37,342 bases of DNA from Alphaproteobacteria bacterium (lineage in GTDB: Bacteria; Pseudomonadota; Alphaproteobacteria; GCA-2731375), in NCBI GenBank assembly GCA_028824965.1, contig JAPKBD010000005.1, positions 1 through 37,342 on the forward strand, read 5' to 3'. Made by a program: the position numbers and the translations under genes. Under the pieces are notes generated by a model. That model saw only the letters and a program-made list of their open reading frames with translations, had not been told where the DNA came from and did no database searches. This document shows positions 1-37,342 of this stretch, in pieces. The number at the start of each line of letters is the position of its first letter. Within the stretch, counting starts at the first letter, position 1.

Positions 1-2
1 TC

Positions 3-2057
3 GCCAACGAGCAGGCCAAACAGCTGGGCGAAAAACAAATCTTTGTGCTGGATCAACGCATGGGCGTCGAAGAAAAGGAAATCGACAACGAAAAAACCCT
101 GGAGCGTATGCGCACGGACCGGGACCTGGCCGTCACGGAAGAGGCCAAGCGGCGGGAGACGGCTGAAATTCAAAAGGACCTGGCCCTTGAAAAGGAACGC
201 CGGGACCGAGAAATTGAATTGATCACAAAGGCGCGGGAAGAAGAACTGGCCAACATCAGTCGTAACCTGGTTTTGGAAAAGGCCGAGCGTGATCGCCAGA
301 TCGAATTGGTTGGCAAGGCCAAGGAGTCCGAATTGGCAGAGATCGACCGCACCCTGGCCCGCGAACAGGCGGAAAAACAGCGGGAGATTGAGCTGTCCCA
401 AAAAGAACGGGAACGTCAGCAATCTGAAATCGCCCGCATTACAGCCGTTATGGCGGATGAAGAAACGGCCCGCGACGCACGTCACAGGGCGGCAGACGAT
501 GCCAGCTTGACGGTACGCAAACGTGCCCTTGAAACACGCCTGGAGATGTTGGAACTGGACCGCCAGGAAAGTTTTGCCGCCGCCAAACAGGAACAGGAAG
601 TGGCCAATGAAAAGGCCAAAGTGTTGAGCGAGCAACAACGCTTTATTCTGGATCGCCGCTGGGAAGTGGAGCAGGAGGAAATTAAAAAGGCGGAGGCGTT
701 GGAGAAAGCCCGCATCATAAAGGACACGGCTGTAATCGAGCAGAGCCGTGTGCAACAGGCAGCCGAAATTACACGGGGTCTGGCGCGTGAGACAGCGGAA
801 CGTGATCGCGATATCGCCCTCATCGGCAAGACTGAGGAATTGGAGCGGGCGGAAATTCGCCGCACCCTGGCGCGCGAACAAGAAGAACGTGAGCGGGAGA
901 TTGCCCTGGTCGAAAAGGCAAAAGAACTGGAAACGGCTGAGGTTGAGAAAAACCTGGTGGTCGAACTGGAACGACGACGCCGGGACATTGCCCTGATCGA
1001 AAAAGACAAGGAGCGGGAGGCTGCCGACATCCACCGCTTCCAGGCGCGGGAAACCGAAGAACGCAATCGCGAGATTGCCATGGTTGAGAAGACCAAAGAA
1101 CTGGAAGCAGCCGAAGTTCAGCGCCTGGCCACCACGGCAGAGCGCGAAGGTGCGCAGCATCGTGTCGAGTCCGTTCGTTTGGTGGCGGATGCGGAACGGG
1201 CCAAGGAGATTGAGCAAATCGATGCCGAAATGCTGGCCGAGATCCGCCGCATTGATGAGGAGAGCAAAGCCGCGATCACCCGCATGCACATGATCACCCA
1301 GTCGGAAGCCCGGAAACTTTCCGCTGAGCAAGAGTCGGACGCCACCATGATCCGGGCGCGGGCATCATCCGAGGCACAGAAAATCGCCGCCGAGGGCATC
1401 GAGAAAGAAGCAGCAGCCAAAGGCCGGGCCGAGATGGAGGTCGAGGGCCTGCGCGTTGCCAATACCCAGCGCATGTTGGAGGCAGAGGCTGCGGGCATGG
1501 AAGCCAAGGCCGACGCCTTGAAAAAATACAACGATGCGGCAACCTTCCTGGAGCTGGCAAAACTGTCGATCGAAGCCGACCGCGATGTCCATATCGATCA
1601 GGCCCGCGCCATGGGCAATGCCCTCGAAGGTGCGCAAATCCGCATGTATGGTGGCGGCGACGGCACGATGGATACCATTCGTGGCCTGTTCAGCCAAGGC
1701 TTTGGCGTCGGCGAAGCCCTGGAAGGGTTCGCCCAGTCCATGCCCGAAGGGTTGCGCCAGAAGTTCAACGCCAACGGCCTACGCGGCCTGTTCGGTCGAC
1801 CCTATGGTCAGGGCAGCCTGCGCGAGGCAGCGGATCATCTAACCGCCTTGGTAGAGCGTACCTTGACTACCAAAAAAGCGCGGGAAGCGAATTTCCCCGA
1901 GGCCTTGGAGAAATTAATGGAGGCCGCCGGTGATGACGAAACCATGAGCCAGACATTGGCCATGATGAAGGAGTTGAACAACCGTGGCGGCTTTGACGAG
2001 GTGCCGTTCGAAAGCGTGTGGAATATTATGCAGGCAATCGCAAAGACAGCAGATTAA
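3..2057 (+). CDS. Flotillin/SPFH-like coiled-coil protein, 5'-truncated by window edge
   Basis: Frame is open to the window edge (ANEQAKQLGEKQIFVLDQR precedes the first Met). Long charged heptad-like repeats are followed by a flotillin-type C-terminus (AAAKGRAEMEVEGLRVANTQRMLEAEAAGMEAKADALKKYNDAATFLELAKL). Confidence 0.75.
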   Translation, partial: ANEQAKQLGEKQIFVLDQRMGVEEKEIDNEKTLERMRTDRDLAVTEEAKRRETAEIQKDLALEKERRDREIELITKAREEELANISRNLVLEKAERDRQIELVGKAKESELAEIDRTLAREQAEKQREIELSQKERERQQSEIARITAVMADEETARDARHRAADDASLTVRKRALETRLEMLELDRQESFAAAKQEQEVANEKAKVLSEQQRFILDRRWEVEQEEIKKAEALEKARIIKDTAVIEQSRVQQAAEITRGLARETAERDRDIALIGKTEELERAEIRRTLAREQEEREREIALVEKAKELETAEVEKNLVVELERRRRDIALIEKDKEREAADIHRFQARETEERNREIAMVEKTKELEAAEVQRLATTAEREGAQHRVESVRLVADAERAKEIEQIDAEMLAEIRRIDEESKAAITRMHMITQSEARKLSAEQESDATMIRARASSEAQKIAAEGIEKEAAAKGRAEMEVEGLRVANTQRMLEAEAAGMEAKADALKKYNDAATFLELAKLSIEADRDVHIDQARAMGNALEGAQIRMYGGGDGTMDTIRGLFSQGFGVGEALEGFAQSMPEGLRQKFNANGLRGLFGRPYGQGSLREAADHLTALVERTLTTKKAREANFPEALEKLMEAAGDDETMSQTLAMMKELNNRGGFDEVPFESVWNIMQAIAKTAD

Positions 2058-2081
2058 TCCAACGCGCGATCGGACCCGAAT

Positions 2082-3194
2082 ATGGCCGAATATGACGTCG
2101 TCATAGAGCACGTGGACAAGACATTTCCGGGCAATACCCGGGCTGTCATTGACTTCAGTGCAGAGATCGAAAAAGGCGAATTCGTCTCTATGTTAGGCCC
2201 ATCCGGCTGCGGCAAGACCACCTTGTTGCGCATGATCGGCGGGTTGGAGGAAGCGACAACAGGGCGGATTTTTATATCCGGTCAGGATGTCACGGACTTA
2301 CCCCCCTCTCACCGGGACACGTCCATGATGTTTCAAAGCTTTGCGCTTTTTCCCCACCGCACGGTTTTTCAGAACGTCGAATTCAGCCTGAAAATGCGCG
2401 GCATGGACAAAGACCAGCGCGCGGCCAAGGTTTGGAATATGTTGGAAACTGTCGCGATGGACCAGCTGGCCACGCGCCGGCCATCGGACCTATCGGGCGG
2501 GCAACAACAACGGGTGGCATTAGCCCGCGCCCTCATATCCGAACCTACCGTGTTATTGCTGGACGAACCGCTGGGTGCCTTGGATTACAATCTGCGGCAA
2601 ACCATGATGGTGGAACTAAAAAAGATCCAGCAGGAATCTGGCATTACCTTCATCATGGTCACCCATTCCCAACAAGAAGCCATGTCCATGGCGGACAAGG
2701 TGATCGTCATGAGTGACGCCATGGTGCAGCAAATTGGCACCAGCCGTGAAATTCATGAAACCCCTCGTAACCGCTTTGTCGCTGATTTTATCGGCAACAA
2801 CAATATGTTCAAAGGCGTGATCCAATCCCGCAGCGGCTCCATGGTTTTTATCCAGACCGGCGACCAGCTTTACTATATCCGCGTACCGGACCATATCCGT
2901 AAGGTACCGATTGGCGAAGAGGCCCATTTTTCCGTCCGTGCAGACTTAATGCATGCGGGCGATCATCCGGACATGGCCAATAAAGTCCGGGGCAGCTATG
3001 TGGCGACGGAATTTCTTGGAACTTTGGAAACAGATGTGTTTGAAATTGCGCCCGGTCATTTCGTCCACGTGGAACAGCATCGAAAATTGTCCGACACTTC
3101 CTATCGGGTGGGGGAACAGGAAACTCTGTCCTTTGCCGCTGACGCCGGCATGCTGTTGGAAGAAGCACGCAAACCAGAAGATCTGGACCGCTAG
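2082..3194 (+). CDS. ABC transporter ATP-binding protein, spermidine/putrescine (PotA) type
   Basis: Walker A GPSGCGKTT, signature LSGGQQQRVALARAL, Walker B VLLLDEPLGALD, C-terminal TOBE-like region. Confidence 0.93.
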   Translation: MAEYDVVIEHVDKTFPGNTRAVIDFSAEIEKGEFVSMLGPSGCGKTTLLRMIGGLEEATTGRIFISGQDVTDLPPSHRDTSMMFQSFALFPHRTVFQNVEFSLKMRGMDKDQRAAKVWNMLETVAMDQLATRRPSDLSGGQQQRVALARALISEPTVLLLDEPLGALDYNLRQTMMVELKKIQQESGITFIMVTHSQQEAMSMADKVIVMSDAMVQQIGTSREIHETPRNRFVADFIGNNNMFKGVIQSRSGSMVFIQTGDQLYYIRVPDHIRKVPIGEEAHFSVRADLMHAGDHPDMANKVRGSYVATEFLGTLETDVFEIAPGHFVHVEQHRKLSDTSYRVGEQETLSFAADAGMLLEEARKPEDLDR

Positions 3195-3219
3195 TCGCCA
3201 TGACCCCGGCGATGAACCT

Positions 3220-4515
3220 ATGCAGATGACATCTACGGATAGAACTGCAGACGTCGTCATCATTGGGGCCGGCATCGCAGGCACTGCCGCCGCCTACTAT
3301 CTGGCCAAGGGCGGTGCAAAGGTTATCGTCTGCGAAAAGGGCGTGATCGCAGGCGAGCAATCCAGCCGCAATTGGGGCTTTGTCCGCCAACAGGGCCGGG
3401 ACCCTGCTGAAATTCCCCTGATGATGGAAGCCAACAAAATCTGGCGTGGGTTGGAGCGGGAGTTGAACGCAGACCTGGAATGGCTGGCAGCCGGCAACAT
3501 GGTCACTTTCGCCAATGACGAGGAAGCCGCAGGCTGGGAAGATTGGCGGCAATTGGCCCAGGGCTACGGCCTATCCGCAAAAATTCTTAGCCGCAGTGAG
3601 TTAGACGCCATGATCCCCGGCAATGCCCTTGCCTGCCAAGGTGCCATCCTGACAGAAAGCGACGGCCAAGCCGAACCCACCAAAGTCACCGCTGCCCTCG
3701 CCCGCGCCGCGGAGGGCCGGGGCGTTGAGTTTCAAACGAACTGCGCCGTCTTTGAGGTTGAGACGACGGCAGGGGCCGTATCCGGTGTGGTGACGGAACA
3801 TGGCGTCATCCGCGCACCCGTGGTGGTATGTGCTGCGGGCGCTTGGTCGGGACGGATGCTACGGGGCCTTGGGCTGAAGCTGCCGCAAATGTGGATCAAG
3901 GGCACCGTTGCACGCACAACGCCGGGTCCGATAATCTCCCATACCGCGACCTGGACCGGGGTCGCCTTTCGCCAGCGCCGGGACGGTTCATTCAATATTG
4001 CACAGCGTTCCGCCGATCATGACCTGACCATCGACAGCATCTTGAACCTGCCATCATTCCTGGGCAGTTTTGCCTCCAACCGCCGAGCCATAAAGCTGCA
4101 CCTGAACCGTCTGTCGTTGGATTTGCTGCGGGGTAGTTTTTCCAAAGCCGCCCTGGCGAAGGAACTGACCACCTACCGCATCCTGGACCCGGCCCCTAAT
4201 ATGAAAGTCGTGAACGAGACGTTGCAGACCCTGCATCGCCTGCTGCCGGAAACGAAGGATGTGACGATTGAGCGGAGTTGGGCCGGCTATATCGATATGA
4301 CACCTGATATGCTGCCGACCATTGGTGCGGTCGATCAACCGTCGGGCTTGGTGCTGGCCACCGGGTTTTCCGGTCACGGTTTTGGCATGGGCCCAATCGT
4401 GGGCCGTTTGGTTGCCGAATTGATCCAAAAGGGCGAGCCGTCCCTGGATCTGAGCGCGTTTCGCTTCAGCCGCTTCCACGACGGCACGAACTTAACACCA
4501 CACAGCGTGGTCTAA
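3220..4515 (+). CDS. FAD-dependent oxidoreductase (DadA/glycine oxidase-like)
   Basis: N-terminal dinucleotide-binding motif ADVVIIGAGIAGTAAAYYLAKGGAKVIVCEKG; C-terminal TGFSGHGFGMGPIVGRLVAELI. The ORF-track start (2953) overlaps the previous gene; ATG at 3220 is more plausible. Confidence 0.88.
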   Translation: MQMTSTDRTADVVIIGAGIAGTAAAYYLAKGGAKVIVCEKGVIAGEQSSRNWGFVRQQGRDPAEIPLMMEANKIWRGLERELNADLEWLAAGNMVTFANDEEAAGWEDWRQLAQGYGLSAKILSRSELDAMIPGNALACQGAILTESDGQAEPTKVTAALARAAEGRGVEFQTNCAVFEVETTAGAVSGVVTEHGVIRAPVVVCAAGAWSGRMLRGLGLKLPQMWIKGTVARTTPGPIISHTATWTGVAFRQRRDGSFNIAQRSADHDLTIDSILNLPSFLGSFASNRRAIKLHLNRLSLDLLRGSFSKAALAKELTTYRILDPAPNMKVVNETLQTLHRLLPETKDVTIERSWAGYIDMTPDMLPTIGAVDQPSGLVLATGFSGHGFGMGPIVGRLVAELIQKGEPSLDLSAFRFSRFHDGTNLTPHSVV

Positions 4516-4563
4516 ATATTGAGCATTTCCAAAGTGGAATTTCTCCCCGCTAACGTACATTAG

Positions 4564-5391
4564 TTAACGCGATCTTCGATATAGGATCGTGTAAATCCCC
4601 AAAAAGACCGAGATCATGAGCAACGAGAAAATGGTCGACGCCGTCCCAAGCGCAAACAAGGTCGGGCGAATACGCTGGGTCATGGAGGCGTTGATATCCA
4701 ATGGCAAGGTATTGTCAGCCCCTGACAACAATGTTGTGCGGGCAAATTCATCGTACGACAGCGTGAAGCCGAACAGGCCGGCGGCAACCACCCCTGGTGT
4801 GATCAAGGGCAGGGTTATTTCCTTAAACACGGTCCATTCACTCGCGCCCATATCCCGGGCCGCCTCCTCCAGTCGCGAATCAAAGCGATTGAAGACCGCC
4901 ATCATGACCAGATAACTAAACGGCAATGCCCAGATTACATGTACCGCCAGCCCGGACGTGTACCAGGCTGCGGGAATTCCCAATTGCCGCATCAGGATCG
5001 CCATGCCAAGGCTCAACAATACGCCCGGCACCATCAAGCCGGTCAGAATTGTGTAAAATAGAACGTTTGAGAACCAGAACTTTTTGCGGAACGCCATAGC
5101 CAGCATGGTCGCGAACAGACCCGTTATGACCATCACCATCAAGGCCAGAATAATCGACCGACCCATGGCGCCTTGCATATCACCCACCGTGGAGGGTTCC
5201 AGCAACTTCTCCCACCAATAAAGCGAAAACCCACGCATGGGAAATGACGTACCCCCGCGCCTGCCTTGAAACGACAGAATGAACATTGCGAACATGGGGC
5301 CGTAGATGAACATCAGGAAGAAGACGTAATAGATAGAAAAGCCGGATTTCACCCGCAACTTCCGCCAACGCTCCGGTGTCCAACGCGCCAT
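4564..5391 (-). CDS. ABC transporter permease, PotC-type
   Basis: Multi-pass membrane protein with EAA-loop motif EEAARDMGASEWTVFKEITLPLITPGVVA. Confidence 0.9.
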   Translation of the reverse strand: MARWTPERWRKLRVKSGFSIYYVFFLMFIYGPMFAMFILSFQGRRGGTSFPMRGFSLYWWEKLLEPSTVGDMQGAMGRSIILALMVMVITGLFATMLAMAFRKKFWFSNVLFYTILTGLMVPGVLLSLGMAILMRQLGIPAAWYTSGLAVHVIWALPFSYLVMMAVFNRFDSRLEEAARDMGASEWTVFKEITLPLITPGVVAAGLFGFTLSYDEFARTTLLSGADNTLPLDINASMTQRIRPTLFALGTASTIFSLLMISVFLGIYTILYRRSR

Positions 5392-5393
5392 CG

Positions 5394-6380
5394 TTACAGT
5401 TCCTTCCGGATATCGACGATGCGCAGGATGACAACGATGCCGATCACCATGGCCAGCATCAACATCAACGCGTTCACGGCGGCGAAAGGATAATTGGCAA
5501 TGCCGTAATAGTTCAAGATCACCGTACCCGCCGTCGATGTTTTGCCACCGTACACGACAACAGCCGTGGCGAACTCGCCCATAATGACCACGAAAATAAA
5601 AATCATCCCGATGGCCACGCCGGGCAGGGACATCGGGCCGATAATCTCGCGAAAAATTTGAAACGGCGTCGCCCCCATATCCAGGGCAGCTTCCAATATG
5701 GCCTTGTCGATTTTGGCCAGAGAAAAGAATATAGGGCCGATCCCCAGCACCACATAGATTTGCACCAAAGCCATGGTATAGCCGAATTCCGAATAGAACA
5801 AAAAACTGACCGGCTTATCCACGATGCCCATGCCCAATAAAGCCTGATTGATCAGGCCGCGACGTCCCAGCATGGGTAACCAGGCCACCGCACGGATCAA
5901 ATACGAGGTCCAGAACGGCACCATGCACAACAAAAACAGAGCCAACTGCCATTTAAACGCCTGGACTTGCATAGCCAGAAAATAGGCAATGGGGTACCCG
6001 ACGATGAGGCACAGAAACATCGTTACAAGCGTAAAATAGATTGTTGAGCCCAGGGTGCGGATAAAGACACTGGGCAAAAGAAAGCGGTCCGCGTCGGGAT
6101 CAAAAAACCCTTCTGTGTAGAAATACTCCCCATAGAACTCAAACGAAAATGCCGGTATCAGCCCCCCGGGCGTGTTTTCCCAGAAACTGAAAATAATGAT
6201 GGAGATCAGGGGGATAACCAAAAACAGGATCAGCCAGATGGTTGCCGGTGTAATCAGCCAGGCAGTGGGAAAGCCTTCTTCCGTATGGGCGATCTTGGCC
6301 CGCTGCAAACCATCCACGGGTTTGGGTTGGCTGCCGATCAAGCCGGTGTGATGGGTTTTTGAAGCGTCTGACATGGGCAA
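5394..6380 (-). CDS. ABC transporter permease, PotB-type
   Basis: Multi-pass; EAA loop LEAALDMGATPFQIFREIIGPMSLPGVAIG; directly upstream of the PotC-type permease. Confidence 0.9.
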   Translation of the reverse strand: MPMSDASKTHHTGLIGSQPKPVDGLQRAKIAHTEEGFPTAWLITPATIWLILFLVIPLISIIIFSFWENTPGGLIPAFSFEFYGEYFYTEGFFDPDADRFLLPSVFIRTLGSTIYFTLVTMFLCLIVGYPIAYFLAMQVQAFKWQLALFLLCMVPFWTSYLIRAVAWLPMLGRRGLINQALLGMGIVDKPVSFLFYSEFGYTMALVQIYVVLGIGPIFFSLAKIDKAILEAALDMGATPFQIFREIIGPMSLPGVAIGMIFIFVVIMGEFATAVVVYGGKTSTAGTVILNYYGIANYPFAAVNALMLMLAMVIGIVVILRIVDIRKEL

Positions 6381-6415
6381 TTAGGGCAGAATTAAATCCT
6401 GAAAAATAGAAAAGA

Positions 6416-6443
6416 GGCCGGCACGACAACTGCCGCACCGGCC
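6416..6443. other. GC-rich inverted repeat between substrate-binding protein and permease genes
   Basis: GGCCGG ... CCGGCC, 6-bp perfect arms in a 154-bp intergenic gap; possible transcript-processing or attenuation hairpin. Confidence 0.35.
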
Positions 6444-6534
6444 CCTATTATTCCATGTCCGCCCCTATTTAGGAACGAACATTTCTTGATTGCTGGCTAA
6501 GAGTCTGTGTGATTATCCTAAAATTCCACAGACC

Positions 6535-7824
6535 TTAGTTGGCCGTCAGGAATTCTGTCCAACGTTTCACCAGATAATCATTCTCTGTCATGACGGAGTT
6601 CCAAACAGCGATCTTCTTAAACCGTTGCTCGTATGAACCACCATCACGCACCTGGCCTTTATTGATCAACGGGCTGCCAAACGGATCTGGCAGTTCCTTG
6701 GCCGCAGGTTTGCCCTCATACCAGAAATCCCACTCATCTGCTGGCAGGTGCTTTTTGGTATTGGCAGGTGTGGACATGTAATAACCCTGGCGGGCAACAA
6801 AGGCACCGGCCCAACCGGAAATCCACCAGTTCAGGTATTCATAAGCCTGATCAAGCCGTTTGCCCGTGGCCTTCTTCGAAATGGTGATGGCACCATGCCA
6901 ACCGCGCATGCCTTCCTTGGGTGAGGCATAGATGCAAGGCACGCCCTCTGCATTCACTGCCGTCACTGCCGGTGACCACATGCTTTGCAGGGCAACCTCA
7001 CCACTAACCATCAGGTTGACGGACTGGCCAAAGGTTTCCCAGAAGGCGCGGAAATGGCCTTCCTTCTTTTTGACGATCAGGAAATCGATCAAAACGTCGA
7101 TTTCCTTTCTGGTCATATCACCTTTGTCGCCGAACTTGATCAGACCCAGGGCTTCCATGCCCATGGCCGCGTCCATGGCACCCACTTGCGGGATATTCAG
7201 CAGGGCAACCCGGCCTTTGAAATCGGAGTGGAACAATTCAGCCCAACTTTCGATAGGCCGGCCGGTATCATCGGGGTTGTAGCCGAGGCTGTCGGCATTA
7301 TGCCAACCCGGCAGGCCCGAGATATAGCGCGAGGGGCCTTTTGCCCGCTTGCCGTCCTTGTCCACCCAGATCTGGCGCACAGGCGCATCACCTTGGCCGA
7401 TAGAGCTTCCCGGTGTCAGCATGCCCGTCTTGGTCAGATCGGAAATCTTGTCCCAATCCTTGATCCGGTGGGTATCGATGGCCTGGAACACGCCCGATGG
7501 GATCATCACATCAAACATATCGTAATAGCATTCTGACACATCGTACTGGTCATTCTGGTTTAGGGTCTTGCCGAACAGGGCACCATAGCCAAGGGCCTGG
7601 CCGCGAATTTTAAAACCAAGGTCTTTGGCCGCCTTACCTTGAATTTCGTTGATGATAGAGACACCTAAGCCGATGGTCCGAAGGGGATCGGCCGCCTGCA
7701 CAATATTGGGGAAGCCGGTGATTGTCCCCGCCGCTGCCACGCTGGCTGCGGTCCCCATAAATTTCCGGCGGCTCATCTTCACCGATGCGCCCCTCACACT
7801 AGCATTACCTTTTTTTACGGTCAT
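6535..7824 (-). CDS. ABC transporter substrate-binding protein (PotD/F-like), Tat-type signal
   Basis: N-terminal SRRKFMGTAASVAAAG twin-arginine-like signal, extracellular solute-binding fold motifs, in operon with PotB/PotC-type permeases. Confidence 0.88.
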   Translation of the reverse strand: MTVKKGNASVRGASVKMSRRKFMGTAASVAAAGTITGFPNIVQAADPLRTIGLGVSIINEIQGKAAKDLGFKIRGQALGYGALFGKTLNQNDQYDVSECYYDMFDVMIPSGVFQAIDTHRIKDWDKISDLTKTGMLTPGSSIGQGDAPVRQIWVDKDGKRAKGPSRYISGLPGWHNADSLGYNPDDTGRPIESWAELFHSDFKGRVALLNIPQVGAMDAAMGMEALGLIKFGDKGDMTRKEIDVLIDFLIVKKKEGHFRAFWETFGQSVNLMVSGEVALQSMWSPAVTAVNAEGVPCIYASPKEGMRGWHGAITISKKATGKRLDQAYEYLNWWISGWAGAFVARQGYYMSTPANTKKHLPADEWDFWYEGKPAAKELPDPFGSPLINKGQVRDGGSYEQRFKKIAVWNSVMTENDYLVKRWTEFLTAN

Positions 7825-8036
7825 TTTATGCCTCCCATTTGTGTTTCAATTGCGCAGCAATCATCGCACGACTTTTGGCGGTAAATCCACGCCTCATCTT
7901 ATCGTCGATCCAGATTTCGTTCGGTTCCACGGCAAAAGTTCATATTCGAACTGTCTGGCACAACGCAAGATTAATGATACATTAGGTTGGCAATCCACCA
8001 AGCTTAAAGTGATGGAAAATTATTGGGGAGTTCAGG

Positions 8037-9506
8037 GTGACGGTCCTTATAAAAAACGGTCGCATTGTAACGGCGGCGGATGATTACTACGCCGATATTT
8101 TTATCGGCGGCGATACGGTGTCTCTGATTGGTCGCAATTTGGAAATCGATGCGGACCACGTCATCGATGCCGCAGGCAAGCTGGTGATCCCGGGCGGTGT
8201 GGACCCGCATACTCATTTGGAAATGCCTTTTGGCGGCACCACCACCTCCGATACGTTTGAGACGGGGACCCGGGCCGCAGCCTTTGGCGGCACAACGACC
8301 ATCGTCGATTTCGCCATTCAGATGAAGGGCACCTCAACCCTTGATGCCCTGGATGCCTGGCATGAAAAGGCTGCCGGGCGCACTGCCATCGATTATGGCT
8401 TTCACATGGTGATAACGGATATGCCAGAGGAGCGCATTCCCGAAATGCGCCGCCTCGCGGATGAGGGCGTCACATCCTACAAATTATTCATGGCCTACCC
8501 CGGTGTCCTGCTTTCAGACGACGGCACGATTTTCCGTACCATGCGCAAAGCGGGCGAAGACGGCACCCTGGTCTGCATGCACGCCGAAAACGGCGTTGTC
8601 ATCGACGAACTGGTCAAGACCGCCCTGTCGGAGGGGCATATTGAGCCGAAATATCATGCCCTGACCCGGCCCACCCGGTTGGAAGCAGAAGGCGTGCATC
8701 GCGCCCTGGCCATCGCCGAGGTGGCCCAGGCGCCTGTGTATTTAGTGCATCTATCCTGCTTTGATGCGTTGGAACAATTGCGCATGGCACAAGCGCGCGG
8801 CGTCATGGCGCACGCCGAAACCTGCCCGCAATATTTGCTGCTGGATATCGATTGCTATGACGAACCTGGCTTTGACGGCGCGAAATATGTCCTCACCCCG
8901 CCGTTACGGGAAAAATGGAACCAGGATGAGCTGTGGGGCGGACTGCGCAATTCCGCCCTCGATGTAATCTCGACGGATCATTGCCCGTTTTGCATGAAAG
9001 ACCAAAAGGAGTTGGGCAAAGACGACTTCAGCCAAATTCCCAACGGTGGCCCCGGCGTGGAAAACCGCCTGAGCCTGATTTATCACAAGGGCGTCAATGG
9101 CGGTAACATCTCGCTCAACCGCTTTGTCGAGCTAACCTCAACCTCGCCCGCGAAGATTTTCGGGCTGTTCCCCAAAAAAGGTACAATCGCCGTGGGCAGT
9201 GACGCCGACATCGTCATTTTTGATCCGGACCGGGAGGAAATAATCTCCCTCCACAACCCCCACACCCATCACATGAACATCGACTACAACGCCTATGAAG
9301 GCACCAAAGTGCGCGGCTTCACAGAGACGGTGTTATCGCGGGGCCGGGTGATCATCGACAAAGGCAATTACCTGGGCCGCCCCGGAGACGGCGAATACAT
9401 CAAACGCGGCCCCTACGGCGGCCTGCACGCCACCACCCGAGGGGCAGCCGCCCGCACAGCCCTGTCGACCTCAGGCCGCCTCGGCGCACCGGGGGCACAT
9501 AGGTAG
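8037..9506 (+). CDS. Dihydropyrimidinase / D-hydantoinase
   Basis: GTG start after a GGGGAG-like SD; VIPGGVDPHTHLEMPFGG, TSYKLFMAYPG, DVISTDHCPF motifs of the cyclic amidohydrolase family. Confidence 0.93.
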   Translation: MTVLIKNGRIVTAADDYYADIFIGGDTVSLIGRNLEIDADHVIDAAGKLVIPGGVDPHTHLEMPFGGTTTSDTFETGTRAAAFGGTTTIVDFAIQMKGTSTLDALDAWHEKAAGRTAIDYGFHMVITDMPEERIPEMRRLADEGVTSYKLFMAYPGVLLSDDGTIFRTMRKAGEDGTLVCMHAENGVVIDELVKTALSEGHIEPKYHALTRPTRLEAEGVHRALAIAEVAQAPVYLVHLSCFDALEQLRMAQARGVMAHAETCPQYLLLDIDCYDEPGFDGAKYVLTPPLREKWNQDELWGGLRNSALDVISTDHCPFCMKDQKELGKDDFSQIPNGGPGVENRLSLIYHKGVNGGNISLNRFVELTSTSPAKIFGLFPKKGTIAVGSDADIVIFDPDREEIISLHNPHTHHMNIDYNAYEGTKVRGFTETVLSRGRVIIDKGNYLGRPGDGEYIKRGPYGGLHATTRGAAARTALSTSGRLGAPGAHR

Positions 9507-9516
9507 GGGGTAGAAC

Positions 9517-10434
9517 TTAAGGGTCGATCAGATTGCCTTTTTCGTCACGAATTTCGGGCCCGTGGACGCGGGCGCGGCCGTCGCCGAAGTTTTGGTCCCG
9601 GCCTTCCAGGGCGGCTTTCAGGCCGTGGTCTTTGGCGGTTTGACGGAAAAACCTCGTGCCAGGCGCCAGATGGGCCCGGGCGTCGTTTTCCGCTGCCATG
9701 CGTTGTAGGGTACGCGCGCCCATTAATTCCAGGCCCACGTTGACAATACGTTTGTTCGCGGTCAGCAAATCCGGGTCAATCTGTGCCATACGATCGGCCA
9801 GGCCCTCAACCTCAGCCTCCAGCATATCCGCCGGGACGGATTTCATCACCAGTCCGATGTCCGCAGCCTCAGCACCCGTCACCGTATCGCCCGTGAGGAC
9901 CAATCGTTTGGCCCATTGGGGGCCGCAATGATAGATCCACATCTGGTTCGGTAACGAGCCTAAATCGCGGGCCGGGGGAAAGCCAATTGTGGCGTCGTCC
10001 GCTGCGATCACCATATCGCACAATAGGGCGATGTCCGTGCCGCCGGCCAGACAATGGCCATGGACCTGGGCGATGACGGGTTTGTGCATATCGAACAGAA
10101 CCATGCGCAAACGCTGGCTATATTCCAGACGCCAGATGTCATCATCAATGGTGGGGTCGGCATAGATGCCGCCTTCGCGATACCTGCGTCCCGGCCTGCC
10201 GCCAGAGGGCGGATTGTTCAGGCCCGGCGTCAGATCATAGCCGGCGCTGAACGAGGGCCCCGCGCCACGGATGATGATGCAGTGAACGTCCTTGTCATTG
10301 TCCGCCTCCCACAATGCCTCGTGCAATTCCTCCAACAGGGGAATGGACAGTGCATTGCGCTTTGCCGCCCGGTTTAGGGTGATGCGGGCGCGGCCGTCCA
10401 CGGCCTCGTAAATGATATGTTCGAAGTCATCCAT
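9517..10434 (-). CDS. Enoyl-CoA hydratase/isomerase family protein
   Basis: Crotonase motifs RITLNRAAKRNALS, AGPSFSAGYDL, HCLAGGTDIALLCDMVIAADDATIGFP. Confidence 0.92.
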   Translation of the reverse strand: MDDFEHIIYEAVDGRARITLNRAAKRNALSIPLLEELHEALWEADNDKDVHCIIIRGAGPSFSAGYDLTPGLNNPPSGGRPGRRYREGGIYADPTIDDDIWRLEYSQRLRMVLFDMHKPVIAQVHGHCLAGGTDIALLCDMVIAADDATIGFPPARDLGSLPNQMWIYHCGPQWAKRLVLTGDTVTGAEAADIGLVMKSVPADMLEAEVEGLADRMAQIDPDLLTANKRIVNVGLELMGARTLQRMAAENDARAHLAPGTRFFRQTAKDHGLKAALEGRDQNFGDGRARVHGPEIRDEKGNLIDP

Positions 10435-10470
10435 GCTGGGTACTCACAAGATTGGAAAAAACGGGCCTAA

Positions 10471-10944
10471 TCACGCCTGCCGGCGTTGGCCCACGGGGCG
10501 CATAACCTTCAACAGCCAGAATATGATGCAAAAAACACCGGTCAAAATAACCAGGGCAACCACGGCTGCCAGGCGCTTGCCGAAATTTTCATCCAGGCTA
10601 TAGCCCGGACCCAGCAAATAAACGCACAGGATCTGCACTGATTGCAGGGCCGCACCAGCCGACAGCAATATGGCGATGAAGGTGGAACCGCGTAACGAGC
10701 TCAACACCATACTTTCCACACTGCGCTGCTGGACGATATGGCTGTGATAGGCGCGGTAATGATAGCCGCAGAACCCAACGATACCGACGATCACGACGGC
10801 CCAAAAAATGGCATTTTCATAACTCAAACCATTGATGATCAGATTGAACAGATCCTCAAACGGTTTGTAGAAGTATAAAAAGATCAAGACGACGATGTAG
10901 ATGATGAAACCCACCAGGGTCCAAAACCATTGCCACCCATTCAT
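10471..10944 (-). CDS. Hypothetical multi-pass membrane protein (157 aa)
   Basis: Open ORF with several hydrophobic segments; no family recognised. Confidence 0.65.
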   Translation of the reverse strand: MNGWQWFWTLVGFIIYIVVLIFLYFYKPFEDLFNLIINGLSYENAIFWAVVIVGIVGFCGYHYRAYHSHIVQQRSVESMVLSSLRGSTFIAILLSAGAALQSVQILCVYLLGPGYSLDENFGKRLAAVVALVILTGVFCIIFWLLKVMRPVGQRRQA

Positions 10945-11022
10945 ATGCCGTCCCCTCTAACTCTATTTTGTGACGTCATCTTAACGCCCTCAATTTGTTT
11001 GCGATAGGCCCTCAGCTGCCAT

Positions 11023-12456
11023 TTATACCGGCAAATCCGGTCGGCGCTTGTGCCATTCCGTGGCTTGTTCAAAGGCATCGGCCACTTGCAGCAATAACGG
11101 CTCCTCAAACCACGGGCCCAAAAGCTGCAGGCCAATGGGCAGGCCGTCTTCCGTGAAGCCGCAGGGAATGGAGATCGCCGGTTGGCCTGTGAAGCAGGCC
11201 AGGCGCGTCAATTGACCCAACGCCTTCCAGCCGACAACGTCCCGATCACCAACCATTATGGTGCCCGTATCAATGGGAACAGACGGAATGACTGCCGTGG
11301 GCATGGCCAATATAGGTGTCTGGGCCAGGACACCGGCCATTTCGCTCTGCACCTTGGCTTGGGCCTGGCGGGACTTGATAAAAGCGCTGGCGCTTAACCC
11401 TTCGCCCAAACGCAGGCGCGCGTTCACATCAGGGGATAGATCATCGGCGTTATCCCGCAAATGACCGTCATGGACCGTGTGCGCCTCTGCCATGGCCATA
11501 GTGGACCAGCCATCTATGGCTTCACGGTTAAAGGGCAGGATTACTTCTTCGATCTCAGCACCAAGATCGCTGAGCACCGACAATGCGGCCTGCACCGCAG
11601 CCTCAACCTCCCCGTGCAGGCGGTCAAAATAAAAATCCCGGGGCACACCGATCCGCAGACCGTTAAGTGGCTTGCCCAGCAACGAAGTATAATCGCCGAC
11701 CCGCGCATGGGCCGTGGACGGATCATCTGGGTCCGCCCCAGCGATAGCTGCCAGCACCAAGGCTGCGTCGCGTACGGTTCGTGTTAAGGGGCCGCCATGA
11801 TCCAGGCTTTCGCACAAGGGATAGATACCCGCGCGGGAGGCCAGACCGTAAGTTTGCTTTAAGCCAACAACGCCGCAAAGGGAGGCTGGAATTCGGATGG
11901 AACCGCCGGTATCGCTACCCAATGTGGCCATGGCCAGGGAAGCAGCGGTGGCGCAGCCCGACCCGGATGAGGAGCCGCCCGAGACCCGTTCCAGGTTCCA
12001 TGGGTTCAGTGCCGTGCCCACAATTGGATTGATACCCGTGGGGCCGAACGCGAATTCGTGCAGGTTCAACATGCCCAGCATAATTGCGCCTGCATCCCGC
12101 AGACGGGCAACGGATGTGGCATCACTGTTGGCGATACCTTCGGACAGAATTTTTGAGCCGCATGTCCGTTCCATCCCCGCGACTTGGAACAGATCCTTTA
12201 CGGCCATGGGTATGCCGTGCAGGGGACCGCGATAGTTACCTGCGGCAATCTCCGCCTCCGCCTCTTTCGCCGCGGCCAGGGCTGCATCCGGGTAGAGGGA
12301 GATATAGGCATTCAGGCTAGGGTTCAGAGCATCGATCCGGGCCAGTTGGCTTTCCATCACCGCGACAGGGGAGACTTCGCCACTTTCAATGCGGGGGGCG
12401 AGCGTGGCGATGTCCATCTGGGCCAGTTCAAGCCCAATTACCGATTGATCACTCAT
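11023..12456 (-). CDS. Amidase (GatA/amidase-signature family)
   Basis: Amidase signature GGSSSGSGCATAASLAMATLGSDTGGSIRIPASLCGVVGLKQTYG. Confidence 0.93.
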   Translation of the reverse strand: MSDQSVIGLELAQMDIATLAPRIESGEVSPVAVMESQLARIDALNPSLNAYISLYPDAALAAAKEAEAEIAAGNYRGPLHGIPMAVKDLFQVAGMERTCGSKILSEGIANSDATSVARLRDAGAIMLGMLNLHEFAFGPTGINPIVGTALNPWNLERVSGGSSSGSGCATAASLAMATLGSDTGGSIRIPASLCGVVGLKQTYGLASRAGIYPLCESLDHGGPLTRTVRDAALVLAAIAGADPDDPSTAHARVGDYTSLLGKPLNGLRIGVPRDFYFDRLHGEVEAAVQAALSVLSDLGAEIEEVILPFNREAIDGWSTMAMAEAHTVHDGHLRDNADDLSPDVNARLRLGEGLSASAFIKSRQAQAKVQSEMAGVLAQTPILAMPTAVIPSVPIDTGTIMVGDRDVVGWKALGQLTRLACFTGQPAISIPCGFTEDGLPIGLQLLGPWFEEPLLLQVADAFEQATEWHKRRPDLPV

Positions 12457-13634
12457 AAATCAGCCTCCGGCACAGCGATGATCAGCAAGATGCCATAGAC
12501 GGCAACAAAGATGGCGTCCTTGACCGCGCCCAGGGTCTGCTTGCCCTCACTCCCCTGGATCAGCATGACGATAATCTCCATCACAAAGCCGATCATGGCC
12601 AAAAAGAAGAACGGCCAAATCGTGCTCCACCAGGAAATCTCGACAGGGATCGCAACACCTTGCACGGCGCGCCAGATCAGCAACAAAATCGGCAGGGCCA
12701 TAAAATAAGCATGCGCGAGAAGAAACCGTAGCCTTGTCAGCGTGCGGTCCAAAATCCAAAAGACCAGGAAGAACAGCGCCACATACAGCACATCCCAGAA
12801 CATGGAATTGTAGGCTTGAACGGCACCGTCTTTGCCCTCTTCCGCGCCCGCCGCGTCGCCATCCACGACGGCCGCCATGCCATCGATCTCAAGCAGATTT
12901 ACAAAACCCAGGATCAGCAAAAACGTCATGGCATCGCATAACAGCCACTCCCGCACATTCGCGGAGGTATCCTTGATATTCCAACCGCGCGAGGCTTTGT
13001 CGAACAACAACACCAGCGCAACGGCAAGTGCTGCCGGGTAAATCAGCCGCAAGACCAAGGAATATTGCGTCCCGTCATCGAGATAAATCCAATTCAACAA
13101 CAGAAACGTAAACAACAGGGCCAGCAGGCCAAGCACACGCAAGCCCGCCGGCGTCGGCTGGCTATCGGGCGTTGGGGTGGCCGCTATGGGCGCACTAGGT
13201 ACGGAAATAGATGCGGCTTCAGGATCTGGGATGCCTTGCCTGGAAGATTGCGCAATCATGTAGATCAAAAAGCCAATGAGGCCCAAGCCAGCCACCACCA
13301 ACATGATGACAAAGAATGTGATTGCCCTGCCGTCGGCGCGCCAATCCGCCGCCTGGCCCAATAAACCATCGGTGGAAAATTGCCAGATACCAACGATCGC
13401 CACCACCAACAACAACGCAGCCGCGAGGAGGTATTGATACCAGCGGTTCGCGCCGGACAGCTCCACATTAGAAAGGCCCACACCAGAAAGGCCAGCGCCA
13501 GAAAGGCCAGCGCCAGCTGGGCCAGATTTGGATTTTGCCAATCCGCGGCCAATGAGAAAAACCAGGAACGCCAAGACGCCGACAATGGCTATGGCCGCCA
13601 TTACCTGTAGAAATATAACTGACCGACTATCCAC
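12453..13634 (-). CDS. Hypothetical multi-pass membrane protein with N-terminal GLSxA repeat
   Basis: Multiple TM segments; stop overlaps the downstream amidase start by 4 nt (ATGA-type coupling). Confidence 0.7.
   Translation of the reverse strand: MDSRSVIFLQVMAAIAIVGVLAFLVFLIGRGLAKSKSGPAGAGLSGAGLSGVGLSNVELSGANRWYQYLLAAALLLVVAIVGIWQFSTDGLLGQAADWRADGRAITFFVIMLVVAGLGLIGFLIYMIAQSSRQGIPDPEAASISVPSAPIAATPTPDSQPTPAGLRVLGLLALLFTFLLLNWIYLDDGTQYSLVLRLIYPAALAVALVLLFDKASRGWNIKDTSANVREWLLCDAMTFLLILGFVNLLEIDGMAAVVDGDAAGAEEGKDGAVQAYNSMFWDVLYVALFFLVFWILDRTLTRLRFLLAHAYFMALPILLLIWRAVQGVAIPVEISWWSTIWPFFFLAMIGFVMEIIVMLIQGSEGKQTLGAVKDAIFVAVYGILLIIAVPEADL
13470..13514. repeat. 15-bp in-frame tandem repeat within membrane-protein gene
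   Basis: AGAAAGGCCCACACC / AGAAAGGCCAGCGCC / AGAAAGGCCAGCGCC, encoding GAGLS/GAGLS/GVGLS on the minus strand. Confidence 0.85.
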
Positions 13635-13666
13635 CGTTGGCCCTTCCCTTACATCGACGATGCATT

Positions 13667-14464
13667 TCAGATTTGCAGGTTGACGTTAAAACGATCTTTG
13701 AAAGCCTGACGCAATCTATCAAACTGCACGCCAACCCGTATTACGGAAAAATCACGAAAATCTATGATAGTCGAGGATCGGCCCTGATGGTTAGCATATT
13801 GCGATAGGCCGTAATCAAAAGAAATATCCGCCGCCTCGCGCACTGCCCCATCAACTTCGCCCAAACGGTACTTACTACCCGTCAGTGATAAATTCGCCGA
13901 CGACCCAAAGACCGGCATATTTCGCGCCCAGGCCTGGCTTGCGATCTCGTTGTGCATGGGCCCGGCATTCAACAGCATATCCAGGGTCCCTGCCTTGGAT
14001 GATGATGCCAAAACAAACGGATCCACATCTGCCAGAAAGGCATGATCTTCGCGAAACGGTGCCACGACGGAAAATGGTAGGCTCACCTGTTCCACCATTT
14101 CGGCGACCATGGCATGTTTCTCTTCCGCCATGATGTGCACGGCGGCGGACATCATATAGTTGCCGAACATGCCGGATGGCTTTTCATAGCTGCGTTGTTT
14201 GGCATCAAATATCCGTCTGATCCCCTGTGGCGTAGCCGCCAATATGGCGTAGGCCACATCCAAAGGTGCAATGGCGACACCACCATTGGCCAGGACATCT
14301 AACAAATTGGAGACATCAGCCGAAATTTGTTCAGGGGCAACAGAGGTGTGGGTACGCGCCTCATCGCCTGGCGCTGGCAATAGGGGCGTTTCAGCCTCAA
14401 TTATATTACTTGGTACATTACTTGGCATATTATTTGGTGCCATAAAGCCGGTCGCCCGCATCAC
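13667..14464 (-). CDS. Sua5/YciO/YrdC-domain-like protein
   Basis: [43 protein letters not shown] and [14 protein letters not shown] resemble the YrdC fold. The true start may be internal (MPSNVPSN). Confidence 0.72.
14405..14440. repeat. 12-bp in-frame tandem repeat at upp / Sua5-like junction
   Basis: ATTACTTGGTAC / ATTACTTGGCAT / ATTATTTGGTGC, three imperfect units. Confidence 0.7.
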
Positions 14465-15065
14465 CCAGACCGGGCAGAATATAGCCGATTTCGCTTAGTT
14501 GCCGATCAACTGCCGCCGTTAAAATAGGCACGTCCGGGTGCACCTCCGTGAGGGCTGAAATGCCTTCGGGTGCGGCAACCAGGGCGACGAATTTCATACG
14601 TTTGGCACCCGCCTCCTTCAACCGCGTGATGGCGGCGACTGCGGAATTGCCCGTGGCCAGCATGGGATCGACAACAATCACCTGACGCTCCCCAATGGAA
14701 TGGGGCAGCTTGAGGTAATATTCCACCGGCTCCAACGTTTCGTGGTCCCGGTACATGCCGATATGGCCGACGCGGGCTGAGGGGATCAAATCCAACATAC
14801 CTTCCAACAGACCATTACCCGCCCGCAGGATCGAGACCAGGCACAGCTTTTTGCCGTCCAGAACAGGCGCTGCCATGGTTTCCAACGGCGTTTCAATCTC
14901 AACTTTTGTCAGGGCCAGATCCCGCGTCGCCTCAAACGCCAGCAACAACGCGATTTCCCCCAGCAATTGCCGGAATTCCGCCGTCGAGGTTTCCTTTCGG
15001 CGCAGCAAAGTCAATTTGTGCTGGATCAAGGGATGATCCGCCACTTTAAAATTCGGCGCTGTCAT
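14430..15065 (-). CDS. upp: Uracil phosphoribosyltransferase
   Basis: [59 protein letters not shown]-binding and C-terminal motifs. Confidence 0.94.
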
Positions 15066-15201
15066 GGCCCCGCCCCCCTCAGTTCGGTTTACCGTTTATT
15101 TTACCGTTCAGTGTAGCGTCAGGTTTACGAAGGATATAGCCCCATCGCACCATTCAACGGCGAAAACTTAGAACTATCCAAAATTGCCTCATTTCAGTGC
15201 G

Positions 15202-15217
15202 TTAACCTTTACTTAAC
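15202..15217 (+). promoter_or_regulatory. CtrA-type binding box upstream of flagellin
   Basis: TTAACCTTTACTTAAC = TTAA-N7-TTAAC, matching the established alphaproteobacterial CtrA consensus; about 40 bp upstream of the riboswitch-like leader. Confidence 0.65.
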
Positions 15218-15257
15218 GAATTGCGGATAGCGTCACGGTCCCTTGTAGTATGCAGGG

Positions 15258-15407
15258 GTGCGAACCAAGAAATGGCAAACCGTCGGCAACGGCGGGACGC
15301 AAAGCTACCGGTCCTACACGATCCAGAATGACATCACACGGAAGATTAGAAATTTTCCAAAGGATGCGGATCGAAGGATAGCGGAGTTATCTCAGGAAGA
15401 GACGCAT
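15258..15407 (+). promoter_or_regulatory. Cyclic-di-GMP-I (GEMM-I) riboswitch-like leader of flagellin gene
   Basis: Core AUGGCAAACC-GUCG-GCAA-CGGC-GGGACGCAAAGC with GNRA tetraloop, then GGAUAGCGGAGUUAUC. Closing helix GUGCG(15258-15262):CGCAU(15403-15407) flanks SD AGGAAGAG. Confidence 0.85.
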
Positions 15408-15410
15408 AAA

Positions 15411-16229
15411 ATGGCCTTATCTATCAATACGAACAACGGCGCGGCCATCGCGCTGCAAAAATTTTCAGCTAACAACAACGACCTGAACAAAATTCAAAAC
15501 CATATTTCGTCGGGCAAAAAAGTCGACAGCCCCAAGGACGATGCCGCGACTCTTGCCATCGCCCAGGAATTGCTGGCCACCTACGCTGGCACCGGTGCCG
15601 TTCGAGACGGCCTCAGCCGCGCATCCGCGACCATTGATGTGGCCGTCGCAGCCGGTGAAGCCACCGCAGATATTTTGGTGGAGATGAAAGGCCTTGCTGT
15701 ACAAGCCAGTCAGGAAGGCCTGGACCAGACATCCCGGGATGCACTGAATTCCGCCTTCACCGCCCTGCAGGAACAGGTCACAACCATCAACGACAGCGCA
15801 TCGTTTGCAGGCAGCAACCTGATCGCAGCCGGTGCTGCGGATCAAAATGTATTGAGCGACGACAGCGGTGCGACCATCAAAGTCGCAGCCCAGGATTTGT
15901 CCAGCGACGGCCTGGGCCTGACTGGGCAATCATTGGGCGATGCGGGCAATGCTGCATCCGCCCTGGCCGCGCTTGATGCAGCGATCACGGATGCCTCGTC
16001 GAAATTGGCAAATCTGGGCAGTTCCGCCAATCGGATTGAAACCCATAACGTTAACTTGGGCGTGCAAAATGATACGGTCGCGGCCGGTATCGGGAACCTT
16101 GTGGATGCAGATTTAGCCGCCGACAGCGCCGCCCTGAAATCCGCTGAATTAAAGCAGGCATTGGGTGCCGTCAGTCTGGGCATCGCCAACGCCGCGCCCT
16201 CCAGAATTCTCAGTCTGTTCGGCGGGTAG
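15411..16229 (+). CDS. Flagellin (short, ~272 aa)
   Basis: MALSINTNNGAAIALQKFSANNNDLNKIQNHISSGKKVDSPKDDAATLAIAQ N-terminus and ADLAADSAALKSAELKQALGAVSLGIANAAPSRILSLF C-terminus. The ORF-track start at 15258 lies inside the riboswitch. Confidence 0.92.
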   Translation: MALSINTNNGAAIALQKFSANNNDLNKIQNHISSGKKVDSPKDDAATLAIAQELLATYAGTGAVRDGLSRASATIDVAVAAGEATADILVEMKGLAVQASQEGLDQTSRDALNSAFTALQEQVTTINDSASFAGSNLIAAGAADQNVLSDDSGATIKVAAQDLSSDGLGLTGQSLGDAGNAASALAALDAAITDASSKLANLGSSANRIETHNVNLGVQNDTVAAGIGNLVDADLAADSAALKSAELKQALGAVSLGIANAAPSRILSLFGG

Positions 16230-16303
16230 ACCTCGCTATAGCTCCCCCATAGCTCTCTGACCCTATTCAGCGTAGCATCAGGAAAACCTAAGGGGAGGAA
16301 CCG

Positions 16304-16981
16304 ATGGCTGAAATCAGTTACCCAGAGGATTGGCGAGAGATCCCAGCGGAGACATGGGCAAAAATGCTCATGACGCCGGAACAATATACCGCCATGCGTT
16401 TAGAACGTTTGACGCGGGAGGAAGCGGCACCGGCTGTGGGTGACCCTGCACCGGATTTCAGGCTGGAACTGCTGACGCCGAAGGGCAAACGCACGGGCCG
16501 GATGGTCAGCCTCTCATCCAGTTTCGCGTCTAACCCCCAGAACTCCGGTCGGCCCGTCGGCCTGATCTTCGGCTCCTACACCTGACCGCCTTTTAGAATT
16601 CAGTCCGTGCGGCTGAACGAAATCGCGACACAGTATGGGGCGGAAATGGATTTTTATTGCGTCTATATCCAGGAAGCCCACCCCGATGATGGTTGGCAGG
16701 TGCAACATAACCTGGATGACGACATCATCCTGAATACGCCGAACTCCATTGAAGAACGGGCGGATATTGCCGAAGTTTGCGCCTTGCGGCTGAGTATGGC
16801 CATGCCCATGTTATTGGATGATATGACCGATCAGGCAGACAAGCTGTATAACGCTTTGCCGGAGCGGCTGTACGTGATCGACAAGACCGGCATCGTCCGC
16901 TTTAAGACAGTCGCCGGCTCCCGCGGCTTCGAGCCGGAGGCATGGGCCTCGGCCATCGCCGAATTATTGCGGAGCCCCTGA
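16304..16981 (+). CDS. Iodothyronine deiodinase-like / thioredoxin-fold selenoprotein with in-frame UGA (Sec94)
   Basis: ORFs 16304-16585 and 16607-16981 share a frame. Reading TGA (16583-16585) as Sec gives RPVGLIFGSYT-U-PPFRIQSVRLNEIATQYGAEMDFYCVYIQEAHPDDGWQV, matching the deiodinase GSxTU-P-F and VYIxEAHxxDGW motifs. SD AAGGGGAGG precedes the ATG. Confidence 0.9.
16583..16617 (+). promoter_or_regulatory. Bacterial SECIS-like element
   Basis: UGA followed by hairpin UUCAG-[U bulge]-CC-(GUGC)-GG-CUGAA (16599-16617). The apical-loop G at 16607 lies 21 nt after the UGA. Same layout as the E. coli fdhF hairpin (bulged U, loop starting with G). Confidence 0.75.
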
Positions 16982-17020
16982 TAAAAGACCTGACACGGGG
17001 CCTGACACGAGGAGACTCCT

Positions 17021-17598
17021 TTGTTGAAACTTAGCTGCACAATTTTGTTGGTGGCGTATGGCGTTTTGGCCTTTAACCCGACCCTCGTACTTGCTGCATC
17101 CAGCCATCAACCCTATTCGGGGCAGCAGTCGCGCGACATAAAGGCGTTGTCACAAGAGCAAATCGACGGATATTTGAATGTCAGCGGCATGGGTTTTGCC
17201 AAAAGCGCCGAACTTAACCATTAACCGGGGCCCCTACATCTGCGCCAGCTGGCCGACAGCTAGATCTGACTGTTGAACAATTATCCGCGATATCTGCAAT
17301 CGAGGCAGATATGAAATCAGAGGCTAGACGGCTGGGACGGACAATTCTGGAAAAAGAGCGGCGTCTCGACAATCTGTTTGCCAAAAACCAGGTTGATGCG
17401 ACGGCAATGCGTACGCTGACGGTGGCAATTGGCCAAATGCAGGGAGAACTGCGCGCTGTGCACCTGAAGGCACATATCCAGGTGCGCGCCCTATTAAACG
17501 ACCATCAAATTATCTTATACGACCAACTCCGGGGATATGGGTCCGATAAGCAAGATCGAACCCAACATGGTAAACATTCCAAGCATACCAAACATTAA
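17021..17598 (+). pseudogene. Spy/CpxP-like periplasmic protein (heavy-metal-sensor/LTXXQ-like), disrupted
   Basis: N-part MLKLSCTILLVAYGVLAFNPTLVLA...YLNVSGMGFAKSAELNH stops at TAA, continues in frame as PGPLHLRQLAD, then a 1-nt loss shifts to QLDLTVEQLSAISAIEADMKSEARRLGRTILEKERRLDNLF. His-rich tail. Confidence 0.7.
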
Positions 17599-17599
17599 C

Positions 17600-17649
17600 G
17601 GCTATATATTAATGGCCATAGATTAGCGGCCATAAATTAGCGGCCTTAA
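17600..17649. repeat. 14-bp imperfect tandem repeat, ~3.5 units
   Basis: GGCTATATATTAAT / GGCCATAGATTAGC / GGCCATAAATTAGC / GGCCTTAAGC. Confidence 0.7.
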
Positions 17650-17711
17650 GCGCGGAAAAATGCAGGAAAATCGGGTCATGGGCCGATTTTTAACCTTTTC
17701 GACCCGCTCCA

Positions 17712-17727
17712 TTAACGTCTTATTAAG
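17712..17727 (+). promoter_or_regulatory. CtrA-type binding box upstream of Sel1-repeat gene
   Basis: TTAACGTCTTATTAAG = TTAA-N7-TTAA(G), 34 bp upstream of the second riboswitch-like leader. Confidence 0.55.
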
Positions 17728-17761
17728 ACCTGTTCGCTAAATTGATCAAACACCGCGATAA

Positions 17762-17878
17762 GCGGTAGCGACCACGAAATGGCAAACCGTCGGAAATGGC
17801 GGGACGCAAAACCACCGATCCGTCTGGCCAGACATTCACTTGGCAAGCGGACAGCGGGGTTACCGAAAAGGGCTACGC
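17762..17878 (+). promoter_or_regulatory. Cyclic-di-GMP-I (GEMM-I) riboswitch-like leader of Sel1-repeat gene
   Basis: AAAUGGCAAACC-GUCG-GAAA-UGGC-GGGACGCAAAAC ... GGACAGCGGGGUUACCGA. GAAA tetraloop. Closing helix GC(G)GUAGC(17762-17769):GCUACGC(17872-17878) abuts SD AAAAGGG and the ATG at 17880. Confidence 0.9.
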
Positions 17879-17879
17879 A

Positions 17880-18623
17880 ATGTTTACGGCAATAATAGAC
17901 GCCAAAACCAAATTCCTCTCCCGCAGCAAAACTGAGTCTACCTCTCGCAAGAGCCGCATCTTGTTGGCCTGCATGACCCTCTTTGTTTTGAGCACGAGCG
18001 TCACTGGCATGGCCCAAGCTGAAATCGCCCTGGCCCGCGCCGACGTCGCCCTGGAAGTTCTGGCCTCTCTGGACCAGGAGGAGCGAGCCCCCCTCCACCA
18101 CCTGACATCCGTCCGCATTCTTGCCGAACAGGGCAACCTCAACGCACAGCACGAATTGGCGGTTTTATTGGCCACCATTCGGGGCGGCAAAGCAGATTTT
18201 GCGGAAGCCGCTTATTGGCTGAAACAGGCAGCCGATCGCGGCCACCGCAGCGCGCAGTTCTGGTTGGGCAATCTGTACATGCAGGGTGCGGGCGTACCGC
18301 AGGATTTCGACCGCATGATTAAATGGTGGCGTCAGGCGGCAGAGCAAGGCGACGCCAGCGCCCAATACGCCCTTGCCGCGGCCTTCCGCGATGGCCGTAT
18401 GGTAGAGCGCAACCTGGCCCTGTCCCGTGCATGGTTCTTCATGAGTTCCGGCAAAACCGGTATGGCCTTTGTAAAATCAGCAATGACACCGTCCAAGAAA
18501 GTCGCCGCACCCATTCAAAACGCCAACGTCCAGGCCGAAACCACTTTCATCGAAGAAGAAGCACCAGAGGTTGAGCGGGTTGGTCGGGGTGGTCGCGTCA
18601 AGACAGGGCGGGATCGTCAATAG
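17880..18623 (+). CDS. Sel1-repeat (TPR-like) secreted/periplasmic protein
   Basis: Sel1 repeats AAYWLKQAADRGHRSAQFWLGNLYMQGAGVPQDFDRMIKWWRQAAEQGDASAQYALAAAFRDG; N-terminal hydrophobic signal. The ORF-track start at 17796 lies inside the riboswitch. Confidence 0.88.
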   Translation: MFTAIIDAKTKFLSRSKTESTSRKSRILLACMTLFVLSTSVTGMAQAEIALARADVALEVLASLDQEERAPLHHLTSVRILAEQGNLNAQHELAVLLATIRGGKADFAEAAYWLKQAADRGHRSAQFWLGNLYMQGAGVPQDFDRMIKWWRQAAEQGDASAQYALAAAFRDGRMVERNLALSRAWFFMSSGKTGMAFVKSAMTPSKKVAAPIQNANVQAETTFIEEEAPEVERVGRGGRVKTGRDRQ

Positions 18624-18655
18624 AGCAAACGTCCAACAAATCTATAATTTCCCCT

Positions 18656-18705
18656 GAGCCCTCGCGCCCGCCCCTCCCCTGGCAGCGCGGAGGCTCCATT
18701 TTTTT
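18656..18705 (+). terminator. Rho-independent terminator after Sel1-repeat gene
   Basis: GAGCCCTCGCGC / GCGCGGAGGCTC 12-bp stem with one mismatch and one G:U, followed by CATTTTTTT. Confidence 0.75.
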
Positions 18706-18734
18706 GGCCGAGGCATAATCGCGGCGGACACGTC

Positions 18735-19658
18735 TTATTCAGCGTTGGTCAAACGGGCCAGTTCCTTATCGTAATCTGCGTACGACGCCTTCAATACTGC
18801 ATGGTTCAATAATGTTGTCGCCAGCACATCGCCTGTACCCGGATCGCTGATCAGGCTGCGGACCCAATATGATTCCGTACGCGGGCTTTCCGACAGGGCA
18901 ACGATTTCCCGCTCAATCAGGTAAACCTGCCCGACCATTAAAGGACCTTTGAGCATGCGGATTTCCAGATCGGCGAACAAACCGATTGCCGGCCCTTTGC
19001 CCCGCATGCCCGCGCTGTGGGAGGTGTATTGCGATAGGACCGAGACCATTTCCAACGGAATGATCGCCCCGCCCCAGGGCGAAGCTCCGCTGTACCAGGG
19101 CGATGTTTCCGTGATCACGGCAAGTTTCTCAGCCAACGAAAACGGATATAGATCACCCATGTGTTGATCCATATCCATATACACGGCCTCTGCTTCAGCG
19201 CCCTTTTGGCCGACAGTTAGATGCTCCAGTATAACCAAATTGCCGGCAGGTCGCAGGACGGTCAGGCGTCTTTCCAACTCCGTCTCCCCGGCAGTGGACC
19301 CAATCGAGGCCGTACCGCGCAAAACCTCCACGCCATCCGCCTTGTCAGCACCGATCCCCACCATATTGCCCGCCTCAGGCTCCACTTCGACAAAGGCGCG
19401 CACCTCCTCCCCCTCCACCACCATGTTACGGAAATGGGCAGAGAGGCAGCCCATTTCGAACCAGGCATCGCCCCATAGATCATGGAGTAGCGGCACGAAT
19501 TGGCTGAAATGGGTCGGCCCTTCTATGGGCGCGGCTTTAAAACCTAGGTCCAGCGCCTGGGCCTCGTCATGCAAAGAGTGATGGCCATCATAGGTTTGAT
19601 CGGCCAGCATTTGGCGGGGGGCACGTAATGGCCCCCGCCTAAAATCAGCCACGGCCAA
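18735..19658 (-). CDS. Hotdog-fold / MaoC-like protein (tentative)
   Basis: [54 protein letters not shown] resembles acyl-dehydratase-type hotdog domains; next to SDR genes. Start uncertain. Confidence 0.6.
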
Positions 19659-20403
19659 CGAAAGGCATTTTTGTCGCCATGACGGTCAGGAATTGCACAT
19701 TGGCGTCAGGTGGCAGGCTGGCCATGTAGACCAGGGCGCGGGAGACATTATCCACATCCATCAGCGGTTCCGGCTTCATAGAGCCATCAGCCTGCGGTAC
19801 GCCATCCGCCATGCGCGCGGCCATGGGGGTCAGGGCATTGCCAATGTCCAACTGCCCGCAGGCGATGTCGTATTTGCGACCATCCAAAGAGGTGGATTTG
19901 GTCAACCCGGTTACCGCATGCTTGGTTGAGGTATAGGGTGCTGAATTGGGACGAGGCGTCGTGGCAGAGATAGAACCATTGTTGATAATGCGACCACCCA
20001 TGGGGTCCTGATCCTTCATCACCCGGAATGCGGCCTGGGTGCACAGAAAAACGCCCGTCAGATTGACGTTGACCACCCGCTGCCAATCTTCAAACGACAG
20101 ATCCTCTATATTAACGGCCGGCGCACCGCCGCCGGCGTTATTGAACAACAAATCAAGCCGGCCAAAGGCCTTTGTTGTGGCATCGAACAATGCAGCGACC
20201 GAACTTGGGTCGGAAACATCCGTAGGGACGGCAATGGCACGACTGCCGTCCGCGCCGGCCTCTGCAATGGACGCCTCCAACGCATCTGCGCGACGCCCCG
20301 CAAATGCAACCGAATAGCCCTCCGCCAACAACGCGACGGCGGCACCACGGCCAACACCGGAACCCGCCCCCGTTACAATGGCAACTTTGCCCTCTCCACT
20401 CAT
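19645..20403 (-). CDS. SDR family oxidoreductase
   Basis: [35 protein letters not shown]. Confidence 0.92.
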
Positions 20404-20455
20404 GATCGGATCCTTTCCTAAATTTTCATTGGCCTAAAGCTACGCTGCTAGCTGC

Positions 20456-21352
20456 TTAATAATCAACGCGGAAATGATCGGGCCGGCCCAGGGGCCAATA
20501 TTCGCCCCAAACCTCCGCCCCGCCATCGACGGTCAGAACCGTGCCGTTGATATAGTCCCCCGTCGGCCCCGCCAGATACACAGCGGCCTGGGCAACATCC
20601 TGGACAGAGCCCAAACGGCGCACCACGTTATGATCGAAACTGGGTTTGGCTGCATCCGGATAATGGGTCAAACCGGGGGAGGCGATCACGCCAACGGCAA
20701 TGGAATTCAGGCGAATGTCATAGGGTGCCCATTCCACACACAGACCCTTGGTCAGATGAATGACGCCCGCCCGTGCCGCCAATGAATGGGGGATGGATGA
20801 GGTCAACATCCCCAGCACAGCAGCGATGTTAACGACACAGCCCGGTTGTTGGTTTTCCCGCCACAAACGAGCTGCGGCCTGCATCATGAACCAGGACCCG
20901 TTCAAATTGGTGTCCACCACGGTGCGCCAGCCATTAGGGCTGATGTCCATGGCGGGGGCGGCGAACTGTCCGCCGGCATTATTGACCAAAACATCCAGGC
21001 GGCCATAGCGCTGCCAAACCTCCGCCATCAAGTCCGTGACCTGATCCGCATCCCGAATGGTCATGACCTTGGTAAAGCACGGGATATCCAGGGAGGCCAT
21101 GGCAGCTTCGAAATCCGCCATCTTAGTCTCATCGCGGCTGCACGACACCAACGTCGCGCCAAGACGGCCAAACAAAACGGAAGTCGCCAGGCCGATCCCC
21201 CCTGCCCCGCCAGAAACCAAGACCACTTTGTCTTTGAACAAATCATCCCGATACACAGTGGGCATGGCGGCCAGTTCGGCCGCTGTCGGGGTGGCGTAAA
21301 TATCTTCATCCCGCCGGGTTAGATCATTACCTGTGGTATCATCTGTGGTCAT
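20456..21352 (-). CDS. SDR family oxidoreductase
   Basis: VVLVSGGAGGIGLATSVLFGRLGA, VLVNNAGGQF, C-terminal GTVLTVDGGAEVWGE. The catalytic Tyr region reads SLAARAGVIHLTK (no YxxxK). Confidence 0.88.
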   Translation of the reverse strand: MTTDDTTGNDLTRRDEDIYATPTAAELAAMPTVYRDDLFKDKVVLVSGGAGGIGLATSVLFGRLGATLVSCSRDETKMADFEAAMASLDIPCFTKVMTIRDADQVTDLMAEVWQRYGRLDVLVNNAGGQFAAPAMDISPNGWRTVVDTNLNGSWFMMQAAARLWRENQQPGCVVNIAAVLGMLTSSIPHSLAARAGVIHLTKGLCVEWAPYDIRLNSIAVGVIASPGLTHYPDAAKPSFDHNVVRRLGSVQDVAQAAVYLAGPTGDYINGTVLTVDGGAEVWGEYWPLGRPDHFRVDY

Positions 21353-21357
21353 GGGGT

Positions 21358-21924
21358 TTATTCCGCTGCCCGATAATCCTCTGGGAAATATTGCCGCACG
21401 AATTCACTGTCGTCATTGTAGGTGAAGCAGGTGTTTTTCATACCGTCCGGCAAACGCCTCGGCGTCGTTTGTTCCGCTTCCCGCGCCGCACCAGCGGGAC
21501 CCCGTTCGGTCCACATGGCCTGCATGGCCGTTGTTGCCATTTGCGCCAACATCTCGACGAGATGGGTGCAGCCTTTGCCATGGCCCACCCTTTCGCGCAC
21601 CATCCGGTTCCATCCGGGTCCGATCTTCAATCCCGCCAAGGCCTTGAAATTCGGCGCCACCAAATGGCAGATACCGTGGGCGCCTACATCCAGCTTTGCC
21701 TCAGCCGATTGCACTTCCATTGTTTGATCGACCGTCAACCGCAGCCATAAATCGTGCACCGGTTCACCCGCTGCCCGGTGGCTGTCGAGCAGGTGGTGGG
21801 AGAACGGCTTGATATCCAAGATATGCCCCTCAATATCCACCAGGCCGTCCGTGCGCTGATAGGCGGTAATGGAAATTGTCCGGTTGTGAATTTGTTCCCG
21901 TTCCGTGGCTTGGGAAAGTGGCAT
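21358..21924 (-). CDS. DUF2889-domain protein
   Basis: IHNRTISITAYQRTDGLVDIEGHILDIKPF...DLWLRLTVDQTMEVQSAEAKLD...CTHLVEMLAQMATTAMQ. Start taken at internal Met (MPLSQATERE). Confidence 0.75.
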   Translation of the reverse strand: MPLSQATEREQIHNRTISITAYQRTDGLVDIEGHILDIKPFSHHLLDSHRAAGEPVHDLWLRLTVDQTMEVQSAEAKLDVGAHGICHLVAPNFKALAGLKIGPGWNRMVRERVGHGKGCTHLVEMLAQMATTAMQAMWTERGPAGAAREAEQTTPRRLPDGMKNTCFTYNDDSEFVRQYFPEDYRAAE

Positions 21925-22072
21925 CTGTGATCTCCATCCTGGTAATAAACTCAACCCTGCGATTACCGCGCCCAGCGCCAGAAGGCAAGACGGCAAGCTG
22001 GTGGAGACGGCATGGGAACGCATGCTAAGATCGCGGTAACAGATGTGCTGGTTTTGAATTTAAGGGCAGAAT

Positions 22073-23311
22073 ATGCAGGCGACCTCGGACGATAGTAAAT
22101 TGGGCGGCGGGGGTGCTCACTACGGTTGGGTCATGGTGTTCGTGGGCTTTTCTTTGACGGCGATGAGCTTCGGCGCGCTCGGCTCCATGGGCGTATTCCT
22201 GAAACCAATTGCGGCGGAGTTCGGCTGGTCCCGCGGCAGCACGGCCCTGGGCTATACGACAGCCGCCATGGGTGCGGCTGTATTCGGCATCTTGTGGGGC
22301 TTCCTGGCTGATCGCAATCCGACAATGCGATTTGCCATGATGGGTGCCATTACCGGACCTATCGCGATGTTCGGCCTCAGCCAGTCGTCGACCCATTGGC
22401 AGTATTATCTCTCCTATTTCATCTTTGGGGCCTTTAGCCATGGTGCATTGGTCAGCCCCATTTGGGCCAACATCGGGCAGTGGTTCGCCAAGAACAAAGG
22501 CACCGCGTTGGGTGTGGCGTTGGCAGGCGGCGCGTTCGGTCAGGCCGTGGTGCCGTTTTCGGCCCGCCTATTAATCACCTCTTATGATTGGCAGACCGCC
22601 TATATGGTTTTAGCGGCGGTCTTTTTGCTGCTTGGCGTCATCATCGCATCCCTGACCAAAGACACGCCTGCAAAAAAGGCCCGTCTGGCAGAGATCCGCG
22701 CCAGTCAATCGAACGGCGGCTCCTGGTCATTGGGAGAGGCACGCTTTACCGTCACATGGTTTTCCATAGCCGTCATATTCTGCTGCACCTGCATGGCGGT
22801 GCCTGTCGTTCATGTGGTGCCTATGTTGTCGGATCGTGGATTTGATCCACAAGTTGCAGCCTCTGTCCTGACCACATTGATGCTGGCGGGTGCTTTGGGC
22901 CGGATGGGCGCGGGCCGGATTTGTGATCTTATCGGGCCAATGCGAACCTATGCAGCAATGTCATTTATGCAGGCATCTTTGGTGATTTGGTTCCCCCATA
23001 TTGATGAGCTGACGAGCATCTATGTCCTGGCCGCATGCTTCGGCTTTTCATTCTCGGGCGTCATGGCCTGCATGGTGGTCAGTGTTAATTCAATGGTTCC
23101 GGTCCAGGTTGGCGCGCGGTCTTGGTCCGTTGTTTCATTTTTCGGTTGGGTCGGCATGGCCATTGGCAGTTTCACAGGTGGCTTGCTGTTCGATCTGACT
23201 GGTGATTATTTTTGGTCCTTCACCTTTGCAGGCGTCATGGGTGCGACCAACCTGGTCGTCCTGTTGGGTTTCCACACGAGCAACGCTAGGCGGCAGCCTC
23301 TTGTCGCGTAG
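22073..23311 (+). CDS. MFS transporter (monocarboxylate/oxalate-formate antiporter-like)
   Basis: 12-TM pattern; YGWVMVFVGFSLTAMSFGALGSMGVFLKPIAAEFGWSRGS, GFLADRNPTMRF. Confidence 0.9.
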   Translation: MQATSDDSKLGGGGAHYGWVMVFVGFSLTAMSFGALGSMGVFLKPIAAEFGWSRGSTALGYTTAAMGAAVFGILWGFLADRNPTMRFAMMGAITGPIAMFGLSQSSTHWQYYLSYFIFGAFSHGALVSPIWANIGQWFAKNKGTALGVALAGGAFGQAVVPFSARLLITSYDWQTAYMVLAAVFLLLGVIIASLTKDTPAKKARLAEIRASQSNGGSWSLGEARFTVTWFSIAVIFCCTCMAVPVVHVVPMLSDRGFDPQVAASVLTTLMLAGALGRMGAGRICDLIGPMRTYAAMSFMQASLVIWFPHIDELTSIYVLAACFGFSFSGVMACMVVSVNSMVPVQVGARSWSVVSFFGWVGMAIGSFTGGLLFDLTGDYFWSFTFAGVMGATNLVVLLGFHTSNARRQPLVA

Positions 23312-24569
23312 CGATTTGCCGCGTGAAAGTGTGCCGCTTGAGGTGCAGGACAAACCCTATGGCTGGGTAATGGTGTTCGTCGGCTTCACTATGATGGCCA
23401 TGAGCTTTGGTGGTCTGGCTGCCGTAGGCGTCTTTTTGAAACCAATCGCAGCAGAGTTTGGTTGGTCCCGTGGCAGCATTGCCTTTGGCTATACTACCGC
23501 AGCCCTATCAGCGGCCCTGTTCGGGATTTATTGGGGCTTTCTTGCTGATCGCTATCCAACCTGGCGTTTTACCATGCTGGCAGCCATTGGCCTGGCAAGC
23601 GCGATGATGTTGTTGAGCCTGACGACGAGCCAATGGCAGTTTTATTTGTTCTACTTCCTTTTCGGCAGCCTAGGCCACGGCACCTTACAAAGTTCACTAT
23701 GGTCCAACATCGGGCAGTGGTTCAGCAAAAACAAAGGCCTTGCCCTCGGTGTGGGCCTTGCAGGCGGCGCCTTTGGACAGGCCGTCGTGCCCTTGATCGC
23801 CCGCTTTCTAATCTCCAGCTATGGCTGGCAGAATGCCTACCTGATCCTTGGTGCCGGGTATTTGGTTGTGGGCGTGGGCGTGGCTGCATTAACCCGTGAT
23901 CCGCCCGGCAAACGGGCCCGGCTGGCTGCCAGCCGCAGCAACGACGATAACAATAGCGGCGTCGGCGTCGATTCATGGGGCCTGGGCGAAGGGCGTCATA
24001 CGGTATTCTGGTTTTCCATGGCCGTACTGTTTTGTTGTTCGTGTATGTCCGTGGTCATTGTGCATCTGGTGCCTATGCTGACCGACCAAGGCTTCAGCCC
24101 GGAAGTCGCCGCGACAGCTCTTGCGGCATTGATGCTGGCCGGTGTCCTGGGGCGGCTCGTCGCTGGCAAGGCTTGTGACCTGTTCGGCGTGGTACCCACC
24201 TATGCCTTTATGGCGCTGGGCCAAACAATATTGGTGGGATGGTTTCCGTATATAGAAACCCTGTCCAACATCTATGTATTTTCTATGCTGTTCGGTTTTG
24301 TTTATTCCGGTGTTATGGCCAGCGCGGTCATCTGCGTCAATGTCATGGTCCCGGCAGAGTTTAGTTCCCGATGTTGGTCCATCGTCTCATTCTTTGCCTG
24401 GGTCGGCATGGGCTTTGGCGCTTTTATGGGCGGGTTTTTATTCGATTTGACCGCCGGCTACTCCACATCCTTTACTTTCGCCGCCATCATGGGCGTCATC
24501 AACTTGATTGTCCTGTTGGCCTATCGCCTCACGGGCGGCCATCGCCGCGCTGTTTTGGTCGAAGCTTAG
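23301..24569 (+). CDS. MFS transporter, tandem paralogue of the preceding gene
   Basis: YGWVMVFVGFTMMAMSFGGLAAVGVFLKPIAAEFGWSRGS is nearly identical to the upstream gene. TTG at 23301 or GTG at 23331 are likelier starts than 23202. Confidence 0.88.
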   Translation: MSRSDLPRESVPLEVQDKPYGWVMVFVGFTMMAMSFGGLAAVGVFLKPIAAEFGWSRGSIAFGYTTAALSAALFGIYWGFLADRYPTWRFTMLAAIGLASAMMLLSLTTSQWQFYLFYFLFGSLGHGTLQSSLWSNIGQWFSKNKGLALGVGLAGGAFGQAVVPLIARFLISSYGWQNAYLILGAGYLVVGVGVAALTRDPPGKRARLAASRSNDDNNSGVGVDSWGLGEGRHTVFWFSMAVLFCCSCMSVVIVHLVPMLTDQGFSPEVAATALAALMLAGVLGRLVAGKACDLFGVVPTYAFMALGQTILVGWFPYIETLSNIYVFSMLFGFVYSGVMASAVICVNVMVPAEFSSRCWSIVSFFAWVGMGFGAFMGGFLFDLTAGYSTSFTFAAIMGVINLIVLLAYRLTGGHRRAVLVEA

Positions 24570-24576
24570 ACCGAAA

Positions 24577-26052
24577 TCAAGCGTTACGACTGGCGTCCAG
24601 ATCCAAAGGATAAATGGGACGGCGCAGATTTTTGAAGGGAAAGGCGGCATAGTCGGAACTGCAAACACCAGGTCCCGCCACCAAAACCACATGTTTTGCG
24701 ATGGGTCCAAAGCCGGCCCGAAAATGCTGCCGGGACTTAATCAGGACATAATGCTTGGTGCTAGGGTCAATGCCTGCATGGGTAAAACAACCCGTATCGA
24801 ACGGCTCGTGCCGCCGCTCTGACACCACGATATCGACACTGCCCGTACGCAACACAGCCGTTCGGCCCATATTCATCGGGCTGCCCGTGGCCATGGGCCC
24901 GGTGACGACAAAGCGGCCATCGGTGATACATCGGACCGTGCCTGACACAGTTATCGGCCGGCCCGTCAAATCCATGGCCGGGCTGTCGGTCTTGCCGCCC
25001 AGTTGCAATGTTACCTCGGCCCCAACGCCGGCATCGAGCATTTGGGCCACGCTGTCGGGATCACAAATCGGCCCAGCTGCGACATTATCCAACCCCAAGC
25101 GCAGCACCTCTTCCAACACATCCATGTTGTCTTGCGGGCCACCGGCACCGCAATTGTCCCCGTGATCCACCAGGATCACCGGGCCATCATCCAGCTCCCT
25201 GGCACGTTGTAGCGACGTTTCCACCGGCTCAATCTCAAAGACGAAATCCGCCCGCCGCTCCCACGCCTGTTCCATCAATTCATCCAGCAAACGGCCCGCA
25301 CCTTTCGCATCACCGTCACCCACAACGACGGCCCCAAGGCCCACGTGCGGAATATCGGCCAGGGGGAAGCCGCCAAAGATAGAGACGTTGAGGACCTCGC
25401 CCGCCGCCTCCGCCGCCATGGCGCGGTTCATGATGTCTTTCATAGGTTGGTCCAGGGGCGTCTGGCGCAGCATATGGGTCAACATGGGCAGCGAATGCCA
25501 CAGCATCACAGGTTTTACCTCGCCGCGCATGGCACGGATCAAGGTGTCGCCTGCCCGCTGACCGGTCTCTGCCATATCAATATGGGGATAGGTGTTGTAG
25601 CCGGTGATGACGGTCGCATTGGCAATCATCACGGCAGACAGATTGGTGTGGAAATCCAAGGCAACGGCAATGGGGATATCCGGTGCAATGGCGCGGATAC
25701 GGCGCAGCAACTCACCTTCCCCGTCGTCATGGTCCTGCGTTACCATAGCGCCGTGCAAATCCAACATAACGCCGTCGCAGCCCAGCCTTACCGCATCGCA
25801 AATACTGGCGCACATTTCATCAAAAGCCGCCTGGTTCACCGCCCCGCTCGGCGAGGCGTTGCCAATTAAAGGCACCACATACTCGGCCCCCTCACGCTCC
25901 GCGATATCAATATAGGCCGCGATTGGATTGTTTGTGCCCCGGTATAGCGCAATGGCCTTGTCGCCGGATTTTGGCCCGAACGCGGCGAGGGGCGTGGGCA
26001 ATGGGGAAAAGGTGTTGGTTTCATGGCGCATGGTGGCCAGGACAAGTTTCAT
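24577..26052 (-). CDS. M81 family metallopeptidase (MlrC/microcystinase-like)
   Basis: MKLVLATMRHETNTFSP, MLDLHGAMVTQDHDDGEGELLRRIR, DFHTNLSAVMIANATVITGYNTYPHIDMAETG, VLVDHGDNCGAGGPQDN. Confidence 0.92.
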   Translation of the reverse strand: MKLVLATMRHETNTFSPLPTPLAAFGPKSGDKAIALYRGTNNPIAAYIDIAEREGAEYVVPLIGNASPSGAVNQAAFDEMCASICDAVRLGCDGVMLDLHGAMVTQDHDDGEGELLRRIRAIAPDIPIAVALDFHTNLSAVMIANATVITGYNTYPHIDMAETGQRAGDTLIRAMRGEVKPVMLWHSLPMLTHMLRQTPLDQPMKDIMNRAMAAEAAGEVLNVSIFGGFPLADIPHVGLGAVVVGDGDAKGAGRLLDELMEQAWERRADFVFEIEPVETSLQRARELDDGPVILVDHGDNCGAGGPQDNMDVLEEVLRLGLDNVAAGPICDPDSVAQMLDAGVGAEVTLQLGGKTDSPAMDLTGRPITVSGTVRCITDGRFVVTGPMATGSPMNMGRTAVLRTGSVDIVVSERRHEPFDTGCFTHAGIDPSTKHYVLIKSRQHFRAGFGPIAKHVVLVAGPGVCSSDYAAFPFKNLRRPIYPLDLDASRNA

Positions 26053-26070
26053 CAGTAACTCCTTACTAAT

Positions 26071-27114
26071 TTAGCGGCGTCGTTGCGGCGGCACACCATC
26101 GTCGCTGACCAAGTGACAAGCCACCGCATGGCCGCTCCGAATGGTGCGCAGGGACGGCGTCTCTGCCACGCAGCGTGCCTCGGCAAAGGGGCAGCGCCCG
26201 GCAAAGCGGCAACCGGGCGGTGGGTCAATGGGGCTGGGTGGGTCACCCACAAGGCGGACACGATCAGCCCGGTCGCGCACCGCAGGGTCAGCGGAAGGTA
26301 CCGCCGACAACAACGCCCAGGTGTAGGGATGCAAAGGTTCTGTGAACAACGAAATACGATCCGCCTGTTCCACGATTTGGCCCAGATACATCACCGCGAT
26401 CTCGTCACACATATATTGTACGACGCCCAGATCATGAGAGATAAACAGATAGGTCAGGCCGAATTCCGCCTGCAAGGATCGCAGCAAATTCAGGATCTGT
26501 GCCTGGATCGCCACATCCAGGGCCGAGACCGGTTCGTCGCAAACTACCAATTCAGGCTGTGTCGCCAAGGCCCGGGCGACGCCGATCCGCTGTCTCTGAC
26601 CACCCGAAAATTGGTGCGGGAACAGCGCCTGTTGTTCCGGGCGCAGGCCAACTTTTTTGAACAGTTCCCCAACCAGACCCTCGCGGTCTCCCGGTGCGCC
26701 GATGTTCATCAAATCCATCGGCTCCCGCACAATGGCGCCCGCGCGAACCCGTGGGTTCAACGAGGAATAGGGATCTTGAAATATGATCTGCATCCGTGAC
26801 CGCGTCTTGCGCAGGGCCTCACCTTCCAGGGCGACCAAATCCGTATCACCCAGATGCATGCTGCCATCAGTGACAGGCGTCAGGCGCATCACAGCCAGCG
26901 CCGTGGTGGTTTTGCCCGACCCGCTTTCCCCCACAATGCCTAGGGTGGTACCCCGGCGAACCTGAAAGGACACATCATCAACCGCGTGAACTTTGGACGC
27001 CTTGGCAAAAATATTTTTGCGGGGCAGCTGAAAATGAACCTTCAGGTGCTGTACATCCAGCAGAACATCGTTATCGGGCGCGCTCATGCCGCCGTTTCCC
27101 GTTCCGTCAGCCAA
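26071..27114 (-). CDS. Oligo/dipeptide ABC transporter ATP-binding protein (DppF-type)
   Basis: GESGSGKTTTALAVMRL, FSGGQRQRIGVARALATQPELVVCDEPVSALDVAIQAQILNLL, C-terminal oligopeptide-type Cys motif. Confidence 0.93.
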   Translation of the reverse strand: MADGTGNGGMSAPDNDVLLDVQHLKVHFQLPRKNIFAKASKVHAVDDVSFQVRRGTTLGIVGESGSGKTTTALAVMRLTPVTDGSMHLGDTDLVALEGEALRKTRSRMQIIFQDPYSSLNPRVRAGAIVREPMDLMNIGAPGDREGLVGELFKKVGLRPEQQALFPHQFSGGQRQRIGVARALATQPELVVCDEPVSALDVAIQAQILNLLRSLQAEFGLTYLFISHDLGVVQYMCDEIAVMYLGQIVEQADRISLFTEPLHPYTWALLSAVPSADPAVRDRADRVRLVGDPPSPIDPPPGCRFAGRCPFAEARCVAETPSLRTIRSGHAVACHLVSDDGVPPQRRR

Positions 27115-28079
27115 CAGGCTACCGCGTGATCATCATCGATTGGCTTTGAAGGCGGCATTTCGGCCCGGCATTGGGCATCGGCATATTGGCAGCGCGGCGC
27201 AAAGGGACAGCCGGTCCCCAGATGCGTTAGTGGCGGCACGACGCCGGGAATTTCCAACAAGGGCGGACGCTCCACCGTTGGATTCTGGGTCAGATGCGGC
27301 ACACAGCGGATCAACCCTTGCGTATAGGGGTGTCGGGGATCGGTCAGGATTTGGTCTACATCCGCCTGCTCTACGATCCGACCCGCATACATCACCACAA
27401 CCCGTTGGGCCATCTCCGCGATCGCACCCATATCATGGGTGATCATGATGATCGCGGTGCCGGTGCGGTCTTTCAGATCGTTCAACAAATCAAAAATCTG
27501 CGCCTGCACGGTGACATCCAAAGCCGTCGTCGGCTCGTCCGCGATCAGGACCCTTGGCTGACAGGCAAGCGCCATGGCGATCATCACCCGCTGGCGCATA
27601 CCGCCCGACATTTGATGGGGGAATTCATTGATACGTTGTTCGGCGGCCGGGATACCCACCGCAACCAGCATCTCTAACGCACGCTGATGGGCATCTGCCC
27701 GCGACAGCCCTTCATGCAGGCGGGCTGTCTCGGCGATTTGGTTGCCGATTGAATAAACCGGGTTCAGGGACGTCATGGGTTCCTGGAAAATCATGGAAAT
27801 CTCGTTGCCCCGCACCTGGCGCATGCGCGCCTCAGACGCTTCCAACAGATCTTCACCATCCAACAGAATGCGACCACCGGCGATACGACCGGGCGGTATT
27901 GGCACCAACCCCATGATCGACAGGGCGGTCATGCTTTTACCGCAGCCGGACTCACCCACTATGCCCAAGGTTTCGCCGGCATCCAGTTTGATGTTCAGAT
28001 TATCAATGACCTTTGCGACACCATCGCGGGTGTCGAACTCCACAGCCAGATCTTCGACCTTCAGCAGGGTTTCGGCCAT
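27084..28079 (-). CDS. Oligo/dipeptide ABC transporter ATP-binding protein (DppD-type)
   Basis: GESGCGKSMTALSIMGL, MSGGMRQRVMIAMALACQPRVLIADEPTTALDVTVQAQI, C-terminal GCPFAPRCQYADAQC. Confidence 0.93.
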   Translation of the reverse strand: MAETLLKVEDLAVEFDTRDGVAKVIDNLNIKLDAGETLGIVGESGCGKSMTALSIMGLVPIPPGRIAGGRILLDGEDLLEASEARMRQVRGNEISMIFQEPMTSLNPVYSIGNQIAETARLHEGLSRADAHQRALEMLVAVGIPAAEQRINEFPHQMSGGMRQRVMIAMALACQPRVLIADEPTTALDVTVQAQIFDLLNDLKDRTGTAIIMITHDMGAIAEMAQRVVVMYAGRIVEQADVDQILTDPRHPYTQGLIRCVPHLTQNPTVERPPLLEIPGVVPPLTHLGTGCPFAPRCQYADAQCRAEMPPSKPIDDDHAVACWLTERETAA

Positions 28080-28081
28080 CT

Positions 28082-28987
28082 TTAGCGTTCCCTCAGCTTT
28101 GGATTGAAAGCATCGGTCAGGCCATCGCCGATCAAGCTCATGGACAGCACGGTCAGGAAAATGGCGACGCCGGGGAATGTTATGGTCCAGGGTGCGTCCA
28201 GCAGATAATCACGGTTGTCGCCGATCAGTTTGCCCCAACTCATCACATTCGGGTCTGAAAGGCCCAGGAAGCTTAACGCTGCCTCAAACAAGATCGCGAT
28301 GCCCACCGTCAGGGCCGCGTTGACGATCAGCGGCGGCAGGGCGTTGGGCATGATTACCAGCCAGATAATGCGCCGGTCGCGCGCCCCGATGGAGCGCGCT
28401 GCCTTAACGAATTCCTGTTCCCGCAGACGCAAAAATTCCGCCCGCGCCAGGCGCGCAACCCCGGTCCAGCTGACCACACCGATGGCAATGGCCACTGTCT
28501 CCAGGGTGGGGGAGAACAACGCAACCAGCACCATAGCCAGCAATAGCGGCGGCAGAACCTGAAAGAATTCGGTGATGCGCATTAAAACCTCATCGACCCA
28601 GCCCCGGTAATAACCCGCCATGGCCCCGATGGTGAGGCCGATGACCAGGGTAATGCCGGCAGCGGCACCGCCCACCGCCATGGTCACCCGCGCCCCGTAG
28701 ATGATCGCGACAAACAGATCCCGGCCCAGATTATCCGTGCCCAAAAGATGGCCGCCCTCACCAGGGCGCAGCAAGGGCGCATCCACCATCTCGAACGGGT
28801 CCAGATCCAGTATTAAGGGGGCGAACAACGCAGCCCCGACAATAAGGACAAACACGAACAAGCCGGCTACGGCGGCATAATTGCGCATATACATGACGAC
28901 GAATTGGCGAAAGGGATGTTCGACAAAAATCTCATCGACATCGCCTGGCGACCCGTTGCTGGGCGTCGTGTTCTTGGCATCAGACAT
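28082..28987 (-). CDS. Dipeptide ABC transporter permease (DppC-type)
   Basis: LLGTDNLGRDLFVAIIYGARVTMAVG, RSIGARDRRIIWLVIMPNALPPLIV. Confidence 0.92.
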   Translation of the reverse strand: MSDAKNTTPSNGSPGDVDEIFVEHPFRQFVVMYMRNYAAVAGLFVFVLIVGAALFAPLILDLDPFEMVDAPLLRPGEGGHLLGTDNLGRDLFVAIIYGARVTMAVGGAAAGITLVIGLTIGAMAGYYRGWVDEVLMRITEFFQVLPPLLLAMVLVALFSPTLETVAIAIGVVSWTGVARLARAEFLRLREQEFVKAARSIGARDRRIIWLVIMPNALPPLIVNAALTVGIAILFEAALSFLGLSDPNVMSWGKLIGDNRDYLLDAPWTITFPGVAIFLTVLSMSLIGDGLTDAFNPKLRER

Positions 28988-28999
28988 CTCCCCGCCCCC

Positions 29000-29983
29000 T
29001 CACGCCGTGCCCGAGTGGCGTATGCGCGGATCAACAATGCGATAGGCCAGGTCGGTCAGCAGATTAAATACAATCACCACGAAGGCGGAGAAAAATAAGA
29101 TGCCCATAATGGTCGGGGTGTCGCCGCGTAGAATAGACTCGAACGCCAGTGTCCCCAATCCGGGCCAACTGAACACTGTTTCAATGACCACGGCGCCGGA
29201 AAAAATATGGGAAAATTGCAGGCCCGCAATAGTGATCACCGGGATAACCGCATTGCGCAAGGCATGTTTATAGATGATCACCCGCTGGCCCAGGCCTTTG
29301 GCCCGCGCGGTGCGAATATAGTCGGAACCAAGGATATCCATCATGCTGGCGCGCGCCAGGCGGCTGTATTGCGCCAGATAGATGGAGGAGAGGGAGACCA
29401 CGGGCAATATCAAATGATGGGCCACATCCAGATACCATTGCCAGGTTCCCGACTCTGTCAATGGATCGGCCAGGCCGGACAGGGGCATGATCTGCACCAT
29501 TGATACGAACAGGATTATCAACAAAAACGCGGTCCAGAACACAGGTGCTGAAAACCCTATCAGGGCCAAAATGGTAATAAAATGACTGAAGATACCGTTG
29601 GGCCGCTGGGCCGCGATAACACCAAACAAGGTGCCGGTGAATATGGCCAGCAACAATGCGGTGATCACCAACAATAAGGTCGGGCCAAGACGCCCCAGAA
29701 TTAAATCCAATACGGGCACATTGAAATAGTAAGAACTACCCAAATCCCCCTGCAGGACCCGGCCCACGTAGCCGAACAGCTGCACATAAAAGGGTTGATC
29801 CAGGCCATAGCTGCGCCTGATCTCGGCCATCAACTCGGCCGAAGCACCGCCGCTTTCGCCTGCAATGGTTTCGGCAATATCACCCGGTACCATTGATAAC
29901 AGGGTGTAGTTAAAGACAATGACCGCAAGCAACAGCAGGAACGCATAGAGCGAGCGCCGGATGACGACGGTCAGGAACTGCAT
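29000..29983 (-). CDS. Dipeptide ABC transporter permease (DppB-type)
   Basis: SDYIRTARAKGLGQRVIIYKHALRNAVIPVITIAGLQFSHIFSGAVVIETVFSWPGLG. Confidence 0.93.
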   Translation of the reverse strand: MQFLTVVIRRSLYAFLLLLAVIVFNYTLLSMVPGDIAETIAGESGGASAELMAEIRRSYGLDQPFYVQLFGYVGRVLQGDLGSSYYFNVPVLDLILGRLGPTLLLVITALLLAIFTGTLFGVIAAQRPNGIFSHFITILALIGFSAPVFWTAFLLIILFVSMVQIMPLSGLADPLTESGTWQWYLDVAHHLILPVVSLSSIYLAQYSRLARASMMDILGSDYIRTARAKGLGQRVIIYKHALRNAVIPVITIAGLQFSHIFSGAVVIETVFSWPGLGTLAFESILRGDTPTIMGILFFSAFVVIVFNLLTDLAYRIVDPRIRHSGTA

Positions 29984-30081
29984 GAGGTCTCACTTCCAAA
30001 TAAAGCCCGAATAAAGCTCTGAGAGCGAGGCGGCGGAACAAAGCCAAAAGTTCATGTTCCGCCGCTCAACTTAGCCGTCGT

Positions 30082-31671
30082 CTATTGCTTGATATAGACG
30101 TTATCCATGGGCGAGGAGGTACCCCAAATAGAATCAGTCGGCGGGTTCCCCACACGGTCATGGTTGTAGATGGTGTGATAGGGCGATTCGTTGATGTAGA
30201 TAACCGGCGCTTCTTCGACGACCATTTTCTGCATCTGTGCATACAGTGCCTTGCGTTTGGCCAGATCGTTTTCCAGGCCCGCCTTTTCCATGATGGCATC
30301 CACATCTGCGTTGCGGAATTGTTGGGTATTGTGCCAAGGCACACCCTTGCGGATGTTGGTGGATTGGTAGGTACGATGCACGCCAATTACCGGATCGCCC
30401 CAGTTAAAGACCGAATCCAGGGTCATATCAAAATCATGGCCCGCAACAGTCTTGATCCAGGAGCGGAAATCCGATGATGCCTTTAAGGTTACGTCGATAC
30501 CAATTTTCTTCAACTGTGCTTTGGTAATCTCCGACCAACGTTTCCAGACCGCCCCACCGGGGATGAAGTTCAATGTGGTTTTGAACCGGATACCGTCGGC
30601 ATCTGGTTTCAGGCCCGCAGCATCCAATAATGCCTTCGCCTTCGCCATATCGTAGGCGTAGTTATTAACATCGCTGGAATAGAAGGCGCTGCCTGGATGG
30701 ATCGGCCCGGTGGCCCGCTTGGCAAAGCCGGAATAAAGAATCTTGATCATCAATTCCTTGTTCATGGCGTAACCAATGGCCTGGCGCACACGCTTGTCAT
30801 CAAACGGTTTGCGCGTGGTATTGAAGGCCAGCCAGTTCAAAGGCCCAATCGCGGAATAGCCATCCGGTGTCAGGGTCAAATGCTTGCTTTTCTTCAGACG
30901 GGTCAATTCCTGAGGGTCAGAGGCAAAGGGGGAAATGTCCGCCTTGCCGGTTTCAAGGGCGATGATCCGTGAGGTAGATTCAGACATCTTCTTGAAAACG
31001 ATGCGATCCAGATACGGCCGGCCCTCCAGGAAGAAATCTTCAAAGCGTTCCATAATAATGTATTCACCCGGCTTAAATTCCTTCAACTTGAAGGGGCCCG
31101 ATCCGACGAGGTTCTGGCTGTTGCGCGGGTTCTTGCGAATATTGCCTTCGCCATAAATATGCTTCGGGATAATCACACCCAACTGTGACGACATGGCCAA
31201 TTCAATGGCCGGATGCGGCGCACTTAAATGGATGATCGCGGTGTATTTATCCGGCGTTGTCACCTTTGTGACCGGGGCATACATGGTCTTGAACGGATGG
31301 TTGGCTTTGATGGTCTCAATCGAAAAGGCGACATCTTCCGATGTGATCGGATGACCATCATGGAATACGGCGTTCTTTCGCAGGTTCACCTGCACGGACA
31401 AACCGTCATCGGCGATCTTCCAGCTTTCCGCCAGATAGGGATGTGGGCGCCATTGATCGTCATAGCGGATCAGGGCGGCGAACATCTGCGTTGCCGGAAT
31501 GCCCGTCGGTGTGCCCGACGCAATAGTTGCATTAAAATGCCCGGCGATAATGCGGTAAATCATGGTCAGGGTACCGCCCTGTTTCGGTTCCGCCTGGGCC
31601 ATCGGCACGGACATCGCCGTTGCGGCCAATAATGCAGCACCACCCGCTGCCATTCTAAAAAATCTGTTCAC
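30082..31671 (-). CDS. Dipeptide/peptide ABC transporter substrate-binding protein
   Basis: Signal peptide plus SBP family 5 motifs (LAESWKIADDGLSVQVNLRKNAVFHDGHPITSEDVAFSIE). Confidence 0.93.
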   Translation of the reverse strand: MNRFFRMAAGGAALLAATAMSVPMAQAEPKQGGTLTMIYRIIAGHFNATIASGTPTGIPATQMFAALIRYDDQWRPHPYLAESWKIADDGLSVQVNLRKNAVFHDGHPITSEDVAFSIETIKANHPFKTMYAPVTKVTTPDKYTAIIHLSAPHPAIELAMSSQLGVIIPKHIYGEGNIRKNPRNSQNLVGSGPFKLKEFKPGEYIIMERFEDFFLEGRPYLDRIVFKKMSESTSRIIALETGKADISPFASDPQELTRLKKSKHLTLTPDGYSAIGPLNWLAFNTTRKPFDDKRVRQAIGYAMNKELMIKILYSGFAKRATGPIHPGSAFYSSDVNNYAYDMAKAKALLDAAGLKPDADGIRFKTTLNFIPGGAVWKRWSEITKAQLKKIGIDVTLKASSDFRSWIKTVAGHDFDMTLDSVFNWGDPVIGVHRTYQSTNIRKGVPWHNTQQFRNADVDAIMEKAGLENDLAKRKALYAQMQKMVVEEAPVIYINESPYHTIYNHDRVGNPPTDSIWGTSSPMDNVYIKQ

Positions 31672-31802
31672 TTTTCATCTCCCTTAGGTTCAAGACAGGT
31701 GCAAAAATTGCATCACGCTTCACAAATGAATGTGTTGATCACACTTTTGAAAAAACGATAGCCGCAATTCTTCATCCATTAAAGGGAAAACGGAAGTTCT
31801 AT

Positions 31803-31818
31803 GAACAATCACTTGTTC
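31803..31818. promoter_or_regulatory. Palindromic operator-like site in divergent promoter region
   Basis: GAACAA-TCAC-TTGTTC, perfect 6-4-6 inverted repeat between the peptide-ABC operon and the divergent SDR gene. Confidence 0.45.
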
Positions 31819-31885
31819 TTATGTCTTCGAAACCGTTAGCCTGGAGCCAAACTGATCTGATACCAATTTGTGGGAGGACGAAGTA

Positions 31886-32701
31886 ATGGCGGCCGATATA
31901 GCAGCCGACGATCAACAATTGGCCGGCAAAGTCGCGATCGTGGCAGGGGCCGGCGCGTTAGAAGGGGGCATCGGCAATGGCCGGGCCGCGTCCATATTGC
32001 TGGCCAGGGCCGGCGCGCGCATCATGGCAGTGGACCGGGATTTGGAGCGTGCGGCGGAAACCGTAGACATGATCACGGCAGAGGGTGGGGAAGCCTTCGC
32101 CTATAGTGGTGATATGACGGTGGAGGCAGATTGCGAAGCCATGGTTACCCTGGTCATGAAAACCTATGGCCGACTCGACGTACTGGACAACAATGTCGGC
32201 ATCGGCAGTTCGGGCAGCGTTGTGGATGAGGTGCTGGAGAATTGGGAACGGGTAATGCGGATCAATGTGCAAAGCATGTTCCTGACCACCAAGTACGCGA
32301 TACCTGCCATGATCGACAGCGGTGATGGTGGTGCTATCGTCAATGTCTCCTCCATCTCCGCCCTGCGGCCACGCGGACTAACCGCCTATTCCGCCTCCAA
32401 GGGCGCGGTCATTTCACTGACCCGTGCGATGGCGATGGATCACGCGGCGGACGGTATCCGCGCCAATTGCATCGCGCCGGGTCCGGTTTATACGCCTATG
32501 GTTTATGGTCGAGGCATGTCGGATGCGGCAAGGGCACAGAGACGCGCGGCCTCTCCCCTGGGCATTGAGGGTACGGGCTGGGACATCGGCAATGCTGTTG
32601 TGTTCCTATCCTCTGCCCGATCACGCTATATAACCGGGCAGACCCTTGTGGTTGACGGCGGCATTACTGTTGCCGCCCCGCCCCGCGACCCCAATATTTA
32701 A
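31886..32701 (+). CDS. SDR family oxidoreductase
   Basis: VAIVAGAGALEGGIGNGRAASILLARAGA, VSSISALRPRGLTAYSASKGAV, ITGQTLVVDGG. ATG at 31886 with GGAGGA SD is preferred over 31868. Confidence 0.9.
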   Translation: MAADIAADDQQLAGKVAIVAGAGALEGGIGNGRAASILLARAGARIMAVDRDLERAAETVDMITAEGGEAFAYSGDMTVEADCEAMVTLVMKTYGRLDVLDNNVGIGSSGSVVDEVLENWERVMRINVQSMFLTTKYAIPAMIDSGDGGAIVNVSSISALRPRGLTAYSASKGAVISLTRAMAMDHAADGIRANCIAPGPVYTPMVYGRGMSDAARAQRRAASPLGIEGTGWDIGNAVVFLSSARSRYITGQTLVVDGGITVAAPPRDPNI

Positions 32702-32722
32702 ATTCACCGGAGACAAAACCTC

Positions 32723-33268
32723 ATGGCACGCATTCCCTATCTTGACGCTGATGATCTGGCCGAAGAAGACCGCGAACTACTGAAACGGCCGATCAATCTG
32801 CACCGTGCCCTGGTCAACAGCCCCGGTGCGGCGCGCAATTTTGGCCATGTGGGCACCTACATCCGCTATGGCTCGAAACTGGATCCCCGTCTGCGAGAGC
32901 TGGCAATCCTGCAGGTCGGCTATCTGGCCAAAAGCGACTACGAATGGAGCCACCACATCAAAATCGGGCGGGACTTCGGCGTCAGCGATGACGATATCCG
33001 TGACATGATCACAGAGACGGAAGGTCGCAACAGTGGCCTGCCCCGCCTCGACCGAACCGTTTTGCGGGCAACCCGCGAAATGACGAACGAGATGAAAATT
33101 TCGGACGACACGTTTGCCGAACTGCAAAAACATATGAGCCCGGAACTGCTGGTGGACCTGACCATGGTCATCGCATTTTACAACGCCGTGGTCCGCATGT
33201 TGGGCAGTCTGGAAATCGACGTGGAAGACAGCTACGCCTCATATCTGGACGAATTCCCATTACCGTGA
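32723..33268 (+). CDS. Carboxymuconolactone decarboxylase-like (AhpD/CMD) family protein
   Basis: LDPRLRELAILQVGYLAKSDYEWSHHIKIGRDFGVSDDDI motif. Confidence 0.87.
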   Translation: MARIPYLDADDLAEEDRELLKRPINLHRALVNSPGAARNFGHVGTYIRYGSKLDPRLRELAILQVGYLAKSDYEWSHHIKIGRDFGVSDDDIRDMITETEGRNSGLPRLDRTVLRATREMTNEMKISDDTFAELQKHMSPELLVDLTMVIAFYNAVVRMLGSLEIDVEDSYASYLDEFPLP

Positions 33269-33297
33269 TCGTGGCCGCAACCCTATGAAAATTCGGT

Positions 33298-34284
33298 TCA
33301 GCCCAAATAGAAGGGCCGACCGTGGTTGCGAACCCACGTTCTGACCAGGTGTCGGCGCTGCGCAGGTTCGGCATGATCGGTATAGGCCGTACGGCGATGA
33401 CCTAGCTGCCGGTTATTTGTGATCTGGATCTGGCCGCGCTCAAAATCAAAAACTTTTCCGAGGCCGGGTAATTCCGTAACCTTGCGCAGTGCCTCCAGTG
33501 CAGCCTTCCCCTCTGCGTCCATTTCTACGCCGGCGACTTCATAGCCTTGTTCCACAAGACGCAGGTTAAAATTGAAAGCAATCGTCTTGCCATCATATTC
33601 GACCATTGGTTTCTCGAGCGTAGGCTGGCCGTCCGGCGCGTGTTCTCGCTGGCGGTCAAAGTGGAAAGGTCGGTAAAGCCGCGGGATCACATCTTTATGT
33701 TGAGCAAGCAACTGATTGTAGACAGTTTCAAAGCTGATCAGACCGGAGATGCCGCCCTCAACCGCTGTTTGCAAACAGAACAATCCGACAAAGTCGGGCG
33801 GCAAATTGAAAGCATTGTCGATATGATAGCTCTGCCCCTGATTGGTCTTTGATGAACGCACACCGTTGCCCGCCTTAATTTTCTTGTCTGTATCGGTAAC
33901 GTCGTAGATCAGTACGCCGTCCCATGTTTGGGCGACGATCTGGCCGGTCATGTTCATTAGGAGCCAATAAAGCTTCTTCGCTGTTTCGGGGTCGAATTCG
34001 TCGACCGGCATGCGGTCGATGATGGCAAATCCTATCCCGTCATCAAGCTGGCTGCGGACCTGTCCCATCAGCTGGCGACAGGCTGGCATATCGAATAAGT
34101 CCGGGCTCAACCGCTCGAACGGCAGCGGATTAGCGACAATTTCTTGTGCCGTGGTACGCAGTTCGTCGAGATGCCGGGTTTCAAGAAATACCTGGCCATC
34201 ATTGGACAGCATGGTTTCGGCGATCCAGGTCATTGGGCTGGATATCGGCTCTTCACGAATAGGCGTCACGTGTCCGTTGTACAT
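33298..34284 (-). CDS. TauD/TfdA-family Fe(II)/2-oxoglutarate-dependent dioxygenase-like protein
   Basis: GQSYHIDNAFNLPPDFVGLFCLQTAVEGGISGLISFETVYNQLL, GQIQITNNRQLGHRRTAYTD, RHLVRTWVRNHGRPFY. Start is 1 nt from the upstream selenoprotein stop. Confidence 0.85.
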   Translation of the reverse strand: MYNGHVTPIREEPISSPMTWIAETMLSNDGQVFLETRHLDELRTTAQEIVANPLPFERLSPDLFDMPACRQLMGQVRSQLDDGIGFAIIDRMPVDEFDPETAKKLYWLLMNMTGQIVAQTWDGVLIYDVTDTDKKIKAGNGVRSSKTNQGQSYHIDNAFNLPPDFVGLFCLQTAVEGGISGLISFETVYNQLLAQHKDVIPRLYRPFHFDRQREHAPDGQPTLEKPMVEYDGKTIAFNFNLRLVEQGYEVAGVEMDAEGKAALEALRKVTELPGLGKVFDFERGQIQITNNRQLGHRRTAYTDHAEPAQRRHLVRTWVRNHGRPFYLG

Positions 34285-34285
34285 T

Positions 34286-35533
34286 TCACTCCCTTCCCTC
34301 GCTATTCATCGGGGTCAATCGGTGCTCCTGTGCCCTGGGGATCAGCTGTTTTGCAGCGACCCGCCGCACGCCGACGTCAATACATTCAAGGCAAACCGGA
34401 TGCAGGGCGAGCAGCAATTCACCAGCCCCTGTTTCACCCCAAAACCAATCGGCAAGCTCATGGCTTGAGGACCGACCGGGTTTCGCGATTGCGGCCTCCA
34501 TATAATAGGCTCTCATGTCCTCGGATGCGCCGCGAAATGTCTGCCCAAGGCTGAGCGTCGTTGAGGGGTTTTTCGCGACGCCCTTACCTTCCAGTAAGGT
34601 GTGCAGAAAGCGCGCGGACGCTTCTATGTCCAACTTGGCGGCACCGACACCCGTGCGGCCACGCCTTTCGATGCTGAGCGTATGCCACGGCGCAAGTGTT
34701 GAAACTTCAGCCAGCACTCTGGCAAGCAAGGTCGGGACGTCTGTCGCTTCAGGTGGCGCAAACGAGATTGGGCACGTCCATCCGGTCATATCTGTGGGAC
34801 CGCTGCCTGGGGCATCGTGCGGAAAATCGTCAAGAATGGGCGGGCCGTCTTGACGGTTCAAAAGCGCAAGTGTTGCCCGCAGCACGCGGGTTTGAAATTC
34901 TGGTTCATCGGGTGCCCCAAAAGGTCGCCCGAGTTCAAAAGGCACCCATAGGAACCGTGGCGGCCGCAGTCCCTCTGTAATCTCACGCACCAAACTTATA
35001 CCCGTCGTCGCGACACCTTCAGCTTCTATATAGTGTGCCAGCCCGCCCACGGCGCGCGTGCAATTGGGTCAAACCGGGACGAGGACAGCGGCATCGACGC
35101 CATCCTCTTTTAACATTCGCCCGACCTCCCGTGCCGTTGGCTCGAAAGCCGTGGCGCGCTGGCCGGCACCGTTGAACGCATAATGAAAATTGGCGATTGA
35201 ACTAATTTCCCCCGCCATATCCATAGCGCGCAAGCGATCAAGTGGGAAGACAACGTTAACATCCTGTTGAAATCCAGTGCGGTCGAAATTCACCGAGGAT
35301 TGGGTCATCACCAGCTCGTCCAGCCGGACATCGCCCGGGATCACCCGGTAGCTGAGATCGGCCAGATCAAAATTCTGGTCGTTGCGTCGATGCAGGCCTG
35401 CGGTGGTAACAATGGCGACGCGGCGCGCGCGCAAGGCCGGGCCTGCAACAAAGGGTGCCGTTTCAAATTCAGGGCAATCCTTATCGAGAAGATGTTGTGC
35501 ATCTTCGGGAGATAAATCGCTGAGTTTAACCAT
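34286..35533 (-). CDS. PrdB/GrdB-like (glycine/sarcosine/betaine/D-proline reductase family) selenoprotein with in-frame UGA (Sec155)
   Basis: ORFs 35533-35069 and 35050-34286 are in the same frame. Reading TGA (35071-35069) as Sec gives DGVDAAVLVPV-U-PNCTRAVGGLAHYIEAEGVATTGISLVREITEGLRPPRFLWVPFELGRPFGAP. The upstream part has TTAGLHRRND...YRVIPGDV...TQSSVNFDRTGFQQDVNVVFPLDRL. Confidence 0.87.
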
Positions 35534-35592
35534 GGTTCGATTTTGCGTCCTCGACCTTTTTTATGCCAGCATAAAAATATCGTGGGTCATTT

Positions 35593-35745
35593 ATGCGTAC
35601 ACAGGCGGCCGCGTTAGGCGCGACGACAACAAGCACGGCAGAATTATTGCGTCTCGATCAGTCAGCTGTGAGCCGCCACATATCCCCTTTTGAAAGCCTG
35701 CTTGGGCTGCGACGATTTGATCGCAGCCAGTGCAAATCCATCTGA
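35593..35745 (+). pseudogene. LysR-type regulator remnant (HTH region only)
   Basis: MRTQAAALGATTTSTAELLRLDQSAVSRHISPFESLLGLRRFDRSQ* resembles the LysR HTH (AELLRLDQSAVSRHI..LE..LGL.LFDRS); N-terminus incomplete and effector domain absent. Confidence 0.6.
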
Positions 35746-35924
35746 TCCAAAACAATTCCTTACATCTGTTCACGGCACCAGCCTACCGCTTTCGCTTAGA
35801 TTGCCGATGACCGATATTCTCTTGGCAACGGACCTATCTTAGCCCGCCGGGGATGTGGTATTGAGGTCCTGCTTGATACTGACGCTCTCATAATTCCCCG
35901 CTCACAAATCGAAGTGCCAAAGTC

Positions 35925-37334
35925 ATGAACGTGCTGCTTTTATCGACCTATGAACTTGGCCATCAGCCCTTTGGGCTGGCCTCTCCGGCAGCCTTTCTTA
36001 CGGACGCGGGGGCGGATGTTCATTGCCTCGATATGGCGGTGGATGCCTTCGATGAAACAGCCATCCGCGCAGCCGAATTAATCGCTATCTACCTGCCCAT
36101 GCACACGGCAACGCGCCTGGCCAGCATGGCAATGCCCCGCATACGCTCTATCAATCCGTCGGCGCACCTGTGTTTTTATGGCCTTTACGCACCGTTGAAC
36201 GCGGCATATTTGCGCACAGAGTTGGGCGGTGGGACCATCCTTGGCGGCGAATTCGAAGGCGGCCTCGTTAATCTGTACAATTCTTTAACCACCAATGGAT
36301 CTGGCATTAATGTGCCACAAACAGATCCCATCATATCATTGGCGAAACAGGACTTTCGGTTGCCCCGGCGCGATGGTTTAGCAGCACTTTCCCGCTATGC
36401 CTATGTTGACATGGGCCAGAATGTGCACCGGGTGGTGGGCTATACAGAGGCCAGTCGTGGCTGCAAGCACCTATGCCGCCACTGCCCCGTGGTCCCCGTT
36501 TACAATGGAAAGTTCCGCATCGTGCCGCCAGGATTGGTGATCGACGATATTCGCCAGCAAGTCGAAGGTGGTGCCGAACATATAACCTTTGGTGATCCGG
36601 ATTTCTTCAATGGCATCGGCCATGCCATTCCCGTGGTTGAGGCGCTGCACGAAGAATTCCCCGAATTGTCATATGACGCCACCATCAAAGTCGAACATTT
36701 ACTTAAGTATGCCCATCACCTTGAAACTTTGGTGCGGACGGGATGTCTTTTCGTCACAACTGCCGTTGAAGCCGTCGATGACCATGTCCTAAGTATCCTC
36801 GATAAGGGCCACAGCCGTGATGATTTTGTCGAAGTCATTGAATTGGCCCGTCGCGCGAACCTGACAATATCGCCAACCTTTATTCCATTTTTGCCGTGGA
36901 GCTCGCGGGAAGGATATCTGGAACTGCTGCAGCTGTTGGTGCAACAAGGCATGGTCGATTATGTGGCGCCCGTCCAGCTGACCATTCGGCTTTTGGTTCC
37001 TAAAGGTTCAAAACTTTTGGCCGTTGAAGACATGCAAAAACACCTCGGCACATTCGATGCTGCTGCGCTCAGCTATCAATGGGCGCACCCGGACCCAGCC
37101 ATGGACGCACTCCATGCGCAGGTGAGCCAGGCGGCAGAGGCTGGAGACGCCGAAGGCGCTACGAGGCGCGAAATATTTGTGGAAATATGGCGACTGGCGC
37201 ACGCAGCGTGCGGCCTGAACCCACCCAGTCTCGATCTTCCCGTCGCATTGGATGGGTCAGACCACAAACCGTGTTTGAGCGAGCCTTGGTACTGTTGTGC
37301 CGAACCCACAGCAAAGCAGATTGCTGAATTCTAA
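35925..37334 (+). CDS. Radical SAM protein with N-terminal B12-binding-like domain and CCAEP C-terminal tail
   Basis: CKHLCRHC (CxxxCxxC) radical SAM motif; N-terminal MNVLLLSTYELGHQPFGLASPAAFLTDAGADV; C-terminus EPWYCCAEPTAKQIAEF. Confidence 0.87.
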   Translation: MNVLLLSTYELGHQPFGLASPAAFLTDAGADVHCLDMAVDAFDETAIRAAELIAIYLPMHTATRLASMAMPRIRSINPSAHLCFYGLYAPLNAAYLRTELGGGTILGGEFEGGLVNLYNSLTTNGSGINVPQTDPIISLAKQDFRLPRRDGLAALSRYAYVDMGQNVHRVVGYTEASRGCKHLCRHCPVVPVYNGKFRIVPPGLVIDDIRQQVEGGAEHITFGDPDFFNGIGHAIPVVEALHEEFPELSYDATIKVEHLLKYAHHLETLVRTGCLFVTTAVEAVDDHVLSILDKGHSRDDFVEVIELARRANLTISPTFIPFLPWSSREGYLELLQLLVQQGMVDYVAPVQLTIRLLVPKGSKLLAVEDMQKHLGTFDAAALSYQWAHPDPAMDALHAQVSQAAEAGDAEGATRREIFVEIWRLAHAACGLNPPSLDLPVALDGSDHKPCLSEPWYCCAEPTAKQIAEF

Positions 37335-37342
37335 ATCAGAAA

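Follow-up and report, generated by a model that had tools for sequence, protein, structure and literature searches.

The leader of a flagellin gene in the window, by which we mean the whole 37,342-nucleotide stretch of DNA analyzed here, is by its sequence a further member of the already known c-di-GMP-I (GEMM-I) riboswitch class. We consider it probable (roughly 0.7) that this riboswitch works without a separate expression platform and acts as a translational OFF switch for one flagellin paralogue. The following features were assigned.

15202 to 15216, + strand: CtrA-type box of putative function, an exact match to TTAA-N7-TTAA, overlapping the likely -35 region and aligned in relatives
15228 to 15233, + strand: putative -10-like TAGCGT, kept in position in the flagellin leader alignment in exact or degenerate form
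15240 to 15258, + strand: predicted 5'-terminal hairpin with the stem CCCUUGUA-GUA-UGCAGGGG
15258 to 15262, + strand: distal P1, 5' strand GUGCG, complementary to 15403 to 15407
15264 to 15394, + strand: c-di-GMP-I (GEMM-I) aptamer of the flagellin leader (Rfam RF01051)
15265 to 15269, + strand: junction-proximal P1, 5' strand CCAAG, with CC facing the Shine-Dalgarno (SD) GG at 15395 to 15396, from pair counts in 57 leaders
15390 to 15402, + strand: alternative hairpin UCUC-AGGAA-GAGA, predicted by ViennaRNA for the ligand-free state, with the SD in its loop; the same stem is found in G009
15394 to 15401, + strand: SD sequence AGGAAGAG, which reads AGGAGGAG in the orthologue L035
15403 to 15407, + strand: distal P1, 3' strand CGCAU
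15411 to 16229, + strand: flagellin gene, 272 aa, the riboswitch-bearing paralogue in the tree
17712 to 17726, + strand: second CtrA-type box, an exact match to TTAA-N7-TTAA
17771 to 17867, + strand: second c-di-GMP-I aptamer of the same compact layout (62 bits with RF01051, above the cut-off)
17880 to 18623, + strand: gene for a Sel1-repeat protein, weakly MotX-like, downstream of the second aptamer (Pfam Sel1, 6e-18; NF047621 MotX, 3.1e-7, below its cut-off)

By cmscan, the flagellin leader was matched to RF01051 over the full length of the model (positions 1-87) with 57.6 bits and an E value of 6.8e-9, the gathering cut-off of this family being 35 bits. The GEMM-I class had been put forward in the original prediction, with a covariance-model search as its check, and is confirmed by this score. 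The sequence blocks of the core named there were all found: GGCAAACC from 15274, a GCAA (GNRA) loop on P2 at 15286-15289, GGGACGCAAAGC and AGCGGAGUUAUC. The three-way junction of P1, P2 and P3 is present together with the P2 GNRA loop, P2 and P3 being given by the model and the top pairs of P1 by all 57 leaders compared. After alignment to the Rfam model, the ligand contacts G20 and A47 correspond to G15274 and A15301, and the equivalent of Vc2 C92 is U15390 instead of C, a substitution absent from the original prediction; the offset of C92 against the model follows the Vc2 numbering. P3 is enlarged. The aptamer ends 16 nt before the flagellin ATG at 15411, and the SD-like sequence lies where an SD 10 nt before the ATG had been described.

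The protein starting at 15411 carries Pfam domains Flagellin_N (3.3e-26) and Flagellin_C (8.1e-12), in agreement with the flagellin target proposed before. The frame from 15258 to 16229 is open through the riboswitch, as would be expected if flagellin were translated from GTG 15258 and what looks like a riboswitch were coding sequence. This reading is extremely improbable against the covariance-model match to c-di-GMP-I. Moreover, Flagellin_N is matched from residue 5 onwards when translation is taken to start at 15411, and in-frame stops were found within or just after the riboswitch in 4 of 10 orthologous flagellin leaders, the stop lying 9 nt ahead of the ATG in two of the four; together this indicates that the segment 15258-15410 is not coding. 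The earlier remark that the open reading frame track had taken the riboswitch for coding sequence is thus correct. In a maximum-likelihood tree of 32 flagellins from the window's genome and related genomes, a single branch (support 99/97) separated the 10 flagellins with the riboswitch from the 22 without it. The window's genome carries one flagellin of each kind, and no aptamer core was found upstream of the other one, L096. As the riboswitched flagellins form one clade and the 22 others lack the element, the riboswitch belongs to one old flagellin paralogue and not to flagellin generally.

The pairing of P1 was examined in 57 alphaproteobacterial leaders, the length of J1/2 being allowed to vary from 3 to 6 nt; the commonest length, 4 nt, was sufficient for the P1 pairs in 41 of them. 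Within the genus, the leaders form orthologous groups according to the downstream gene, which encodes flagellin, the Sel1/MotX-like protein, a CheY-like receiver, a 76-aa protein or a 56-aa protein. The pair next to the ligand pocket (G15269-C15391 in the window) can form as G-C in all 57 leaders. The second pair is C-G in 51 leaders, U-G or U-A in 4, and A-U in the window (A15268-U15392) and its G009 orthologue; this compensatory change from the C-G of most relatives supports the junction-proximal P1. The neighboring CC at 15265-15266 is able to pair with the SD GG. This CC is shared by flagellin leaders, Sel1 leaders and most leaders of the 56-aa group, but the CheY-like and 76-aa groups lack it at that offset. 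In nearly all 57 leaders, the beginning of the SD is at most a few nucleotides away from the aptamer 3' end, and the ATG is located about 10-20 nt downstream of the aptamer, leaving no room for a separate expression platform. No intrinsic terminator was detected on the + strand between the aptamer and flagellin (15100-15411), the only + strand match being located inside the flagellin gene at 15653.

The original prediction had ascribed SD occlusion to a closing helix GUGCG:CGCAU. Both strands of this helix are present and able to pair, and its GCG:CGC is kept in nearly all orthologues. The 5-bp match itself is no stronger than chance, as judged from the duplex energy between 5' and 3' flanks of flagellin leaders (-7.1) versus that of cross-paired flanks of other gene groups (-7.8). 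Flank duplex energy was accordingly dropped as proof of P1, the own pairs of the flagellin group being no better than cross-paired ones. When GUGCG:CGCAU was imposed alone in constrained folding, the SD stayed fully unpaired (probability 1.00) beside the helix, which does not support its role as the occluding element; the helix is better regarded as forming an outer clamp of P1. The wider proposal, that a closing stem stabilized by the ligand blocks flagellin translation, is retained in the sense that SD occlusion by the closing stem is the most likely output, with the junction-proximal P1 in place of GUGCG:CGCAU as the part that would cover the SD. For the Sel1 copy, GUAGC:GCUAC was discarded as a conserved P1, because an inserted A in the G009 orthologue breaks the pairing; GCG:CGC stays.

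In the free ensemble of the flagellin leader calculated with ViennaRNA, which ignores the ligand pocket, tertiary contacts and co-transcriptional folding, the SD is unpaired with a probability of 0.97-1.0. When the top of P1 is imposed, the unpaired probability of the SD GG falls to 0.11-0.25, at an energy cost of about 4-6 kcal/mol that varies with the transcription start assumed. The P1-top fold and the SD hairpin at 15390-15402 are mutually exclusive, because both use U15390-C15391-U15392, and this sharing of nucleotides between an exposed-SD hairpin and an SD-pairing P1 provides a predicted structural basis for an OFF switch. The SD hairpin is seen only in the window's species and G009, without covariation, and is absent from most orthologous leaders.

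Repression by c-di-GMP is the direction of switching that we infer from these folds, and the following course is proposed. Transcription from the CtrA-type promoter would yield an mRNA with a short hairpin at its 5' end and the aptamer next to it. In the ligand-free state, the hairpin at 15390-15402 would carry AGGAA of the SD as its exposed loop, allowing flagellin to be made. The leader is expected to bind c-di-GMP in the three-way junction, by which 15390-15392 would be drawn into the pocket and into P1 as G15269-C15391 and A15268-U15392. With P1 formed, CC 15265-15266 would come to lie against the SD GG, and the ribosome-binding site would be hidden by this pairing together with the distal helix. 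At high c-di-GMP, less of the flagellin paralogue would then be made and, through the sister riboswitches, less of the Sel1/MotX-like protein, the CheY-like receiver and two small proteins.

The opposite direction, a translational ON switch in which the SD is paired elsewhere in the free state and is freed by the ligand so that c-di-GMP raises flagellin (for instance, for a surface-adapted filament), is rather unlikely. GEMM-I RNAs of both ON and OFF output are known (PMC9262584), and a distinct paralogue such as the riboswitched flagellin could in principle be favored by c-di-GMP. Part of the Sel1 SD is already paired in the free ensemble of its leader (unpaired 0.06-0.30 at GGG), and the prediction is less clear-cut than for the flagellin leader. 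Against an ON switch, the free flagellin leader exposes the SD and P1 covers it, and the SD directly adjoins the pocket in nearly all leaders. For the SD hairpin, a protein may also be considered: an AGGA in a hairpin loop has the look of CsrA sites. GGA motifs are described for a flagellin mRNA in PMC4894983, and the hairpin could on this account be bound by a protein repressor such as CsrA or FlbT, as other flagellin mRNAs are, the aptamer being secondary. We consider this very unlikely, as neither CsrA nor FlbT gave a match in the window's genome (about 94% complete) and the hairpin is missing from most orthologous leaders; CsrA or FlbT sites were therefore dropped as an explanation of the hairpin.

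Three known systems come closest to the flagellin leader. Cd1 of Clostridioides difficile is a transcription-terminator switch and stands before the flgB flagellar operon. This RNA was reported without a P1 helix, whereas in the flagellin leader P1 carries the SD and there is no terminator. Cd1 is a c-di-GMP-I RNA and one of a pair of ON and OFF GEMM switches that have been studied (PMC9262584). Vc2, in the VC1722 leader of Vibrio cholerae, belongs to the same aptamer class as the flagellin leader, and is a translational OFF switch for which the stability of P1 is decisive (PMC9262584). According to Inuzuka et al. (2018), cited in that paper, the masked ribosome-binding site of Vc2 lies at a distance from the aptamer, whereas the SD of the flagellin leader lies inside P1. 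Vc2 has C92 in place of the U found here, and the target here is flagellin. The cGAMP riboswitches of Geobacter pilM and related GEMM-I RNAs share the same fold, and their P1 is reported to form only on ligand binding. In GEMM-Ib, the specificity position 20 is A; in contrast, the flagellin leader has G at this position (G15274), and the readable GGDEF motifs of the window's genome are canonical. A search of open-access papers, a scope outside which most subscription papers fall, found no description of a flagellin-specific or alphaproteobacterial c-di-GMP-I riboswitch.

The window's genome contains at least 11 GGDEF genes. The substrate motif was readable by regular expression in 7 of 12 GGDEF domains, and all 7 have the canonical GD with no Hypr-type motif among them, so that c-di-GMP probably remains the best ligand candidate. 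Cyclic AMP-GMP as the main ligand was rejected, since G20 is kept and none of the 7 readable domains is of Hypr type. As a separate observation, the aptamer of one Sel1 leader (L046, genome G003) has AGCAAACC, a G20A-type change linked to cGAMP selectivity, together with a G-to-A change in P2; these changes may be genuine or may reflect an error in the sequence of the metagenome-assembled genome (MAG).

Of the 10 flagellin leaders, 7 have U at the C92-equivalent position, against 3 among the 46 remaining leaders (Fisher p = 5e-5, a value that ignores shared ancestry, the ten leaders being one clade), and U may be the ancestral state of the flagellin-leader clade. Mutations of G20 and C92 are reported to lower the affinity for c-di-GMP, and A47 to be better conserved than either of them (PMC9049102). 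The U is expected to weaken c-di-GMP binding, but is not grounds for excluding the leader from the class, because position 92 varies in nature according to the same paper, C being frequent there without being indispensable. An aptamer decaying or insensitive in this clade, the leader now being merely a structured 5' UTR, would agree with U15390 in place of C, with the enlarged P3 and with a score that is the lowest of the genome's five copies. We regard such decay as unlikely: the score is still 22 bits above the cut-off, the leaders with U include those of other genera, pointing to a stable lineage feature, and the core and P1 are kept, with the compensatory change in G009. A tentative and somewhat doubtful extension of the OFF switch is that the U-containing pocket gives the flagellin leaders of this lineage an affinity or selectivity unlike that of the sister riboswitches they share a cell with, flagellin being switched at a different threshold of c-di-GMP or 3',3'-cGAMP. 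If so, a graded rise in c-di-GMP or the related dinucleotide would meet a threshold at this flagellin paralogue that differs from those at the genes for the MotX-like, CheY-like and small proteins, with a resulting change in filament composition.

Upstream of the aptamer, the transcription start had been placed near 15250; the conserved CtrA-type box and the -10-like TAGCGT make a start at about 15238-15241 more likely. A scan for sigma-70 consensus promoters gave no match, and this promoter type was dropped. Two exact matches to TTAA-N7-TTAA were found in the 37-kb window against 0.12 expected, one about 60 nt before each aptamer, and the box was aligned in the flagellin and Sel1 leaders of relatives in exact or degenerate form. 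Between the promoter and the aptamer, most flagellin and Sel1 leaders have a hairpin of varying sequence (15240-15258 and 17752-17768 in the window), with a mean z of -1.0 in flagellin and -2.0 in Sel1 leaders versus about 0 in three upstream control windows. This hairpin may protect the 5' end of the mRNA.

The second aptamer of the window, before the Sel1-repeat gene, was absent from the original prediction. Five c-di-GMP-I copies were detected in the window's genome, the other three being located before the 76-aa protein (L001/L068), the 56-aa protein (L002/L067) and the CheY-like receiver (L004/L066; Response_reg, 4e-23). The 76-aa and 56-aa proteins gave no match to Pfam or NCBIfam families. 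All 11 sampled genomes of the genus carry c-di-GMP-I copies (2-5 each) before the same five gene families, as do 4 of 4 sampled genomes from other genera of the family with respect to the aptamer itself, and 33 of 385 genomes in an even draw across the class have it. Named matches to a narrow pattern were mostly MAGs of uncultured Alphaproteobacteria or Rhodospirillaceae, several of them marine by isolate name. ParA-like ATPases, recognized by eye from MRVxVxxSQKGGSGKTTL, are encoded downstream of c-di-GMP-I aptamers in other families of the class (L100, L103, L106 and L109). At L108 (G208:C238), there are two aptamers with a spacing of about 500 nt, and one of them precedes a protein judged, again by eye, to be possibly PilZ-like.

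If the proposed OFF mechanism is true, a direct link exists in Alphaproteobacteria between c-di-GMP and the translation of one particular flagellin paralogue, and this "stop swimming" signal should block the making of the riboswitched flagellin in an uncultured, marine-type alphaproteobacterium. The flagellin switch would then be one of five sister riboswitches, including those of the CheY-like receiver and a possibly MotX-like protein. Because the SD inside P1 removes the usual expression platform, a leader of about 170 nt should suffice for testing the coupling between ligand and translation, and the natural C92U variation among sister copies lends itself directly to testing whether affinity is tuned within a single cell.

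Also in the window, a deiodinase-like gene at 16304-16981 (PF00837, 88.5 bits when read through) has an in-frame TGA at 16583-16585 within a GSYT-U-PPF motif, and is split in two by plain open reading frame calling. The window's genome has a tRNA-Sec with the anticodon TCA, and this gene likely encodes a selenoprotein.
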